Assembly: GCA_027306505.1 (NCBI GenBank)
Contig: DAHUZP010000083.1
Coordinates: forward strand, 1 to 64,000
DNA length: 64,000 bases
Source: Thermoplasmata archaeon
Lineage (GTDB): Archaea > Thermoplasmatota > Thermoplasmata > Lutacidiplasmatales > UBA184
Direction: 5' to 3'
Part shown: positions 1 through 64,000 of the stretch, in pieces
How positions within the stretch are numbered: the stretch's first letter is position 1
How the letters are laid out: each line of letters starts with the position of its first letter
Notes under the pieces: generated by a model
Database searches by the model: none
The model's input: the letters and a program-made list of their open reading frames with translations, nothing else
Told to the model about the DNA's origin: nothing
Made by a program: the position numbers and the translations under genes

Positions 1-587
1 AGGACCAGGAAGAGGGCGACCAGGCTGTCCACCTCGCCGTGGATCGCCGAGACCCAGATCACCAGGGGATTGAGCAGCCAGGCCAGGACCGCATAGTTCG
101 CGGCTTTCGGCCTGCCCCTGTCCCTCAGGAGCTGGAACAGGGCGGCTCCTGCGCCCAGGTCCGCAAGGATCATCGGCAGTTTCCAGAGGAGGAGCACCAT
201 CGGCAGCGGGCTCACGGCCGGCATGAACCCTGTCGCGATGCTGACAGGGTCCATCTGGGGGGCAGCGAAGACGAAGGACTGCGGCGGAACGAAGCGGGAG
301 AGCAGGTCGAAGAGGGGATAGTTGAGCAGGGGCGCCAGAGGAGGATTGTAGAAGGGGTAGGGGAGGTATGGACTTCCCGAGAAGAGCATCCCCACCTCGC
401 TGAGGGCGAAGATGACCGTGTCCGGTGGCCAATCCGTCAGGGGAGCCAGGACCAGCCGGATGACGGCCCCGATCACGAGGGCCCAACGAAGAGTGCGGCA
501 CGCAGGATCTCGGGCGAAGCGTCGCAGCCCGACTACAAACTCTCCCCACCAGGCCAGAAGGAGCACCTGCACGGACAATGGACGCAT
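1..587 (-). CDS. Membrane glycosyltransferase-like protein (GT87/mannosyltransferase-like), 3' end beyond window edge
   Basis: Own reverse-complement reading: ATG at 587 gives MRPLSVQVLLLAWWGEFVVGLRRFARDPACRTLRWALVIG...PYLPYPFYNPPLAPLLNYPLFDLL...AANYAVLAWLLNPLVIWVSAIHGEVDSLVALFLVL, open to the window edge; absent from the track because it has no stop in the window. Confidence 0.75.
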   Translation of the reverse strand, partial: MRPLSVQVLLLAWWGEFVVGLRRFARDPACRTLRWALVIGAVIRLVLAPLTDWPPDTVIFALSEVGMLFSGSPYLPYPFYNPPLAPLLNYPLFDLLSRFVPPQSFVFAAPQMDPVSIATGFMPAVSPLPMVLLLWKLPMILADLGAGAALFQLLRDRGRPKAANYAVLAWLLNPLVIWVSAIHGEVDSLVALFLV

Positions 588-888
588 GACCCTCGATGGA
601 GACCTCGGGGCCGCGGTCGTAGCGGGCCGTTCTGCCGTCGGCGCCGAGTCGCCCTTGGACTCGGAGTCCTCGGACGAGCGCTCCGTGAGCGGGCGCTCCG
701 AGTCCCCTGAGGCGCTCATGGACGGCCAGATCCCGGAGCGTCGCCGGAGGGCGACGGGGTCCACATGGCCCAAGCGCCCCCGCCTTCCCTGGGTGCCCCT
801 GCCCGCAGAAGCCTTGGCGTCACGGTTGCGGCCCAACTCCCGCCTTCGGGTATATGTACTACGAAGGCAACGGAAGAGGCAGAAAGCG

Positions 889-1827
889 ATGGCGCAGTCC
901 ACCGAGCCCTCGCAAACAACGGTCTCGGTGCTGGTGTGTGCCTACAACGAGGAGAGGAACATCGGTCCTCTGCTGGACGCCCTGCACTCCACGCCGACCG
1001 ACCCCACCTTCCGGATCCTCGAGATCCTGGTCGTGGCCAGCGGATGCACCGACCGAACCGTTCCCCTCGTGCAAGAGCGCCAGAAGCTCGACCCGCGGGT
1101 CCGCCTCATCCTCCAGCCGGTGCGCCGCGGCAAGGCGGCGGCGATGAAGACGGGCCTGGAGGCCGCTCAGGGTGACGTGGTCCTGGTGGAGAACGCCGAC
1201 ACGCTCCCCGCCCCCGGGGCGATCGAGAAGACCCTTCAGCCGTTCCAGGACCCTCGCGTGGGATTGGTCTGCACGCACCCGGTGCCGATGAACCGGGAGA
1301 AGAGCGTCACCTCCCACCTCTCCTGCCTGCTCTGGGACGTTCACGACGAGGTCTCGCGCCTCACGCCCAAGTCGGGCGAGGCGTTCGCGTTCCGCCGGAT
1401 CTCCATCCCGATCCCGGAGGACATCGAGGACGATGACACGTTCCTCGGCATGTACGTGGGCCGTCGTTCGGTGGAAAGCGTGTACGCCCGTGACGCGATC
1501 ATCTACAACCGGGCTCCCACCAATCCGCGGGACCTGCTGCACCAACGGCTTCGCATCAACCGGCAGATCCTGGGGCTCCGGGGCCGCTCGGGCTTCACCA
1601 CCTCGACCTGGACCCCGAGGCACATGGTCGGGGCGGTCGGGCGCTATCTTGCGAAGCACCCTTCGGAGCTGATGTGGGTCATCGCGATGGCCGTGCTGGA
1701 AGGCCTGGTCCGCGTGGGAGCGCTGGTCTCCAACACCTTCTCGGCCCAACCCCTCAAGGTGTGGACCCCGGTGGAGTCGACCAAGGCCGCGATCCGGGTC
1801 CCGTCACGCCCCGGTGGCATGTCGTGA
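889..1827 (+). CDS. Family 2 glycosyltransferase
   Basis: VSVLVCAYNEERNIGPLLDAL...GCTDRT...RRGKAAAMKTGLEAAQGDVVLVENAD; ATG at 889 (track ORF starts too early) with TATA-like tatatgta at about 850. Confidence 0.88.
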   Translation: MAQSTEPSQTTVSVLVCAYNEERNIGPLLDALHSTPTDPTFRILEILVVASGCTDRTVPLVQERQKLDPRVRLILQPVRRGKAAAMKTGLEAAQGDVVLVENADTLPAPGAIEKTLQPFQDPRVGLVCTHPVPMNREKSVTSHLSCLLWDVHDEVSRLTPKSGEAFAFRRISIPIPEDIEDDDTFLGMYVGRRSVESVYARDAIIYNRAPTNPRDLLHQRLRINRQILGLRGRSGFTTSTWTPRHMVGAVGRYLAKHPSELMWVIAMAVLEGLVRVGALVSNTFSAQPLKVWTPVESTKAAIRVPSRPGGMS

Positions 1828-2149
1828 GCCGAGTGGGCCGGGTGAGGAGCTGCACCTCGACCTCGTAACCAGGAAGGGGGAACCTCCCCGGCAGTTCACG
1901 CGCCGGACGGACCCGGATCGCGCGGCAGCTCTCGATATCGGGGGGGCCCCGGTCCCAAGTAGCCCGAGGACCACCCCGACCGCGGCGGGTGCCGCCACGA
2001 TGCGACCCCGAGACCTCCTCCCCCCCGGCCCCCGAGACGTCGGAGGTGGCGAGAGCCGGGGTTCACGCACCGGCTGAGGTGGAGGACGACGAGGCGCCGA
2101 GGACCCTCGAGCGGAGCCGTGGAGGAACGGAGAGGCGACGTCCTCCCCC

Positions 2150-3522
2150 GATGCTCTCGTGGTCCTCATGGACGGTGTGCGCGCGGACGACCTCGATGCG
2201 CTGACCTCGGCCCCCGGCCGGCCATGCCCTCCTGCGCTCGCCCCCGCGACGAGCGGATGACCTTCGACAAGGCGACGACCCCCGCGCCTTGGACCTTGCC
2301 GGCGCGCGCCTCTCTCTTTACCCGGCATTACCCGTCGCAGCACGGGACGCATGCAACGGCCTCCCTCAAGCGGCTATCACCGTCCCTCACCCTCGCCGCC
2401 GAGCTGGCAAAGTCAGGGGATCGCCCGTGCTCGCTCTTGTGGAATGCGCTCCTCCGTCCAGCGACCGGCCCGGTGAACGGCTTCGACCAGGCCCACTGGG
2501 CGGAGTGGTGGGAGCCGTTCTTTCCGGCGATTCAGCTGGACGGACCCCTCAATGTGAGCGACGGGAGCCATGGCCTTGGCCGGAGCTACGGAGGAAGGCA
2601 CCGGTTGTGGGGAGCCCTCCGCTTCTTCCTGCCCCATTTGCTCCTGCGCCATCCGTTACTGGCGGACCTGGCCAATCGTGCTTTGAAGGGTCTCGCGTCC
2701 AGACCCCAGGCACGCTCCTCACCTTCCACCTGGATGGAAAGGACCTTCCGGTCCTTGGTAGGGTCGACACCCCTAGACCGACCTGGTTTCACCTTCATCA
2801 ACCGCTTCGACGCCCACGAGCCGTACTTCGATGATCCGGGAGATGCCCGGTCCCTGGGGAGCCGGTGGGACGCCGTGAAGCTGCCGCAGGAACGTGGGGA
2901 GTAACTGCGCGGTAGATGGTCCCCCAGCGAGGAGCAGACCGCCCGCATGAGGGGGTGGTACCGCGCCGCGGTGGCCTCCATGGACCGGCGGGTCGAGGTG
3001 CTCGTCCAGGCGCTGCCCGACACCGGACACTGGGAGGACGCCCTGTTCACCCTCAATAGTGACCATGGCCGGGCCTTCACGGAGCACGGACGGCCGTACC
3101 ATGGTCTCAGGGTGGATGGGCCCGTGATACGGGTCCCCCTATGGCTCAAGAGCCCCAACGGAAGAGCAAAGCGAGGTCACGTCCGCGAGTCGTGGGTAGG
3201 TCTGATCGATGTCCACTCGACGACCTGCCAGGCGGCGAGCATGGCCCCCGCCCCGCACCAGGGCAGGGGCATCTTGTCGGAGGCGCGGCAGACCGGACCG
3301 GTCTTCGCCGTGTCCGATGGCGCGATCCGCAACTCCAAGGTGCGGAGCTGGGCCAGTGACGACGTCATGGACCTCTTCGACCCCATCTACGTGGCCGACC
3401 ATTGGGCCGTTACCAGGTGGGAGCTCGACTGCCGCTCCAACGCCTTCTCCACCTCGGCGGCCCCCTCGAAGGACCGGTCGGCTCCCCCGTCCCTGGGCGA
3501 GCCGACCCTCCAGGGCCCCTAG
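2150..3522 (+). pseudogene. Degraded sulfatase/alkaline-phosphatase-superfamily gene
   Basis: Frame 2: VVLMDGVRADDLDAL; frame 1: APWTLPARASLFTRHYPSQHGTH...FTFINRFDAHEPY; in-frame TAA at 2902-2904; then ALFTLNSDHGRAFTEHGRPYHGL...VPLWLKSP...VGLIDV. Confidence 0.8.
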
Positions 3523-3805
3523 CAACGGATGCAGGAGATCGGTCGAAAGATGGCTGCGACGGGCGCCTCGGGAATCCCCCAAGATGTGCATGAGCGGCTC
3601 GCCGGTTGGGGCTCCGTTTGAGCGCGGTGGGTGAAGCGAAGGTCCTCCGTTCCGGCTGGAGACCGCCCACTGCCCTCCGACAGAGCCGTCTCATCCCACG
3701 CTGAGAGGTCGTTCAGCTGGCGGGGAAGACCCACGGGCGGGGTTCCATGAAGAGATGCGGGCTGGGCAGATGCTCGGTCAAAGGTTCGGGGGCGGTCCTT
3801 CACGG

Positions 3806-4111
3806 TCAGCCTCCCCAGCGGCCGAGCCTGAGAGGGTTCCCCAGCAGGGGGTGTCCGAGCAGCGGGGCCACCACCCAGATTCCGATCACGATCAGGATCA
3901 CGAGCAACCCCACGGCCGTCGCCGCGTGGGGTCCACCGGGCCGAGCGACGGCGGCTGAGGGCGACAAACCGGACGGAGAGCCCGCGGGAGTCCCGACGGG
4001 CGCGACCGCACGGTACCCGCAGGACGGGCAGGGCACGGAGGTGTCCGCCAGGATGCGTGGGGTCCCGCAGTTCTGACAGACCGAGCCGGAAGGGCGAAGC
4101 GAAGCCGGCAT
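3806..4111 (-). CDS. Small zinc-ribbon membrane protein
   Basis: MPASLRPSGSVCQNCGTPRILADTSVPCPSCGYRA...TAVGLLVILIVIGIWVVAPLLG; CxxC...CxxC then one TM helix; start trimmed from the track ORF. Confidence 0.6.
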   Translation of the reverse strand: MPASLRPSGSVCQNCGTPRILADTSVPCPSCGYRAVAPVGTPAGSPSGLSPSAAVARPGGPHAATAVGLLVILIVIGIWVVAPLLGHPLLGNPLRLGRWGG

Positions 4112-4913
4112 CGAGAGGACCCCGAGAACCCCAGGCGCGTGCGGAGGGAAAAACCCTCGTGCATCCCGAAGGGCTGGTGCGCAGAGGAAGGGCGGTGAGG
4201 GGCCGGACCGAGGGGGCTTCCCCGGGATCCACGACCTCGAAGTCCACGACGACCACCATGGCTCATCCGTTGGAGGCCCCCTCCCGTCGGGGTCGATGGG
4301 CGCCCCGTGAACCTGGAGCCACCTCCCCCTTGGATTATCCAGCTCGGGGGGATTCCCCCGTCCGATGCCCCCAGAGCAGGGCCTGGAACTCGTCGACGAC
4401 GCGGTTGGCCCGTGAATCGTCGACGGTGGTCCGCTTGTTCGGGGCAGGGCGGTCGACGTAGGGCTTCCTGGCGACCCTTGCACCGAATCGTATCCCTCGC
4501 GAAGGGAGGGAGACGCGGTGCCGCGTGCGGCTCAGCGCACGGCGAGGATACGCCGGGGGGATTGATCCACGTCGCTCATGAACGGGCAGCGTCCGGCCAC
4601 CTCCATCGCAAGAGTTGGGACGGCGCTCAGGTCGCGCAAGCGGAGCCGAGAGGTGGGCGGGAACCCCATCTCCTAGGCCTCCCCGGTCCCGGAGGGTCGC
4701 CTTCGATGGGGAAGGGGACCTGAGGGCGACGGGCGTGCGTCGGGCACGGCGAGATGATTGGCGTGCCGGAGCCTGAGCGCCCCGCGGTGGGCCTGGGCGT
4801 CCCGCTCAAGCCCCTTGGGGAGCCCGAGCGTGGCCGGTCCTCTGGGGGCAAACGGTAGATGCGCGGGCAGTGCGCCCTGGTGAGGTGGTCCGGGTCGGTC
4901 CACGTTGAGGAGC

Positions 4914-4957
4914 CCATTCGACGGGACTTGAACCCGCTTCGGTAGCAGGCTACTCGA
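4914..4957 (-). other. Partial tRNA-like sequence (T-arm plus 3' acceptor strand; no D-arm or 5' acceptor found)
   Basis: Minus strand GTCGAGTAGCCTGCTACCGAAGCGGGTTCAAGTCCCGTCGAATGGGCTCC: a GTAG/CTAC hairpin followed by T-arm GCGGG-TTCAAGT-CCCGT. Confidence 0.55.
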
Positions 4958-4993
4958 CAGGAAGGGTGCGCATAGGCACATGTTTATGCATAT

Positions 4994-5066
4994 GCGGCCT
5001 GCGGGATTTGAACCCGCGTCGATGGCTTGGCAAGCCACCGTTCTGACCAGGCTATACTAAGGCCGC
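4994..5066 (-). tRNA. tRNA-Gly (GCC)
   Basis: GCGGCCT...anticodon arm GTGGC-TTGCCAA-GCCAT...T-arm CGCGGGTTCAAATCCCGC...AGGCCGC; 7-bp acceptor stem. Confidence 0.93.
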
Positions 5067-5091
5067 GCGCTGCGCCCGAGGAAGGGAGCGG

Positions 5092-5100
5092 AATATAAAG
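5092..5100 (-). promoter_or_regulatory. TATA box of tRNA-Gly
   Basis: Minus strand CTTTATATT about 26-34 nt upstream of the tRNA 5' end. Confidence 0.75.
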
Positions 5101-5171
5101 TCGGACCCGGGGAGCAGGGTGTCTCCGAAGGGTCGCGCGGGGTTAAGAGGGGTGGTCCCGGTCGCCGCGGC

Positions 5172-5810
5172 GTGACCGTCTGGCAGCGCGAGGCGACTCG
5201 TCTGGTCCACCGGTCGGGGGTCTTCGAGGTCTACGAAGATGTGCTGGGCCTCCCGGGGGGCAAGCGGATGCTCTACACGCGCTTGGAGAGCCCCTCGTTC
5301 GCCACGGTCGTCCCGGTCACCGACCGGGGCGAGATCGTCTTCGTCGAACAGTATCGCCCACCCATCGGGGGGTACCTGTTGGAGCTCCCGGGCGGCATGA
5401 TCGAGCCCGGGGAGGACCCTCACGCGGCAGCCCTCCGTGAACTGGAGGAGGAGACCGGCCTTCGCGCGAAGGAGCTCTCACGCCTCGGCTGGTACTTTCC
5501 TTCCCCGCACCTTGGGCGCCACCGGGGACACCTCTTCCTCGCCAGGGATCTCAGTCAAGGAAAGCCCGCTCTCGACCTGGGAGAACGGCTCCGCCCGGTC
5601 CGATTGCCGATAGAACTGGCCTACGAGAGGCTGGAGAGCGGAGAGATCCATCAGTCCACCGCCATGCTTGCCCTCTTTCTCGCGAAACCCCTGCTCCGCC
5701 CGGACCCCCACAGGACGCACCGGTGGCCCCAGCGGATGGGAACGAAGCGAGGAGCGCGAAAGGCCCGTTCGGGACGGGGTCGCCCCCCCGGGGTCTGGGG
5801 TAGCCGATGA
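5172..5810 (+). CDS. Nudix hydrolase (ADP-ribose pyrophosphatase-like)
   Basis: Nudix box [24 protein letters not shown]. Confidence 0.92.
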
Positions 5811-6607
5811 CCGAGGTCCCGAGGCCCGCCCCGGCCCCAGGACGAGGACCCCTCCTGGAAGGGGAGCGGGTGCTCGTTCGTCGGAAGGAGGGGGAGAGCT
5901 ACCTCCTCGCTCTCCAGCGGGGCACGACCCTCATCGACGGGCTCGGCGTCATCGACCTCACCGCTGCGATCGGCGCGCCGGAGGGCGCCGAGGTCGAGAT
6001 CGCGGGTCGTCCCTCCCGGGTCTACCGCCCGAGCCTCCCTGACCTCGTATCTCAGATGCGGAGGCGGTCCCAGATCATCACCCCGAAGGACGCGGTGACC
6101 CTGGTGTACCTCGCCGGGGTCGTGCCCGGCTCGACGGTCTTGGAGGCCGGCTCGGGAAGCGGTGGCCTCACCCTCTTCCTGGCCGAGTTCGTGGGCCCTC
6201 AAGGGCACGTCGTCAGCTACGACCGCCGGCCCGAGCACCAGAAGGTCGCGAGGGACAACCTTCAACGCTCAGGGCTCGGGGACCGGGTGACCTTCCGGGA
6301 AAAGGACGTCCGTGAGGGTTTCGAGGAACAAGGGGTGGACGCGGTACTGCTCGACCTCCCCGAGCCCTGGGAGGTCCTCCATGCGGGGAGGGCGGCCCTC
6401 CGTCCCGGCGGGTATCTCGCGACCTACACGCCCACGTACAATCAGCTCGAGCGGAGCGTGCGCGCTCTGCGCGAGGAAGGCTTCCAGGAGGTCCGCTCCC
6501 TTGAGATGCTCGAACGGGGCCTTCACGTAGGGGAGGGGGGGACCCGACCGGAGTTCGACATGCTCGGGCACACCGGCTTCCTGGCCTCCGGCCGGAAGAT
6601 GGCCTGA
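5807..6607 (+). CDS. trmI: tRNA (adenine-N1)-methyltransferase, TrmI family
   Basis: [41 protein letters not shown]...[14 protein letters not shown]; 4-nt overlap with Nudix gene. Confidence 0.88.
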
Positions 6608-6638
6608 CCGAAGGACGCCAGCGAGCGGGAGAGCGCCC

Positions 6639-7511
6639 TTGCCGATCACGTTCCTCTTCACGGCCGCCGCCGTGTTCGCCTTCCTGCCTACGGCGATCCT
6701 CCTCTTCGCCGTCCTGGACCGCTACGCCGCGCCCAAGGTCCCCAAGAGCCTCTTCGACGAGCGCAAGGTCTTCCTCACCTTCGCGGTGGGGATACCCCTG
6801 GGGATCGTCCTCGCCCTCATCTTCCTCGCGTACGCTCAATCGCTTTCCCCCACCACCGGTGGCGACGTGGGCGCGGCCTCGCTGTACTTCCTGCTGTTCA
6901 TCCTGGTCGCCGCCCTCCTCCGACGCGTCCTGGTCCGGACGAAGACGTTCGGCGGGATCCAAGGCGGTGACCCTCAGCTGGCCGTGCACACGTTCTCCTA
7001 CGGCGCGGTGAGCGGGGCCACCGTCGGCCTCGGGCTGTCACTGGAACAGCTCGACGCCTTCTTCCCGGGCGGCCACGTCCCCCCGCCCCAGTTCTTCCTC
7101 CTTCTCCTCGCGTTCTCCACGGACCTTCTCCTTCTGGAGGCCTGGGCCGGCCTCCGCTTCGGCCGTGCGATGCGGAAGGGGTTCTCCTGGCTGCCTCCCT
7201 GGTCGGTCCTCATCGGAGAGGCCCTGGGGCTCCTCGCGCTCAGCCCGATCTTCGCGGGGCTCCCCCAAGTGGGCAATGTGACCCTGGGGGTGCTCTTCGT
7301 CGCCGCCTGCTACGCGATCTATCGGGAGGAGCCGCGGGCGCTGCGACCGCTCCGCAAGGCGGCCGGCCTGCTCTTGGAAGGAAGAGCGGGGAGGTTCGGG
7401 CGTGGTGCCCAAGGACCCTCGCGGGAGAAGGGGTCCGAGGCGGCCCCGGTCGACACGACCACCGACGCGCCTCCAGATGAGGAGAGCACGGACGGCGAGC
7501 AGAACGCCTAA
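6639..7511 (+). CDS. Polytopic membrane protein, unknown function
   Basis: Multiple hydrophobic segments (FLFTAAAVFAFLPTAILLFAVL, FAVGIPLGIVLALIFLAY); no family recognised. Confidence 0.7.
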   Translation: MPITFLFTAAAVFAFLPTAILLFAVLDRYAAPKVPKSLFDERKVFLTFAVGIPLGIVLALIFLAYAQSLSPTTGGDVGAASLYFLLFILVAALLRRVLVRTKTFGGIQGGDPQLAVHTFSYGAVSGATVGLGLSLEQLDAFFPGGHVPPPQFFLLLLAFSTDLLLLEAWAGLRFGRAMRKGFSWLPPWSVLIGEALGLLALSPIFAGLPQVGNVTLGVLFVAACYAIYREEPRALRPLRKAAGLLLEGRAGRFGRGAQGPSREKGSEAAPVDTTTDAPPDEESTDGEQNA

Positions 7512-7531
7512 CGGACGGGCCCGGGATACCC

Positions 7532-9505
7532 TCACGCGGACGTGGGGGGCTCCTTCGACATCGCTCCGCGCAGGTCCTCGAAGGCCTTGCGGACCTCGTC
7601 CACGGTCGCCTCGTCTTCCAGGGTCGTGAGGTCGCCCACGGATTCGTGGTTGGCCACCGAGCGGATCACGCGTCGCATGATCTTGCCGCTCCGGGTCTTG
7701 GGGAGGCCGGACACGATGTGTACCGCCTCGGGGGTCGCGACCGGTCCCAGCTTCTCCCGCACGTGGGCCCGGAGCTTCTCGGAAAGAGAGGGGCCAGGGA
7801 CGGCGCCGGATCGGAGCGTCACAAAGGCGGCGATGACCTCCCCCTTCACCGGGTCCCGCTGCCCCACGACCGCGGCTTCGGCCACCGCAGGGAAGGAGAC
7901 CAGCGCATCCTCGATCTCGATGGTGCCGAGACGGTGGCCGGCGACCTTCAGGACCTCGTCCGCTCGACCCAGGAGCCAGAAGTACCCATCGGGGTCGCGC
8001 ACCGCGTAGTCCCCCGGGTAGTAGAGGCCCGGGAAGCGGGAGAAGTAGACCTCCTGGTACCTCTTGGGATCGTTGTAGAGCGTGAGGAACATCCCGGGCC
8101 AGGGGCGGCGCACGACCAGCAGCCCCTTCGTGCCGGGGGGGACGGACCGACCATCGTCGCCCACGACGTCCGCGTCGATCCCTGGGAGCGGTAACGTCGC
8201 CGAGCCGGGTTTGAGGGGCAGGGTCGCGAGCCCAGGGGCGGGGGAGATCAGGATCCCCCCGGTCTCCGTCTGCCACCAGGTGTCCACGATGGGACAGCGC
8301 TCGCCCCCGATCTCCCGGTAGTACCACTCCCACGCGGCGGGGTTGATCGCCTCCCCCACCGATCCGAGGAGCCGCAGCGAGGAGAGGTCGTGGGAGCGCG
8401 GCCACTCGTTCCCGTGCTTCATGAGCGATCGGATCGCCGTCGGGGAGGTGTAGAGCGTCGAGACCCCGTACCGTTCGACGAGGGACCAGATCCGGTCGGG
8501 GGAGGGGATGTCGAAGGCGCCTTCGTAGAGGACGCTAGTGAGACCGACGAGCAGGGGACCGAACACGATGTAGGTGTGCCCGGTCACCCAGCCGATGTCC
8601 GCCGCGCACCAGAACGTGTCGGTCTCGGGCTTCGCGTCGAAGACCCAACGCATCGTCGACGCCGCATGGACCAGGTAGCCTCCGGTCCCGTGAACGACCC
8701 CCTTGGGCTTGCCCGTGGTCCCGCTCGTGTAGAGCAGGTAGAGGAGCTGGTCGGAGGGAAGGGCGACGGGCGGTTGGTGGGCAGGGGCGCTCTTGAGCTC
8801 GTCCTCCAGGAGCAGGTCGCGTCCCTCTCGAAGCGGGACGGGATCCGGGCCCCGCCGGACCACGAGGACCTTCTCGATGGAGGGGCACCGGTCCACGGCC
8901 TGGTCCACGATCGGCTTGAGCGGAAGGAAGCGGCCCCGTCGATACGTCCCGTCCGCAGTGACGACAATGCGGGCGCCACAGTCCTGGATCCGACCCGCGA
9001 GCGCCTCGGCGGAGAAGCCCGAGAAGACCGTCGTGAAGCCGATCCCCAGTCGCGCGGCGGCCAGCATGACCGCGGGCGTCTCGGGAACCATCGGGAGGTA
9101 GAGGGCGATACGGTCTCCCTGGCGCAGCCCCAGCCCCCGCAGGACCCCCGCGATGCGCTCGACCAGGGAGAGCAGCTCCCGGTAGGTGATGGTCCGTCGC
9201 TCGCCCGGCTCCCCCTCCCAGTGGTACGCGACGCGGCCCCCTCTGCCGGCCTCCACGTGCCGGTCGAGGCAATTGTAGGAGGCGTTGGTCTCTCCGCCCT
9301 CGAACCACTTCCAGAACGGCGCCCGCCCTCCGATCACGCGGGTGAATGGATGGCTCCAGTGGAGCTCTCGAAGGGCGAGCTGCTTCCAGAACCGTTCCGG
9401 GTCCTGCAGGGAGCGCGCCAGGGTCTCCCGGTAGGTGCCGGTAGGGACGTACCGCTCGTCGAAGGGGAGCGAGCCTTGCTTCGAAGCCTCCTCCTCCTCG
9501 CCCAT
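7532..9505 (-). CDS. acs: Acetyl-CoA synthetase
   Basis: YTSGTTGKPKGVVHGTGGYLVH, VDTWWQTETGG, GRADEVLKVAGHRLGT, KTRSGKIMRR; full-length 657 aa. Confidence 0.96.
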   Translation of the reverse strand: MGEEEEASKQGSLPFDERYVPTGTYRETLARSLQDPERFWKQLALRELHWSHPFTRVIGGRAPFWKWFEGGETNASYNCLDRHVEAGRGGRVAYHWEGEPGERRTITYRELLSLVERIAGVLRGLGLRQGDRIALYLPMVPETPAVMLAAARLGIGFTTVFSGFSAEALAGRIQDCGARIVVTADGTYRRGRFLPLKPIVDQAVDRCPSIEKVLVVRRGPDPVPLREGRDLLLEDELKSAPAHQPPVALPSDQLLYLLYTSGTTGKPKGVVHGTGGYLVHAASTMRWVFDAKPETDTFWCAADIGWVTGHTYIVFGPLLVGLTSVLYEGAFDIPSPDRIWSLVERYGVSTLYTSPTAIRSLMKHGNEWPRSHDLSSLRLLGSVGEAINPAAWEWYYREIGGERCPIVDTWWQTETGGILISPAPGLATLPLKPGSATLPLPGIDADVVGDDGRSVPPGTKGLLVVRRPWPGMFLTLYNDPKRYQEVYFSRFPGLYYPGDYAVRDPDGYFWLLGRADEVLKVAGHRLGTIEIEDALVSFPAVAEAAVVGQRDPVKGEVIAAFVTLRSGAVPGPSLSEKLRAHVREKLGPVATPEAVHIVSGLPKTRSGKIMRRVIRSVANHESVGDLTTLEDEATVDEVRKAFEDLRGAMSKEPPTSA

Positions 9506-9624
9506 CAGGGTCCCTCAGTCCCCCCGCCATGAAGAACACTTCGCCTGTCGATGACCGACGACACCTGGCTGGGGGCTGGCACGAGGGGCGAGCCCTCCTG
9601 TAGGGCGGTCCTGAGAAGGGCCGA

Positions 9625-10623
9625 TCAGTCCTGATGGACGATCGCGCTACCGTCGAGCTCGATGTTCACCGGGGTGAGGAAAGCCCCGAAGCGCTGCAAG
9701 GCGCGCTCGATCCCCCCGTGCCTCTCGGGCGGGGCGATGAGGAAGAGGAACCCTCCTCCCCCTGCGCCCATGAGCTTCCCGCCGAGCGCGCCCGCCTTCT
9801 TCGCGGCGCCATAGAGCTCGTCCACGCGCGGATTGCTGATCCCTTGGGAGAGCTTCTGCTTGAGGGCCCAGTTCTCGTCCATCATGCGTCCCACCTCGGC
9901 GAAGTCGAGCGCCTCGAGCGCCCGGGCCGTGCCCACCGCTAGGTCGCGCATCCGGTCGTACTCCGCGAGATGGTCGGAGATCTGCGTCACCTGGTTCGCG
10001 TGGATGCTGGTGGAGGCCCTCTCGATCCCGGTGAAGAACAGCATCTGGTGGGCGTTGAGAGCGGTGAGCCCTTCGTGATCGAGCGAGAGGCTCTGCACGG
10101 AGACGGCCCCGTCACGCTGCACCTGGATCAGGTTGAGGCCGCCGTAGGCGGCCACGTACTGGTCCTGGATGCCTCCCGGCTCGTGAAGCACCTCGCGCTC
10201 GATGTGCACGGCCTCCCGCGCCAGTTGGCGCGGGCTCACCCGGTGGCCCTTCCACGCGTGGAGCGCATTGAGCACGCCCACTGCGCAGCTGCTGCTAGAA
10301 CCGATGCCGGTGCCCCGGGAGGGCATCTGGGTCGCGGTGATGACCTGGACGCCGCTCGGGATCCGGAGCAGGCGGAGCGCCTCCCGGATGGACCCGTGAT
10401 CGATCTCGTCGACGCTCTTCTTCGCGTCCTCGGTGACCCGGTAGCTCACCCGGATCTCGTCCCGGTTGAAGTTCTCCACGACGATGACGTAGATGCCCTT
10501 GTCCATGGCCCCCGCGACGCAGGCGCCCGGTCCATGGCCCCGGTAGTACTCCGGGAGGTCGGTGCCCCCTCCGGCAAAGGTGACCCTGAAGGGGGTCTTG
10601 GTCACGACGGAGTTGGTCCCCAA
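9625..10623 (-). CDS. GHMP-family sugar kinase (HddA-like)
   Basis: KTPFRVTFAGGGTDLPEYYRGHGPG...GTGIGSSSSCAVGVLNALHA...GGKLMGAGGGGFLFL. Confidence 0.88.
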   Translation of the reverse strand: MGTNSVVTKTPFRVTFAGGGTDLPEYYRGHGPGACVAGAMDKGIYVIVVENFNRDEIRVSYRVTEDAKKSVDEIDHGSIREALRLLRIPSGVQVITATQMPSRGTGIGSSSSCAVGVLNALHAWKGHRVSPRQLAREAVHIEREVLHEPGGIQDQYVAAYGGLNLIQVQRDGAVSVQSLSLDHEGLTALNAHQMLFFTGIERASTSIHANQVTQISDHLAEYDRMRDLAVGTARALEALDFAEVGRMMDENWALKQKLSQGISNPRVDELYGAAKKAGALGGKLMGAGGGGFLFLIAPPERHGGIERALQRFGAFLTPVNIELDGSAIVHQD

Positions 10624-10840
10624 GATGGGCCGACCTCAGAATGTCCAGGGGAGCCGTGAGATAAGGGTGGCTCTCCCCCCGGGAGGACCACGGGCTCCGA
10701 ACCCACCCCTCAGGCGTGGGAGGTGCTGCCCACGGGTGCTCCTGCCCGGTCTTGACCGACCCCCCCTCTCGGGGAAGGCGTCCTGGCCTCGGGGGGGCTA
10801 AAGCATAAGGTCAAAACCCCCCCTAGGTACGGGGCGGGAG

Positions 10841-11371
10841 TTGACGCGCAAGGACAACGACCGCGGGGAGGCCTCCGGAGCCGAAGAGGCCGCCGCCGGC
10901 TCGTCAGAGAAGGACGGGGTGCAGGGGGGAGGGGCCCCACCCCAGGACTTCCTGACCACCCTCAAGCGCACCCTGCGGGGCTTCCGCTTCCCCATCTCGG
11001 TCGTCGTGCTGGTCCTGGGTCTCGCCCTGTTCTTCCTCGGGCTCTTCGCCTGGACCCCGCTCGGAGCTTCGAACGGGGCGCTCTCCGGTCTGGAGCAGCC
11101 GCTCCTGGGTACGGACAGCGCGAGCGGGTGCTGCGGTCCCGACTGGACCCTCCTGATGCTGCCGGGTGGCGCGCTCCTGGCCGCGATCGGAGGATACCTG
11201 GCCGGGGTCTACATCATCGCGCGGCGCCGCTTCGAGCATCTGATGAAGACCAAGAGCAAGGCGGAGTTCCTCCGGAACGTGACCGAGGCCGAGGATCTCC
11301 TGTGGGACCTCACCCCGGAGGATGAGATCCGGCTCGTCCGCAAGAAGCTCGAGCTCAAGATCCGCGGGTGA
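10841..11371 (+). CDS. Hypothetical protein with two TM segments
   Basis: FPISVVVLVLGLALFFLGLFAW and LLMLPGGALLAAIGGYLAGVYIIARRRF; TATA-like gcataagg upstream. Confidence 0.65.
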   Translation: MTRKDNDRGEASGAEEAAAGSSEKDGVQGGGAPPQDFLTTLKRTLRGFRFPISVVVLVLGLALFFLGLFAWTPLGASNGALSGLEQPLLGTDSASGCCGPDWTLLMLPGGALLAAIGGYLAGVYIIARRRFEHLMKTKSKAEFLRNVTEAEDLLWDLTPEDEIRLVRKKLELKIRG

Positions 11372-11448
11372 GCGCGACCCGCGTTCCGAGCCCTCAGGGG
11401 CGTCCACCCTTCGGTGATTTCATCTAGCGGGGCCGGCTCGCCCGGTCG

Positions 11449-12318
11449 ATGGTCGAGCTGCAGTTCCGCAAGCTTCGGACCCCGGAGGAGTTCCGGATGG
11501 CCGAAGACGTACAGGTGAAGGCCTGGGGGATGCGAGGGGAGCACCCCGTGCCTGCCTCCCTGCAACGCGCGGTCCAGGACAACGGCGGGATCATCCTTGG
11601 GGCCTTCCACGACATCCACCTCGTGGGATTCAACCTCGCTTTCGTCGCCTGGGACGGCCAGGAGCTCTACTACTGGTCGCACATGAACGCCGTCCTTCCG
11701 GAGTACCAGAACCACCACGTCGGGTTCCGCATGAAATCGGCGCAACGGGACGAGGTGCTGAGGCTCGGGCTCACGAAGGTCCGCTGGACCTTCGACCCAC
11801 TGGTCGCGAAGAACGGTCACTTCAACGTCCGACGGCTCGGAGCCTATCCGGACCGGTACATGCATCACTACTACGGCGCGATGGACACCGAACAGACCGC
11901 AGGGATCCCCACGGACCGACTGCGCGTCACCTGGCTCCTAGACGCTCCACATGTCCAGGAACGCTTGGGGGGCCACGCTCCCAGCGCGGAGGAGGACCTC
12001 GACCGCGTGAAGTCAAGCCAGGTCCTTCTATCGACCGACGTGGGAGACGCGGGGCTCCGGATCCCCCATGAGGTCCACGAGCCTGGGGAGGGCAAGACCT
12101 CCGGCGTCCTGGAGGTCCCCTTCGACCTCGCTACGTTGCGCGAGCACCAGCCCCAGGACCTCAAGGGATGGCGCCAGGCGACCCGGGAGGCCTTCCGGGC
12201 GGCACACGACCTCGGCTGGGGCGTGGACGACTTCGCGATCGTTCCGCTGGACCACGAGAAGCGGGCCTTCTACTTCCTCGCTCCCCGCCCCGGGAACCCG
12301 CCCCCGCGGTACCCCTAG
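11449..12318 (+). CDS. GNAT-superfamily acyltransferase (COG3375-like)
   Basis: ELQFRKLRTPEEFRMAEDVQVKAWG...NGGIILGAFHD...YWSHMNAVLPEYQNHHVGFRMKSAQRDEVLRLGLTKVRWTFDPLVAKNGHFNVRRLGA. Confidence 0.85.
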   Translation: MVELQFRKLRTPEEFRMAEDVQVKAWGMRGEHPVPASLQRAVQDNGGIILGAFHDIHLVGFNLAFVAWDGQELYYWSHMNAVLPEYQNHHVGFRMKSAQRDEVLRLGLTKVRWTFDPLVAKNGHFNVRRLGAYPDRYMHHYYGAMDTEQTAGIPTDRLRVTWLLDAPHVQERLGGHAPSAEEDLDRVKSSQVLLSTDVGDAGLRIPHEVHEPGEGKTSGVLEVPFDLATLREHQPQDLKGWRQATREAFRAAHDLGWGVDDFAIVPLDHEKRAFYFLAPRPGNPPPRYP

Positions 12319-12401
12319 ACGGACGGTCCCGACAGGGCCCCCTGCCGTTCCCCAACCCCTCACCGAACAAGGTTTGAGCTTCGAGCGCGCTCCGTTCTAC
12401 C

Positions 12402-13574
12402 GTGTCGGGCTTCCACGGTGAGCTGGTCCATCCGCTCCGGGCCGTCGTGGACGAGTTGGAGCTTCCCCTCGTTCTTCCATTCTCCACGAGCTTCGGAACG
12501 GAGGGGGCCCGACGCGTCCTTCTCCTGACCTTGGAGGACGCGGACGGGGTTCGGGGCTTCTCGGAGTGCGTCGCGGGACGCGATCCCTACTACTCCTACG
12601 AGTCGGTCCCCATTGTCCTCGAAGTGCTCGAGCGCTACCTGCTGCCCGCCCTGGCCGCTTTGGGGAACGAGGTGACCCCGCACCGATTCCTGCAGGCCGC
12701 CGACCGGATCCGAGGTCACCCGATGGCGAAGGCCTGGGTCGAGATGGCGCTCTGGGACCTCTCGGCCCGGCGGTCGAAGCTTCCGCTCCAGAAGCTCCTC
12801 GCCCACGGCCGACCGGTACGGGAGCGTGTGGAGGTGGGCGTGTCGGTGGGGCTCGTTTCCTCCCCTCGAGAGCTCGTGCGCCAGCTCGAGGGATACACGG
12901 GGCAGGGATACCGGCGTCTCAAGCTCAAGGTCGAGCCCGGCCGTGACCGGGACTTCGTGCGAGCCGCCCGTGAGAGCTTCCCCGAAGCCCCGCTGTGGAT
13001 CGACGCGAACCAGGCGTACACCGCGAAGGACCTCGACGCGCTGGCGAAGCTCTGCCGCGATTCAGCCCTATCGGTGGTCGAGCAACCGTTCGGGGAGGAC
13101 GAGCTGATCCTGCACGCCTCGCTCGCGCGAGAGCTTGAGGGCACCCCTGCCCTGGTGTGCCTCGACGAGTCGGTGACCTCCATGGGACGGCTCGAGCTCG
13201 CCCTGCAGGAGGGGGCGGTGGGCTGCCTCAATGTGAAGCCCGGCCGGGTGGGAGGGCTCTCGCGCTCGCTCGAGCTGCACGACCGCGCCGAGGGGGCCAG
13301 GGTCCCGGTCTGGTGCGGGGGCATGCTCGAGACCGGCATCGGCCGAGCGCACAATCTCCACCTCGCGAGCCTGCCCGGCTTCCGGCTGCCGGCCGACCTG
13401 TCCGCCTCGGACCGATACTGGAAGGAGGACCTCGTTGAGCCTCCCTTCCGCCTGGGACCGGCAAGCACCCTCCCGGTCCCGACGGGCCCTGGGATCGGTG
13501 TCGAACCGGAGGAGGAGCGGCTCTCGAAGGTGCGAGTGGCCCAACGGGTCTTCTCCCTCGACCAAAGGCTATGA
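12402..13574 (+). CDS. Enolase superfamily, o-succinylbenzoate synthase / N-succinylamino acid racemase-like
   Basis: YRRLKLKVEPGRD, LWIDANQAYT, VEQPF, CLDESVTS, CLNVKPGRVGGLS, WCGGMLETGIGRAHNLHLASLPGF. Confidence 0.9.
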   Translation: MSGFHGELVHPLRAVVDELELPLVLPFSTSFGTEGARRVLLLTLEDADGVRGFSECVAGRDPYYSYESVPIVLEVLERYLLPALAALGNEVTPHRFLQAADRIRGHPMAKAWVEMALWDLSARRSKLPLQKLLAHGRPVRERVEVGVSVGLVSSPRELVRQLEGYTGQGYRRLKLKVEPGRDRDFVRAARESFPEAPLWIDANQAYTAKDLDALAKLCRDSALSVVEQPFGEDELILHASLARELEGTPALVCLDESVTSMGRLELALQEGAVGCLNVKPGRVGGLSRSLELHDRAEGARVPVWCGGMLETGIGRAHNLHLASLPGFRLPADLSASDRYWKEDLVEPPFRLGPASTLPVPTGPGIGVEPEEERLSKVRVAQRVFSLDQRL

Positions 13575-14635
13575 CCTACCGTCCGCCTGCTCTTCGCGTG
13601 AGGCCCCCACACCGACGGCCGCGCTCTCGTCGCGGCTCCACCGGGCCGGGGGCCCCGCCCTTTCTGGACCGCGCCTCGCTCTCGGTCCTCTTCGTCTTCC
13701 TCTTCGCGATGGGCATCGGGGCCACGGCGGGGCTCCTGGGAGGGTTCCAGACGTTACCCGCCCCATCCTCGTACAACTCGCCCTTCTCCAGCGTGCTCGG
13801 CATCGCCCTCGTGACCGCCTTCCTCGCGCTCCTCGTGGCCTGGCTCTACGTAGGGCTCCTCCGCCGGGAGAAGGGGAACGGGAACGGAATCCCCGGGATG
13901 GGGTACACCGCGATCGCCCTCTTCGTCGTGATCCTCGTCTCGGCTGGGATCCTCGCCTTGGCCACCTACGACCAGACGCATCGGCCCTCGGCGATAGAGG
14001 GGAGCGGGGGGGGCCCCGCCGGTAGCAACAATTCGCCCGCGGGAGGGGGGGGAGGGTACGGTGGGAACGGGACCAACTCCACCCACTCCTCGTCCCCGCC
14101 CCCCTTGTCCAACGTCTCGAGATCCGCGGGCACTCCGCCTACCATCATGGCCCTAGGGGTGACCGTGGTCCTCGCCCTGGTCCTGGTCCCGACCATCCTC
14201 TACCTCGTCCGGCGTGACCGAAGACCGGAGATCTGGGAGCCGGAACAGCCCCCCCAGCTCATCCATACGCTGGAGCAGGCGGTGGCCTCGCTCGAAGCGG
14301 GCGATCTGGGGGAGGCCCGCAGCCGGATCATCTCCGCCTACAGCGCCCTGCTCTCCGAGCTCGAGCACCAGCAGGTCCCCGAGCTGGAGCATTCGACGCC
14401 TCGGGAGATCGAGGAGATCATGTCCTCGAAGCTCTCGCTCTCCACGCCTTCGGCCCACGACCTCCGCCTCCTCTTCGAGGAAGCGCGCTACAGCGAACAT
14501 CCGATGGGGGAGACCCAGGCGCTCGCCGCCCGACAGAGCCTCTCGCTCGTCATCGACCAGTTGAAATCCCGCCCGCTCGTCGGCCCCACGAGGCCTGAAG
14601 CAGCGACGGCCCTCACCCCAGGGAGAGGAAGTTGA
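13571..14635 (+). CDS. Membrane protein with C-terminal DUF4129-like domain
   Basis: TM segments then LEQAVASLEAGDLGEARSRIISAYSALLSELE...TPREIEEIMSSKL...LRLLFEEARYSEHPMGE; 4-nt overlap with upstream gene. Confidence 0.75.
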   Translation: MTYRPPALRVRPPHRRPRSRRGSTGPGAPPFLDRASLSVLFVFLFAMGIGATAGLLGGFQTLPAPSSYNSPFSSVLGIALVTAFLALLVAWLYVGLLRREKGNGNGIPGMGYTAIALFVVILVSAGILALATYDQTHRPSAIEGSGGGPAGSNNSPAGGGGGYGGNGTNSTHSSSPPPLSNVSRSAGTPPTIMALGVTVVLALVLVPTILYLVRRDRRPEIWEPEQPPQLIHTLEQAVASLEAGDLGEARSRIISAYSALLSELEHQQVPELEHSTPREIEEIMSSKLSLSTPSAHDLRLLFEEARYSEHPMGETQALAARQSLSLVIDQLKSRPLVGPTRPEAATALTPGRGS

Positions 14636-15048
14636 CCAGCCGGGCGGAGCTTATCGCGATGCGGGTCCTCCTGGCGGGAGGCATCGTCTCCGCCGTGCTG
14701 GCCGCCCTCGTCGCGGACGATGTCGGGCTCTCCCTCGGCTTCGGCGCCGTGGCCGCCGCCTTTTTGACCTTCGCCGGGCTCGCCGCCCTCGCGCTACGGA
14801 TGCCGGCCCTTCCGCCCCTTGTGCTGCCGGCGACCTCGGTCTGGCAGCTGCGCGTTCGGCAGGCGCTCGCCGGGGACGGGCTCTCCCGCCTGCAGCTCCT
14901 AGATGCGGTGGAGGCGGCCTCCTCCTGGAAGACCGGCACCTCGGCCTCCCGGATCCTCGACCAGAGGGACCACCTCCTCGCGCTCCCGCGCCGAGAGTTC
15001 GACCGCCTGCTCCGAAACGAGATCGCCCGCGTCGAGTCCGAAGGGTGA
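14632..15048 (+). CDS. Small membrane protein of MoxR/DUF58 operon
   Basis: Two TM segments and a soluble C-terminus; overlaps the preceding gene; operon context. Confidence 0.65.
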   Translation: MTSRAELIAMRVLLAGGIVSAVLAALVADDVGLSLGFGAVAAAFLTFAGLAALALRMPALPPLVLPATSVWQLRVRQALAGDGLSRLQLLDAVEAASSWKTGTSASRILDQRDHLLALPRREFDRLLRNEIARVESEG

Positions 15049-15126
15049 GGTGAGCACATCCTCGCGAGCTCAGCGTCCACGAAATCCCGCCTCGAGGCGG
15101 TCCTGGCCGGGGTCTCCCAGGCGGTC

Positions 15127-16014
15127 GTGGGCAAGCAGGAGGCCCTCCGTACCCTCCTGGTAGGGATCCTCGCGGACGGGCACGTCCTCCTCGAGGACCT
15201 TCCGGGGCTCGGGAAGACCCTCATCGCGAAGTCCTTCGCGGCTACCCTCGGGCTCCACTTCACCCGCGTGCAGTTCACGGCGGACCTGCTGCCCACCGAC
15301 ATCACAGGAGGGGAGGTGTACGACCCGTCCTCGGGGAAGTTCTCCTTCCGGCGTGGCCCGGTCTTCACCCACGTCCTTCTCGCGGACGAGATCAACCGCG
15401 CTCCCCCCAAGGTGCAGTCCGCCCTGCTGGAGGCGATGCAGGAGTACCAGGTCACCTCCGAGGGCTCGACGTACCCGCTGGAGCGGCCGTTCCTGGTCCT
15501 CGCGACGCAGAACCCGATCGAGCTCGAGGGGACCTACCCGCTCCCCGAGGCGCAGGTCGACCGCTTCCTGATCCGGCTCACCCTGGGCTACCCCACCAAC
15601 GCCGAGGAGCGCGCGATCCTCACGCGGCGACGTCTCGCGAAGCAGGAGATCGCCCCCCCGACCGCGGTCCTCGCCCCCGGGGAGTTCCGCTCGCTCCAGA
15701 ACGCGGTGGAAGCGGTCTCGCTCGCTCCGCCCCTCGAAGGGTACATCGTCGACCTGGTGAGCGCGACCCGCACGGACCCGCGCGTGGAGGTCGGCGCTTC
15801 CCCCCGAGGGTCCCTCGCCCTTTCGAAGCTCTCCCGGGCGAAGGCGCTCTTGGAGGGGCGGGACTTCGTGCTGCCCGATGACGTGAAGTCGCTCGCGCTC
15901 CCGGCCCTTGCCCACCGCCTGGTCATCAAACCGGAGCCGTGGATGCGCGGACTGCGGGGCACGACGGTCGTGTCCGAGGTGCTCCGCAAGACCCCGGTGC
16001 CCAAAGTGAACTAG
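15127..16014 (+). CDS. MoxR-type AAA+ ATPase
   Basis: LLEDLPGLGKTLIAKSFA, LLADEINRAPPKVQSALLEAMQEYQVT, ATQNPIELEGTYPLPEAQVDRFL; homology-like reading continues upstream of the GTG. Confidence 0.93.
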   Translation: MGKQEALRTLLVGILADGHVLLEDLPGLGKTLIAKSFAATLGLHFTRVQFTADLLPTDITGGEVYDPSSGKFSFRRGPVFTHVLLADEINRAPPKVQSALLEAMQEYQVTSEGSTYPLERPFLVLATQNPIELEGTYPLPEAQVDRFLIRLTLGYPTNAEERAILTRRRLAKQEIAPPTAVLAPGEFRSLQNAVEAVSLAPPLEGYIVDLVSATRTDPRVEVGASPRGSLALSKLSRAKALLEGRDFVLPDDVKSLALPALAHRLVIKPEPWMRGLRGTTVVSEVLRKTPVPKVN

Positions 16015-16052
16015 GGGGGACCTCGAGGCCCGACGGGCACCACGGGGGACCT

Positions 16053-17384
16053 ATGGCGGAGATCGACAGCGAGGGCTACGCCCCGCCCACGTCACGAGCG
16101 TCCTGGCGCGCCCGCTCGCTCGCCCTCTTCGGCCTAGGAGGGGCCGCCCTCGTCGCAGGGCTCGCCCTGCGGTCCTCGGAGGCGATCCTGTTCGCCGCCC
16201 CTCTCCTCCTGGCCCCGGCCTCGAGCTTCATGCTGGCCCCCCGGAGCCTCACCCGGGTCACGATCCAGGGAGAGATGCAGGAGGCCGGCGACGACCTAGA
16301 GCTCACGCTCACGCTCCGTCCACAGCCTCGCCTCGTCCAAGGGTGGCTGGACGTGGAGATCGAGGTACCGGAGGGTGTGATCGCGCTCAACGGATCGACC
16401 CACCGGGTGATCGTGGGGGGGGAGGGGCCGCTCACGACCACCTTCCGGTTCCGCGCGTTCCGACCGCTGTTCGTCCGCCTGTCCACTCCGAAGGTGCGCT
16501 GGCGAGACCCGCTCGGGCTCTCCGAGGTCCTCCTCCCGGTCCGGGCGGAGGGGCTCTCCTTGGAACGCTACCCTCCGGAGGTACGCCGGGTGCCCCGGCT
16601 CGCCTTCCAGCGCACGACGATCCTACCGGGGGAGGTCCACTCGCGCCGGAGGGCGGCGCAGGGGGACTTCGTCTCCGTTCGCCCCTATCATCCTGGCGAC
16701 TCCCCGCGTGACATCAACTGGTGGGCCTCGGCACGCCAGGGCTCCCTTGCGACCAACGAGTTCTTGGCCGAGCGGAGCGGCGAGATGATCCTGTGCGTCG
16801 ACGCGCGCCCCTGGGTGCAGCCGGGCGGCGACGACGCCCAGCTGCTGGGCGTTGCTCGGGCGGCCACGCTCGGGCTCGCACGCTACCTCCTCAAGGAGAA
16901 GACGCGTGTGGGCCTCGCGGTCTTCGGCGAGTTCGTGGATGTGGTGCGCCTGGGCTCCGGCCGGGTCCAACGCTACGCCATCGAACAGATGCTCGAGCGC
17001 GTTCGCCTCTCGACCGTGGCCGCGCCCATCGAACGGCTCTCCTTCTCCCTCCAGCGCTACTTCCCCCCCGGGACGCCCGTCCTCTTCCTGACCCCGTTGG
17101 TCGACGACGAGACGGTCGCTGCCGGCTACTTCCTGCGTCGACGCGGCTTCCCCTGCATGCTCCTCTGCCCCTCCCCCACGGCCCTCGAGCACGAACGGAT
17201 GGACCTCAAGGCCCCGGACGCGGAGGTCACCCTGAGGATCGTCCGTCTCCTGCGGCGCCGCCGTCTCGCCGAGGCATGGCAGAGCTCCCCCGTGGTGGAA
17301 TGGGAGGACTTCTCGAGCCTCGCCGCCCTGGTCTCGTTCTTGCGCCGCCCACCGACGGCCCTCGCGGGTGGAGGGCGGGCATGA
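16053..17384 (+). CDS. DUF58 (vWA-like) protein
   Basis: RPYHPGDSPRDINWWASARQGSLATNEFLAERSGEMILCVDAR; ATG 16053. Confidence 0.88.
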   Translation: MAEIDSEGYAPPTSRASWRARSLALFGLGGAALVAGLALRSSEAILFAAPLLLAPASSFMLAPRSLTRVTIQGEMQEAGDDLELTLTLRPQPRLVQGWLDVEIEVPEGVIALNGSTHRVIVGGEGPLTTTFRFRAFRPLFVRLSTPKVRWRDPLGLSEVLLPVRAEGLSLERYPPEVRRVPRLAFQRTTILPGEVHSRRRAAQGDFVSVRPYHPGDSPRDINWWASARQGSLATNEFLAERSGEMILCVDARPWVQPGGDDAQLLGVARAATLGLARYLLKEKTRVGLAVFGEFVDVVRLGSGRVQRYAIEQMLERVRLSTVAAPIERLSFSLQRYFPPGTPVLFLTPLVDDETVAAGYFLRRRGFPCMLLCPSPTALEHERMDLKAPDAEVTLRIVRLLRRRRLAEAWQSSPVVEWEDFSSLAALVSFLRRPPTALAGGGRA

Positions 17385-18163
17385 ACCGGGCGCCTGCTTC
17401 CCCCCCCAGCGCGGGACCTGGACCGGAGGAGCCGCGCTCGACGACCACCTCCGAGGCGTTCGTTCGACCGCGTATCCTCGGGCCGGAGGACGAGACCATC
17501 GCCGACCTCACCGACGCGGAGGTGGCCCGACGATACGCCCGACCTCCGCTCCTGCGTCGGGTCCCCGTGAGCGCGCTCGAGGGCCTCCTCACGCTGCTCC
17601 TCTTCGTCCCTCTCCCGGTCTGGCTCGCTGGAGGAGGGACCCGCAGCGGGGGGCTCCTCCTCCTGCTGGGACTGATCGGGGCCGGAGCGGCCGGCTTCCT
17701 CTTCCGACGCCTCCCCACCCCGCTCCCCTCGGGCGCGATGCTTCCAGGGGGGCTGGTCTGGGCCGTCGCGGTCCTGACGCTCCCGGGAGGGATCGCGGGG
17801 ATGACCAGTGCGCTGCTCGCGGGGGTCGTGTTGGTCCTCTACGCGAGCGTGGCGGCACCGGACGAGGTCGCCCCCCCCACCTCGGCGATCCTGGCGCAGG
17901 CCGCGGTCCCGGCGATGGGAGGGGCGCTCTCCCTGCTCGTGGCGGCGTCCCTGCTCGGGGTCTCCGCCCCCCTCTACTCCATCGTCCTGGTGCCTACCCT
18001 AGGGGCGCTCGCCCTTGCGGTCTACCTCTTCGGCCGGGAGGACCTGCCGGAGGAGGACGCGTCCTCGACCCCGGGGGCGAAGGCCCGCTCCCCCGCCCCC
18101 CCGGGCCCGGTCGCCTCGATGGAACGACCCGCGGACCCCCTGGCCCCCCGTGCGGAGCATTGA
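17381..18163 (+). CDS. Polytopic membrane protein of MoxR/DUF58 operon
   Basis: ATG 17381 overlaps the DUF58 stop; several TM helices, disordered tail. Confidence 0.72.
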   Translation: MNRAPASPPSAGPGPEEPRSTTTSEAFVRPRILGPEDETIADLTDAEVARRYARPPLLRRVPVSALEGLLTLLLFVPLPVWLAGGGTRSGGLLLLLGLIGAGAAGFLFRRLPTPLPSGAMLPGGLVWAVAVLTLPGGIAGMTSALLAGVVLVLYASVAAPDEVAPPTSAILAQAAVPAMGGALSLLVAASLLGVSAPLYSIVLVPTLGALALAVYLFGREDLPEEDASSTPGAKARSPAPPGPVASMERPADPLAPRAEH

Positions 18164-18391
18164 AGTGTCAAGCTCCCCTCCTCCCCTTGGCATCCCTGAA
18201 AAGGGAGGCCTGGATGCCGACGAAGGGTCCCTCCGGACCACCCTGCGGACGGGTCGTCCGCACGGGATGAAGAGAGGACAACCACGGTGTCCAACAGCCC
18301 CGGCCGGGTCAGGACGCGGAGAGGGCCGAAGCGCCCACCGTGAGGCGGTCCGTTACGGCCGGGGGACACAGGCCCTCGGCGGGGGGCACGG

Positions 18392-19084
18392 GTGACCCGG
18401 TACGACACCTCCGCCCAGGCCCGCCTGCGACAGTCCTCTCGCCGGCTCAACCTCGTGTTCGCGGGGGTCCTGTTCGCGATCGGCACCTGGCTCATCGCGA
18501 GCTACATCACGCTCTACCTCTCCCTCTTCCCCCCGACCACCACCTTCGAGCTGTTGCTGGGGGTCCTGGTCTACTGCTTCGCCTCGATCCCGTTGTCACA
18601 GGCCCTGATCCGGCGTCCGCACCCCGAGACGGTCGATGTCCGTGAGGAGGGGATCATCCTGCGGTTCCGCAAGGGCGGCCCCATCCGAATCGCCTGGGAG
18701 GACCGGCCGGTCTCGATGGCGTACGACGAGCGGGGGGTGAAGGGCTCGCTCCCCCGGCATCCCAGGATCGAGGGGATGGAGGTCCAGGTGTACCTCCCCC
18801 GCCCCGGCCGCGAGCCCGGCACGGAGACCTTCCGGCCCATGGAGCTCGACCTCAGCGGAGAGGCCTTCGATGAGATCGAGCGGGAGATGAAGCGAGCCGG
18901 TTTCCGTCCGCGCCGACGCACCTGGAGCCGTCGTCGCCCGGGGGAGATGGTCGAGTTCCTGCGACCGGGCGACCCCGGGGCCGATGAGACGCCGGAGGAG
19001 CTCCCGAGCTCCCGCCTCTCCCCCCGGTCGCGCTCGCGACGACCGACGCCTGCCCGCGACGCTCGGAAGAGGCTCCGGGACTGA
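18392..19084 (+). CDS. Membrane protein with basic C-terminal tail, unknown
   Basis: Two TM segments LVFAGVLFAIGTWLIASYITLYLSLF / FELLLGVLVYCFASIPLSQAL. Confidence 0.65.
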   Translation: MTRYDTSAQARLRQSSRRLNLVFAGVLFAIGTWLIASYITLYLSLFPPTTTFELLLGVLVYCFASIPLSQALIRRPHPETVDVREEGIILRFRKGGPIRIAWEDRPVSMAYDERGVKGSLPRHPRIEGMEVQVYLPRPGREPGTETFRPMELDLSGEAFDEIEREMKRAGFRPRRRTWSRRRPGEMVEFLRPGDPGADETPEELPSSRLSPRSRSRRPTPARDARKRLRD

Positions 19085-19102
19085 GGGCGACCCGGGGAGG
19101 AG

Positions 19103-19124
19103 GGTCTCCCGCGCGCGGGAGACC
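19103..19124. terminator. Perfect 22-nt palindrome, probable terminator hairpin
   Basis: GGTCTCCCGCGCGCGGGAGACC, 18 nt after stop of 18392-19084, followed by TTCGTTTCCTC. Confidence 0.5.
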
Positions 19125-19170
19125 TTCGTTTCCTCTCGGGGACCTCCCCATCCCTTATCTGCTCCAGAAG

Positions 19171-19497
19171 ATGAGAGACGCGTCCGCCATGAGCGACGAG
19201 GAGCACGCCTCCCCCGCCACCCTGACCCTGGTGAGCTTCCGCAAGGGGGGTCACCCCACGGGTGGGGAGATGGTCCTCGGCGGTCTCCTCATGCTCGTGG
19301 GCTTCATCACCTTCTTCACGTGGATCGCCACGTTCGAGGCGATCTGGGCGATCGGGATCGCCCCCTTCTCCCTCGGGGCCATCCTCATCTTCCACAGCGA
19401 CCCGATCCTGGAGACCTTGCAGAAGTGGAAGCGGACCCGCCCAGGCCCCTCCCCCTCCTCGGCCCGCACCGGCGGACCGAGCACCGAAGGACACTGA
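19171..19497 (+). CDS. Small membrane protein, unknown
   Basis: MVLGGLLMLVGFITFFTWIATFEAIWAIGIAPFSLGAILIF. Confidence 0.6.
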   Translation: MRDASAMSDEEHASPATLTLVSFRKGGHPTGGEMVLGGLLMLVGFITFFTWIATFEAIWAIGIAPFSLGAILIFHSDPILETLQKWKRTRPGPSPSSARTGGPSTEGH

Positions 19498-19647
19498 CCT
19501 CCCGTCGGGTCCCCTGCATCGGCCTCCGAGGCGTCGGGCCGACGGTGGGTCTTCGGAGCTCGTCCTTCCCGGTCGGTTCCCGGGAGCCTCATGGCCGGGG
19601 GCTGGGGGGCCAAAGGCTGAAGTCCCTGCACCTGGTGCCGGGCGAAC

Positions 19648-20598
19648 GTGAGCGCTCCTCTTCCCGTCGCCATCGTGGCCGACCCTCTCGACGCTGGGGC
19701 CGTCGCCGTACTCGCCCACCATGCGACCGTGGTGGACGCGACCTCCGGCAAGGAGGCGTTGGAGCGGGACCTGCCCCGGGCCAAGGCGCTCCTGGTCCGC
19801 AGTCGCACGAAGGTCACCGCGTCCGTCATCGCCCAGGCCCCCGACCTCGCCGTCATCGGGCGCGCGGGCGTCGGTGTCGACAACATCGACGTGAAGGCCG
19901 CGACCGAGCGAGGGATCCCGGTGGTCAACGCACCCGCCGCCGCGACCACGAGCGTCGCCGAGCTGGTCGTGGGGCTCCTCGTCGCCGTCGCGCGCGACTT
20001 CGGCTCCCAGGTGCCCGCCGCGAAGAAAGGGGAGTGGAAGAAGGCCGGTAACGGGGTCGAGCTCGCCGGACGCACCGTGGGGTTCGTGGGGTACGGTCGG
20101 ATCGCCCGGGAGGCCGCGGTGCGGCTGAAGGCCTTCGGGATGAAGGTGCAGGCCTACGACCCCTACCTCACCAAGTCCCCCGACGGCACGCCAGTGCTCC
20201 CGCTCGATGAGCTCCTCCCCACGAGTCAGGTGGTCTCCCTCCACACGCCCTTGACCCTCGAGACCCGGAGGATCCTCAATGCGGAGCGGCTCGCGAAGCT
20301 TCCGAAGGGGGCGATCGTGCTCAACGTCGCGCGCGGGGGGCTCGTCGACGAGGACGCCCTCCTCGCCTCGCTCGAATCCGGTCATCTCACGGGGGCCGCG
20401 CTGGACGTCTTCGAGGAGGAGCCTCCGAGGAACGCCCGGCTCCTGGCGCATCCGCGGCTCGTGGTGACCCCTCACATCGGTGCGTCGACGCACGAGGCGC
20501 AGGCCCGGGCGGGTACAGTGACCGTGGAGCAGGTCGTGAAGGTCCTTCGGGGCGAGGCCCCGGAGTTCTGTGTCAATCCGGAGGTTCGAAAGCCATGA
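19648..20598 (+). CDS. serA: D-3-phosphoglycerate dehydrogenase (short form)
   Basis: IGRAGVGVDNIDVKAATERGIPVVNAPAAATTSVAEL, VGFVGYGRIAREAAVRLKAFGMKV, NVARGGLVDEDALL. Confidence 0.93.
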   Translation: MSAPLPVAIVADPLDAGAVAVLAHHATVVDATSGKEALERDLPRAKALLVRSRTKVTASVIAQAPDLAVIGRAGVGVDNIDVKAATERGIPVVNAPAAATTSVAELVVGLLVAVARDFGSQVPAAKKGEWKKAGNGVELAGRTVGFVGYGRIAREAAVRLKAFGMKVQAYDPYLTKSPDGTPVLPLDELLPTSQVVSLHTPLTLETRRILNAERLAKLPKGAIVLNVARGGLVDEDALLASLESGHLTGAALDVFEEEPPRNARLLAHPRLVVTPHIGASTHEAQARAGTVTVEQVVKVLRGEAPEFCVNPEVRKP

Positions 20599-21821
20599 GC
20601 CCAGCTGAAGCGAAGAGCGCACCCACCCCCTCGAAGATGCCCTCCACCTCGTCCGACGCCGGGACGGGGAAGGCCGGGACCGAAGCCTCCTACTTCGACC
20701 CGTACACGAGCAACTTCCTGCTCGCCGGGCCGGTGAAGCTCCACCCCCGCGTCCAGCTCGCGATGGCGGCCCCCTCGCTCAACCACCGGGGGGAGTACTT
20801 CCACGACCTGGTCCACGAGATCCGTGGGCTCCTCCCCCTCCTCTTCGGCCGGCCCGGGACCCAGGTCGTCCTGAGCGGGAGCGGGACCGCGGGCCTGGAG
20901 GCGATGGTCTCGGGGCTCGTGAAGAAGAACGAGAAGATGGTCGTCGTCTCCAACGGGCACTTCGGTGACCGCCTGGAGAAGCTCGCGGACCGCTTCGGCC
21001 AGCTGGTCCCGGTGCGGGGCACCTGGGGGAAGCCGGTGAGCATGGAGCTGCTCAAGGCGACGCTCGAGGAGCACGCCCCGAAGGCGGTCGCCATGGTCTA
21101 CAACGAGACCTCGGTCGGCTTCACGAACCCCCTCGACAGCGTGGGAGCGCTCGCGCACAAGGCCGGGGCCCTCTTCCTCGTCGACGCGATCAGCGCCCTG
21201 CCGGGCCTCCCCACGCCCAGCGAGGCGGCCGGGGTCGACGCGGTGGTGGTCGGGAGCCAGAAGGGACTCGCCGCCCCGCCCGGTCTCGCCCTCGTCCACC
21301 TCTCCGAGCGGGCCCTCAAGGAGCTCGCGCCCCAGACCTTCTACACCGATCTCGCGGACCACGTGAAGAGCCTGGAGAAGGACGATACGCCCTTCACCCC
21401 CGCCGTGCCGCTCTTCCTCGCCCTGCGCGAGGCGCTGCTGCTCCTCCGTGAGGAAGGGGTCGAGCGGCGCCAGGCGCGCACCCACCGCCTGGCGGAGGCG
21501 ACCCGGGCGGCCGTGAAGGCGATGGGCCTCTCCCTCTTTCCGGACGAGGAGTTCGCCTCCGACACGGTGACCGCGATCCGCTACCCGTCGGGCGTGGGGG
21601 ACTCCCCCTTCCGCGCCGCCCTTCGTGACCGGCACAACCTCATCGTCTCCGGTGGCCAGGGCCAGGCGAAGGGGCAGATCTTCCGCATCGGGCACATGGG
21701 CGTCGCGAGCTTCGGCGAGGTCCTCGCCGGCGTCGCGGCGGTGGAGAAGGAGATGCACCGCCTGGGCAAGGTCCCCTCCCTGGGGGCCGGTGTGGCCGCC
21801 TTCGAGCGATACCTCCCGTAG
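20595..21821 (+). CDS. Class V aminotransferase (serine/alanine-glyoxylate type)
   Basis: FLLAGPVKLHPRVQLAM, SGSGTAGLEAMVSG, FLVDAISALPGLP, VVVGSQKGLAAPPGL; 4-nt overlap with serA. Confidence 0.9.
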   Translation: MSPAEAKSAPTPSKMPSTSSDAGTGKAGTEASYFDPYTSNFLLAGPVKLHPRVQLAMAAPSLNHRGEYFHDLVHEIRGLLPLLFGRPGTQVVLSGSGTAGLEAMVSGLVKKNEKMVVVSNGHFGDRLEKLADRFGQLVPVRGTWGKPVSMELLKATLEEHAPKAVAMVYNETSVGFTNPLDSVGALAHKAGALFLVDAISALPGLPTPSEAAGVDAVVVGSQKGLAAPPGLALVHLSERALKELAPQTFYTDLADHVKSLEKDDTPFTPAVPLFLALREALLLLREEGVERRQARTHRLAEATRAAVKAMGLSLFPDEEFASDTVTAIRYPSGVGDSPFRAALRDRHNLIVSGGQGQAKGQIFRIGHMGVASFGEVLAGVAAVEKEMHRLGKVPSLGAGVAAFERYLP

Positions 21822-21922
21822 CCAGGCGACCCCTTCCAGAGCGAACTCATCCGCCCGATCCCCGCACCGCTCAGGGCGCGCGAAGGGACCGTACCCGGGC
21901 CGAGGTGCTCGCGGGGCGCCCC

Positions 21923-22393
21923 TCAGATGTCCACGATGACCTGGGCCCGGCCGCGACGGAGGTCGACCTCCAGCCGATGGAGGGTGACCGCCTTCACCTG
22001 GACCTTGACGTGGTGTCGGGTGGGGTCGTAGGTCTCCCCATGGAGCCGGGCCTCGATCCGTCGGGGGGGGTCTCCTTCGAGCGACACCTCGTAGCGACGG
22101 GTCAACCACCCCTCTTCGTCGAACAGACCGATGAGCTCGGTGAGGTAGGCGACCACCAGGCCCTCGAGCGAGGGGGAAGTGACCTCAAGGGCCCGGGTGG
22201 CCCGGGGTTCGACGCTCGCGAGGTCCGTGAGCAGCTCCGTGTACCCTTCCCCCAACTGGGCGAAGAGGGCCTCCGGGGAGCGGGCCCGGGCCCCGATCCC
22301 CACGTCGGCGGTGGTACCGAAGCTCCAGTGAGCTGGAGCGTCACCGAAGGGCTCCTCCGGGGGGTCGGAGGGGGTCCGGGAAGCGCTGGACAC
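21923..22393 (-). CDS. Archease-like protein
   Basis: HWSFGTTADVGIGARARSPEALFAQLGEGYTELLTD...LEGLVVAYLTELIGLFDEEGWLTRRYEVSLEG...ARLHGETYDPTRHHVKVQVKAVTLHRLEVD...VIVDI; GTG 22393 about 25 nt from a TATA-like element. Confidence 0.9.
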   Translation of the reverse strand: MSSASRTPSDPPEEPFGDAPAHWSFGTTADVGIGARARSPEALFAQLGEGYTELLTDLASVEPRATRALEVTSPSLEGLVVAYLTELIGLFDEEGWLTRRYEVSLEGDPPRRIEARLHGETYDPTRHHVKVQVKAVTLHRLEVDLRRGRAQVIVDI

Positions 22394-22414
22394 GCCTCGA
22401 TACCGACTTGTACA

Positions 22415-22437
22415 CTTAAGAGGGGTCGGACCCCTCT
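22415..22437. promoter_or_regulatory. Divergent promoter element (CTTAAG) overlapped by a perfect 19-nt palindrome
   Basis: cttAAG at 22415-22420; AGAGGGGTC-G-GACCCCTCT at 22419-22437. Confidence 0.55.
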
Positions 22438-22449
22438 GCAAAAAGGCCA

Positions 22450-23244
22450 ATGCGGGCGACCCTGGTCATCCCCACCCTCAACGAGGCCGACGGCATCGGC
22501 CACACCCTCCGTACCTTCCGGGAGGCGGCCGAGGAGGCCAACCGGAGCCTCTTCCTCGGGTCGCCGGTGGAGTGGGAGGTCCTGGTCGTGGACGGACGGT
22601 CCACCGACGGCACCCCCGAGATCGCCCGTTCACTGGGGGCGAAGGTCGTCCAAGAGCCCCGCAAGGGGTACGGACGCGCCTATCGCACCGGGTTCGAGGA
22701 GGCGACGGGAGAGTACATCGCGACGCTCGACGGGGATGGGACCTATCCCGCCGAGCTGGTCCCCTGGTTCCTGCTCCATCTCCTGCACCACAAGAAGGAC
22801 TTCCTGACGGGCGACCGTCTCACCTACCTCGCCCCGAAGTCCATGACCACCGAGCACCGGATCGGCAACTTCCTGCTGAACCTCCTGGTTTCGGTCTTCT
22901 TCCACTCCTGTCTTCAGGGGGTCCCGGCCCGCATCCTGGTCGACTCGCAGAGCGGGTTCTGGGTCTTCCGACGCGCGGTCCTTCCCTCCCTTCGCCTGAC
23001 CCAGGACGGCATGGCCTTCTCCGAGGAGATCAAGCTCGAGGCCATGATCCGCGGTCTCAAGTTCGAGGAGGTGCCCATCCACTATGCGGAGCGCTGGGGC
23101 CGACCGAAGCTCTCGAGCTGGCGCGATGGGCTCCACAACATGATGTTCCTCGTGCGCAAGCGCTTCCAGGTCTCCCAGGAGACCCGGATGGCCCACCGAT
23201 TGCCCGTGACGCAGGCCTCCACCTCACCCCAAGGGCCGGCCTGA
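22450..23244 (+). CDS. Family 2 glycosyltransferase (dolichyl-phosphate sugar synthase-like)
   Basis: ATLVIPTLNEADGIGHTLRTF...VDGRSTDGTPEIARSLGAKVVQEPRKGYGRAYRTGFEEATGEYIATLDGDGTYPAELVP. Confidence 0.9.
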   Translation: MRATLVIPTLNEADGIGHTLRTFREAAEEANRSLFLGSPVEWEVLVVDGRSTDGTPEIARSLGAKVVQEPRKGYGRAYRTGFEEATGEYIATLDGDGTYPAELVPWFLLHLLHHKKDFLTGDRLTYLAPKSMTTEHRIGNFLLNLLVSVFFHSCLQGVPARILVDSQSGFWVFRRAVLPSLRLTQDGMAFSEEIKLEAMIRGLKFEEVPIHYAERWGRPKLSSWRDGLHNMMFLVRKRFQVSQETRMAHRLPVTQASTSPQGPA

Positions 23245-23352
23245 GCACCGAACGGTGGGAGAGTTCGCCTGGCTTCGGGGAGGACACCGTCCGGGGGGCG
23301 CTCCCGCCCGCCGGTATGGACCTCGGGGCCCGGGGCGCGTCGCCCGATCCCT

Positions 23353-23505
23353 TTACTTCGTCTTGCCCGAACGCTCCTTCGACTTCACCCGGAGACCGTG
23401 GTAGCCGCATTTGCGGCACTGGACGGCCCGGGGTGGGTTCCGAGCGGAGCAGTTCATGCAGATCCGCTTGTTGAGGAGGCGGGCGGTCGCTTCGGCGAAC
23501 GGCAT
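23353..23505 (-). CDS. rpl40e: Large ribosomal subunit protein eL40
   Basis: Own reading: [50 protein letters not shown] (50 aa); below the track length cutoff; TATA-like CAAATACC about 28 nt upstream. Confidence 0.93.
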
Positions 23506-23633
23506 GGGAACCGCGCCACCTGGGGCCGGGTATTTGAGGATGAACCCTGACCCGCCCCGGGTCGCCCTCGACCCGGACCCCCTTTTCCTGTGCGTTCGCC
23601 TTCAAGACCAACCATCATAAACCCCGTCGCGGG

Positions 23634-23870
23634 ATGGCCCATCGATCCATGGAGCGCGAGCCCACTCCGGAGAGCCAACCTCGGGAGGTGTTGGAGAAGG
23701 CTCGGGAGGTCCGCCGAAGCGGTGCCCCCGCGCTGCCCCAGGAGGACCGGCGGGTGGTCGCTCTGGTAGGGACCCCGCTCCACGTGGAGGCCTACCCCTG
23801 GACCGGCGGGCTCGTCCTCTGGACCCAGGACCCCCACGGGCGTTGGGTCCGGCTCCCCCTTCGCCGTTGA
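23634..23870 (+). CDS. Hypothetical 78-aa protein
   Basis: Non-overlapping ORF with plausible composition (VVALVGTPLHVEAYPWTGGLVLWTQDPHGRWVRLP) and upstream AT-rich element. Confidence 0.45.
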   Translation: MAHRSMEREPTPESQPREVLEKAREVRRSGAPALPQEDRRVVALVGTPLHVEAYPWTGGLVLWTQDPHGRWVRLPLRR

Positions 23871-23954
23871 ACCCCCGTTGGTCCTTCCGCCCCCACCCCC
23901 AGCTCCCTGGACCGTCAGGGACCCCCATCAGAACCCTCATCCCCCTCGCGGGGC

Positions 23955-24641
23955 ATGCTAGGTCCCGTGGCCGCCCGGACCGAGGGTGTGGCGGCGGTGC
24001 GTCTCGCCCGTCAGGCCTTGGAGACCTGCATCGACTGGGACGGTGAACGGGACCCCGCGTACGTCGCTCAGGAGGTGGAGCTCCCGGCGAGCTTCGAGGA
24101 GAAGCGGGGGCTGTTCGTGACGCTCCTGGAGCACCCCACCTCCGACCTGCGGGGATGCATCGGTTTCACCGACCCGATCTTCCGACTGCGCGAGGGGATC
24201 CCCCGGGCCGCGCTCTACGCCGCCAAGGAGGACCCGCGGTTCCCTCCCCTGGTCCGCAGCGAGCTCGGTCGCATCCGGGTGGAGGTCTCCCTGCTGACCC
24301 GGCCGGCCCCGCTGGTCCCCCGCCGTCCCCTGGACCTCCTGCAGTTGGTACGGGTCGGACGCGACGGGCTCATGGTGGCCGAGGACGGGATGAAGGGCGT
24401 GCTCCTCCCCCAGGTGCCCGTCGACGAGGGGTGGGACGTGGAGACCTTCCTCTCCCAGACCTGCCGGAAGGCGGGCCTCTCCCCGGCATCCTGGCGGCGT
24501 CCCGGGCCCCGGTTCTGGAGCTTCCAGTCCACGATCTTCGCCGAAGAGACCCCGCGCGGGCCCATCGTCGAGCACACCCTCGCCGCACCCCCGGAGGGGG
24601 CTCCCCTGCCGGGGGGCGAGGTCAGCCGTTCACGAGCCTGA
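23955..24641 (+). CDS. AMMECR1-family protein
   Basis: RGLFVTLLEHPTSDLRGCIGFTDPIFRLREGIPRAALYAAKEDPRFPPLVRSELGRIRVEVSLLT...VGRDGLMV...GVLLPQVPVDEGWDVETFL. Confidence 0.92.
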   Translation: MLGPVAARTEGVAAVRLARQALETCIDWDGERDPAYVAQEVELPASFEEKRGLFVTLLEHPTSDLRGCIGFTDPIFRLREGIPRAALYAAKEDPRFPPLVRSELGRIRVEVSLLTRPAPLVPRRPLDLLQLVRVGRDGLMVAEDGMKGVLLPQVPVDEGWDVETFLSQTCRKAGLSPASWRRPGPRFWSFQSTIFAEETPRGPIVEHTLAAPPEGAPLPGGEVSRSRA

Positions 24642-27600
24642 GGCGGAAGGTCGAGCCTTCCACGTCGTCCCAGACCCGTACGCCCATCGCTTCCGGGGGC
24701 GTCCCCCCCGATAGCCGGAGCTCGGAGATGAGGCAGTCCTTGGAGATCCGGTCCCGGTGCCGCTCCACCGCCTCCGCGAGGTCCCCGTCCGCCCAGAGGT
24801 CGAGCCGGATGGTGTCGGTGATCACGAGGCCGAGCTCCTTGCGGGTGATCTGGATGCGCCGGACCACCTCCCGCGCGAGACCTTCCAGGTAGAGCTCCCG
24901 GCTCGGGCGCCGCGAGAGGGCGACGGAGGGGCCCTTCGAGGGCGGTGTGGGCCGGTGGACCACCCACTCCTCTCCCGGTCGGGGGACCTTCGCGAACTCC
25001 TCGGGCCCGGGGAACCCCACTCGCTTCACGTTGAGCTCCTCCTGGAGCATCGGGGCCAGATGGTCCCCGAAGGGCCCCAGGGTCTCCTGGGGTAGCCCCG
25101 CGACCACGAGGTCCTCGAGCGGCATCCGGGCCCGCACCCCCGCCTCCATCCGAAGGCGCCGGACGGTCTCGACGAGCTCGAGCACCTCCGACATCGCGCC
25201 CTCCAGCGAGGGGTCCCGCGTGGAGGCCGGGAGGGCGGGGGGGTAGGGGAGGAGATGGACGCTCGTCGACCCGGGCCCGAACGGTCCTCCGCTCACCCGT
25301 TGAAAGATCTCCTCGGCCGTGAACGGGGCGAGGGGAGCGATGAGGCCCGCGACCTGGAGCAGCGTGAAGGAGAGCACGTCGTAGGCGCTCCTCTTCGGGG
25401 GGGTGAGCCCGTCCTCCCAGAAACGCGGGCGGGAGCGACGCAGCCACCACGTGGAGATCTCCTGGACCAGCCGCTCCAGCGAACTGGCCGCCCGGCGGGG
25501 TTCGAAGTCCTCCAGCGCCCGGTCGCACTCCTCCACCGTCGCCGCGAGGCGAGAGAGGAGCCAGCGGTCCAGAGGGTCCTGCGGCGTCGGCAGGGTGGTC
25601 GCTGCCGGTACCTGGTCCACCGCCTGGTTCGTCCGGTAGAACTCGAGGACGTTGAGCAGCGTGGTGAGCAGCCGCAGCCCGGTCTGGCGGATCGTGAGGT
25701 CCCCGAAGCGGAACGACTCCGTGTAGTCGGAGAGGTAGATCGAGAGACGCGTGGGGTCGGACCCCATCCGCTCCATGAGCTGGAGCGGGTCGGAGACGTT
25801 CCCCTTCGACTTGGACATCTTCTTGCCCTGGTCATCGAGCCCGTGACCGTGGCAGAGGACGTGCCGGTACGGCGGCCGTCCGAAGAGGGCGGTCGAGATC
25901 ACGAGCAGGGTGTAGAACCACCCGCGGGTCTGGTCGATCGCCTCCGCGACGAAGTCCAGCGGGGCCCTCACGTCGAACGGGGTCCCTTGCTCGAAGGGCC
26001 AGTGGAACTGCGCGAAGGGGGCCGAGCCGCTGTCGTACCAGGTGTCGATCACATAGGGCTCGCGCGTGAGCTTCTCCCGGTGGTCCGGGCAGGTGAGCGC
26101 CAGCTCGTCCACGAAGGGACGGTGCGGGTCGAAGGGCTCGGGGAGCGGCGCGTCGTGGAGCCGGGCGAGCTCCTCGAAGCTCCCGACGACCACGTAGTGG
26201 CCTTTGGGACAGTTCCAGATCGGTAGCGGCGTGCCCCAGTAGCGGTTCCGGGAGAGCGCCCAGTCCTTGCCCTCCGCGAGGAAGTTCCCGAACCGACCGT
26301 CCTTCAGGTGCCCCGGGTCCCAGACCACCTTCGCGTTGTTCGCGAGGAGCGCCTCCCGGAGCTTGTGCGTCCGTACGAACCAGGTGTCCAGCGCCCGGTA
26401 CATCAGGGGCCGGTCGCAGCGCCAGCAGAACGGGTAGGTGTGCTTGTAGGTCGAGCGCCGCCAGAGGACCCCGCGCGCGTGGAGCTCCTCCATGAGGACC
26501 TTGTCCGCGTCCTTGAACCACTTCCCGGTGACCTGGGGGAGCGCGGAGGTGAACCGGCCGCTCGGGTCGATCGGGTCGTAGACGCCCAAATGCTCGCGCT
26601 CTCCCAGCTGGAAGTCGTCCACGCCGAAGGAGGGGGCGATGTGGACGAGCCCGGTCCCCTCCTCCGCCGTCACGAAGTCCGCGCCAAGGACGTGGAAGCG
26701 GGTCGGGGTCGCCTCCACCACGCCGGGGAAGGGAGGTTCGTACGTCCAGCCCAGGAGCTCCTCGCCCTTGAGCCGGCGCACCACCCGGGGTCGCTCGTGC
26801 TCCTGGGGGAAGTACCGGGCGAGCGCGGGCTCTCCCAGCACGTAGGAGGCCCCTTCCTCGCCCTCCACCAGCAGGTAGTCCATCTTCGGGGAGATCGCGA
26901 CCGCGAGGTTGGAGGCGAGCGTCCACGGTGTCGTGGTCCAGACCAGAAGGTAGGTCTCCGGCGCGCCGGCGTCCTTCCCCGTGACCCGGAGGCGGAGGGT
27001 GACGGAAGGGTCCGTCGTCTCCCGGTATCCCTGCGCCACCTCATGGGTCGCCAGCGGCGTCTCGCATCGTGGACAATAGGGGACGACGTAGTGGCCGCGG
27101 TCCAGGAGACCCTTCTGGTAGAGCTGCTGGAGCGACCACCAGACGCTCTCCATGAACCACGGGTCCATCGTGTGGTACGGGTTCCCATAGTCGAGCCAGA
27201 ACCCCAGCCGGTGAGAGAACTGCTTCCAGACCTCCACGTGGGTGAGGACGCTCTTGCGGCAGTCCTCGGCGAAGGCGGCGACGCCGTACTCCACGATCTG
27301 CTTCTTGCTCGTCCACCCGTGGGACTTCTCGACCTCCACCTCGACGGGCAGGCCATGGCAGTCCCAGCCGGCCATGGTGGTGACGATCCGGTAGCCCTTC
27401 ATCCGGCGGTGGCGCAGCCCCATGTCCTTGAGCGCGCGGGGCAGGAGGTGGCCGATGTGCGGCCGACCGTTCGCGGTGGGCGGTCCTTCCGTGAACCTGA
27501 AGACCGGCCCGTCCGGGTGGAGCGCGAGGGAGCGGGAGGGGACGTTCTCTCGTCCCCAGAACTCCATGACCCGCTGCTCCATCGAGAGCACCTGGCTCTG

Positions 27601-27678
27601 GGGCGTGCCGCCCTTCGTGGAGGGCGAGGTGGGTGCTGTGGGGGTGGATGCGCTGGCCATACGGGAGGGACGGCCCAT
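24622..27678 (-). CDS. ileS: Isoleucyl-tRNA synthetase (start may be internal)
   Basis: PTANGRPHIGHLLPRALKD, MAGWDCHGLPVEVEVEK, KMSKSKGNVSDPLQLME. Confidence 0.95.
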   Translation of the reverse strand: MGRPSRMASASTPTAPTSPSTKGGTPQSQVLSMEQRVMEFWGRENVPSRSLALHPDGPVFRFTEGPPTANGRPHIGHLLPRALKDMGLRHRRMKGYRIVTTMAGWDCHGLPVEVEVEKSHGWTSKKQIVEYGVAAFAEDCRKSVLTHVEVWKQFSHRLGFWLDYGNPYHTMDPWFMESVWWSLQQLYQKGLLDRGHYVVPYCPRCETPLATHEVAQGYRETTDPSVTLRLRVTGKDAGAPETYLLVWTTTPWTLASNLAVAISPKMDYLLVEGEEGASYVLGEPALARYFPQEHERPRVVRRLKGEELLGWTYEPPFPGVVEATPTRFHVLGADFVTAEEGTGLVHIAPSFGVDDFQLGEREHLGVYDPIDPSGRFTSALPQVTGKWFKDADKVLMEELHARGVLWRRSTYKHTYPFCWRCDRPLMYRALDTWFVRTHKLREALLANNAKVVWDPGHLKDGRFGNFLAEGKDWALSRNRYWGTPLPIWNCPKGHYVVVGSFEELARLHDAPLPEPFDPHRPFVDELALTCPDHREKLTREPYVIDTWYDSGSAPFAQFHWPFEQGTPFDVRAPLDFVAEAIDQTRGWFYTLLVISTALFGRPPYRHVLCHGHGLDDQGKKMSKSKGNVSDPLQLMERMGSDPTRLSIYLSDYTESFRFGDLTIRQTGLRLLTTLLNVLEFYRTNQAVDQVPAATTLPTPQDPLDRWLLSRLAATVEECDRALEDFEPRRAASSLERLVQEISTWWLRRSRPRFWEDGLTPPKRSAYDVLSFTLLQVAGLIAPLAPFTAEEIFQRVSGGPFGPGSTSVHLLPYPPALPASTRDPSLEGAMSEVLELVETVRRLRMEAGVRARMPLEDLVVAGLPQETLGPFGDHLAPMLQEELNVKRVGFPGPEEFAKVPRPGEEWVVHRPTPPSKGPSVALSRRPSRELYLEGLAREVVRRIQITRKELGLVITDTIRLDLWADGDLAEAVERHRDRISKDCLISELRLSGGTPPEAMGVRVWDDVEGSTFRLRLVNG

Positions 27679-27720
27679 CCTCGGGGCCCCTCTTCTCCCT
27701 TTCGCGCCGACCGAGGAGGC

Positions 27721-28608
27721 TCAGATGACGATGGGAAGCGGCCGTCGTCGCGAGCCCGCCGGCAGCGTCGAGGTCCTGGGCGAGCTCCGCTCTCGCCCGC
27801 GGCGTGGGCCGGAGCCTCCTCGGCTCCTCACGTAGAACACCTCGGTGGTGTAGGGGAGGACGAGGGTCCTCCGACCGCGGCTCCCCGGATGGGAGGCGAG
27901 GAGGGCCCGAAGGCGTGCGACGAACTCGGCCTGACGGGCCGGCGGGAGGGCCGCGAGGTAGCTCACGCTGAGGTAGCGCTGCACGAGGAGCTCCCGGGTC
28001 AGGCGCTGCCGATGGTGGAAGTAGCGCACGCGCAGCGGGGAGAAGCCAGCGTCAGGACGGAACGCGCGCCGCCAGCGGTCCCAGGAGCGTCGGGGCAGGC
28101 TCGGGTCCTCGTAGCTCTGGCAGAGCTCGAGCACCTTCCTCCGCCAGCCGGAGCTCTGCTCCCGCACGTTCCAGACCAGCGCGAGCCCACCCCCCGGCCG
28201 AAGGACGCGATGGAGCTCCCGCAGGGCCCGGGCCGCGTCGAACCAGTGGAAGGCCTGGGCCACCGTGATGAGGTCGACCGAGGCGTCCGGCAACCCCAGG
28301 TGCTCGGCGGTGCCGGCGACGACGCGCACACCGGGGACGGCCCGACGGAACTCCCGGCGCATGGCGGGCAGAGGCTCGATGGCGAGGACCTTCGCGGGGG
28401 TCCTCGCCCGGAGCTCCCGCGTCCACTTCCCCGTGCCGGCCGCGAGGTCGACCACCCGGCTCCCTTCGTGGAGCGCGAAGGTCCGCCGGACGAAGTCCAC
28501 CGCCGCCGGGGGATAGCTCGGTCGGGAGCGCTCGTAGGTCGCCGCGGCCCGGGAGAACCCTCGGGCCGCCACCCGGTGGACCCGGGGCTTCGGAGCGCGT
28601 CCCGTCAA
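27721..28608 (-). CDS. Class I SAM-dependent methyltransferase
   Basis: SRVVDLAAGTGKWTRELRAR...LAIEPLPAMRREFRRAVPGVRVVAGTAEHLGLPDASVDLITVAQAFHWFD. Confidence 0.9.
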   Translation of the reverse strand: MTGRAPKPRVHRVAARGFSRAAATYERSRPSYPPAAVDFVRRTFALHEGSRVVDLAAGTGKWTRELRARTPAKVLAIEPLPAMRREFRRAVPGVRVVAGTAEHLGLPDASVDLITVAQAFHWFDAARALRELHRVLRPGGGLALVWNVREQSSGWRRKVLELCQSYEDPSLPRRSWDRWRRAFRPDAGFSPLRVRYFHHRQRLTRELLVQRYLSVSYLAALPPARQAEFVARLRALLASHPGSRGRRTLVLPYTTEVFYVRSRGGSGPRRGRERSSPRTSTLPAGSRRRPLPIVI

Positions 28609-29021
28609 GCCCGGAAGAGTTGCCGATGCCGGACCATGATGCAGAGGTCCTGGACGAACCCCACCCCACGGGCCTCCACCTTGGGCCCGGAAGGGTCGTC
28701 ACGGACCCCCAGCTGCAGCCAGACCGCCTTCGGCGGAGGGGAGCGAGAGAGGGCCTCCTCCACGATCCCGGGGACGGCCTCGCTCTTGCGGAAGACGTCG
28801 ACGATGTCCACCTTCACGTCCGAAGGGATCTCCTTCAACGACGGATAGGAACGCTGCCCGTACACTTCGCTCACTGCGGGGTTCACCGGGACCACCCGGT
28901 ACCCCTTCTCCATCAGGAAACGGCCCACCTCGTTCGAGTCCCGGTCGGGCTTGTCGCTCATCCCGACGACGGCGATCGTCTTCGAAGTCCTGAGCAGCTC
29001 GCGCATCGCTTCGTCGTCCAT
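28605..29021 (-). CDS. CoA-binding domain protein
   Basis: LRTSKTIAVVGMSDKPDRDSNEVGRFLMEKGYRVVPVNPAVSEVYGQRSYPSLKEIP; ATG at 29021. Confidence 0.9.
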   Translation of the reverse strand: MDDEAMRELLRTSKTIAVVGMSDKPDRDSNEVGRFLMEKGYRVVPVNPAVSEVYGQRSYPSLKEIPSDVKVDIVDVFRKSEAVPGIVEEALSRSPPPKAVWLQLGVRDDPSGPKVEARGVGFVQDLCIMVRHRQLFRA

Positions 29022-29053
29022 GCCCTTTCGGACCCCCTTCAGTGGGAACCAGG

Positions 29054-30607
29054 CTACGGCCCGAGCCCAAGAGGATTGCGAGCGTCCGCTCCGACGGACC
29101 CCCGGAGGACGGGCGGGGGCCAAGCCCCCGGAGCGAGGTCCTCGAAGAGGGCCGTCCCTGCCCGCCCATCAATGAGTGGCCCCTCTGGACCGGTCCGGGC
29201 CCAGGGCGAGAAGGGGACCGGTGACGGGACGAACGGCGTACCGGGTGGAGGGCCCCCTCCCAGCGGCGGCACGTCCGACAGGGTTGCTGGAGCTCCCAAG
29301 GGATAGGGCCCCCATGTCCTGTCGAGGCCGAGGCTCGTCCCGCAGTGCGAACATCGCCGGGGAAGGCCGTGCACGTCGCCCAAGGCGACGGCGCCGCACT
29401 GCGGGCAGAACGTCGGAAGGAAAGATGGGGGTTGCACGGGAGCGGTCCCCATAGGGGGAGGGACGAAGCCCGCCACCACGGGGGCCGGCGGGGGTGGCTC
29501 GGGGATCGGCGGGCTCGTCGGCGGACGCTCCCCAACGAACTGCGGTGGCGGGCTCTGGACCGTCGTGGCCCCCGCCGGGGTCGAGCTGGGACCCCACGTG
29601 AACGGAGCCCAGGTGTCGACCGGGCCCGGCGCTCCACGACCCTTGAGGGACCCGGCGTCGGAGCCCTTCTCCCTGAGGTAAAGGACCAGGGCGACCACCC
29701 CCGCCATGCCGAGGAAAGCGTACCTCAGCGCGGCCGCTCCGTCGAGACCGATCCCGGGGACGAACTGGGAGAACGACGTCGCGTCGTAGAGGCCGTGGAG
29801 CAGCGCGACCACCAGGAGGTTGCCTCCGCTCCGGACGTAGGCGAAGGCGAAGGCGAGCCCCAGGAGGAAGATCTGGACGTAGAAGAGCGGGGAGATCTCG
29901 AGGTAGGTGAGCCCGTAGTAGAGATGGACCCCGGTGAAGAGCAGGCTCGTCCAGACCGCGTGCCACTTCCACCGCTTCGTCCCGAAGAGCAGGAGCGCCC
30001 CTCCCAGGACGAAGCCGCGGAAGAGGGTCTCCTCCACGAGGCCGATCGGGAAGGAGAGCAGGATCCAGGCGAGCGGGTCCGACGCCCCGCTCGATTCCAC
30101 GTTGGTGACCCGCTTGAGGAGCTCGTTGAACCGGGTCGGCTCCAGGCCCTCGTAGACGGCACTGAGGGCGATCACCGCAAGGATGCTCAGCAGCCCGAGG
30201 ATGCCGTACCATCGAAGGCCCTCGAGCGTGCCGAGGCTCGTCCGTCGGACGAAGTTCCGCAAGGGTTGCGTGCCCACGAGGAGGAAGAAGGCGAGAAGAC
30301 CGGGACCGTAGGTGACGAGGGCACCCAACCCCTCCCCCTCCCAGTAGGGCAGCGACGGCGGGAAGATAGGGAGGTACTGGACGGCGATGCCGCCCACCAG
30401 GACGGCGACGGAAACGAGGTAGGCGCCGATCGAGGGTGCCGGGGTGTCCGACCGTTCGCCGTGAGGAGCGTTACGGTGCGGGAAGACCGGAGCGACCAGG
30501 TCGCCGAACGACCCGTGGGTCGAGGGGGGAGGGGAGCCCGTCCCAGGAGCCTCTCCGGGGGAGACGGGAGGAGAGGGCGCGGCCACAACGCTCCGAGGCC
30601 CGCTCAC
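29054..30607 (-). CDS. CPBP-family intramembrane protease with Pro-rich linker and C-terminal zinc ribbon
   Basis: VEETLFRGFVLGGALLLF, GVHLYYGLTYL, VALLHGLYDATSF; then CPQCGAVALGDVHGLPRRCSHCG. Confidence 0.85.
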   Translation of the reverse strand: MSGPRSVVAAPSPPVSPGEAPGTGSPPPSTHGSFGDLVAPVFPHRNAPHGERSDTPAPSIGAYLVSVAVLVGGIAVQYLPIFPPSLPYWEGEGLGALVTYGPGLLAFFLLVGTQPLRNFVRRTSLGTLEGLRWYGILGLLSILAVIALSAVYEGLEPTRFNELLKRVTNVESSGASDPLAWILLSFPIGLVEETLFRGFVLGGALLLFGTKRWKWHAVWTSLLFTGVHLYYGLTYLEISPLFYVQIFLLGLAFAFAYVRSGGNLLVVALLHGLYDATSFSQFVPGIGLDGAAALRYAFLGMAGVVALVLYLREKGSDAGSLKGRGAPGPVDTWAPFTWGPSSTPAGATTVQSPPPQFVGERPPTSPPIPEPPPPAPVVAGFVPPPMGTAPVQPPSFLPTFCPQCGAVALGDVHGLPRRCSHCGTSLGLDRTWGPYPLGAPATLSDVPPLGGGPPPGTPFVPSPVPFSPWARTGPEGPLIDGRAGTALFEDLAPGAWPPPVLRGSVGADARNPLGLGP

Positions 30608-30683
30608 GGAAGAGGGTTCGTGCCGGAAGGGGCCCGTGGTTCAGGGGCCGTCGACCTCGTCCCGGGGAGGGGCCCGTCCCCCC

Positions 30684-31151
30684 TCATTTCGTCGCGGACG
30701 GGCCCTTGCGCTCCTGCAGGCGCTGCTGGCAGTAGCTGTAGAGGGCATCGTAGGCTGGGAACTGCAGCCGCAGGTTGTCCTGGTCGTCCTTGGCCACCTT
30801 CTGGAACCCGTTCGCGAGGGCCGAGAGCCCCGCGGACTCCGGCCGCACCCGGGGTAGATGGTGAGCGTCCGCGCCGCGAACGATCTCCGCGAGGTCCTGC
30901 AAGGCCGCGTCACGGAGCCCGTACTTCCGGATCACCGCGTCGAAGGAGACGCGCTCCTCCCCGTTCTCCTCGTAATGGAAGAGCTCCGCGCCCGGCGTGT
31001 CGAAGGCGATCGCGCCTTCGCTCTTCGCCACCTCCAGGACCTTCTCCTTCGGGACGAACAGGAACTCGGCCTTCGGGTCCACGAACCGGGTGATGAGCCA
31101 GGGGCAGGCGACACGGTCCACCTTGACATGCTCGCGGGTGACGAACTTCAT
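30684..31151 (-). CDS. ChrB-domain (chromate-resistance-like) protein
   Basis: MKFVTREHVKVDRVACPWLITRFVDPKAEFLFVPKEKV...IAFDTPGAELFHYEENGEERVSFDAVIRKYGL; ATG 31151; the 538-aa track extension is spurious. Confidence 0.85.
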   Translation of the reverse strand: MKFVTREHVKVDRVACPWLITRFVDPKAEFLFVPKEKVLEVAKSEGAIAFDTPGAELFHYEENGEERVSFDAVIRKYGLRDAALQDLAEIVRGADAHHLPRVRPESAGLSALANGFQKVAKDDQDNLRLQFPAYDALYSYCQQRLQERKGPSATK

Positions 31152-31294
31152 CGACCATCCCTCGGGACGGTGCACCCCTGCTGACAGATAAGGAGCGACC
31201 GACCGTAGGAGCGGGCGTCTATGTGCCCCTCGGGAAAGGCGGGCCCGCGGGCCCGGGCTCGAAAGGTGCGCCCTCCCTCGGGGAGGAGTGGGGC

Positions 31295-31903
31295 CTATGC
31301 CGCGGGAGCGGGATCGGTGTTGCTGGGGGTGCCCGCGGGCGCAGGGGTGGAGGAGGCGCTCGCTGTGTGGGCCTCCTGGGAAAGGTTGCGGTTCCGCTCT
31401 ACCTGGCCACCGTGGATCCCGTAGGAGGTGACCGCGAAGGACCACGGCTGGAAGGCCTTCTCGTTCACTTCGACCTTGGGAGCGGGCTTCTCGGGAGGGA
31501 AGTAGGGGGTCGTCCCCGGGGCATGGACCACGAGGGGGATGGGGGTGCGGGCGAGCCCGATGCCCGCGCGGAGAGACGCCCGGGAGTTGGAGCTGAGGGC
31601 GGGCGCGGCCGCCACCTTCTGCCCTTGAGGGGGAGCAAAGCCACCGGAGATCGAGGCGGTCGGTGGAGAGACCTGGACCAGCCGAGGCAACTGCACCTGA
31701 GCGGGCGCCGCAGGGGCGGTGGAGGTGGGAGCGGTCGGGGTCGCGGAGGGGGCGGGGGAGCTCGAAGGGGAAGAGCTCGCCTCCGGGGTCGCGGGGGCCA
31801 CCGGGGTCTCCACGGTGGACCCGTCGGAGGCGTGCGTGAACGGTGAGAGGTAGCGCAGGAACGGCAGCAGAGGTCGGCGCTTGATGGTGGTGGTGGCGGT
31901 CAT
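31295..31903 (-). CDS. Low-complexity Pro/Ser/Ala/Thr-rich protein, unknown
   Basis: MTATTTIKRRPLLPFLRYLSPFTHASDG... ORF from ATG 31903; composition only. Confidence 0.4.
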   Translation of the reverse strand: MTATTTIKRRPLLPFLRYLSPFTHASDGSTVETPVAPATPEASSSPSSSPAPSATPTAPTSTAPAAPAQVQLPRLVQVSPPTASISGGFAPPQGQKVAAAPALSSNSRASLRAGIGLARTPIPLVVHAPGTTPYFPPEKPAPKVEVNEKAFQPWSFAVTSYGIHGGQVERNRNLSQEAHTASASSTPAPAGTPSNTDPAPAA

Positions 31904-32100
31904 GGCCTTTCGCGCGGCGACAGATGGCCCTACTTGAAGCCGCACGAACCTTGGCGGTCCAGAGCGTGGCTTGCGAGGCCATAGCACGCAGGGGTCGACC
32001 CTTCGCTCCTCTGCGAGAGTGCCCGGCCCCCTGCGCTTCGGGTCCCCGCGCCCCGGCCCCGAGGGTGCTCGGGGGGGTGCGTGCCCGATCGAACGGAGGC

Positions 32101-32421
32101 CTACTTGGCCCGGTGCGCCGCCCGGGGTCTCTCCTTCCCCACCGCGTCTCCGGTGGGAACGGTCGCGTCGCGGCGGCCGGTCTCCCAGGTCCGTTCCGCG
32201 GCTGACAGGCAGGCCAGCGCATCGTCGAGCGTCCGTTGGAGCTCACGGACACCGGCAGCCTCGGAGCGGAGCACGAGGCGGTCCCCTTCCACCGAGACAT
32301 GGACGTAGTCCGCGTTGTCCGGATCGATTGCGCGCCGGAGAGCTTCCGCTTCCCCAGAGGACGGATAGCGCCGGACGAGCCGGGCGGAGACCGGGACGGC
32401 GGAGGACCCCTGCTCGGTCAC
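32101..32421 (-). CDS. Pcc1-like KEOPS subunit
   Basis: SARLVRRYPSSGEAEALRRAIDPDNADYVHVSVEGDRLVLRSEAAGVRELQRTLDDALACLSAAE; GTG 32421. Confidence 0.75.
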   Translation of the reverse strand: MTEQGSSAVPVSARLVRRYPSSGEAEALRRAIDPDNADYVHVSVEGDRLVLRSEAAGVRELQRTLDDALACLSAAERTWETGRRDATVPTGDAVGKERPRAAHRAK

Positions 32422-33518
32422 CTGCGCTTCTTCCTCCGCACCTGGGTCGGGGCGCGTGGGCCCGAGCTCGACCGCTCCACCTGTCCGGTCCCGCGAGGAG
32501 CGGGGGCCGGCGAACGGCCCGGCCCCGCAGAGAGCGCACCGAAGACCGCGGGTTGGGCCTTGCGCGCGAGGTCCCCCGCCGCCTCGGCATGCCGGTGGAG
32601 ATGCGAGAGCAGGCTGGGCCAGACCTGGCGGTCCTCTCGCGCCTTGTTCTCGAAGTTCTCCGTGCCCACGTACTTCGAGAACGCCTGCTGTACCGGCGCC
32701 TCCCAGTGTCCGTCGAGGGGACCGAAATAGTAGCCCAGGACCCTGAGGTCCTTCTGGACCTCCCGTACCACCTCGTCCGTGAGGGGGATCAGCGTCGAGG
32801 GGTCCTCCCGCTCGAGCATGGTGAGGTCGTAGAGCTGGAAGATCCGCTTGAGCTCCTCGATGGGGGTGGGGTGGTCGTCCACACGAAGGTCGATGTAGCG
32901 ATCGAGGGACTTCCCGTAGCTGCCTCCGACCTTCGCCACGTAGAGCGCGGCGGACTGCTGGCCACGGCGATCGCCCCCTGCCCGCTGTCCGGCCGAGAGC
33001 GCCGCGAGGAGGCGGTCGGCGAGGTCCCCCGGGGTGCGCTCCATCGCCCGGGCCATCGCCTCCACCACCTCGTTGGAAAGGAGGATGTTCCCCTGGCAGG
33101 CGAAGCCCTCGCCCACAACGTGGCCGGCCCACTCCATGCACTTCGTCCCCGTGAAGGAGCAGGCGCTCCCCGTCCGGTCCACCACGCCCAGCTGGCGGTG
33201 GTCCCGCTCCGGGTCCGCCCGTGTCAGCTGCTCGACGACCTCGCGGGCCGAACGGCCCTCTCGGAGCAGGGCGAGCCCCTCGGGCCCGTAGCGCATGTTC
33301 GCGTTGGCCTGGGTCGCGATGGCCCCCACCTTCGCCTCGACCCAGGGCACCACCGCGCCTACGGCAATGAACTTGGACTGTACCGCGGCGCCCCACTCCT
33401 CGCGCTCCCGGTCGAAGGCCACGACGGAGAAGGTGCTCGGCCGGCTCGGAGAGGGGGAGGTCCGCATCTGCTCGCTCCTCGGGGGAGGGACGCCCGACGG
33501 CCCATGAACCCTTCTCAA
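32418..33518 (-). CDS. DUF1028 (Ntn-hydrolase-like) protein with C-terminal peptidoglycan-binding-like domain
   Basis: TFSVVAFDREREEWGAAVQSKFIAVGAVVPWVEAKVGAIATQANANMRYGPEGLALLREGRSAREVVEQL...CQGNILLSNEVVEAMA; C-terminus EVVREVQKDLRVLGYYFGPLDGHWEAPVQQAFSKYVGTENFENK. Confidence 0.87.
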   Translation of the reverse strand: MRRVHGPSGVPPPRSEQMRTSPSPSRPSTFSVVAFDREREEWGAAVQSKFIAVGAVVPWVEAKVGAIATQANANMRYGPEGLALLREGRSAREVVEQLTRADPERDHRQLGVVDRTGSACSFTGTKCMEWAGHVVGEGFACQGNILLSNEVVEAMARAMERTPGDLADRLLAALSAGQRAGGDRRGQQSAALYVAKVGGSYGKSLDRYIDLRVDDHPTPIEELKRIFQLYDLTMLEREDPSTLIPLTDEVVREVQKDLRVLGYYFGPLDGHWEAPVQQAFSKYVGTENFENKAREDRQVWPSLLSHLHRHAEAAGDLARKAQPAVFGALSAGPGRSPAPAPRGTGQVERSSSGPRAPTQVRRKKRR

Positions 33519-33561
33519 GGCGAGGCCCCAGGGAGCCGAGCCCGTAAAGGGACGCCTGGGG

Positions 33562-34509
33562 TCAGGCGGCCTGTACGCAGGCGTGGGGATCGACCCCCGC
33601 GGGACCTCCAGGGTCCGTCGCCTCGACCTCGAAGACCGCGTGGACGATACCGAAGTCCCGCTCGAGCCGTGCCCTCAGCTGGGAGACGACCTGCATGGAG
33701 TCCCTCACGGTGAGGTTCTGGGTCCGCACGTGGGCCGTCATGCAGACCAGGGAGGAGCAGACCGACCAAACGTGCACGTCGTGGAGGTCCTCGACGTGCG
33801 GCACCTCGCGCGCGGCACGAGAGATGGCTCCCACCGAGATCCCCGGAGGGACCTGCTCGGACAAGGTGGACCAGGACTCCCGGAAGAGGGGGACCGACTC
33901 GATGCCTAGGATCGCGGCGACGACGAGGGCCGCGACAGGGTCCGCCCAGACCGCGGCGGGATGGAGGAAGAGCACCCCCGCCCCCAGGAGGATCGCGCCC
34001 GTGATGCCCACGTCGCTCCAGAGGTGGAGCAGGACGCTCCTCAGGTTGAGGTCGCGCACCCGGGGCGGGGTCCGGCCCACGACCCTCGCCGAGACCGTGC
34101 GCAGGAGGAGCGTGGGGAGAGCCGCGACGAAGACCCAGACCGGGTCGACCCTCCCGAGGAACGGTACCGTCGAGAGGAGCGAAGACACCGCCTCGTAGGC
34201 GAAGAAGATCGAGGAGCCGAAGACCAGGGAGGCGTTGAGGAGCGCCGCGAACACCTCCGCCCGGTGCAGGCCGAAGGTGTGCGCCTCGGTCGCGCCCTTG
34301 GCCGTCATGGCGAGCGCCTGCCAGGAGACGGCGAAGGCGACCAGGTCCGGGACGTTGTGCACGGCGTCCGCGGTGAGCGAGACGCTCCGGCTGAGGAAGG
34401 CCCCCCAGGCCTCGACCAGCAGCACCACGAGCGAGAGGGCGAAGGCGGTCCTCAAGCCCCGAAGGACCGAGGTCTCCGCTTCGCCCTCCCCATGGTGCGT
34501 GCCGGTCAT
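33562..34509 (-). CDS. Cation diffusion facilitator (CDF) transporter
   Basis: RGLRTAFALSLVVLLVEAWGAFLSRSVSLTADAVHNVPDLVAFAVSW...LHLWSDVGITGAILLGAG. Confidence 0.93.
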   Translation of the reverse strand: MTGTHHGEGEAETSVLRGLRTAFALSLVVLLVEAWGAFLSRSVSLTADAVHNVPDLVAFAVSWQALAMTAKGATEAHTFGLHRAEVFAALLNASLVFGSSIFFAYEAVSSLLSTVPFLGRVDPVWVFVAALPTLLLRTVSARVVGRTPPRVRDLNLRSVLLHLWSDVGITGAILLGAGVLFLHPAAVWADPVAALVVAAILGIESVPLFRESWSTLSEQVPPGISVGAISRAAREVPHVEDLHDVHVWSVCSSLVCMTAHVRTQNLTVRDSMQVVSQLRARLERDFGIVHAVFEVEATDPGGPAGVDPHACVQAA

Positions 34510-34542
34510 CGCGAGACCTCCGTCTGACGCGGGAGGGCATCC

Positions 34543-34806
34543 CTAGAAGGCGCTCGCGACGACCTCGCGGAGCTCCTCCAGGACCGGGGTGACGGCCCCC
34601 TTCCCGCCGGCCGCCTGCAAGGCGCCCTCGGCGAGGTCCTGGACGATCGCCTGGAGCACGGCGTCCAGGGAGGAGCGCACGGCCGCGATCTGATGGACGA
34701 TCTCCGGGTAGCTCCTGCCCTCGTGGGTCATGGTGTGGACCGCATGCAGATGTCCCTCGATGCGGGCGAGACGGGCCTCGATCGCGTGCCTTTCCGAACC
34801 GGACAT
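34543..34806 (-). CDS. CsoR/RcnR-family metal-sensing repressor, non-canonical ligands
   Basis: HAIEARLARIEGHLHAVHTMTHEGRSYPEIVHQIAAVRSSLDAVLQAIVQDLAEGAL; adjacent to CDF transporter. Confidence 0.87.
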   Translation of the reverse strand: MSGSERHAIEARLARIEGHLHAVHTMTHEGRSYPEIVHQIAAVRSSLDAVLQAIVQDLAEGALQAAGGKGAVTPVLEELREVVASAF

Positions 34807-34824
34807 ATCCCCTCGGGGGGGATA
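34806..34824. promoter_or_regulatory. Candidate CsoR/RcnR-type operator
   Basis: TATCCCC-TCGGG-GGGGATA, overlapping start of the regulator and about 20-30 nt from TATA (tataag, 34841-34846). Confidence 0.6.
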
Positions 34825-34847
34825 CGAGCACCCCTACCTCTATAAGG

Positions 34848-34875
34848 ACCCCCCTCCCCCCGGGGGGGAGGGGGT
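34848..34875. repeat. G/C-tract near-perfect inverted repeat (possible terminator)
   Basis: ACCCCCCTCCCCCC/GGGGGGGAGGGGGT just downstream of the permease stop on the minus strand. Confidence 0.55.
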
Positions 34876-34882
34876 GAGCGGG

Positions 34883-35986
34883 TCACTGCTCCTGCCAGCG
34901 GAAGGCTCGGATCGCGGCGAGGAAGAAGATGGCCGCCAGGGCAAGCACGACCGCGAGGTCGACGAGCGCCGCGCTCGTGTGCTGGAAGACCATCGTGTTG
35001 TTGAGCCCGTCCACCACGTAGTAGAGCGGAAGGACCAGGGCCACCTTCTGCAGGTAGTCGGGGAAGAGGGACACCGGGAAGAACGTCCCGGAGAGGAACA
35101 TCATGGGGAAGGTGACGAGGTTCCCGACGACCGCTGCGCTCTCGGGGGTCTTGGAGACCGTCCCCAGGAGGAGGCCCAGGGAGACGAAGAGGACGGGGCC
35201 GGCGAGAAGGAAGGCGAAGGTCAGGGCGTCCGGTTCCACCGTCGAGTGGAAGGCGCCGCGGCCCACGGCGAGCATCACGAGGGTCGAGGCGAAGACCATC
35301 ACGATGAACCAGAGGATCGAGGCGAGGAGCCACTCCCCCCGGGTGAGCGGTGTCAGGGAGAGCTGCCGGAACAGCTTCGCCTTCTTGTACTGGGAGCTCA
35401 GGTTGACCATGGAGAACATCGGTGCCACGAGGATCGAGAACCCGATGAGCCCCGGGACGAGGTAGTCCACGTACTGGTAGGTGTGGCTCCCGACGTTGAG
35501 CCCGACGACCCCCACCTCCGGCGCGCTCTGGCCGGTCGCCTGGAGGTTGAACTCGCTCACGACGCCGTTCACGGCGCTCTGGGCGATCCCCGCCGTGGAC
35601 GTCTGGGCCGGGTCGGTGTAGAGGACGACCCTCACGGGGACGTGGGAGATGTAGCTGCTCTGGAAGCCGAGGGGGATCACGAGGCCGGTGGTGTAGCCGT
35701 TGGTGGAGAGCCAGGAGGAGAGGTTCCCGACCGACGGGCTCACCAGGTGCACCGAGAACACCCCCGTCGCGTTGAGCGCGGAGATGAACGAGTGGCTGAG
35801 CGCCGAGCCCCCGTCCAGGTCCTGGACGTAGAGGTCCACGGTGACGCTGCCGGTGTTCGAGAAGATCGCTCCGAAGAGCAGGATCAGGATGATGGGGAAG
35901 ACGAGAGAGAAGAACAGCCCGACCCGGTTGCGCATGTAGGTCCGGGCGAAGACGAGGAAGTAGGCCCAGACCCGGATCGGCCTCAT
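34883..35986 (-). CDS. ABC-2 type transporter permease
   Basis: TYMRNRVGLFFSLVFPIILILLFGAIF...VPGLIGFSILVAPMFSMVNLSSQYKKAKLFRQLSLTPLTRGEWLLASIL; ATG 35986. Confidence 0.9.
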   Translation of the reverse strand: MRPIRVWAYFLVFARTYMRNRVGLFFSLVFPIILILLFGAIFSNTGSVTVDLYVQDLDGGSALSHSFISALNATGVFSVHLVSPSVGNLSSWLSTNGYTTGLVIPLGFQSSYISHVPVRVVLYTDPAQTSTAGIAQSAVNGVVSEFNLQATGQSAPEVGVVGLNVGSHTYQYVDYLVPGLIGFSILVAPMFSMVNLSSQYKKAKLFRQLSLTPLTRGEWLLASILWFIVMVFASTLVMLAVGRGAFHSTVEPDALTFAFLLAGPVLFVSLGLLLGTVSKTPESAAVVGNLVTFPMMFLSGTFFPVSLFPDYLQKVALVLPLYYVVDGLNNTMVFQHTSAALVDLAVVLALAAIFFLAAIRAFRWQEQ

Positions 35987-36963
35987 GGGACCCCCTTCAC
36001 CCTCGCGACCGGAGGACCGGCCCTCCGGTCCTTGGTCCCGACGGTGCCCTCGCTCATCCGGCCCACGAGCCGGATGAAGACGTCCTCGAGCGTGTCCTTC
36101 TGCGTCGCGACCTCGCTCCATGGGAGCCCGCTCCGCTCGACCAGCTGGAGGACCGCGAGCACGTCCTCCTTCGTCCGGATCTCCACCAGCGTGCGCCCGT
36201 CCTCGACCTGGACCTCCCCGGACCACTCGCCGCGCAGCCGCTCCGCGATCGCCGGGGAGCCCTCGATCCGCAGGCGTGGGCGTCGGCCGAACCGGGTGAT
36301 GATCTCCTCCGGGGTGCCCAAGGCGACGATCTTGCCGTGGTCGATGATGCCCACACGGTCGGCGAGCGTCTCGGCCTCCTCCAGATAGTGCGTGGTGAGG
36401 AAGATGGTCCGGCCCCCGCGTCGCAACGCGCGCATCACGTCCCAGATGGCCCGGCGGGCCTGCGGGTCGAGCCCGGTGGTCGGTTCGTCGAGGAAGAGGA
36501 CCTCCGGGTCGTTCACCAGGGCGAGCGCGAGCCCCAGCTTCTGCTTCTGGCCGCCGGAGAGCTTCTCGAAGGCGTCGTCGGCCTTCTCCTCGAGCTCGAC
36601 CTCTCTCAGGAGCCTCGTCGGGTCTGGCCTCTTGTCGAAGAGGCGTCCATAGAACTGGATCGACTCGACCGGAGTGATCTTGTCGAAGAACGTGAAGTCC
36701 TGGGGGATCACGCCGACGCGTCGCTGGAGCTTCGCCCGGTCCTTCCAGGGGTCGTGGCCCAAGACCCGCACGCTCCCCGCGCTCCGGGGACGGATCCCCT
36801 CCAGCACCTCGACCGTGGTCGTCTTCCCGGCGCCGTTCGGACCGAGGAAGGCGAAGACCTCCCCCGACCGGACCTCGAGGTCGATCCCGTCCACCGCAGC
36901 GAGCGGGCCGTAGCGCTTGACGAGCCCCTGGACCTCGATCACCGAGTCCCCCACGCTGCCCAC
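35983..36963 (-). CDS. ABC transporter ATP-binding protein
   Basis: Walker A GPNGAGKTTT, signature LSGGQKQKLGLA, Walker B VLFLDEPTTGLD. Confidence 0.95.
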   Translation of the reverse strand: MGSVGDSVIEVQGLVKRYGPLAAVDGIDLEVRSGEVFAFLGPNGAGKTTTVEVLEGIRPRSAGSVRVLGHDPWKDRAKLQRRVGVIPQDFTFFDKITPVESIQFYGRLFDKRPDPTRLLREVELEEKADDAFEKLSGGQKQKLGLALALVNDPEVLFLDEPTTGLDPQARRAIWDVMRALRRGGRTIFLTTHYLEEAETLADRVGIIDHGKIVALGTPEEIITRFGRRPRLRIEGSPAIAERLRGEWSGEVQVEDGRTLVEIRTKEDVLAVLQLVERSGLPWSEVATQKDTLEDVFIRLVGRMSEGTVGTKDRRAGPPVARVKGVP

Positions 36964-37252
36964 CTCCGTCCTCGCTTCCCTCGCCGTAGCTCGGAGCGTG
37001 CCCTCTCCCCACGTACGTCGGTCGAAGGCCAGCGCCCTATCCGCCTCCTGCTACATCTATCGTTCGTCCAAACCGCTCCTTCCCCTGCTACCGTCCGCGG
37101 GGAGAGGGAAGTGCGGAGGTTTCCGCTCCTTCCATCAAGACCCTTTGACGCACGAACCATCCCCCCGCGCGTGGTGGAACGCCGGGGGAGCTTCGATGGC
37201 GGGCGCGGACCTGCCGGCTACTTCCACGCCCGAAGGGGCCGTGCCCTAGGCG

Positions 37253-37747
37253 GTGGCGGCCGCCGTGCCGTCCTCCAACCTCCTCGCGGAGGAGCCGCGG
37301 GCCCGGGAGATCATGACGACCGCGGCCCGGGTCTGTCCGCAATCGGACACCTGCGAGGAGGTCGCCGAGCGGATGGGCCAGGAGCCCATCGGGATGTTCC
37401 CGGTCCTGGACGGGGACCAGCTCGTCGGGGCCGTCACGGACCGCGACCTCGTGGTGCCGCATCTCGCGGCGGGAGGGCGCCGCATCGTCCACCGCGCCGT
37501 GGTCTTCTGCATGGCCCCGCAGGTGACCGCGATCCCCCCCGGGGGCGCCGCTGCGCGAAGCGCTGCGCAAGATGCGGGAGGGGCGCTTCCGTCGCCTACC
37601 GGTCGTCGACGACGGTCACCTGGCCGGCGTGACCGGCCTGGACGACATCGTCTTCGAGGTGGGACGGCTCGCGAGCGCCGCCCTCGTGATCCAGGAGCCG
37701 CACAAGGACCATCGGGAGGAGATGGGGCAGGAGAGGTCTCCGCGCGA
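37253..37747 (+). pseudogene. Tandem CBS-domain protein split by a frameshift
   Basis: REIMTTAARVCPQSDTCEEVAERMGQEPIGMFPVLDGDQLVGAVTDRDLVV (frame of 37253) continues as REALRKMREGRFRRLPVVDDGHLAGVTGLDDIVFEV (frame of 37572); break near ccccccgggggcgcc. Confidence 0.8.
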
Positions 37748-38003
37748 CGCTCGGGGAGCGTGCTGCGGGCACCCTCGCGCCCCGCTTCGGCCACACCCCC
37801 CAGCGAGCGCCCGGGACCCCGCCCGACCACGGCACTCCGGGCCCTACGACGAACATTCGGCCCTGACGGACCGCGGCTCAAGGGGAAGGCCCTGGACGCT
37901 CGGGTCGAGCAGCGGCCCTGAGCGCCTCGCCGGGGTCCCTCGCCCCTCGTGTGGCCGGGGCCCGCGCGGGCCCCCCTGCGCACGACCGGGGGACGTGCCC
38001 CGC

Positions 38004-39197
38004 CTACAGGAGGTTCTCGAACTCCTTCGTGACCTCGGGATACTTGTCCTTGACCGCCTTGAGGATGTTGAGGACGGAGAGCTTCTCGAGCTTGACGCCT
38101 GCGAGCGCGTCGATGATCTTGTCGAAGATCTCGTCGGGCAGGGAGACCAGCTTCTCCTTCGCGACCCAGTTGCGCAGCAGCTTCTCCTCGAGCACGGCGC
38201 GCCAGCCCTGGTCGTACTTCATGAGGAACGTCCTCGAGACGTCGCCCGTCTGCGCCGCCTCGGCCGCGACCTTCCCCGCGATCTTCCCGGCGATGCACCC
38301 GTTCGCGATGCCTCCACCGGTGAGCGGGTCGATCATCCGGGCCGCGTCCCCCACGAGCAGGAGGCCGTCCGTGACCGACTGCTTGATCGGAGGGGAGATG
38401 GAGACCCCGCCACCGACCATGTCGATCTTCTTCCCCTTGGAGTAGCCGGGGTGGTGCTCGATCCAGCGGTCGAGGTAGTCCTTGGTCTCGGCCGCGTTCT
38501 TGATCTGGGAGACCTGGACACCGATGCCTACGTTGGCGAGCCCGTCGCCCTTGGGGAACACCCAGACGTAGCCGCCCGGGGCGACCTTGCCCAGGTAGAA
38601 GTCACAGTAGCGGACGTCGGAGTCCACGTTGGTCATCCGGTACTGCAGGCAGGAGTCCATGTCGCGGAGCTGGAGGTTCGTGGGGAGCCCCGCCCATCGT
38701 CCCACCTGGCTCTCGAAGCCGTCCGCCCCGACCGTGATCTTCGCGTGGATCTCGAAGGGCTGGCCGAAGTGGGTCGCCTTGACGCCGACGATCGCCCCGT
38801 TCTTCCGGAGCAGGGCCTTCGCGTGGGTCTTGAGATGGATGGTGGTGTTCGCGTTCGCGGCGTCGATGGCGAGCTGCTTGTCGAACGCATCGCGCTCGAC
38901 GACGTAGCCCACCTCGTTGCCCGCGTGCTTCTCGTTGATCTCCATCACCTTCTCGGAGGGGGAGTAGATGCGGGCCCCCTCCACCTCGAGGTTGATCCAG
39001 CGGTTCGACGGGGTGATGCCCACGTCGCTCAGCCAGGCCTTCGACATCCCCTCGCCGCACCGGACGGGGGAGCCGATCTCCTGGCGCTTCTCGATCATGA
39101 TGACGCTCGCGCCGCTCTTGGCGGCCCACTTGGCGGTCATGCTGCCGGCGGGACCGGCTCCCACGACCAGTACATCGCAACGAAGGTCCGCGACCAT
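38004..39197 (-). CDS. Geranylgeranyl reductase family (digeranylgeranylglycerophospholipid reductase)
   Basis: CDVLVVGAGPAGSMTAKWAAKSGASVIMIEKRQEIGSPVRCGEGMSKAWL...GDAARMIDPLTGGGIANGCIAGKIA. Confidence 0.93.
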   Translation of the reverse strand: MVADLRCDVLVVGAGPAGSMTAKWAAKSGASVIMIEKRQEIGSPVRCGEGMSKAWLSDVGITPSNRWINLEVEGARIYSPSEKVMEINEKHAGNEVGYVVERDAFDKQLAIDAANANTTIHLKTHAKALLRKNGAIVGVKATHFGQPFEIHAKITVGADGFESQVGRWAGLPTNLQLRDMDSCLQYRMTNVDSDVRYCDFYLGKVAPGGYVWVFPKGDGLANVGIGVQVSQIKNAAETKDYLDRWIEHHPGYSKGKKIDMVGGGVSISPPIKQSVTDGLLLVGDAARMIDPLTGGGIANGCIAGKIAGKVAAEAAQTGDVSRTFLMKYDQGWRAVLEEKLLRNWVAKEKLVSLPDEIFDKIIDALAGVKLEKLSVLNILKAVKDKYPEVTKEFENLL

Positions 39198-39293
39198 CTC
39201 TTCCCTTCCTCCCCCTACCTCGTGTGGACCTTGAACGGACCCCTCAGCGTCGCTCGTCCCCCGCGACCCTCGACCACCTGGACGCTCGGCCCC

Positions 39294-39485
39294 TCACCGG
39301 ATGGTGATGGCGCCCACCGGACAGGCGCGGACGCAGATATTGCAGCGGGTGCAGACGTCCTCGTCGAACCCGATGCGCCACTCGTCGAGATAGATGCAGT
39401 TGAGCGGGCATATGCCGACGCACGCTCCGCAGGAGACGCAGACCTCCCCGCTCGATTCGATGTGCAGGTCCTTCTTGCTCGGCAC
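39294..39485 (-). CDS. 2x[4Fe-4S] ferredoxin
   Basis: CVSCGACVGICPLNCIYLDEWRIGFDEDVCTRCNICVRACPVGAI. Confidence 0.93.
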   Translation of the reverse strand: MPSKKDLHIESSGEVCVSCGACVGICPLNCIYLDEWRIGFDEDVCTRCNICVRACPVGAITIR

Positions 39486-39558
39486 GGCCCTCCTGGCGGA
39501 GCGGTCGGACCCCGCGCCTGGGGATAATTAACCTTTCGAATCCAGGGCCTGACGCGTC

Positions 39559-40584
39559 CTACCCCCCTTCCGTGGGGGTCCCGACGGCGTTCGGGATGGC
39601 CGCGGAGGTCGCGGAGGGGACCTCGGTCCCGGCGGGCCCTTCCATCCCTTCTTCCGCGAGCCATCGCTCGGCATCGATCGCGGCCATGCAACCCATCCCC
39701 GCCGCCGTCACGGCCTGACGGTAGCGGTGGTCGTGGACGTCGCCCGCGGCGAAGACCCCGGGGACGCTCGTGAGGGTGTGCTCCTTCGTCCGTAGGTACC
39801 CGTTAGGTTCGAGCTCGAGTGCCCCCCGGAAGAGGGCGGTCGTGGGCTCGTGACCGATCGCGACGAACACACCACCGCAGGGGACGGTGCGCACCTCACC
39901 GGTTCGGATATCCTTCAGGCGCGCGCCCGTGACCGAGCCCTCGCCCAGGACCTCTTCGACGACCGCGTTCCAAATGAAGCGGATCTTGGGGTTCTTCTGG
40001 GCCCGCTCGACCATGATCCGGCTCGCCCGGAGCGCGTCGCGCCGGTGCACCACGGTCACCTGCTTCGCGAACTTGGTGAGGAAGGTCGCCTCTTCGAGCG
40101 CGGTGTCGCCGCCCCCTATGACGAGGAGGTCCCGGCCCTTGAAGAAGAACCCGTCGCACGTCGCGCACGCGGAGACCCCGTGCCCCCGCAGCTTCTCCTC
40201 CCCGGGCACGTTGAGCCACTTCGCCTGGGCCCCCGTCGCGACGATCACGGCGTCCGCGACCACTTCCGCGCCCCCGGAGGTGCGGAGATGGAAGGGACGT
40301 GAGCGGACCTCGAGCCGGGAGACGCTGTCGTCCAGGATCCGGGTGCCGAAGCGCTCGGCCTGCTTGCGGATGAGGTCCATGAGCTCCGGCCCTTGGATCC
40401 CGTCCGGGAACCCGGGATAGTTCTCGACCTCGTTGGTGATCATGAGCTGGCCCCCCGCGGGGACGCCCGCGATGAGCACGGGGCGAAGGTTCGCCCGCGC
40501 CGTGTAGATGGCCGCGGTGAGGCCGGCGGGTCCACTGCCGATGATCGCGACTCGGGTCCGAACGGGCGACGACTGGGAGGTCAT
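39559..40584 (-). CDS. trxB: Thioredoxin reductase
   Basis: VAIIGSGPAGLTAAIYTARA, GVSACATCDGFFFKGRDLLVIGGGDTALEEA, GVFAAGDVHD; ATG 40584. Confidence 0.93.
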   Translation of the reverse strand: MTSQSSPVRTRVAIIGSGPAGLTAAIYTARANLRPVLIAGVPAGGQLMITNEVENYPGFPDGIQGPELMDLIRKQAERFGTRILDDSVSRLEVRSRPFHLRTSGGAEVVADAVIVATGAQAKWLNVPGEEKLRGHGVSACATCDGFFFKGRDLLVIGGGDTALEEATFLTKFAKQVTVVHRRDALRASRIMVERAQKNPKIRFIWNAVVEEVLGEGSVTGARLKDIRTGEVRTVPCGGVFVAIGHEPTTALFRGALELEPNGYLRTKEHTLTSVPGVFAAGDVHDHRYRQAVTAAGMGCMAAIDAERWLAEEGMEGPAGTEVPSATSAAIPNAVGTPTEGG

Positions 40585-41273
40585 GGGTTCCTTCTCCTCC
40601 GGCGCGGGGGTCCGTGAGAAGGCCCTCGAGAGGTCATAACGAGATGGTCCGCCTGTGAGGGTCTCGCGTACCCGCCCCTCCAGAAGACCAGCGGGAGCCC
40701 GTGGGCGCCGCTTCCGTGCTCCAGGGAGACCACGCGCCCCAGGAACAGGACGTGCGTCGCGTAGGAGAAGGAGCGGACCACCTCGCACTCGAAGGAGGTG
40801 AGGCCGCCGTCCAACCAGGCGTGCCCGAGCGGGCCCCGGTGGAACGGCACGCCCTGGAACTTCTCAAAGGAGGGGATGCGGGACGCGAAGAGCTCGGAAA
40901 GATGGCCTTGCGCGGAGGAGAGGACCGTGACCCCGAAGCGCCCCGAGCGCTGCACCACCGGGGTCGTGTCCGCGTTCCGGTTGAGCGAGATGAGCACCGT
41001 CGGGGGCTCCAAGCTCACGGAGAGGAACGCGTTCACCGTCATCCCGACGTCCCGGTCCACGTGGCGCGCGGTGACCACGGTCACCCCCGTCGCGAAGCGG
41101 CCCATCAGGTCTCGGAAGACGGCGGCGTCGACGGGGGGTGGGGCGGCGGGGGAGGCGACAGCGGGAGGGCGCTCGGGAAGCGGCGGTCGGACCCCTCCGC
41201 CCTCCTCCATCGCCCGCCGGGCCCCGCCCCCCCGCGGACCGACCGGCTTGGCGCGGGTCCCCCCCTTCCCCAC
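40581..41273 (-). CDS. Flavin reductase family protein
   Basis: FRDLMGRFATGVTVVTARHVDRDVGMTVNAFLSVSLEPPTVLISLNRNADTTPVVQRSGRFGVTVLSSAQ. Confidence 0.88.
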   Translation of the reverse strand: MGKGGTRAKPVGPRGGGARRAMEEGGGVRPPLPERPPAVASPAAPPPVDAAVFRDLMGRFATGVTVVTARHVDRDVGMTVNAFLSVSLEPPTVLISLNRNADTTPVVQRSGRFGVTVLSSAQGHLSELFASRIPSFEKFQGVPFHRGPLGHAWLDGGLTSFECEVVRSFSYATHVLFLGRVVSLEHGSGAHGLPLVFWRGGYARPSQADHLVMTSRGPSHGPPRRRRRNP

Positions 41274-41276
41274 GGC

Positions 41277-42530
41277 TCACTCCTCCCGCCAGCGGAAGGC
41301 GAAGACCGCGGCGACGAAGGTGATGCTGGCCATGATCGCGATGAGCCCCAGGTCAACGAGCGCCTGGGCGGTGTTGGAGAAGACGCTCACCGACTGGATC
41401 CCGTTGATGACGTAGTAGAGCGGCCAGATCCGAGCGTAGGGCTGGAGCCAGGAGGGCATCACCGAGACCGGGATGAAAGCGCCGGAGAGGAACATCATCG
41501 GGAAGGCGAACAGGTTCGAGATGATCCCCGCGGTCTCGGCCTTTTTCGAAAGGGTGCCGATGAGCATCCCCAGCGCCGCGAAGAAGAGGGGGCCGAGGAG
41601 GAGGAAGGGGATGATCAGCGGGCCGACGATCACGTGGGCCCCGAAGACCAGGACCCCCGTCACGAAGAGGATCACCGTGGAGATGATGGTCATGAGCCAG
41701 TTCCAGAGGATGAGGGAGAGGAGCCACTCCCCCTTCGTGAGCGGCGTCAGGGAGAGCGCCTTGAACAGCTTCTCCTTCTTGTACTCGGCCGTCACGTTCA
41801 CCATGGCGAAGAGCGGGTTCATCAGGATCGCGAACCCGATGAGACCGGGGACCTCGTAGTCGATGGTCTTCGGCGTGTAGGTCGTCGAGCTCACCGCGGT
41901 CGGGGTGGGGAAGTAGGCGACGGGCGGCAGGCCGCGGGTGTTGAACGTGTTGAGCGCGCTGGAGACGGCCCCCTCCACGATCCCCGCCGAGGCCTGGTCG
42001 AACGGGTTGACGAAGAGATGCACCTCCGCGGGCACACCGACCTGATGGCCGTAGGTCAAGTTCCAGAGCCGCTCCCCAAAGCCGGGGGGGATCACGATCC
42101 CGTTCGAGTAGGAATGCTGGGACATGTACAGGCTCATGTTGCCCGCGTTCGCGGAGACGTTGTGGATCGAGACCAGTCCCGTCTGGTCGAGGTAGTGGTA
42201 GAAGGCGAGGGTCGTCGAGTTGTTCCCGTCCTGGTTCTGCACGTAGAGCGCGACACTGGACGGTGAGCTGCTGGACCCGAAGATCGCCCCGAACATCAGG
42301 ACCAGGATGAACGGGAAGAGCAGCGTGAAGAAGACCGCCTCCGGGCTCCGCAGGTAGGAGCGTGCGTAGAGGACGAAGTTCGCCCAGACGCGACGCGGGT
42401 TGAGCGGCCCCCCCGAGGAGCTCCGTCGGGGGCGGGGGGCGGGAGCGGCGCTCGCCTCCGGGGCGATCGCCTCCTTGGGAGCGGACGCCGGCAACGGCTT
42501 GGGGGACCCCTTGCCCTGGTCGGTGGTCAT
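41277..42530 (-). CDS. ABC-2 type transporter permease (paralogue)
   Basis: SYLRSPEAVFFTLLFPFILVLMFGAIFG...VPGLIGFAILMNPLFAMVNVTAEYKKEKLFKALSLTPLTKGEWLLSLIL. Confidence 0.9.
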   Translation of the reverse strand: MTTDQGKGSPKPLPASAPKEAIAPEASAAPAPRPRRSSSGGPLNPRRVWANFVLYARSYLRSPEAVFFTLLFPFILVLMFGAIFGSSSSPSSVALYVQNQDGNNSTTLAFYHYLDQTGLVSIHNVSANAGNMSLYMSQHSYSNGIVIPPGFGERLWNLTYGHQVGVPAEVHLFVNPFDQASAGIVEGAVSSALNTFNTRGLPPVAYFPTPTAVSSTTYTPKTIDYEVPGLIGFAILMNPLFAMVNVTAEYKKEKLFKALSLTPLTKGEWLLSLILWNWLMTIISTVILFVTGVLVFGAHVIVGPLIIPFLLLGPLFFAALGMLIGTLSKKAETAGIISNLFAFPMMFLSGAFIPVSVMPSWLQPYARIWPLYYVINGIQSVSVFSNTAQALVDLGLIAIMASITFVAAVFAFRWREE

Positions 42531-43453
42531 TCCCTACGCACCTCCCCGGTCTCATCGAGCTCGCCCACCATCGAGATGAAGACGTTCTCGAGCGTGTCGC
42601 GCTCCGTGTTGATCTCGGGCCAGGGGAGCCCCGAGCGGTCCACCACCTCCAACGCGCGGAGGAGCACGCCCTTCTGCTGGATCGGGACGATGACCGTTCC
42701 GTCGTGGACCTTGAGCCCCGCTCCGACCTCCCTTTCGAGGAGGGAGATGAGCTCTGGAACCGCCTTCAGGACCAGGCGGGGGCCCTGCCCGTGCCGCTCG
42801 ATGAGCTCGGTCGGTGACCCCTCCGTCACGATCGTCCCGTGGTGAAGGATCGCGACGCGGTCCGCGAGCTGCTCCGCCTCCTCCAGGTAGTGGGTGGTGA
42901 GGAAGATGGTCCGCCCTTCCTTCTGCAGCTCCCGAAGGAGCTCCCAGACCGCGCGCCGGGCCTGAGGGTCGAGCCCCGTGGTCGGCTCGTCCAGGAAGAG
43001 GAGCTCCGGGTCGTTCACCAGCGCGAGAGCGACCCCGAGCTTCTGCTTCTGCCCGCCGGAGAGCTTGTCGTAGGTGTCGTCCGCCTTCTCCTCCAACAGG
43101 ACCCGGTGCAGGACCTCTTGCGGATCGACGCTCACCCCGAAGAGGCGGGCGTAGTAGCGGACCGCCTCCCTGGGGGTGACCTTGTCGAAGAAGCGGAACC
43201 CCTGGGGCATCACCCCGACCTTGCGGTGGAGCTCGCCCGCGTGCCGCCAGGGGTCGAGCCCGAGCACGTGGACCATCCCCGAGCTCGCCCGGCGGAGCCC
43301 CTCGAGGATCTCCACCGTGGTGGTCTTACCGGCCCCGTTCGGTCCGAGGAAGGAGAAGACCTGCCCGCGGGGGACCCGAAAGGTGATGCCGTCCACGGCC
43401 CGGAGCGGCCCGTACTGCTTGACGAGGCCCTCGACCTCGATGATCGCGTCCAT
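42527..43453 (-). CDS. ABC transporter ATP-binding protein (paralogue)
   Basis: GPNGAGKTTTVEILEGL, LSGGQKQKLGVA, LLFLDEPTTGLD. Confidence 0.95.
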   Translation of the reverse strand: MDAIIEVEGLVKQYGPLRAVDGITFRVPRGQVFSFLGPNGAGKTTTVEILEGLRRASSGMVHVLGLDPWRHAGELHRKVGVMPQGFRFFDKVTPREAVRYYARLFGVSVDPQEVLHRVLLEEKADDTYDKLSGGQKQKLGVALALVNDPELLFLDEPTTGLDPQARRAVWELLRELQKEGRTIFLTTHYLEEAEQLADRVAILHHGTIVTEGSPTELIERHGQGPRLVLKAVPELISLLEREVGAGLKVHDGTVIVPIQQKGVLLRALEVVDRSGLPWPEINTERDTLENVFISMVGELDETGEVRRE

Positions 43454-43636
43454 CGGTCGGCCCGTCCGACGGCCTTCCCCGTATAATGACTAGTTCGGCA
43501 CGGCGCGCCCGTCCAGGGGTCGATGGCGGTGCCGTTCCCTGGCAGAGGGACGGTCTTCCTCCCGGACGACCCCCGAACCCCCGGCAGCAGGTGAGGCGCA
43601 GGACTTAACCCTCGGGCGAACTTCCTTCGGGGCACC

Positions 43637-45703
43637 GTGACCGCCCCCGCGTCGGAACCCAGGACGTCTCCCCCGGCGTTCTCCCCCGCACCCTCGGGAA
43701 GCCCGACCCCCCGTACAGGTGGCGGCCGGGAAGCCGTGCCCTCGCGGGAAGGCGGGGCTTCCGCTGGGGGAAGGACGACACCCAGCTCGAAGGCGACGGA
43801 CCCAGGGCCCACGGGCCGGTCCGGGGGAGGCGGGCACGCTTCCGCCGCATCTCACGACCCGCAAACCCCCTTCTCCGGTGCCCGCTGGTGGGCCTGGGGG
43901 AACATCTCCCGACGTTATCCCCCTGCTCGCGCGGAGCAGGTCAAGGAGTTCCTTCGGCACCAGTTGGGGCTCCCCCCGATGGGCGCCGGAGGTCCGGCGG
44001 TGGACCTCGAGACCCTGCACATCCCCCCGAGCCGGCTCACGAGCGCCGAGGTGCAGGAGATCCGGGCGCTGCTCCCCACCGGCCACGCGAGCGATCAGCG
44101 GGAGGAGAGGCTCCTACACTCCTTCGGACGGTCCTATATCGACGTGGTGACCGCGCGGCGGGGTCACCTGCGTACCGTCACGGACGTCGTCGCGCACCCC
44201 GCGTCGGTCCAGGAGGTCGAGGACCTCGTCCACTACGCCCACACCCACGACCTCGCGATCGTGCCCTGGGGCGGCGGGACCAGCGTGGTGGGAGGCGTGG
44301 ACCCTGAGGCGGGCGGCCATCGCGGGGTCCTCACCCTGTCGTTGCAGCGGCTGATGGACCCGATGGGGCTCGACACGCTGAGCCGCCTCGCCCGCTTCCA
44401 GTGCGGCATCCACGGGCCGGACCTCGAGAAGTACCTCAACGACCGGGGGTACACCCTGGGACACTTCCCGCAGTCCTTCGAGTTCTCCACCCTCGGCGGG
44501 TGGCTCGCGACGCGCTCCAGCGGGCAAGCCTCCTCCCGGTACGGGGAGGTCAGCGACCGCCTCCACGGCGCGACCGTCGTGACCCCGGTGGGGACGCTCC
44601 GTTGGGAGCGCGGCGTCGCCGAGTCCTCCGGCCCGGACCCCAGTGCGCTCCTCCCCGGCTCCGAAGGCACCCTGGGGATCTTCGTCGAGGCGACGCTCGC
44701 GGTGGAGCCCCTGCCGGTCCGCACCTCCTACCGGGCGGCGATCTTCCCGGACTGGGCGAGCGGCGTCGCCGCCTGCCGGGAGCTCTCCCAGGAAGGCCCC
44801 GCGCCGGCCGTGCTCCGCCTCTCCGACCCGACGGAGACCATGCTCACCTTCGAGGGAAGGCCCCCCGCCGAGACCGCGGGCGAGAAGATGCGCCAGCGGC
44901 TCGAACGGGAGTACATCGGGCTCCACAAGCTCGAGGAGGGGTCGATGTGCCTCGCGGTCATCGGCTACGAAGGGACCGAGCGGGAGGTCCGCCACGGGGA
45001 GGAACGACGCAAGGAGGTGCTCAAGGCCGGTGGGGGGGTCGATGTCGGCTCTCGGGCCGGGAGCACCTGGCAGGAGGAGCGCTTCCTGCTCCCCTACCTC
45101 CGGGACGACCTGCTGGAGGACGGCTGGCTCGTCGAGACGCTGGAGACCGGGGCCGCCTGGAGCGAGGTGGAGGGGCTCACCTCCCAGGTGACGGAGGCGC
45201 TCCAGCAGGCCGCACGACGTAGCAAGTTCCCCCTCCTCAGCGCGGCGCACCTCTCCCACACCTCCCGGACCGGATCGGGGATCTACTTCACCATCATGGC
45301 CCCGCAGAACCCGCACGACCCGGTCGGGCAGTGGCTCGTCCTGAAGGAGGCGGCCACCGAGACCCTGCTCCACGCCGGAGGGGTGCTAAGCCACCACCAC
45401 GGAGTAGGGAAGATGCACCGACCCTGGGTCGGAAGCTATCGCCAGCGGATGGGGCGCCTGTCGCTGGACGCGGCGAAGCAGGCCTTCGATCCTCTGGGGG
45501 TCCTGAACCCGGGGAAGACCCTCGCGGAACCCTCGACCGAACCCGGCGCGACCGCCCCCGCACGGGCGGCCGCGACCGGAGCGAAGGCCCCCTCCACGCC
45601 CCCACGGCCCAACCCCTCCGCTCCCGCGGGCGGGGTCCCTTCCAAGCCCCGTGCCCCTGGCGAGGAGCCTTCGACGGAGGATGCCGCCACCACCCACCGC
45701 TGA
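43637..45703 (+). CDS. FAD-linked oxidase, alkyl-dihydroxyacetonephosphate synthase (AGPS)-like
   Basis: WWAWGNISRRYPP, RHLRTVTDVVAHP-type FAD-binding entry, IVPWGGGTSVVGGVD, GPDLEKYLNDRGYTLGHFPQSFEFSTLGGWLATRSSGQASSRYGEVSDRLHGATVVTPVG, LSHHHGVGKMHRPW; TATA-like acttaac about 30 nt before GTG. Confidence 0.88.
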   Translation: MTAPASEPRTSPPAFSPAPSGSPTPRTGGGREAVPSREGGASAGGRTTPSSKATDPGPTGRSGGGGHASAASHDPQTPFSGARWWAWGNISRRYPPARAEQVKEFLRHQLGLPPMGAGGPAVDLETLHIPPSRLTSAEVQEIRALLPTGHASDQREERLLHSFGRSYIDVVTARRGHLRTVTDVVAHPASVQEVEDLVHYAHTHDLAIVPWGGGTSVVGGVDPEAGGHRGVLTLSLQRLMDPMGLDTLSRLARFQCGIHGPDLEKYLNDRGYTLGHFPQSFEFSTLGGWLATRSSGQASSRYGEVSDRLHGATVVTPVGTLRWERGVAESSGPDPSALLPGSEGTLGIFVEATLAVEPLPVRTSYRAAIFPDWASGVAACRELSQEGPAPAVLRLSDPTETMLTFEGRPPAETAGEKMRQRLEREYIGLHKLEEGSMCLAVIGYEGTEREVRHGEERRKEVLKAGGGVDVGSRAGSTWQEERFLLPYLRDDLLEDGWLVETLETGAAWSEVEGLTSQVTEALQQAARRSKFPLLSAAHLSHTSRTGSGIYFTIMAPQNPHDPVGQWLVLKEAATETLLHAGGVLSHHHGVGKMHRPWVGSYRQRMGRLSLDAAKQAFDPLGVLNPGKTLAEPSTEPGATAPARAAATGAKAPSTPPRPNPSAPAGGVPSKPRAPGEEPSTEDAATTHR

Positions 45704-47306
45704 TCCTGGCGGGAGCCCCCCGCTCGGGAACGACCGGGAGCGCCGGTGGTCGGAGCTCGGGAGCGGAGAGTTCGACCTGCTCGTGGTGGGCGGGGGCATC
45801 ACGGGGGCCGGGATCGCCCAGGTCGCGACGGCCCGTGGCTACCGGGTCGCGCTCGTGGAGAGAGAGGACTTCGGAGGAGGGACCTCAGGGGCGACCTCCA
45901 AGATGCTGCACGGGGGGCTGCGCTACCTGCAGCAGCGCAAGGTCGGGCTCGTCCGCGAGGCGCTGCACGAGCGCGGTCGGCTCGTTCGGATGCTCGGCAC
46001 CCAACGGGTCCAGAGCACGCCCTTCCTCCTGCCGTTGGACGGCTCGTTCGGCCACCGGCTCGGCCTCCGGTTCGGGACCTGGCTCTACCAGAGGCTCTCC
46101 GGCGACCTCGCCCTGGGACCGAGGAAGGTCCTCTCCCGCGCCGAGGTGACCCAACAGGTCCCCTTCCTCTCGATGGAGGGGGTCCGGGGCGGGGTCCTCT
46201 ACTTGGAGGGGGTCGTCGACGATGTTCTCCTCACCCTCACCCGTGTCGGGCAGGCCGCGCACGGGGGGGCCCTCGTGCTGAACCACGTGGAAGCGATCGC
46301 TCCCCTTCTGGACGGCTCCGGTCACCTCCAGGGCGTGCGCGTCCGCGACCGGAGGAGCGGCCGGGAGGAGGACGTCCGTGCCCGCAAGGTGATCAACGCG
46401 GCGGGGGTCTGGTCCTCCGGGTGGGCGGGCGTCGACCGTACCCCGAAGCTCCGACCGTCGAAGGGGGTCCACCTGGTCTTCCGCAGGAAGCGCCTGCCTC
46501 TCGAGGTCGCGGTCGTCCTTTCGGCCCCGGAGGGGCGATGGGTCTTCGCCCTCCCCTACGGCCCGCTCGCCATCGTCGGGACGACGGACACCGACTATCC
46601 GGGTGACCCCTCCCGTATCCGGGCCGAGCCGGAGGACCTAAGCTACCTCATCGAGGTCGCTCGCCGGTGCTTCCCTTCCCTTGACCTTTCGCTCAAGGAT
46701 GTGGTGGACGTGTATGCGGGGCTGCGGCCGCTCCTGGACGGCGGTGCCGCGAGGACCAACGACCTCTCCCGGGAGGACGTGGTACATGAGGGCCCTGGCG
46801 GGCTCCTCACGGTCGCGGGAGGGAAGCTGACCACCCATCGGGCGATGGCGGACAGGGCCCTCGACGTGGGCGGCCTCTCCCCCCGGGGAACCTCCCACCC
46901 TGCTCCCTCTCCAGCGGGAGCGATCTCGGAGGAGGGGGAGCCCTGGGGATCGTGGGAGTTCCCTCCGCTCTGGCGGGGGACGGCCTGCCCGGGGGCGGAC
47001 CTCGTCGCCCGGGCGCTCGCGCAGGAGAGCGCGGCGAGGGCCTCGCTCCTAAGGCCGTGGGTCGAGGCCGGGATCCGGGTCACCGGCGCGTCGAGCCTGG
47101 GCGACCTCATGGACCGACGGCTGCACACCCTCCAGCGTCTCGATCCGCACTTCGAAGAGGTCGTGGACGAGGTCGCCCGGGAGGCCCAACCCCTCCTGGG
47201 GTGGTCGGACGCCGTGCGGGAGCGGGAGCGAGAGGATTATCTCACCCGGGTCCGATTCGAGACGCAGGCGGTCCGCTCGGAACGGGGGGACCGGGACGCT
47301 CCATGA
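45681..47306 (+). CDS. FAD-dependent glycerol-3-phosphate dehydrogenase (GlpD/GlpA family)
   Basis: FDLLVVGGGITGAGIAQVATARGYRVALVEREDFGGGTSGATSKMLHGGLRYLQQ...INAAGVWSSGWA...VVDVYAGLRPLL; ATG 45681 overlaps AGPS end. Confidence 0.92.
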   Translation: MPPPPTADPGGSPPLGNDRERRWSELGSGEFDLLVVGGGITGAGIAQVATARGYRVALVEREDFGGGTSGATSKMLHGGLRYLQQRKVGLVREALHERGRLVRMLGTQRVQSTPFLLPLDGSFGHRLGLRFGTWLYQRLSGDLALGPRKVLSRAEVTQQVPFLSMEGVRGGVLYLEGVVDDVLLTLTRVGQAAHGGALVLNHVEAIAPLLDGSGHLQGVRVRDRRSGREEDVRARKVINAAGVWSSGWAGVDRTPKLRPSKGVHLVFRRKRLPLEVAVVLSAPEGRWVFALPYGPLAIVGTTDTDYPGDPSRIRAEPEDLSYLIEVARRCFPSLDLSLKDVVDVYAGLRPLLDGGAARTNDLSREDVVHEGPGGLLTVAGGKLTTHRAMADRALDVGGLSPRGTSHPAPSPAGAISEEGEPWGSWEFPPLWRGTACPGADLVARALAQESAARASLLRPWVEAGIRVTGASSLGDLMDRRLHTLQRLDPHFEEVVDEVAREAQPLLGWSDAVREREREDYLTRVRFETQAVRSERGDRDAP

Positions 47307-48421
47307 CCTCATCCACTCCATCCACCCTTTCTCCCCCTTCCCCTCCATCCATCTCTCCCGTTCCCTCGAGCCCGACCCCCGCCTCCTCGGATCCGGGGAT
47401 GGCCTCGCTCTCTTCCAGGAGCCCGAGCGTCGCGGGAGCGCTGGCCGCCCCGATCTCCCCTCCCTCGGGGCAGGGGGAGGCGCGACCCACCCCTCAGCGG
47501 ATCTACGTCATCCTCAACCCGCGAGCGGCGGGAGGGAGGGCAGAGGAGCGCTGGCAGCAGCTCGAGCTGCCGCTCAGGACCCGGTTCCCGTTCCTCACCG
47601 TGCTCAAGACGTCGCGGCCCCAGGAGGAGGCCTCGCTGGGACAGCGGGCGGTCCGCGAGGGGGCGGACCTCGTGATCGCGGCCGGCGGGGACGGCACCTT
47701 CTCGGGCGTGGTCGATGGCGTCCTCTCCGAGCCCCCCATGACGCACGCGTCGCCCCCGGCCCTCGCCGTGCTCCCGGTGGGGAGCGGGAGCGACTTCGCC
47801 CGCGGGCTCGGGCTGCCCCGCGACCCCGCCGAGGTGATCCCTCGCATCGCCGCAGGCGCTCCCCGCAAGCTCGACGTGGGGAGGCTCACGTTCTACACGG
47901 AGACCCCGCCCCGGCTCCGCTACTTCGTGAACCAATCCTACCTGGGCTTCGGTGCGAAGGTGGTCCGGCGCGTCAACCGGGGAAGAGGGGCGGGCCACGA
48001 AGGTGCCTACACCCGGGCGGTCTTCCCGGAGCTCCTGCATCACCGACCGCTGCCGGTCACCCTTGAGGGCGACGGTGCCCCATCGGGGACCTTCGGGCTC
48101 AGCAACCTCGTGGTCGCGATCGGCCGCTACTCCGGAGGGGGGATGCTCTCCTCGCCTCGGTCGGACCCTTCGGACGGCGCCTTCGACATGATCGCCGTGG
48201 GGCCCGTCTCCCGTCTCCGCCTCTTGCTGAACCTCTCGAAGTTCCGAAAGGGCCGTCACCTTGAGCTGAAGACGGTCACCGTCTGGAAGGGCCCCACCCT
48301 CCAAGTGAGCCCCCAGGGGGGTGGAGCGGACGACCGCCTGGTCGAGGCCGACGGTGACATCGTGGGGAGCCTGCCGGTGGTCTACGACATCCTGCCGGGA
48401 GCGCTCAACTTCTGGAGCTGA
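47303..48421 (+). CDS. Diacylglycerol/lipid kinase family protein (DAGK catalytic fold)
   Basis: RIYVILNPRAAGGRAEERW...ADLVIAAGGDGTFSGVVDGVL...LAVLPVGSGSDFARGLGLPRDPAEVI; ATGA overlap with GlpD-like stop. Confidence 0.9.
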   Translation: MTSSTPSTLSPPSPPSISPVPSSPTPASSDPGMASLSSRSPSVAGALAAPISPPSGQGEARPTPQRIYVILNPRAAGGRAEERWQQLELPLRTRFPFLTVLKTSRPQEEASLGQRAVREGADLVIAAGGDGTFSGVVDGVLSEPPMTHASPPALAVLPVGSGSDFARGLGLPRDPAEVIPRIAAGAPRKLDVGRLTFYTETPPRLRYFVNQSYLGFGAKVVRRVNRGRGAGHEGAYTRAVFPELLHHRPLPVTLEGDGAPSGTFGLSNLVVAIGRYSGGGMLSSPRSDPSDGAFDMIAVGPVSRLRLLLNLSKFRKGRHLELKTVTVWKGPTLQVSPQGGGADDRLVEADGDIVGSLPVVYDILPGALNFWS

Positions 48422-48494
48422 CCGTCTATCTCCAGCGACGTTCGGGCGAGGGAGGGCGGGGTGGGTTGACCGGGCCCGGGCTGGGGGTTGGGGG

Positions 48495-49124
48495 TCAAGG
48501 GGATAGGGGAGCTATCTGCCCGGACCATTCGGCCCCTTCCCGCTCCCACTCCTGCAAACGTCTCGAGTTCTCCTGGAGGCGGACGAGCCGCGCACCCGCG
48601 TCCTCGGCGAGGAGGGTGTTCGTCGCGGCCACGAGCAGACGGTAGGGCGCGCGCCCGGAGGCGAGCTCCTCGGGGCCATGGTAGGTCTCGAGCAGGCGAA
48701 CCCGCCCGTCCTCCCAGGTCATGAGGCCGAAGCCGTCGCCGGGGACCCAGACCAGGAGGACGGAGGTGAACCCGATCCCCTCCGCCGCCGGGGTGTCCTC
48801 GCGGGCGATCACGAAGAGCTCGGGCGAGGAGGTCCCGGAGGAGAGCAGGGTCTCGCCCATCGCCTCGGCCCGATGGAACAGGCGTCGAGCGTTCTCCAGA
48901 GGGGAGCCCGAACGGTCCTCGAGGGCACGTCTCGCGCGGAAGGAAGGTCGCCTCCGGTGGCGCTTCACGGACCGGGAGACCTCTCCCCCGCGGGCGCTCC
49001 GTGCCACTGCCGACGGATCCTCCCTCCCCGTCGTCGAAGGCTCTTCCTCTCCGCGCACTGCCGACGCTGGTATCGTGAGGTCCAACTCTGGGGGGATCGA
49101 GGACCGGGTCTCGCGTTCGCTCAT
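48495..49124 (-). CDS. Hypothetical protein
   Basis: MSERETRSSIPPELDLTIPAS...ENARRLFHRAEAMGETLLSSG...FTSVLLVWVPGDGFGLMTWEDGRVRLLETYHGPEEL; non-overlapping strand-consistent ORF. Confidence 0.6.
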   Translation of the reverse strand: MSERETRSSIPPELDLTIPASAVRGEEEPSTTGREDPSAVARSARGGEVSRSVKRHRRRPSFRARRALEDRSGSPLENARRLFHRAEAMGETLLSSGTSSPELFVIAREDTPAAEGIGFTSVLLVWVPGDGFGLMTWEDGRVRLLETYHGPEELASGRAPYRLLVAATNTLLAEDAGARLVRLQENSRRLQEWEREGAEWSGQIAPLSP

Positions 49125-49245
49125 CTGCGACCTCAGAAGGACCAAGGAGGGCCTCGACCCGCCCTTGGCACACGTAGCAATGCGCATGGACCTACTTGAG
49201 CGTTTGGAGGCGGGTCCCCCCCCGTGCTGGGGGTCCGCGGGCGGC

Positions 49246-50190
49246 TCAGCGCAGGCCCACGCGCACGGAGGAGGATCCGTCGCTCCGGGTCCCGTGGGCG
49301 AGGTGCGTGGTGTTCTTCGCGACGCCGAACCTCCCCTTGCGGTCGAGAGCGATGACCCCCACGGAGTCCTTGGGCACCCCGCGAAGCGCGGCCTGGGAGG
49401 CCGCCTGCGGGTCACGGCCGTGGGCTCGGTAGCCCTCGGCAAGGGAGCGCGCGAACGTGTGGCGGATGATGACCTCCCCGACGCCGGTAACCGATATCCC
49501 CAGGTCCGGGTCGGCGTAGGTGCCGCACCCGACGAGGGAGCTATCGGAGACCCGGCCCTCCATCTTGAGGAAGATCCCGCCGGTAGAGGTGGCGGCCGCG
49601 ATCCTGCCACGTCGGTCCACGGCGACCGCCCCGACCGTACCGTGCAGGAGCTCCGGGTACCGCTTCACGAGCTTCTGCAAGGAGGCCCACCAGGCCGGGT
49701 GGTGGGAGGGTCGTCCATCGGACCAGCGACCTCGCGAGCCCCGACCCTCGAGCAGCTCTCCGCGAAGCTCGGTGTAGAGCTTCCTACGGGCGGGAAGCCC
49801 GATCCGCTCGCGGGGGAACCCCATCGCTCGGGCGAAGCGGTCGGCCCCGCGACCGCAGAGCAGTACGTGCGGGGTCTCCTCCATGACCTTCCTCGCGACC
49901 TCGATCGCGTGGGAGGTCCATGACAGATTGGAGACCGCGCCCGCCTTGCGCTGCCCGGTCATGAGCGCCGCGTCGAGCTCCGCCCGGCCCTGAAGATTGA
50001 GGACCGCCCCCCGCCCGCAGTTGAAGCGCCGGGAGCCCTCCATCCAGCGGACGGCCGCCACGACCGATTCCGTCGCATCGTCGATCTCCGACCAGCCGAC
50101 CTCGAGGGCCCCACGAACGCCCTCCAGCGCGCTGGACCCGTTCTCCGGGGTGACCCGGCCGGCACCGCCGTGGACCACGAGGCGACGCAC
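49246..50190 (-). CDS. Isoaspartyl peptidase / plant-type L-asparaginase (Ntn hydrolase)
   Basis: RRLVVHGGAGRVTP...FNCGRGAVLNLQGRAELDAALM...HGTVGAVAVDRRGRIAAATSTGGIFLKM; GTG 50190, TATA-like CTTATGCG about 25 nt upstream. Confidence 0.88.
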   Translation of the reverse strand: MRRLVVHGGAGRVTPENGSSALEGVRGALEVGWSEIDDATESVVAAVRWMEGSRRFNCGRGAVLNLQGRAELDAALMTGQRKAGAVSNLSWTSHAIEVARKVMEETPHVLLCGRGADRFARAMGFPRERIGLPARRKLYTELRGELLEGRGSRGRWSDGRPSHHPAWWASLQKLVKRYPELLHGTVGAVAVDRRGRIAAATSTGGIFLKMEGRVSDSSLVGCGTYADPDLGISVTGVGEVIIRHTFARSLAEGYRAHGRDPQAASQAALRGVPKDSVGVIALDRKGRFGVAKNTTHLAHGTRSDGSSSVRVGLR

Positions 50191-50362
50191 GGGGGTCCCG
50201 ACCGGTGGGTCCGCATAAGGGGATTGCCATCGCCTCCACGTTCGCTGGCCAATGCCCAGGCGAGGTGACCGGGGACCCTCGGGGCGCCCGAGTGGTCGGG
50301 GGGGGCGGCAGGACGGACCACCTTTAGATGCTCCGGCGGACCCCGCCTGGGGACACTTGGGA

Positions 50363-51703
50363 ATGGACCGCAGCCTCCGCTTTTTGGGCATCGGAGCCGG
50401 GGTCCGCACCCTCGGCATGGCCCTGTTCGGGCCCTTCCTTGCCCTCTTCCTACACTATGACCTCTCCATCGGCTACGTGGAGATCGGGGTGATCCTCGTC
50501 ACCCTGGGCGCCCTCCCGATCCCCGCCGCCTTCGTCGGGGGGCTCCTCACGGACCGCTGGGGAAGGAGACGCCTGTTCCTCGCCTCGCTAGCGATCGAGG
50601 CGGGGCTCGTGGGCCTCTTGGGCCTCTTCATGATGGAAAGGTCCCTCGCAGGGGTGCTGGGGGTGGGGTTCACCTCCTCGATCAACGCCGCCATGGGGGG
50701 ACCCGCCCTCTCCGCCTATGTGGCGGACCTCGCGGCGGGGTCGGAGCGGACGAAGGGGTTCACCTGGTTTCGCGTGGGATCGAACGCAGGGTTCGCCGCT
50801 GGGAGCGCGACGGGGGGTTTCCTCATCCCCCTCCTCGGCTTCGGTGAAACGACCCTCGTTTCCTCCGCCATCCTGTTCGCGGGGGTCTCCTTCTTGGTCG
50901 TGACCCTTGCGGCCTCCCCCTACGACCTCGACTTCGCCTCCTCCTCCACCCCGGACCGGCCAACGACCGCGACCCCCGGGAGCACCACCGGTGGGCCGAT
51001 CTCCCACCCCGGGGCCGGCCCTCACAGAGGCCCAGAGCCTCGCCCAGCCTCCACGCCCCCTCCCCCCTCCGCGCCACGGCGGCCGAGCGTCGTCTCGAGC
51101 CTGCGGACGGTGGGACGGGACCGCGGCTTCCTGCTCTTCTGTGTCGCGGCCGCGCTCGCCCAGATCACCATAGGTCAGTGGAGCAACACGCTCCAGCTCT
51201 TCGTCATCGGACCCATGCACCTCACCTACACCGTTCTCGGGCTCGGGCTGTCGCTCAACGGGCTCATCGTGGTCCTGGGACAGACGGTGACCACCCACCG
51301 GGTCCTGGGCCGGCGCCTCAGCTCGATCTTCGCTGCCGGGCTCGCCCTGTACGTGGTCGCCTTCCTTGCTCTGGGGCTCTCCACGCTCCTCCAGTTCTTG
51401 CCCGTCGTGGTCTTCTTCGCCGCCGTCGCTGTGCTGACGGTGGGAGAGAACCTGACCGCGATCACCCTGTCCACCCTTCCATCCAACCTGGCTCCCCGTC
51501 AGGAGATCGGGTCCTACAATGGCGGCTTCAACGCGATCGTCACCTTTGGGGGGCTCCTAGGGACGTTCGTCGGGACGTTTGCCCTCGCCTCCCTTCCGGA
51601 CCCGCTCCTCCTCTGGGTGGTCCTGGTGACCCCCAGCCTTCCGGCGGCCTTGCTCCTGCGGCACGCCGCTCACCGCATATCGAAGACGGCGGACCGGGCC
51701 TGA
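50363..51703 (+). CDS. Major facilitator superfamily transporter
   Basis: LRFLGIGAGVRTLGMALFGPFLALFL...GGLLTDRWGRRRLFLASLAIEAGLVGLLGLF; 12-TM-like hydrophobicity. Confidence 0.92.
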   Translation: MDRSLRFLGIGAGVRTLGMALFGPFLALFLHYDLSIGYVEIGVILVTLGALPIPAAFVGGLLTDRWGRRRLFLASLAIEAGLVGLLGLFMMERSLAGVLGVGFTSSINAAMGGPALSAYVADLAAGSERTKGFTWFRVGSNAGFAAGSATGGFLIPLLGFGETTLVSSAILFAGVSFLVVTLAASPYDLDFASSSTPDRPTTATPGSTTGGPISHPGAGPHRGPEPRPASTPPPPSAPRRPSVVSSLRTVGRDRGFLLFCVAAALAQITIGQWSNTLQLFVIGPMHLTYTVLGLGLSLNGLIVVLGQTVTTHRVLGRRLSSIFAAGLALYVVAFLALGLSTLLQFLPVVVFFAAVAVLTVGENLTAITLSTLPSNLAPRQEIGSYNGGFNAIVTFGGLLGTFVGTFALASLPDPLLLWVVLVTPSLPAALLLRHAAHRISKTADRA

Positions 51704-51721
51704 GGTGAGGGGAAGCGCGCC

Positions 51722-52411
51722 TCACCCCATCGTCGCGAGGAGCGCTGGGAGTTCCACCAGCGTCCGGATCGCGGTCAGGCCCTCAACGGGCTTGTCCTCG
51801 TTCCGATCGACCAGGACCCGAGCGAGCCCCGCCTCCTGGGCGGACGGAAGGGCCCCCACGGGGTCGTCCGAAACGTAGAGGACGTGTCCCACGGGGACCT
51901 TCAGCTTCTCGACCATGAACTGGAAGACGCGAGGGTCGGGGCGGTCCCAGGGCATGTCCTCGGTCGAATGGACCACTTGGAAGTAGCGCCCCACTCCCAG
52001 GCGCTCGAGCTCCGCCCGCACCTCGATCGAGCCTCGCAGCGTGTGATCGAGCGCGGCGAGGCCGACACGGGAGGCACGGAGGGCCCCGAGGCACGGGTGC
52101 GTCCCGGCGAAGATCCCGCTGATCCGGAAGGACTCCCAGTACTGGTCGGCCCGTTGGAGCATCTCCTCGGGATCTCCGGAAAGTTGAAGGGAGCTCAAGG
52201 CCGCCTTGCGGTACTCGGCCCGGATCTCGAGGGTCCATCGCTGTCCCCTGGGGCGGGACCCATACCGAAGCGACCAGTCCTTTTGGGCGCTCTCCACGGC
52301 ACGGGCAAGAGCCTCCGGTCCTGGCGCGTGACCGAGGGGCTGGAGGACTTCCTGGAGGATCTCCGCCTCGGTCCGCTCCCGAACAAGGGTGCCGGCCCGC
52401 TCGAAAATCAC
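51722..52411 (-). CDS. HAD-superfamily protein with degenerate catalytic motifs
   Basis: VIFERAGTLVRERTEAEILQEVL...GLAALDHTLRGSIEVRAELERLGVGRYFQVVHSTEDMPWDRPDPRVFQFMVEKLKVPVGHVLYVSDDPVGALPSAQEAGLARVLVDR. Confidence 0.8.
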   Translation of the reverse strand: MIFERAGTLVRERTEAEILQEVLQPLGHAPGPEALARAVESAQKDWSLRYGSRPRGQRWTLEIRAEYRKAALSSLQLSGDPEEMLQRADQYWESFRISGIFAGTHPCLGALRASRVGLAALDHTLRGSIEVRAELERLGVGRYFQVVHSTEDMPWDRPDPRVFQFMVEKLKVPVGHVLYVSDDPVGALPSAQEAGLARVLVDRNEDKPVEGLTAIRTLVELPALLATMG

Positions 52412-52559
52412 CGCCTCGATCAGGTCCCGGCCCCCCGTGGAGGTAGTGACCCTGGTTCAAACAACTTCCCGCAGCTTCCCGCCTTCGAGTCCGGTTGCAG
52501 GACGGAGAGGACACGCTCGTTCGTTGGGAGCGGATGCGACCCACCGCCGAACGGACGGT

Positions 52560-53744
52560 TCAGAGGTAGCGGTCGATGAGGTTGTCCGTCGTGTCGAAGA
52601 CGATCTTCTGGCCGCTGAACGCTTTCTTGTTCATGTAGAACGAGGCCTTCGCCGAGTTCACGGCGGCCACCGGGAACTGCTCGGAGAGGGGGGCCACCAC
52701 CATGCAGGTGTCCTGGATGACCTTCGCTCCCGCCTGACGGAGGACCTCCACCGCCGCGGCGGTCTCTTCGATGACCTTGCGGTTGGAGCATACCCAGAGC
52801 TCGGTCCCAGGCTTGAGCTTGCGGCCCTTGCGCTTGACCGACTGGGCTATCTGGATGAGCTCCCCTTTGGTGCAGTGCGGGCAGCCGATCGCGACGAGCT
52901 GCGGGTCCTCGTCGCAGCCCAGGCAGCGCTGGAACTCCCCCAACGCCGGGGCGTCGACCGAGATCCGCTCCAAGCCCCGGACGTCCTGGGCGGAAGCTTC
53001 CGGCGTCACGCCCTCCACGTGCATCATCGGGACGGCCCCCCAGGCGGAGAGGGAGCTTCCGAGCTCTTTGAGCCCGTCCAGGTCCGGTCGGATCCCGCGG
53101 AAGTAGGGGATCCTCTGACCGAGGATCTTCCCGAGATAGGCCCCGAGGACCGTGTAGCGCATCGGCCCCTTCGATACGTCCACGTCGACCAGGACCTGGG
53201 CCTTCCGACCCTCCGGGCGGTGGAGGCCATGGTCCGGGGTCTTGCCGATCACCGCGCTCGCGAGCGCGCTGGGGGCCCCTTCCCGGTTGGAGTAGGCGCC
53301 AAGGACGCTGTTCGCGTAGATGACCGCGGAGCTCTCCGCCCAGGCGAGGTGCGCGCCCGAGGGTGGGGCGAAGTCGGTGGTGTAGGGGGTGCAGGTGAAG
53401 GTGGGGATCGCTCCCATCGACATCAGCGCCTTCACGATCCGGTCCTGCTTCGCCCGGAAGTCCGTGTTCGTGTGGACGAGCCCGGGCCCGCCCACGTCGT
53501 ACCCGGCCGGGTTGATGGTCGTGGGGACGTGGAACCTGACCTCCTCCGCCATCTCCTCCAAGAACTCCGTCCCGGCGACGCCCATGGTCTTGTAGGAGAT
53601 CCCGGAGAGCTGGACGGAATAGATCGGTAGGAGCCGTCGCGCCCCGGACATCTCGCCGAGCGTCACGAGGATCCTCATGCATTCCTGCACGCGGGGGCCC
53701 TTCTCCCCCTTCAGCAGGGCTTCCTCCTCGCGGGTCAGCTCCAT
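52560..53744 (-). CDS. Aconitase X large subunit / phosphomevalonate dehydratase large subunit-like
   Basis: MELTREEEALLKGEKGPRVQECMRILVTLGEM...FHVPTTINPAGYDVGGPGLVHTNTDFRAKQDRIVKAL...PTFTCTPYTTDFAPPSGAHLAWAESSAVIYANSVLGAYSNREGAPSALASAVIGKTPDHGLH. Confidence 0.92.
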   Translation of the reverse strand: MELTREEEALLKGEKGPRVQECMRILVTLGEMSGARRLLPIYSVQLSGISYKTMGVAGTEFLEEMAEEVRFHVPTTINPAGYDVGGPGLVHTNTDFRAKQDRIVKALMSMGAIPTFTCTPYTTDFAPPSGAHLAWAESSAVIYANSVLGAYSNREGAPSALASAVIGKTPDHGLHRPEGRKAQVLVDVDVSKGPMRYTVLGAYLGKILGQRIPYFRGIRPDLDGLKELGSSLSAWGAVPMMHVEGVTPEASAQDVRGLERISVDAPALGEFQRCLGCDEDPQLVAIGCPHCTKGELIQIAQSVKRKGRKLKPGTELWVCSNRKVIEETAAAVEVLRQAGAKVIQDTCMVVAPLSEQFPVAAVNSAKASFYMNKKAFSGQKIVFDTTDNLIDRYL

Positions 53745-53888
53745 GGAGGGATTGGAACGCAGGGGCTCGCTAAAAAGGGGGCCCTGGCGCCACTCCAGCC
53801 CCGAGGGGCACCGTCCCCTCCTCGCATCGGCCCCGGTGCGTCGGCCGGGGGACCTTATGGGGAGGAGCGCTCCCCCCCGGGGACCTCC

Positions 53889-54350
53889 ATGACGATCGAA
53901 GAGCGCCTCCGCGCCCAGGGGCTCGAGCTGCCCCCCCCGCCGACCCCCAAGGGGGCCTACGTCCCCGTCGTGCTCCATGGGGGGACCGCCTGGGTCTCGG
54001 GCATGCTCCCGCTGCGCCGCGGTGTGCTCCTCGCAAAGGGGCTGGTGGGCTCCGAGGTCAGCGTGGAGCAGGCGCGGGAAGCCGCCCGTGAGGCGGGCCT
54101 CCATGCGCTCTCCGCCCTTCGCGCCACCCTCGGTTCCCTGGACCGGATCGAGCGCGTGCTTCGCGTCGCGGTCTACGTCGCGAGCGCTCCGGGCTTCACT
54201 TCCCAGCCGGACGTCGCGAACGGGGTGTCAGAGCTCCTGATCGAGCTCCTGGGCGATCCCGGCCGTCACGCCAGGGTCGCGCTGGGGGCGGCCCGCTTGC
54301 CGATGGACGCCCCGGTCGAGGTCGAGATGGCCGTCGCGGTGCGGCCGTAG
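53889..54350 (+). CDS. RidA (YjgF/UK114) family protein
   Basis: AWVSGMLPLRRGVLLAKGLVGSEVSVEQAREAAREAGLHALSALRATLGSLDRIERVLRVAVYVAS. Confidence 0.9.
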   Translation: MTIEERLRAQGLELPPPPTPKGAYVPVVLHGGTAWVSGMLPLRRGVLLAKGLVGSEVSVEQAREAAREAGLHALSALRATLGSLDRIERVLRVAVYVASAPGFTSQPDVANGVSELLIELLGDPGRHARVALGAARLPMDAPVEVEMAVAVRP

Positions 54351-54369
54351 GGGGAGGAGCCTTCGGACC

Positions 54370-55032
54370 ATGGACCTCTTCCTCGAACCCGGGCTCTACC
54401 GAAGGGGCTCCGGGCTCTACACGGTCAATCTGCGACCCGGGGAGAAGGTCTACGGGGAGGACCTCGTGAGCGACGGGGGGACCGAGTACCGTCGCATCGA
54501 TCCCTGGAGGAGCAAGCTCGGCGCCTACGTGGTCCAGGGCGGCCGCCTTTGGCCCTTCGAGCGGGTCCGGTCCGTCCTCTATCTGGGAGGCGGGCACGGG
54601 ACCACGGCGAGCCACCTGAGCGACCTGCTCCCCCGCGGCTCGATCCACGTGGTCGAGAAGTCACCCCGGGCCTTCGGGGCCCTGCTCGCCCTCTCCGAGC
54701 GCCGCGAGAACCTCTTCCCCATCATGGCGGACGTCCAGCTGCCGGAGCGCTACCGCGCGGACTGCGGAGAGGTCGACCACCTCTACCAGGACGTCTCCCA
54801 ACGCGGACAGGTGGAGATCTACCTAGAGAACCTCCGATCGGCGCTCAAGCCCCACGGCACGGGGCTCTTGATGCTCAAGACCCGGTCGGTGACCCAGACC
54901 GAGACCCCGCGCGCGGTGCTCAAGCAGGCGAGCCGGGACCTCACCCAGGAAGGCTGCGAGATCCTGGAGACGGTCGACCTCGCACCCTTCTCCCGGGGAC
55001 ACTTCGCCCTGGTCCTGCGAGCCCCGGGCTGA
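54370..55032 (+). CDS. flpA: Fibrillarin-like rRNA/tRNA 2'-O-methyltransferase
   Basis: GLYTVNLRPGEKVYGEDLVSDGGTEYRRIDPWRSKLGAYVVQG...VLYLGGGHGTTASHLSDLLPRGSIHVVEKSPRAF...DHLYQDVSQRGQVEIYLEN. Confidence 0.93.
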   Translation: MDLFLEPGLYRRGSGLYTVNLRPGEKVYGEDLVSDGGTEYRRIDPWRSKLGAYVVQGGRLWPFERVRSVLYLGGGHGTTASHLSDLLPRGSIHVVEKSPRAFGALLALSERRENLFPIMADVQLPERYRADCGEVDHLYQDVSQRGQVEIYLENLRSALKPHGTGLLMLKTRSVTQTETPRAVLKQASRDLTQEGCEILETVDLAPFSRGHFALVLRAPG

Positions 55033-55104
55033 GAAGCCGAGCCCGCCTCCCCGGGGCCCACCCGCCACGCAACGGTAAAGAAGGGCGGGCCACCTTTCAA
55101 GGGC

Positions 55105-55506
55105 GTGCCTTCTCCTCCCCAGAAGCGGCCGGCCCCGGCGGCCCCGCCGAAGGTGGTGGCCCCCAGGGGCGAACCCCAGGACCCCACGCGCGCGGCGTTG
55201 CTCGAGATCCTTCGGCTGCTCAACCAGGCAGAGAGCTACCACGACGACCGCGAGAAGGGGCTCGAGCTGGACGAGATCTCCACCATGACGCAGGAGCACT
55301 GGTCCGTCCAGAAGGGGGGCGTACAGGTCCCGGTCGTGATGGGCCTGCTCCTCCGGAACCGGATGGTGGACCATGTCCCCGGAACGGTACGGTCCTGGAC
55401 CCGCCAGCGGGACCTGGGCCCCCACTACCGGATCAACGGAGAGGGGAAGCTCTTCCTGGCGCGCTTCCTCGAGGAGAGCCAGCGGCTGTCCAGCCAGCGG
55501 GTGTGA
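55105..55506 (+). CDS. Hypothetical protein, possibly wHTH
   Basis: Strand-consistent ORF; LLEILRLLNQAESYHDDREKGLELDEISTMTQEHWSVQKGGVQVPVVMGLLLRNRMV. Confidence 0.6.
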   Translation: MPSPPQKRPAPAAPPKVVAPRGEPQDPTRAALLEILRLLNQAESYHDDREKGLELDEISTMTQEHWSVQKGGVQVPVVMGLLLRNRMVDHVPGTVRSWTRQRDLGPHYRINGEGKLFLARFLEESQRLSSQRV

Positions 55507-55538
55507 GAGGCTCCCCTTCAACGGGCCGCCACTCCGTC

Positions 55539-55547
55539 CTTAAATAC
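55539..55547 (+). promoter_or_regulatory. TATA box of rps15
   Basis: cttaaatac about 28 nt upstream of ATG 55573. Confidence 0.65.
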
Positions 55548-55572
55548 ACAAACCCGGTCGGCGCCAACCCCC

Positions 55573-56028
55573 ATGAGCCGTATCCACTCCTCGCACCGCG
55601 GCAAGGCCTCGAGCCGGAGGCCCTACCCGGCGAGCCTCCCGTCCTGGGTCCCGTTGGACAAGGACGAGGTGGAGGAGGAGGTCCTGCGCCTCGCGAAGGG
55701 CGGCACGAGCCCTGCCCAGATCGGCCTCACCCTCCGTGACACCTTCGGGGTCCCCTCCACGCGCCTCCTGACCGGCAAGCGGCTCACCGCTTTCCTTGAG
55801 GAGAAGGGCACCAAGCCCCAGCTCCCCGAGGACCTCGCCGCGCTCCTCAAGCGCGTCGTCCACCTCCAGCAGCACCTGGAGCATCACCCCAAGGACCTCT
55901 CCAACCAACGGGGGCTCTCCCTGATGGAATCGAAGATCCGCCGCCTCTCCCGCTACTACCGGCGGCGCGGCCGTCTCCCAGAGGAGTGGCGCTACAGCAG
56001 CGCCTCCGCGGCCCTCATGGTCCAATGA
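55573..56028 (+). CDS. rps15: Small ribosomal subunit protein uS15
   Basis: MSRIHSSHRGKASSRRPYPASLPSWVPLDKDEVEEEVLRLAKGGTSPAQIGLTLRDTFGVPSTRLLTGKRLT. Confidence 0.95.
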   Translation: MSRIHSSHRGKASSRRPYPASLPSWVPLDKDEVEEEVLRLAKGGTSPAQIGLTLRDTFGVPSTRLLTGKRLTAFLEEKGTKPQLPEDLAALLKRVVHLQQHLEHHPKDLSNQRGLSLMESKIRRLSRYYRRRGRLPEEWRYSSASAALMVQ

Positions 56029-57455
56029 GCGGCCCGTCCCTGGAGGGACTGGTCAGCGACCCACGCTACGCGCAAGAGCTCCACGCGGCGGTGGACCTCT
56101 TCGGCTCCTCTCCAGGACGCTGGAGGGTGCTCTACCACAACGATGGAGACGGGATCGCCTCGGCGAGCGTCGCCGCGCTCGCGCTCTCCCGTCTGGGCCG
56201 GCCCTGGCAGCTCTCCCCCCTCCTCGGTGTCGAGCGGGCGGGGGTGGAACGCGTCCTTCGCGGGACCCGGGGGCCGCTGCTCGTGGTGGACACGGGCTCG
56301 AGCTTCCTCGACCTCTTCGTGAGCCACGATCGACCCGTGGTCGTGCTCGACCACCACGTGCCCCCTGGGGAGACCCCCGCCGGCTCCGCTCTCGCGGTGG
56401 TCAACCCTCACCACTGGGGGGTCGACGGGATGACCGAGCTCTCCGCGAGCATGCTCACCTACCTCTTCGCGCGCCTCCTGCTCCCCGAATCCGTCGACCT
56501 GCTCGCCTATGGGCTCTCCGGGGCCATCGCCGACCGGATGCACGTGGGAGGGTTCCGTGGCCTGAACCGAGCCCTGATCGAGGAGGCGGAGTCCCGAGGG
56601 GCGCTGCGTCGCAAGAAGGCGCTCAACCTCTCGGGCCCGAGCCTAGAGGAGGCCCTCGCGACGAGCCTCGACCCCTACCTCGTCGGCGTCTCCGGCCGCA
56701 TCGCTTCCGCCCGTACCTTCCTGAGGGAGCTTGGGCTCCCGAACGAGGCCCCGGCCTCGACGCTGTCGGAGGAGGAGGGGCGGCGCCTCGCGAGCGCGCT
56801 CCTCACCCGCCTGCTCGCCCAGGGGGCCCGCCCGGAGTTCGGCGAGATGATCCGGGAGGAGCTCCTCTTCCTGCCCCGAGCGGGGTGGGAGGCGCACGAG
56901 CTCTCCCGGCTGCAGAACGCCTGTGGTCGAGAGGGCGAGCCCGCGGTGGGGATCGCGCTCGCCCTGGGCGATGAGCCCTCCCAGCGGCGGGCGATGGAGC
57001 TCGAGTCCCGCTGGCGCCAGGGCGTCCTGGAGGAGCTGGAGCGGCTCGAGTCCCCAGGTGCCCTTCACCGGGAGGCCCACGTCCAATGGTTCGAGACCCC
57101 GCACAGCGACCTCGCGGGCACGGTCGCCGGCCTCGCCCTGGCCTACTTCGCCGACCCCACCCGTCCGATCGTGACGTTCTCGCCGAGGGGGGAGCGGATC
57201 AAGGTCTCCTCCCGCGGCACCCTCTGGCTCACCGAGCGGGGCCTCAACCTGGACCGGGCCTGCCGTGCCGGGGCCGACCGTGCCGGTGGGGAGGGGGGTG
57301 GGCATGCGGTCGCCAGCGGCGCCACGATCCCCCGGGGGAGCGAGAAGGCCTTCCTCGAGGAAGTGGGACGGGTCGTAGGGGAGCAGATCGGGACGCTCCA
57401 CGTCGGTGGACCAGGGGCCGGCCCAGGGACCCCCACATCATCTGTCGCGGGTTGA
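56025..57455 (+). CDS. Archaeal DHH-family RecJ-like (GAN-like) nuclease
   Basis: RVLYHNDGDGIASASVAALAL, VVDTGS, VVLDHHVPPGETP, GGGHAVASGATIPRG; ATG overlaps rps15 stop. Confidence 0.87.
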   Translation: MSGPSLEGLVSDPRYAQELHAAVDLFGSSPGRWRVLYHNDGDGIASASVAALALSRLGRPWQLSPLLGVERAGVERVLRGTRGPLLVVDTGSSFLDLFVSHDRPVVVLDHHVPPGETPAGSALAVVNPHHWGVDGMTELSASMLTYLFARLLLPESVDLLAYGLSGAIADRMHVGGFRGLNRALIEEAESRGALRRKKALNLSGPSLEEALATSLDPYLVGVSGRIASARTFLRELGLPNEAPASTLSEEEGRRLASALLTRLLAQGARPEFGEMIREELLFLPRAGWEAHELSRLQNACGREGEPAVGIALALGDEPSQRRAMELESRWRQGVLEELERLESPGALHREAHVQWFETPHSDLAGTVAGLALAYFADPTRPIVTFSPRGERIKVSSRGTLWLTERGLNLDRACRAGADRAGGEGGGHAVASGATIPRGSEKAFLEEVGRVVGEQIGTLHVGGPGAGPGTPTSSVAG

Positions 57456-57509
57456 AGGGCAACGCCCTTATCCTCGGAAGGGGAGGCGTGGGGAGCCCCC
57501 TAGGACCCC

Positions 57510-60128
57510 ATGGCCGAAGCCCCTGCGAGCCCCCCACCGCCCCCGCCGGCGGAAGCGCATCCGGAGGGTGGCCGGGTACGTCTCCAACCTCTCGAGCGGG
57601 AGATGCACCGCTCCTACATCGACTACGCGATGAGCGTCATCGTCGGCCGGGCGCTCCCCAACGTCCGTGACGGGCTGAAGCCCGTCCAGGTCCGGATCCT
57701 CTGGTCCATGTGGGAGTCCGGGGCGACCCACGACAAGCCCTTCCGCAAGTCCGCGCGAACGGTGGGGGACGTCCTGGGGAAGTACCACCCGCACGGGGAC
57801 ATGAGCGTCTACGACGCGCTGGTGCGGATGGCGCAGCCCTTCTCGCTCCGCTACCCGCTCATCGAGGGACAGGGCAACTTCGGTTCCGTCGATGGCGACA
57901 CGCCTGCCGCGATGAGGTACACCGAGGCCCGGCTGGGCCCCCTCGCCGAGGAGATGCTCCTGGACATCGAGAAGGGCACGGTGGACTGGGGCGACAACTT
58001 CGATGGGAGCCTCAAGGAGCCCCGGATCCTCCCCTCGAAGCTCCCGAACCTCCTCGTGAACGGAGCGAGCGGGATCGCGGTGGGCATGGCCACGAACATG
58101 GCCCCCCACAACCTCTCGGAGTCGGTGGACGCGCTGCGCCACCTCCTCGCGAACCCTCAAGCGACGCTCGAGGAGCTGATGCAGTTCATCCCCGCCCCGG
58201 ACTTCCCCACGGGCGGGCTCGTCTCCGCCCAGGGCGTGAAGGAGGCCTACGCCACCGGCCGAGGCATCATCCAGATCCGGGCCAAGGCGGAGACCCGCGT
58301 GCGCGACGACCGGACCGAGATCGTCGTGACCGAGATCCCCTACGAGGTGAACAAGGCCCAGCTCCTGCAGGAGACGGCGGAGCTCGTCAAGGCGAAGCGG
58401 ATCGACGGGATCACCGACCTCAGGGACGAGAGCGACAAGGACGGGATCTCCGTCGTCTTCGAGCTCAGGCGCGACGCTCAGAGCGAGATCGTGCTGAACC
58501 AGCTCTACACCCACACGAAGCTGCAGGTCTCCTTCGGGATCATCAACCTCGCCCTGGTGGAGGGCCGCCCGAAGGTCCTGCCCCTCCGCGAGCTGCTCCA
58601 GCACCACCTGGACCACCGGCGGTTGGTGATCCGGCGACGGAGCGCCTACGACCTGCAGAAGGCCAAGGAGCGCCTCCACCTGCTGGAGGGGTTCCTCACC
58701 GCGATCGATCACATCGACGAGATCGTGAAGCTGCTGCGCCGCTCCAAGGACGTCCCCACGGCGCAGGCCTCCCTCATGGGGAAGTTCCTGCTCTCCGAGG
58801 AGCAGGCGAAGGCGATCCTGGACATGCGCCTCTCGCGCTTGACCGCGCTCGAGCGCGAGTCGATCCTCGAGGAGTCCGCAGAGAAGCACGCGTTGGTCCG
58901 GCAGCTCGAGGACATCCTCTCCCACCCCAACGTGCTGGACAAGCTCATCGACGACGAGCTGGCCGACCTCAAGACGCGCTTCGGGGACGCGCGGCGCACC
59001 CAGATCAGCGGGGCGTTCACGCAGCACTCGCTCGAGGACCTCATCCCCGACACGGACATCGTGATCCTCATCTCCAACGACGGGTACATCAAGCGCCTCC
59101 CGCTCGACTCCTACCGGCGGCAGCGCCGGGGCGGCAAGGGCCTCGTCCAGATGGAGACGAAGGACCAGGACTTCGTCACCAGGGCCCTGGCGGCGCGGAC
59201 CCACGACGACGTCCTGTTCTTCACCAGCAAGGGCCGGGTCTACCGGCTCAAGGCCTACGAGCTGCCCGAGCTCGGCCGCCACGCGAAGGGCAAGGCGATC
59301 GTGAATTTGCTCCCCCGCCTCCAGGAGGGGGAGAAGATCCAGACCGAGCTCGCGGTCCGCGGCCTCGAGGGCCCCGGCAGCTTGGTCTTCGCGACGGTGA
59401 TGGGGCTGGTCAAGCGCACCGCGCTCTCGCTCTTCCAGAACATCCGCACGAGCGGCATCCAGGCGATCCTCCTAGAGGAGGGGGACGAGCTCGTGGACGT
59501 CGCGCTCACGCGCGGGGAAGGCGAGGTCCTCCTTGCGACGCGCGAGGGGCAGGTCGTCCGTTTCAAGGAGGACGACATCCGCCCGATGGGTCGGGCCACC
59601 TACGGGGTGATCGGCGCGCGGATCGCCGAGGGTGACCGTGTGGTCGCCATGAGCCCGGTGAACGCGGAGTTCCCCTCGCTCCTCTCGCTCACGTCGACGG
59701 GGTTCGGCAAGCGGTCCCCCGTCGCGGACTACCGCCTCACCCGGAGGGGGGCGAGCGGCGTCATCGGGATCAAGACGGGAGGGCGCAACGGCCGGGTCGT
59801 CGCGGTGCTCCCCGTGCGGGAGGAGGACGAGATCCTCGTCACGACCCAGAACGGGGTCACCATCCGGAGCCCGGTCCGGCAGATCCGGGAGCAGGGGCGC
59901 AACACGCTGGGCGTCATCATCATCCGGATCGAGGAGGGCGATGAGGTGAAGGCCGCCGTCCGGCTGGTCGCCCCCGGCGAGGCCTCCACCACGCCCAACG
60001 GCCCGGAGGCTCCAGGTCCAGCCCCCCTGGGACCCTCCGATGACCAGGAGGGCGCCCATGAGAGCCACGACGCCCCTGAGGAGCCCGCGGAAGAGGGCCA
60101 TGACGAGGGGTCCGAAGGGGAGAACTAG
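57510..60128 (+). CDS. gyrA: DNA gyrase subunit A
   Basis: [73 protein letters not shown], GyrA box QRRGGKG. Confidence 0.95.
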
Positions 60129-60159
60129 CCCCGCGGAGTTCCCTGGAGCGGGGCGGACC

Positions 60160-60360
60160 GTGGCGCGAAAGCACCGACCTCGGCGGCAGGTCCAGTCCCT
60201 CTGTCCGCGCTGCTTCTCCCCAGAGGTCTCCCGCGACACCCTGCTCTTCGGCGGGCCGCTCTACCGCTGCCGCCGCTGTGGATATGAGGGGGCGATCGTG
60301 CTGGAGAAGGACGTGGAGGACCCCCCCTTGGCCTCCTCCTCGGAGGAGGGAAGTCCGTGA
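60160..60360 (+). CDS. Small zinc-ribbon protein
   Basis: VARKHRPRRQVQSLCPRCFSPEVSRDTLLFGGPLYRCRRCGYEGAIVLEKD; 4-nt overlap with downstream gene. Confidence 0.7.
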   Translation: MARKHRPRRQVQSLCPRCFSPEVSRDTLLFGGPLYRCRRCGYEGAIVLEKDVEDPPLASSSEEGSP

Positions 60361-61547
60361 GGACGATCATCTACACCGGCAAAGGCGGCGTGGGCAAGAC
60401 GAGCCTCGCGGCCGCGACGGCGATCGCCTCCGCCGCCCACGGTCACCGCACCCTGGTCCTCTCCACCGACAGCGCGCACTCCCTGGGCGACTCGCTCCAG
60501 GTCTCGCTGGGGCACGATCCCACCAAGATCGGCGAGAACCTCTGGGGCCAGGAGATCGACGTGCTCCTCGAGATGGAGCGGCACTGGGGGGAGATCACCC
60601 GGTACCTCGCGACGCTCCTCCAGTCCCAGGGGGTCGAGGAGATCACCGCGAAGGAGGTCGTGGTCATCCCAGGGATGGAGCTCATCGCGGCGCTCCTCAT
60701 GCTCGAGTCCTACGACCGGGAGGGCAAGTGGGACGTGGCGATCGTCGACACCGCCCCCACCGCGGACACGCTTCGTCTCCTCTCGTTCCCGGATGCGGTC
60801 CAGTGGTACTTCGACCGCTTCTTCAAGCTCGAGAAGCGGATGATGAAGGTCGCCCGGCCCACGGTGGGGAAGCTCATGCGGACCCCCCTCCCGTCGGACC
60901 AGTTCTTCGTCTCGCTCGAGGACCTCTACCTGCGCTTCCGCCGCGTGAGGGAGATGCTCTCCGATCCCGACCGGACCTCGGTCCGGCTCGTCCTCAACCC
61001 GGAGCGGATGGTCATCAGCGAGACCCAACGGGCCTACACCTACCTCTGCCTCTTCGGCCTCCCGATCGAGATGCTGGTCGTGAACCGGGTCTTCTCCGAG
61101 GGGCTCGAGGGGAAGTTCTTCGAGCAGACGCTCGAGGAGCAGAAAGGGAACCTGGAGCTCATCGAGGAGTACTTCGGTGGCGTCCCGATGCGCCGGAGCC
61201 CCCGCTATCCCCACGAGGTCCTAGGGTTCGACCGGCTTCGCCGGCTGGGCGAGGACGTCTTCCAGAAGGACGACCCCACGCGGATCTACTCGCGCTCGAG
61301 GCCGGTCCGGTTCTTCTCCCGCCACGGCAAGAAGTACGTGCAGTTCGAGCTCCCCTTCGCCGGGAAGGAGGCGCTCGAGGTCTACACCCGCCGGGACACC
61401 CTCTTCGTGAAGGTGGGCTGGTACAAGCGGACCCTCCTGCTGCCCTACGCCTACGCGGGCGCGAAGGTGGGCGAGGCCCACTTCCAGGACGGCCTGCTCT
61501 CGGTGGAGTTCCTTCCCGCTCCGGAGGTCCCCAAACATGCCGAGTAA
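60357..61547 (+). CDS. ArsA/Get3-family ATPase with HSP20-like C-terminal domain
   Basis: IYTGKGGVGKTSLAAATAIASAAHGHRTLVLSTDSAHSLGDSL...DVAIVDTAPTADTLRLLSFPD; C-terminus VRFFSRHGKKYVQFELPFAGKEALEVYTRRDTLFVKVGWYKRTLLLP. Confidence 0.92.
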   Translation: MRTIIYTGKGGVGKTSLAAATAIASAAHGHRTLVLSTDSAHSLGDSLQVSLGHDPTKIGENLWGQEIDVLLEMERHWGEITRYLATLLQSQGVEEITAKEVVVIPGMELIAALLMLESYDREGKWDVAIVDTAPTADTLRLLSFPDAVQWYFDRFFKLEKRMMKVARPTVGKLMRTPLPSDQFFVSLEDLYLRFRRVREMLSDPDRTSVRLVLNPERMVISETQRAYTYLCLFGLPIEMLVVNRVFSEGLEGKFFEQTLEEQKGNLELIEEYFGGVPMRRSPRYPHEVLGFDRLRRLGEDVFQKDDPTRIYSRSRPVRFFSRHGKKYVQFELPFAGKEALEVYTRRDTLFVKVGWYKRTLLLPYAYAGAKVGEAHFQDGLLSVEFLPAPEVPKHAE

Positions 61548-62070
61548 GAAGAGGTCCCCTGCCGCCCCCGAGCGCGCCCCAGAGGGAACCTTCGGGGAAC
61601 GGACGAGCGACCGGCTTCGCCAGATCCTGCCGGAGCCTGGGTTCGTCCGGGAGGAGATGGACCGTCACGCGAAGGTCCTCCTCGCCGCCCTCACGGACCC
61701 CTCGACGGCCATGTCCGCCCTGCGCGCGTTCTCCTCCGTGCGACAAGCGCTCGAGAGGGGCATGCGGCTGGGGCCCCAGGACGAGAGCACCCAGGTCGCC
61801 TTGCGGGAGGCGGAGCGGGCCATCCTCACCGCGCTCCAGGACGCCGCGACCGCGATGCTCCTTCAGCTCCAGGAAGCCCCTCCCCCCGTGGGGAGGGCCC
61901 ACGCCCCTCACGCGCGCAAGGCCGGGAAGGAGCCCTCGAAGGGGACGGCAGCGCCTCCCGCTCCGAAGGAGACGGACCTCGTGGAGGTGCCCGTCGCGCG
62001 CTCCTCCGAGGAGCGGCCGCATGTCCGCCGTTCCGACGATGGGAAGGGACGCCGCTCGCGTCGAGCGTAG
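61537..62070 (+). CDS. Hypothetical protein in ArsA operon
   Basis: ATG overlaps ArsA end; helical N-half, disordered basic tail. Confidence 0.6.
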   Translation: MPSKKRSPAAPERAPEGTFGERTSDRLRQILPEPGFVREEMDRHAKVLLAALTDPSTAMSALRAFSSVRQALERGMRLGPQDESTQVALREAERAILTALQDAATAMLLQLQEAPPPVGRAHAPHARKAGKEPSKGTAAPPAPKETDLVEVPVARSSEERPHVRRSDDGKGRRSRRA

Positions 62071-62080
62071 GCGCGACCCT

Positions 62081-63403
62081 TCAGTCTCGGACGGACCTGC
62101 GCCCAGACCTTCCCGAGGCGCCTCGGGGCCAGCCCCGCCGGAAGGCGTCCGCGACTCGGAGCGCCTCCACCGTGGGCCCCACATCGTGGACGCGCACGAT
62201 CGAGGCCCCGCGCAGGCTCGCGAGGACCGCCGCCGTGACCGACGCCTCTCCCCGGTGCTCGGGGGGCGCGCCACCGAGCAGCGCTCCAAGGAAGGACTTG
62301 CGCGACGCCCCGACCATCACCGGGTAGCCGAGCGAGCGGAGCTCCCCCAACCTCCGGAGGAGCTCCAGGTTCCCCTCGAAGGACTTGCCGAAGCCCACCC
62401 CGGGGTCGACCACGAGCTGGTCGGGGGCGATCCCCTCCCTCTCGGCCCGTTGGGTCCTCTCGGCGAGCTCTGCGAAGACCTCCGCGAGGAGGTCATCGTA
62501 GCGCGTGTCCGTCTGCATGTCCCGGGGCCGGCCCCGCATGTGCATCACCACGGCCGCCGCTCCAGCTCGTCGGACGACCTCGCGCATCCGACGGTCCCCG
62601 AGCCCGCTCACATCGTTCACCAGGTCCGCCCCGTTCCTCAGGGCCTGGCGGGCGACCTCGGGTTTCGAGGTGTCCACCGAGAGGGGCACGGACGAGCTCG
62701 ATCGCAGCGCGAGAAGGACGGGGAGCACACGCCGCAGCTCCTCCCGGACCGGGACCGGGGATGAGCCGGGTCTCGTCGACTCCCCGCCGATGTCCAGGAG
62801 GTCCGCGCCCTCCTCGACGAGCCGGAGCCCGTGGCGGACCGCGTCGTCGGTGGAGGCATAGCGCCCGCCGTCGAAGAACGAGTCCGGGGTCACGTTCACG
62901 ACCCCCATGACCAGGGTCTTGCCGGCGAGCTGGAGCCGACGACCGTGCGCCAGACGGACGGACCGGGGACCGGCCCGGGTGGTCGCCCGGAGGACGGAGC
63001 GCACCTCGTCGGCGATCTCCTCCATTGCCGGACCCTCCCGCAGGAGGCGAGCCCGCAGCCTCCCGTAGAGCGCCTCCTCCCCCTCGATTCGGACCCTCGA
63101 TCGCGAGCCCCAGGGGACGCGGCGGGGCCGACCCGGGGGTGGGAGGGAGGAGCGTGAGCCTCGGGAGGCGAGGGGGCGCACCGTCTCCGGTGAGCTCTGC
63201 CCCCTCAGTCCCGCGAGCCGAGCGGCCGCCAGGAGGCGCTCCGCCTGGGGGCCCCCAAGCTGCCCGATCTCCACCCGGATGAGGAGGGAGATCGCGCTCC
63301 CTCCCGCGTCGGGCCCACCGGGCCCCAGGGGAGGGGACAGCACGCTCGCGCGGACGAGGGCCCTCCACGGGCCTCGCGGGAGGGTCCGACCCGACGGGGA
63401 CAC
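62081..63403 (-). CDS. folP: Dihydropteroate synthase with N-terminal extension
   Basis: VMGVVNVTPDSFFDGGRYASTDDAVRHGLRLVEEGADLLDIGGESTRPGS, NDVSGLGD, VVDPGVGFGKSFEGNLELL; GTG 63403 with TATA-like TTAATAG upstream. Confidence 0.92.
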   Translation of the reverse strand: MSPSGRTLPRGPWRALVRASVLSPPLGPGGPDAGGSAISLLIRVEIGQLGGPQAERLLAAARLAGLRGQSSPETVRPLASRGSRSSLPPPGRPRRVPWGSRSRVRIEGEEALYGRLRARLLREGPAMEEIADEVRSVLRATTRAGPRSVRLAHGRRLQLAGKTLVMGVVNVTPDSFFDGGRYASTDDAVRHGLRLVEEGADLLDIGGESTRPGSSPVPVREELRRVLPVLLALRSSSSVPLSVDTSKPEVARQALRNGADLVNDVSGLGDRRMREVVRRAGAAAVVMHMRGRPRDMQTDTRYDDLLAEVFAELAERTQRAEREGIAPDQLVVDPGVGFGKSFEGNLELLRRLGELRSLGYPVMVGASRKSFLGALLGGAPPEHRGEASVTAAVLASLRGASIVRVHDVGPTVEALRVADAFRRGWPRGASGRSGRRSVRD

Positions 63404-63485
63404 AGGAGCCTCCCCGGCCCCACCCGCGACCGGTCTATTAACGCAGGGCCGGGTCCGTCCGGAGGGCCGCCGAGGAGACAGGACC

Positions 63486-63914
63486 ATGGAGAGCTCGACG
63501 GACCGGGTCAGGGCACCGCAGGTCCCTGCCCCCTCCATGGCCCGGGCCATGGTCCGGCTGCCCGCGGTGGACCTGCTGGTCCTCCTGGGCTCCCTCCTCA
63601 TCACGCTGGGCGCGTTGGGCGCCCTCCTTCGGTACGAGGTGGCGGGGGCCGCGATCCTCGCGCTTGGGCTCTACCTCTTCTGGGACGAGGGCCGATGGAG
63701 CCGGGCGCTCATCGGGACGGGGAGCGGCTCCCCCTCCACGACCCCCCGCCCGCGCCCGTGGTGGAAGGGTCCCATCTCGTTCACCGGGCGATGGCTGTGC
63801 ACGTCGTGCGGGTGGAGACAGGAGAGCCGGGCCACGCTCTGCCCGCGTTGTGGGAAGCCCATGGTGGTCCTCCCCCCACCCTCGGTGCCTTCCTCGGGCC
63901 ACGCGAAATCTTAA
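63486..63914 (+). CDS. Membrane protein with C-terminal zinc ribbon
   Basis: VDLLVLLGSLLITLGALGALLRYEVAGAAILALGLYLFW; CTSCGWRQESRATLCPRCGK. Confidence 0.65.
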   Translation: MESSTDRVRAPQVPAPSMARAMVRLPAVDLLVLLGSLLITLGALGALLRYEVAGAAILALGLYLFWDEGRWSRALIGTGSGSPSTTPRPRPWWKGPISFTGRWLCTSCGWRQESRATLCPRCGKPMVVLPPPSVPSSGHAKS

Positions 63915-63946
63915 GAAGGGTCCTGGAACTGCCTCGCGCGCCCTCC

Positions 63947-64000
63947 ATGAAGCCCATCGAGGTCTTCCAGAAGTACCTCCGCCAGACCGTGGTGGTCGAG
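63947..64000 (+). CDS. Partial ORF, possibly LSm/Sm-like archaeal protein
   Basis: MKPIEVFQKYLRQTVVVE to the window edge; resembles LSm N-termini; TATA-like cttaaga about 37 nt upstream. Confidence 0.5.
   Translation, partial: MKPIEVFQKYLRQTVVVE

Follow-up and report, generated by a model that had tools for sequence, protein, structure and literature searches.

What does an archaeon do with three overlapping genes whose products resemble the ether-lipid enzyme AGPS, a glycerol-3-phosphate (G3P) dehydrogenase and a lipid kinase? Archaeal lipids are built on G1P and are ether-linked at both sn-2 and sn-3. The locus was analysed within a window of 64 000 nucleotides, the whole stretch of DNA studied, from a Thermoplasmata archaeon. 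Its main features are as follows.

38004..39197, - strand: geranylgeranyl reductase (GGR) of archaeal lipid synthesis (NF041160, 1.2e-146), on the opposite strand and outside the operon
43637..45703, + strand: AGPS-family FAD protein, homologous from residue ~83 (nt 43883) to residue 628
44471..44473, + strand: Gln codon where guinea pig AGPS has Asp303 (GHFPQS versus GHEPDS; alignment)
44816..44818, + strand: Arg codon corresponding to AGPS Arg419 (alignment)
45284..45286, + strand: Tyr codon corresponding to AGPS Tyr578 (alignment)
45392..45400, + strand: His-His-His corresponding to AGPS His615-617 (alignment)
45681..47306, + strand: GlpD/GlpO-type FAD-dependent glycerol-3-phosphate dehydrogenase homologue (DAO domain, PDB matches, junction)
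47303..48421, + strand: lipid kinase of the YegS/DgkB/BmrU type (GGDGT motif, PF00781 and PF19279, junction)

The three ORFs (43637-48421) lie on the same strand with overlapping junctions, as an earlier sequence-only reading had described. The ATG of the GlpD-like gene (45681), with GGAGG ahead of it, creates a 23-base overlap with the AGPS ORF, which ends at 45703; the TGA of the GlpD-like gene (47304-47306) and the ATG of the kinase gene (47303) form an ATGA junction. The GC content at the third codon position is 0.87-0.89 in all three frames, high as expected. The start of the AGPS ORF is uncertain, because its N-terminal ~80 residues are of low complexity and match nothing.

All three products carry Pfam domains above cut-off: FAD_binding_4 (PF01565, 6.9e-31) and FAD-oxidase_C (PF02913, 7e-31) in the AGPS-like protein, DAO (1e-47) in the GlpD-like protein, and DAGK_cat (PF00781, 2.8e-27) and YegS_C (PF19279, 9.7e-25) in the kinase. 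A sequence search of the PDB with the AGPS-like protein ranked Dictyostelium AGPS (8.5e-101) and guinea pig AGPS (2.4e-71), both full-length matches, above all other VAO-family enzymes, the next enzyme kind following at 1.6e-21. With the AF2 model (pLDDT 90.6), the top 37 Foldseek matches are all AGPS (1.5e-48 for AGPS versus 2e-29 for D-LDH). The catalytic residues H300, R419, R515, Y578 and H615-617 (guinea pig numbering) are all present in the alignment and absent as a set from eight GlcD/LDH-like controls; the HHH stands where GlcD has its C-terminal GEH motif, and the GlcD outgroup is set apart from the AGPS-like proteins in the tree (support 99). The predicted membership of the AGPS family holds by sequence, modelled fold and catalytic residues, in agreement with the sequence-only reading, and the comparison it had suggested with D-lactate and glycolate oxidases placed the protein outside GlcD; fold, tree and residues rule out a GlcD or D-lactate dehydrogenase. 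The best PDB matches of the GlpD-like protein are G3P dehydrogenases/oxidases (3da1, 5.6e-70; 2rgh, 3.7e-66), and it scores 246 bits against the NCBIfam equivalog, below the cut-off of 360. The kinase matches DgkB (1.4e-12; DgkB/BmrU ~1e-12) and reaches 96.3 bits against the TIGR00147 subfamily, below the cut-off of 118.65. These two products, named in the earlier reading as a GlpD/GlpA-type G3P dehydrogenase and a DAGK-fold lipid kinase, are assigned here as a GlpD/GlpO-type homologue and a YegS/DgkB-type kinase.

The same operon had been sought elsewhere in Thermoplasmatota, and it is there: adjacent AGPS, GlpD and kinase genes occur in five further genomes of this archaeon's family and in over 10 from other Thermoplasmata families. 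Actinomycetota, Bacteroidota and Alphaproteobacteria have the trio in the same gene order, and all three genes are present in 53 of the 80 named loci (nearly all bacterial). The scope of one later phylum-level search was 46 genomes of a single phylum. There are also one-ORF fusions of AGPS with GlpD (L151, 1104 aa) and of GlpD with the kinase (L123, 864 aa). Because the trio recurs in many distant genomes, its linkage is far beyond chance; the shared order and the fusions therefore show that AGPS-GlpD-kinase is a real functional module. Two relatives (L036 and L037) lack GlpD and the kinase at the same syntenic spot, and their AGPS lacks Tyr578 and His617. In the GlpD tree, the f1 forms and the Thermoplasmatales-like forms each make one clade; the place of both among bacteria is not fixed, and the tree gives no support to a single operon transfer.

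The archaeal GGR gene placed about 4 kb upstream by the sequence-only reading is real, though on the other strand. It lies ~4.4 kb from the operon, separated by two ABC-transporter genes, a flavin reductase-like ORF and a TrxR-like gene, and L035-L037 have the same GGR neighbourhood. Bacterial contamination of the MAG is ruled out, as archaeal relatives share the neighbourhood GGR-TrxR-AGPS-asparaginase. The genome also encodes GGGP synthase and a G1P dehydrogenase (G1PDH) scoring above the curated cut-off, which confirms an organism with archaeal lipid genes and excludes a G3P-based membrane through missing G1PDH; 42 of the 44 AGPS-bearing relatives have G1PDH as well.

We put at about 0.5 the probability that the operon is a conserved module for the breakdown of 1-O-alkyl (ether) glycerolipids, with reactions, direction and substrates deduced from sequence. 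Free alkylglycerol, whose source is assumed, would be released by a phospholipase or phosphatase, and the kinase would phosphorylate it to 1-alkyl-glycerol-3-phosphate. Next, the GlpD-like enzyme would oxidize the free sn-2 hydroxyl to a ketone, giving 1-alkyl-DHAP and passing electrons to quinone. Working in reverse, the AGPS-like enzyme would form a flavin-N5/DHAP adduct and expel the fatty alcohol, after which water (or a fatty acid) would free DHAP (or acyl-DHAP) from the enzyme. The alcohol would be carried and oxidized to a fatty acid by the products of an SCP2-FeADH-ALDH gene set, which in Thermoplasmatales-like relatives lies beside the trio. For AGPS-type catalysis the known direction is synthesis; its reversal on alkyl-DHAP with water is our proposal, and, the catalytic residues being fully conserved, synthesis stays possible on residues alone. 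The organism's own lipids are unlikely as direct substrates, because of their two ether links: archaeol has no free sn-2 hydroxyl.

The gene company of the trio is consistent with such a pathway. At one locus (L068) the genes for a PLC/phosphatase-like protein, kinase, SCP2, FeADH, ALDH, AGPS and GlpD follow each other in one direction, and at another (L060) the order is SCP2, FeADH, ALDH, AGPS, GlpD and kinase. In other classes AGPS keeps company with GlpA, FeS and GlpK, and in two Chloroflexota a FadR-type regulator gene directly precedes it, which likewise fits breakdown. The PF04185 proteins may not be phospholipases but acid phosphatases, and the linked Fe-ADH and ALDH belong to generic families. 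The genome studied here carries the SCP2-FeADH-ALDH set on another contig (C3) and also encodes six acyl-CoA dehydrogenases; one genome with the trio (G355, L040) has only a distant FeADH (37% identity). Beside some clusters there is a pair of genes for a 2-hydroxyacid dehydrogenase and a TPP decarboxylase; the TPP enzyme is benzoylformate-decarboxylase-like, and alpha-oxidation of phytanic acid by this pair is speculation only.

Position 303 separates the trio proteins from the synthase type. In the alignment it is Gln in the window protein and the bacterial trio, Glu in Thermoplasmatales-like families and Ser in a third group, and Asp303 is seen only in eukaryotic AGPS and in those linked to a fatty-alcohol reductase (FAR) and/or GNPAT, whose genes form a separate branch of the tree. 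The neighbours at Asp303 loci are FAR-GNPAT or an acyltransferase, with GlpD or the kinase in 0/9, whereas 67/78 non-Asp bacterial loci have a GlpD or kinase neighbour. Most of the neighbour counts, here and above, are uncorrected for relatedness. No fatty-acyl reductase adjoining AGPS was found at trio loci, and FAR-AT homologues occur only in Asp303 loci. Both types coexist in some genomes. Asp303 as the mark of a synthase branch is proposed in this analysis and is not an established family criterion. More tentatively, we suggest that kinase, alkyl-G3P dehydrogenase and a reverse AGPS-type enzyme, marked by Gln, Glu or Ser for Asp303, might constitute a widespread O2- and pterin-independent cleavage of O-alkyl ethers in archaea, in actinobacteria including mycobacteria, and in several other phyla.

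The linked Fe-ADH and ALDH, which indicate an alcohol product, make it unlikely that the trio turns over ester lipids instead, acting on lyso-phosphatidic acid and acyl-DHAP or swapping acyl and alkyl groups, so that exogenous diacyl lipids are salvaged and ethers are not cleaved. The normal AGPS reaction does free the acyl chain of acyl-DHAP, a FadR-type regulator lies directly upstream in two Chloroflexota, and Rv2252, the kinase of the mycobacterial trio, has been described as a diacylglycerol kinase (PMC3229680); an AGPS-type enzyme would, however, be needless, since ordinary lipases cleave esters.

Synthesis of alkyl-DHAP/alkyl-G3P ether lipids, with GlpD supplying DHAP from G3P and the kinase making phosphatidate-like lipids, would suit the AGPS fold and the complete catalytic residues, and it is the sole proven activity of the AGPS family. 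We nevertheless consider it quite unlikely here. A GNPAT/PlsC-type acyltransferase (PF01553) is absent from the genome (88% complete) and from 43 of the 44 AGPS-bearing relatives, leaving acyl-DHAP without a visible source; genuine synthase operons, including MXAN_1676-1674 of M. xanthus (PMC9131029), have FAR and/or GNPAT in addition to Asp303, and need no dedicated GlpD for DHAP. The sequence-only reading had proposed a G3P/DHAP lipid module, with catabolism of ether lipids among its options, and named a lack of acyl or alkyl donor enzymes as telling against it. The linked three-gene set stands, through synteny and fusions; ether-lipid synthesis is not supported, given the missing acyltransferase, the presence of G1PDH and GGGPS and the separate synthase branch.

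It is improbable that the AGPS-like protein retains the AGPS scaffold but is another kind of redox enzyme, dehydrogenating a hydroxy acid or a glycerophosphate derivative and handing the electrons to its partners: the substrate-binding Arg419, Tyr578 and HHH, missing from the GlcD/LDH controls, are invariant or nearly so among aligned trio members, and the Fe-S (CCG/Fer4) proteins adjoining some homologues accompany GlpA/GlpB-like partners, which they can serve. Plain G3P catabolism with an accidental AGPS paralogue, suggested by GlpK adjoining AGPS/GlpA in other classes and by two FGGY kinases in the genome, is hardly credible: many phyla have the kinase, AGPS and GlpD genes linked, with fusions, and L036/L037 have lost GlpD, kinase and AGPS catalytic residues together.

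Breakdown of alkyl glycerolipids by the trio, if true, would be a new way of cleaving ether lipids. Archaeal AGPS homologues should not be assumed to be ether-lipid synthases: a reconstruction of LUCA counts AGPS among lipid-synthesis enzymes (PMC11383801), whereas both an acyltransferase partner and Asp303 are missing from the archaeal members studied in this analysis.

Compared with known systems, the window protein shares with eukaryotic AGPS (EC 2.5.1.26; Dictyostelium 2uuu, guinea pig 4bby) the fold, domain order, FAD site and catalytic H300, T309, R419, R515, Y578 and H615-617, at only ~27-30% identity (structural alignment). It differs by Gln in place of Asp303, and trio AGPS genes lie with those for GlpD and a lipid kinase, at loci without GNPAT or FAR; the FAR-GNPAT-linked loci L214-L217 have Asp303 and lack GlpD and kinase. 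The myxobacterial operon MXAN_1676-1674 likewise includes an AGPS-family enzyme, but there it is accompanied by a fatty-acyl reductase-acyltransferase fusion and an epimerase (PMC9131029). GlpD/GlpO and GlpABC resemble the GlpD-like protein in the DAO domain and as its best PDB matches; the latter falls below the NCBIfam equivalog cut-offs and is linked or fused to AGPS and the lipid kinase. The glpD1 (Rv2249c)-Rv2250c-Rv2251-Rv2252 cluster of M. tuberculosis/BCG contains the same three families, but GlpD is encoded on the other strand, with a regulator gene interposed; GlpD is divergent from AGPS-kinase throughout the Mycobacterium loci L077-L086. In a BCG transcriptome table (PMC4564863) the mycobacterial orthologues of all three genes change in concert, which also counts in favour of the breakdown reading. 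The three-enzyme route, if true, would suggest a function for the Rv2251 cluster. Alkylglycerol monooxygenase (AGMO) has the same outcome as the route proposed here, cleavage of the O-alkyl ether of glycerolipids, but is a tetrahydrobiopterin-dependent membrane monooxygenase, different in kind from the enzymes of the trio.

The three genes lie where the sequence-only reading placed them, on one strand and with overlapping junctions:

43637-45703, forward strand: AGPS-like gene (Pfam FAD_binding_4/FAD-oxidase_C)
45681 (ATG) to 47306, forward strand: GlpD-like gene (Pfam DAO)
47303 (ATG) to 48421, forward strand: lipid kinase gene (Pfam DAGK_cat/YegS_C)

The neighbourhood of this trio is chromosomal and archaeal, since the order geranylgeranyl reductase (GGR)-TrxR-AGPS-asparaginase is also found at the related loci L035-L037, and the GGR of the window matches the Thermoplasmatales digeranylgeranyl reductase model at 1.2e-146. 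An aconitase X gene (52560-54104, reverse strand; PF04412, 2.3e-127) is located near the lipid genes; the aconitase X family has a role in the archaeal mevalonate pathway.

The solved structures closest to the AGPS-like protein are Dictyostelium AGPS (8.5e-101) and guinea pig AGPS (2.4e-71), both aligned over the whole length; other VAO enzymes align partially, at 1e-21 or worse. With an AlphaFold2 model (37 aligned relatives as input; pLDDT 90.6, pTM 0.90), the first 37 Foldseek matches are AGPS chains, and D-lactate dehydrogenase ranks after them. In guinea pig AGPS numbering, the protein keeps His300, Thr309, Arg419, Arg515, Tyr578 and His615-617; the Arg/Tyr/HHH set is missing from eight aligned GlcD/LDH-like proteins of Thermoplasmatota. 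Arg419, Tyr578 and His617 are important for AGPS catalysis; mutants Arg419His and Tyr578Phe are in the PDB. By sequence, predicted fold and residues, the protein is therefore a member of the AGPS family, as first assigned, and a D-lactate dehydrogenase identity is ruled out.

Among a sample of 390 Thermoplasmatota genomes, 92 have an AGPS match at 1e-20; matches weaker than about 1e-30 cover just part of the protein and are probably GlcD-like. Synteny in relatives is confirmed: around strong matches the order AGPS-GlpD-kinase recurs in the family of the window (L035, L038, L039, L040, L053) and in others (L048, L054-L056, L059-L064, L071), and around some one of the three genes lies nearby instead. 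In the named genomes, all three genes are present at 53 of 80 loci (picked by similarity, kinship uncorrected), ordered AGPS-GlpD-kinase in Saprospiraceae, GlpD-kinase-AGPS in Parvibaculum and Rhodobiaceae, and as divergent GlpD followed by AGPS-kinase in Mycobacterium, Streptomyces, Nocardia and Rhodococcus. Single-ORF fusions join AGPS to GlpD (L151) and GlpD to the kinase (L123); both come from MAGs. In a published table, the BCG homologues of Rv2249c, Rv2250c, Rv2251 and Rv2252 shift jointly, by +2.1 to +2.3 (PMC4564863). Locus L113, from a record titled Bifidobacterium breve MAG, resembles a nocardiform/mycobacterial AGPS cluster, so that record may be mislabelled or contaminated.

Ether-lipid synthesis, one of the roles first offered for the trio, requires acyl-DHAP from a GNPAT-type acyltransferase (PF01553), and this reading is disfavoured: the domain was not found in the window's own genome (an 88% complete draft), and of 44 relatives with AGPS, 43 likewise have no match. 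The G1PDH that the sequence-only reading proposed to look for is present above its curated cut-off, and occurs in 42 of the 44 relatives; a GGGPS gene is also present. The usual genes for archaeal lipids are therefore present in this organism.

In other Thermoplasmata families with the trio, for which "Thermoplasmatales-like" is a guessed label, the gene company points to breakdown. The order is PF04185 phosphoesterase, kinase, SCP2, Fe-alcohol dehydrogenase (FeADH), aldehyde dehydrogenase (ALDH), AGPS, GlpD at L068, and SCP2, FeADH, ALDH, AGPS, GlpD, kinase at L060. The window's genome carries an SCP2-FeADH-ALDH cluster on another contig (C3, about 90.0-93.4 kb), and encodes PF04185 proteins, glycerol-kinase-family proteins and six acyl-CoA dehydrogenases. 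Within its family, the trio-bearing genomes G101, G186, G290 and G040 have an FeADH orthologue of at least 59% identity, and the trio-less genomes listed reach at most 43%, except the same-genus G379 (87%; no AGPS match, genome 89% complete); G355 carries the trio, yet its best FeADH is just 37% identical. A FadR-type regulator lies immediately upstream of AGPS-GlpD at two Chloroflexota loci. In several relatives, at L184 (2055-4522), L183, L050, L060 and L064, two more genes stand beside or near SCP2-FeADH-ALDH, one for a 2-hydroxyacid dehydrogenase and one for a TPP enzyme resembling benzoylformate decarboxylase; they may serve chain shortening of branched acids.

We propose the following activity, direction and substrates. 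The kinase would phosphorylate an alkylglycerol to 1-alkyl-G3P, and GlpD would oxidise its C2 to give 1-alkyl-DHAP. AGPS would then form a flavin-N5 adduct with the DHAP part, expelling the fatty alcohol, and water would release DHAP; FeADH and then ALDH would oxidise the alcohol. PMC7662398 credits the N5-adduct chemistry of this enzyme to Nenci et al. 2012; here it would run in reverse. AGPS chemistry requires a C2 ketone, and this would explain why kinase and dehydrogenase must act before AGPS.

AGPS seems to need both GlpD and the kinase: L036 and L037 occupy the same chromosomal spot, but neither partner gene is there, and the AGPS left behind no longer has Tyr578 or His617. The stand-alone paralogues of the window's family are:

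L036, 9539-11782: AGPS paralogue
L037, 8095-9828: AGPS paralogue
L041, 8876-10567: AGPS paralogue
L042, 8436-10127: AGPS paralogue

All four are without Tyr578 and without one or all HHH histidines, and are probably inactive as AGPS or in a new role.

In the tree, the window's AGPS branches among bacteria, closest to the actinobacterial type, and was likely acquired from them; the GlpD tree does not resolve such an acquisition. The window's branch stands apart from the clade of the other Thermoplasmata trio AGPS (support 100), and likewise from a further, third group of archaeal AGPS (99), whose genes are linked to GlpA-FeS-GlpK. Operons of AGPS-FeS(CCG)-GlpA-FAD oxidoreductase-(DUF1667-like)-GlpK in other Thermoplasmatota classes (L052, L058, L065, L067, L069, L072) look like an anaerobic version of the module.

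Within the AGPS family, two kinds of locus separate by position 303, which is Asp in both eukaryotic enzymes compared and Gln in the window. GlpD or kinase adjoins AGPS in none of nine Asp303 loci, against 67 of 78 bacterial non-Asp303 loci (Fisher p = 3e-7; samples picked by similarity, kinship uncorrected). Two Asp303 loci (L144, L149), with AGPS beside an acyltransferase, cluster with Dictyostelium AGPS (95), away from trio AGPS. Both types occur together in genomes G405, G408 and G435-G437; in G405, whose neighbourhoods were read, the Asp303 type accompanies a fatty-acyl reductase (FAR)-acyltransferase and the Ser303 type a kinase. With such unlike partners in one genome, the two types are therefore not interchangeable. 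In one bacterial phylum, at L218-L221, a third AGPS type with Ser303 has neighbours that encode Fe-S proteins (Fer4/CCG), a GlpD-like protein and a lipid kinase; genomes of this phylum additionally carry the FAR-GNPAT-linked type. At the Asp303 loci L190 and L192-L197, AGPS adjoins a FAR-acyltransferase fusion (domains verified in L214-L217), an arrangement matching the MXAN_1676-1674 operon of M. xanthus (PMC9131029).
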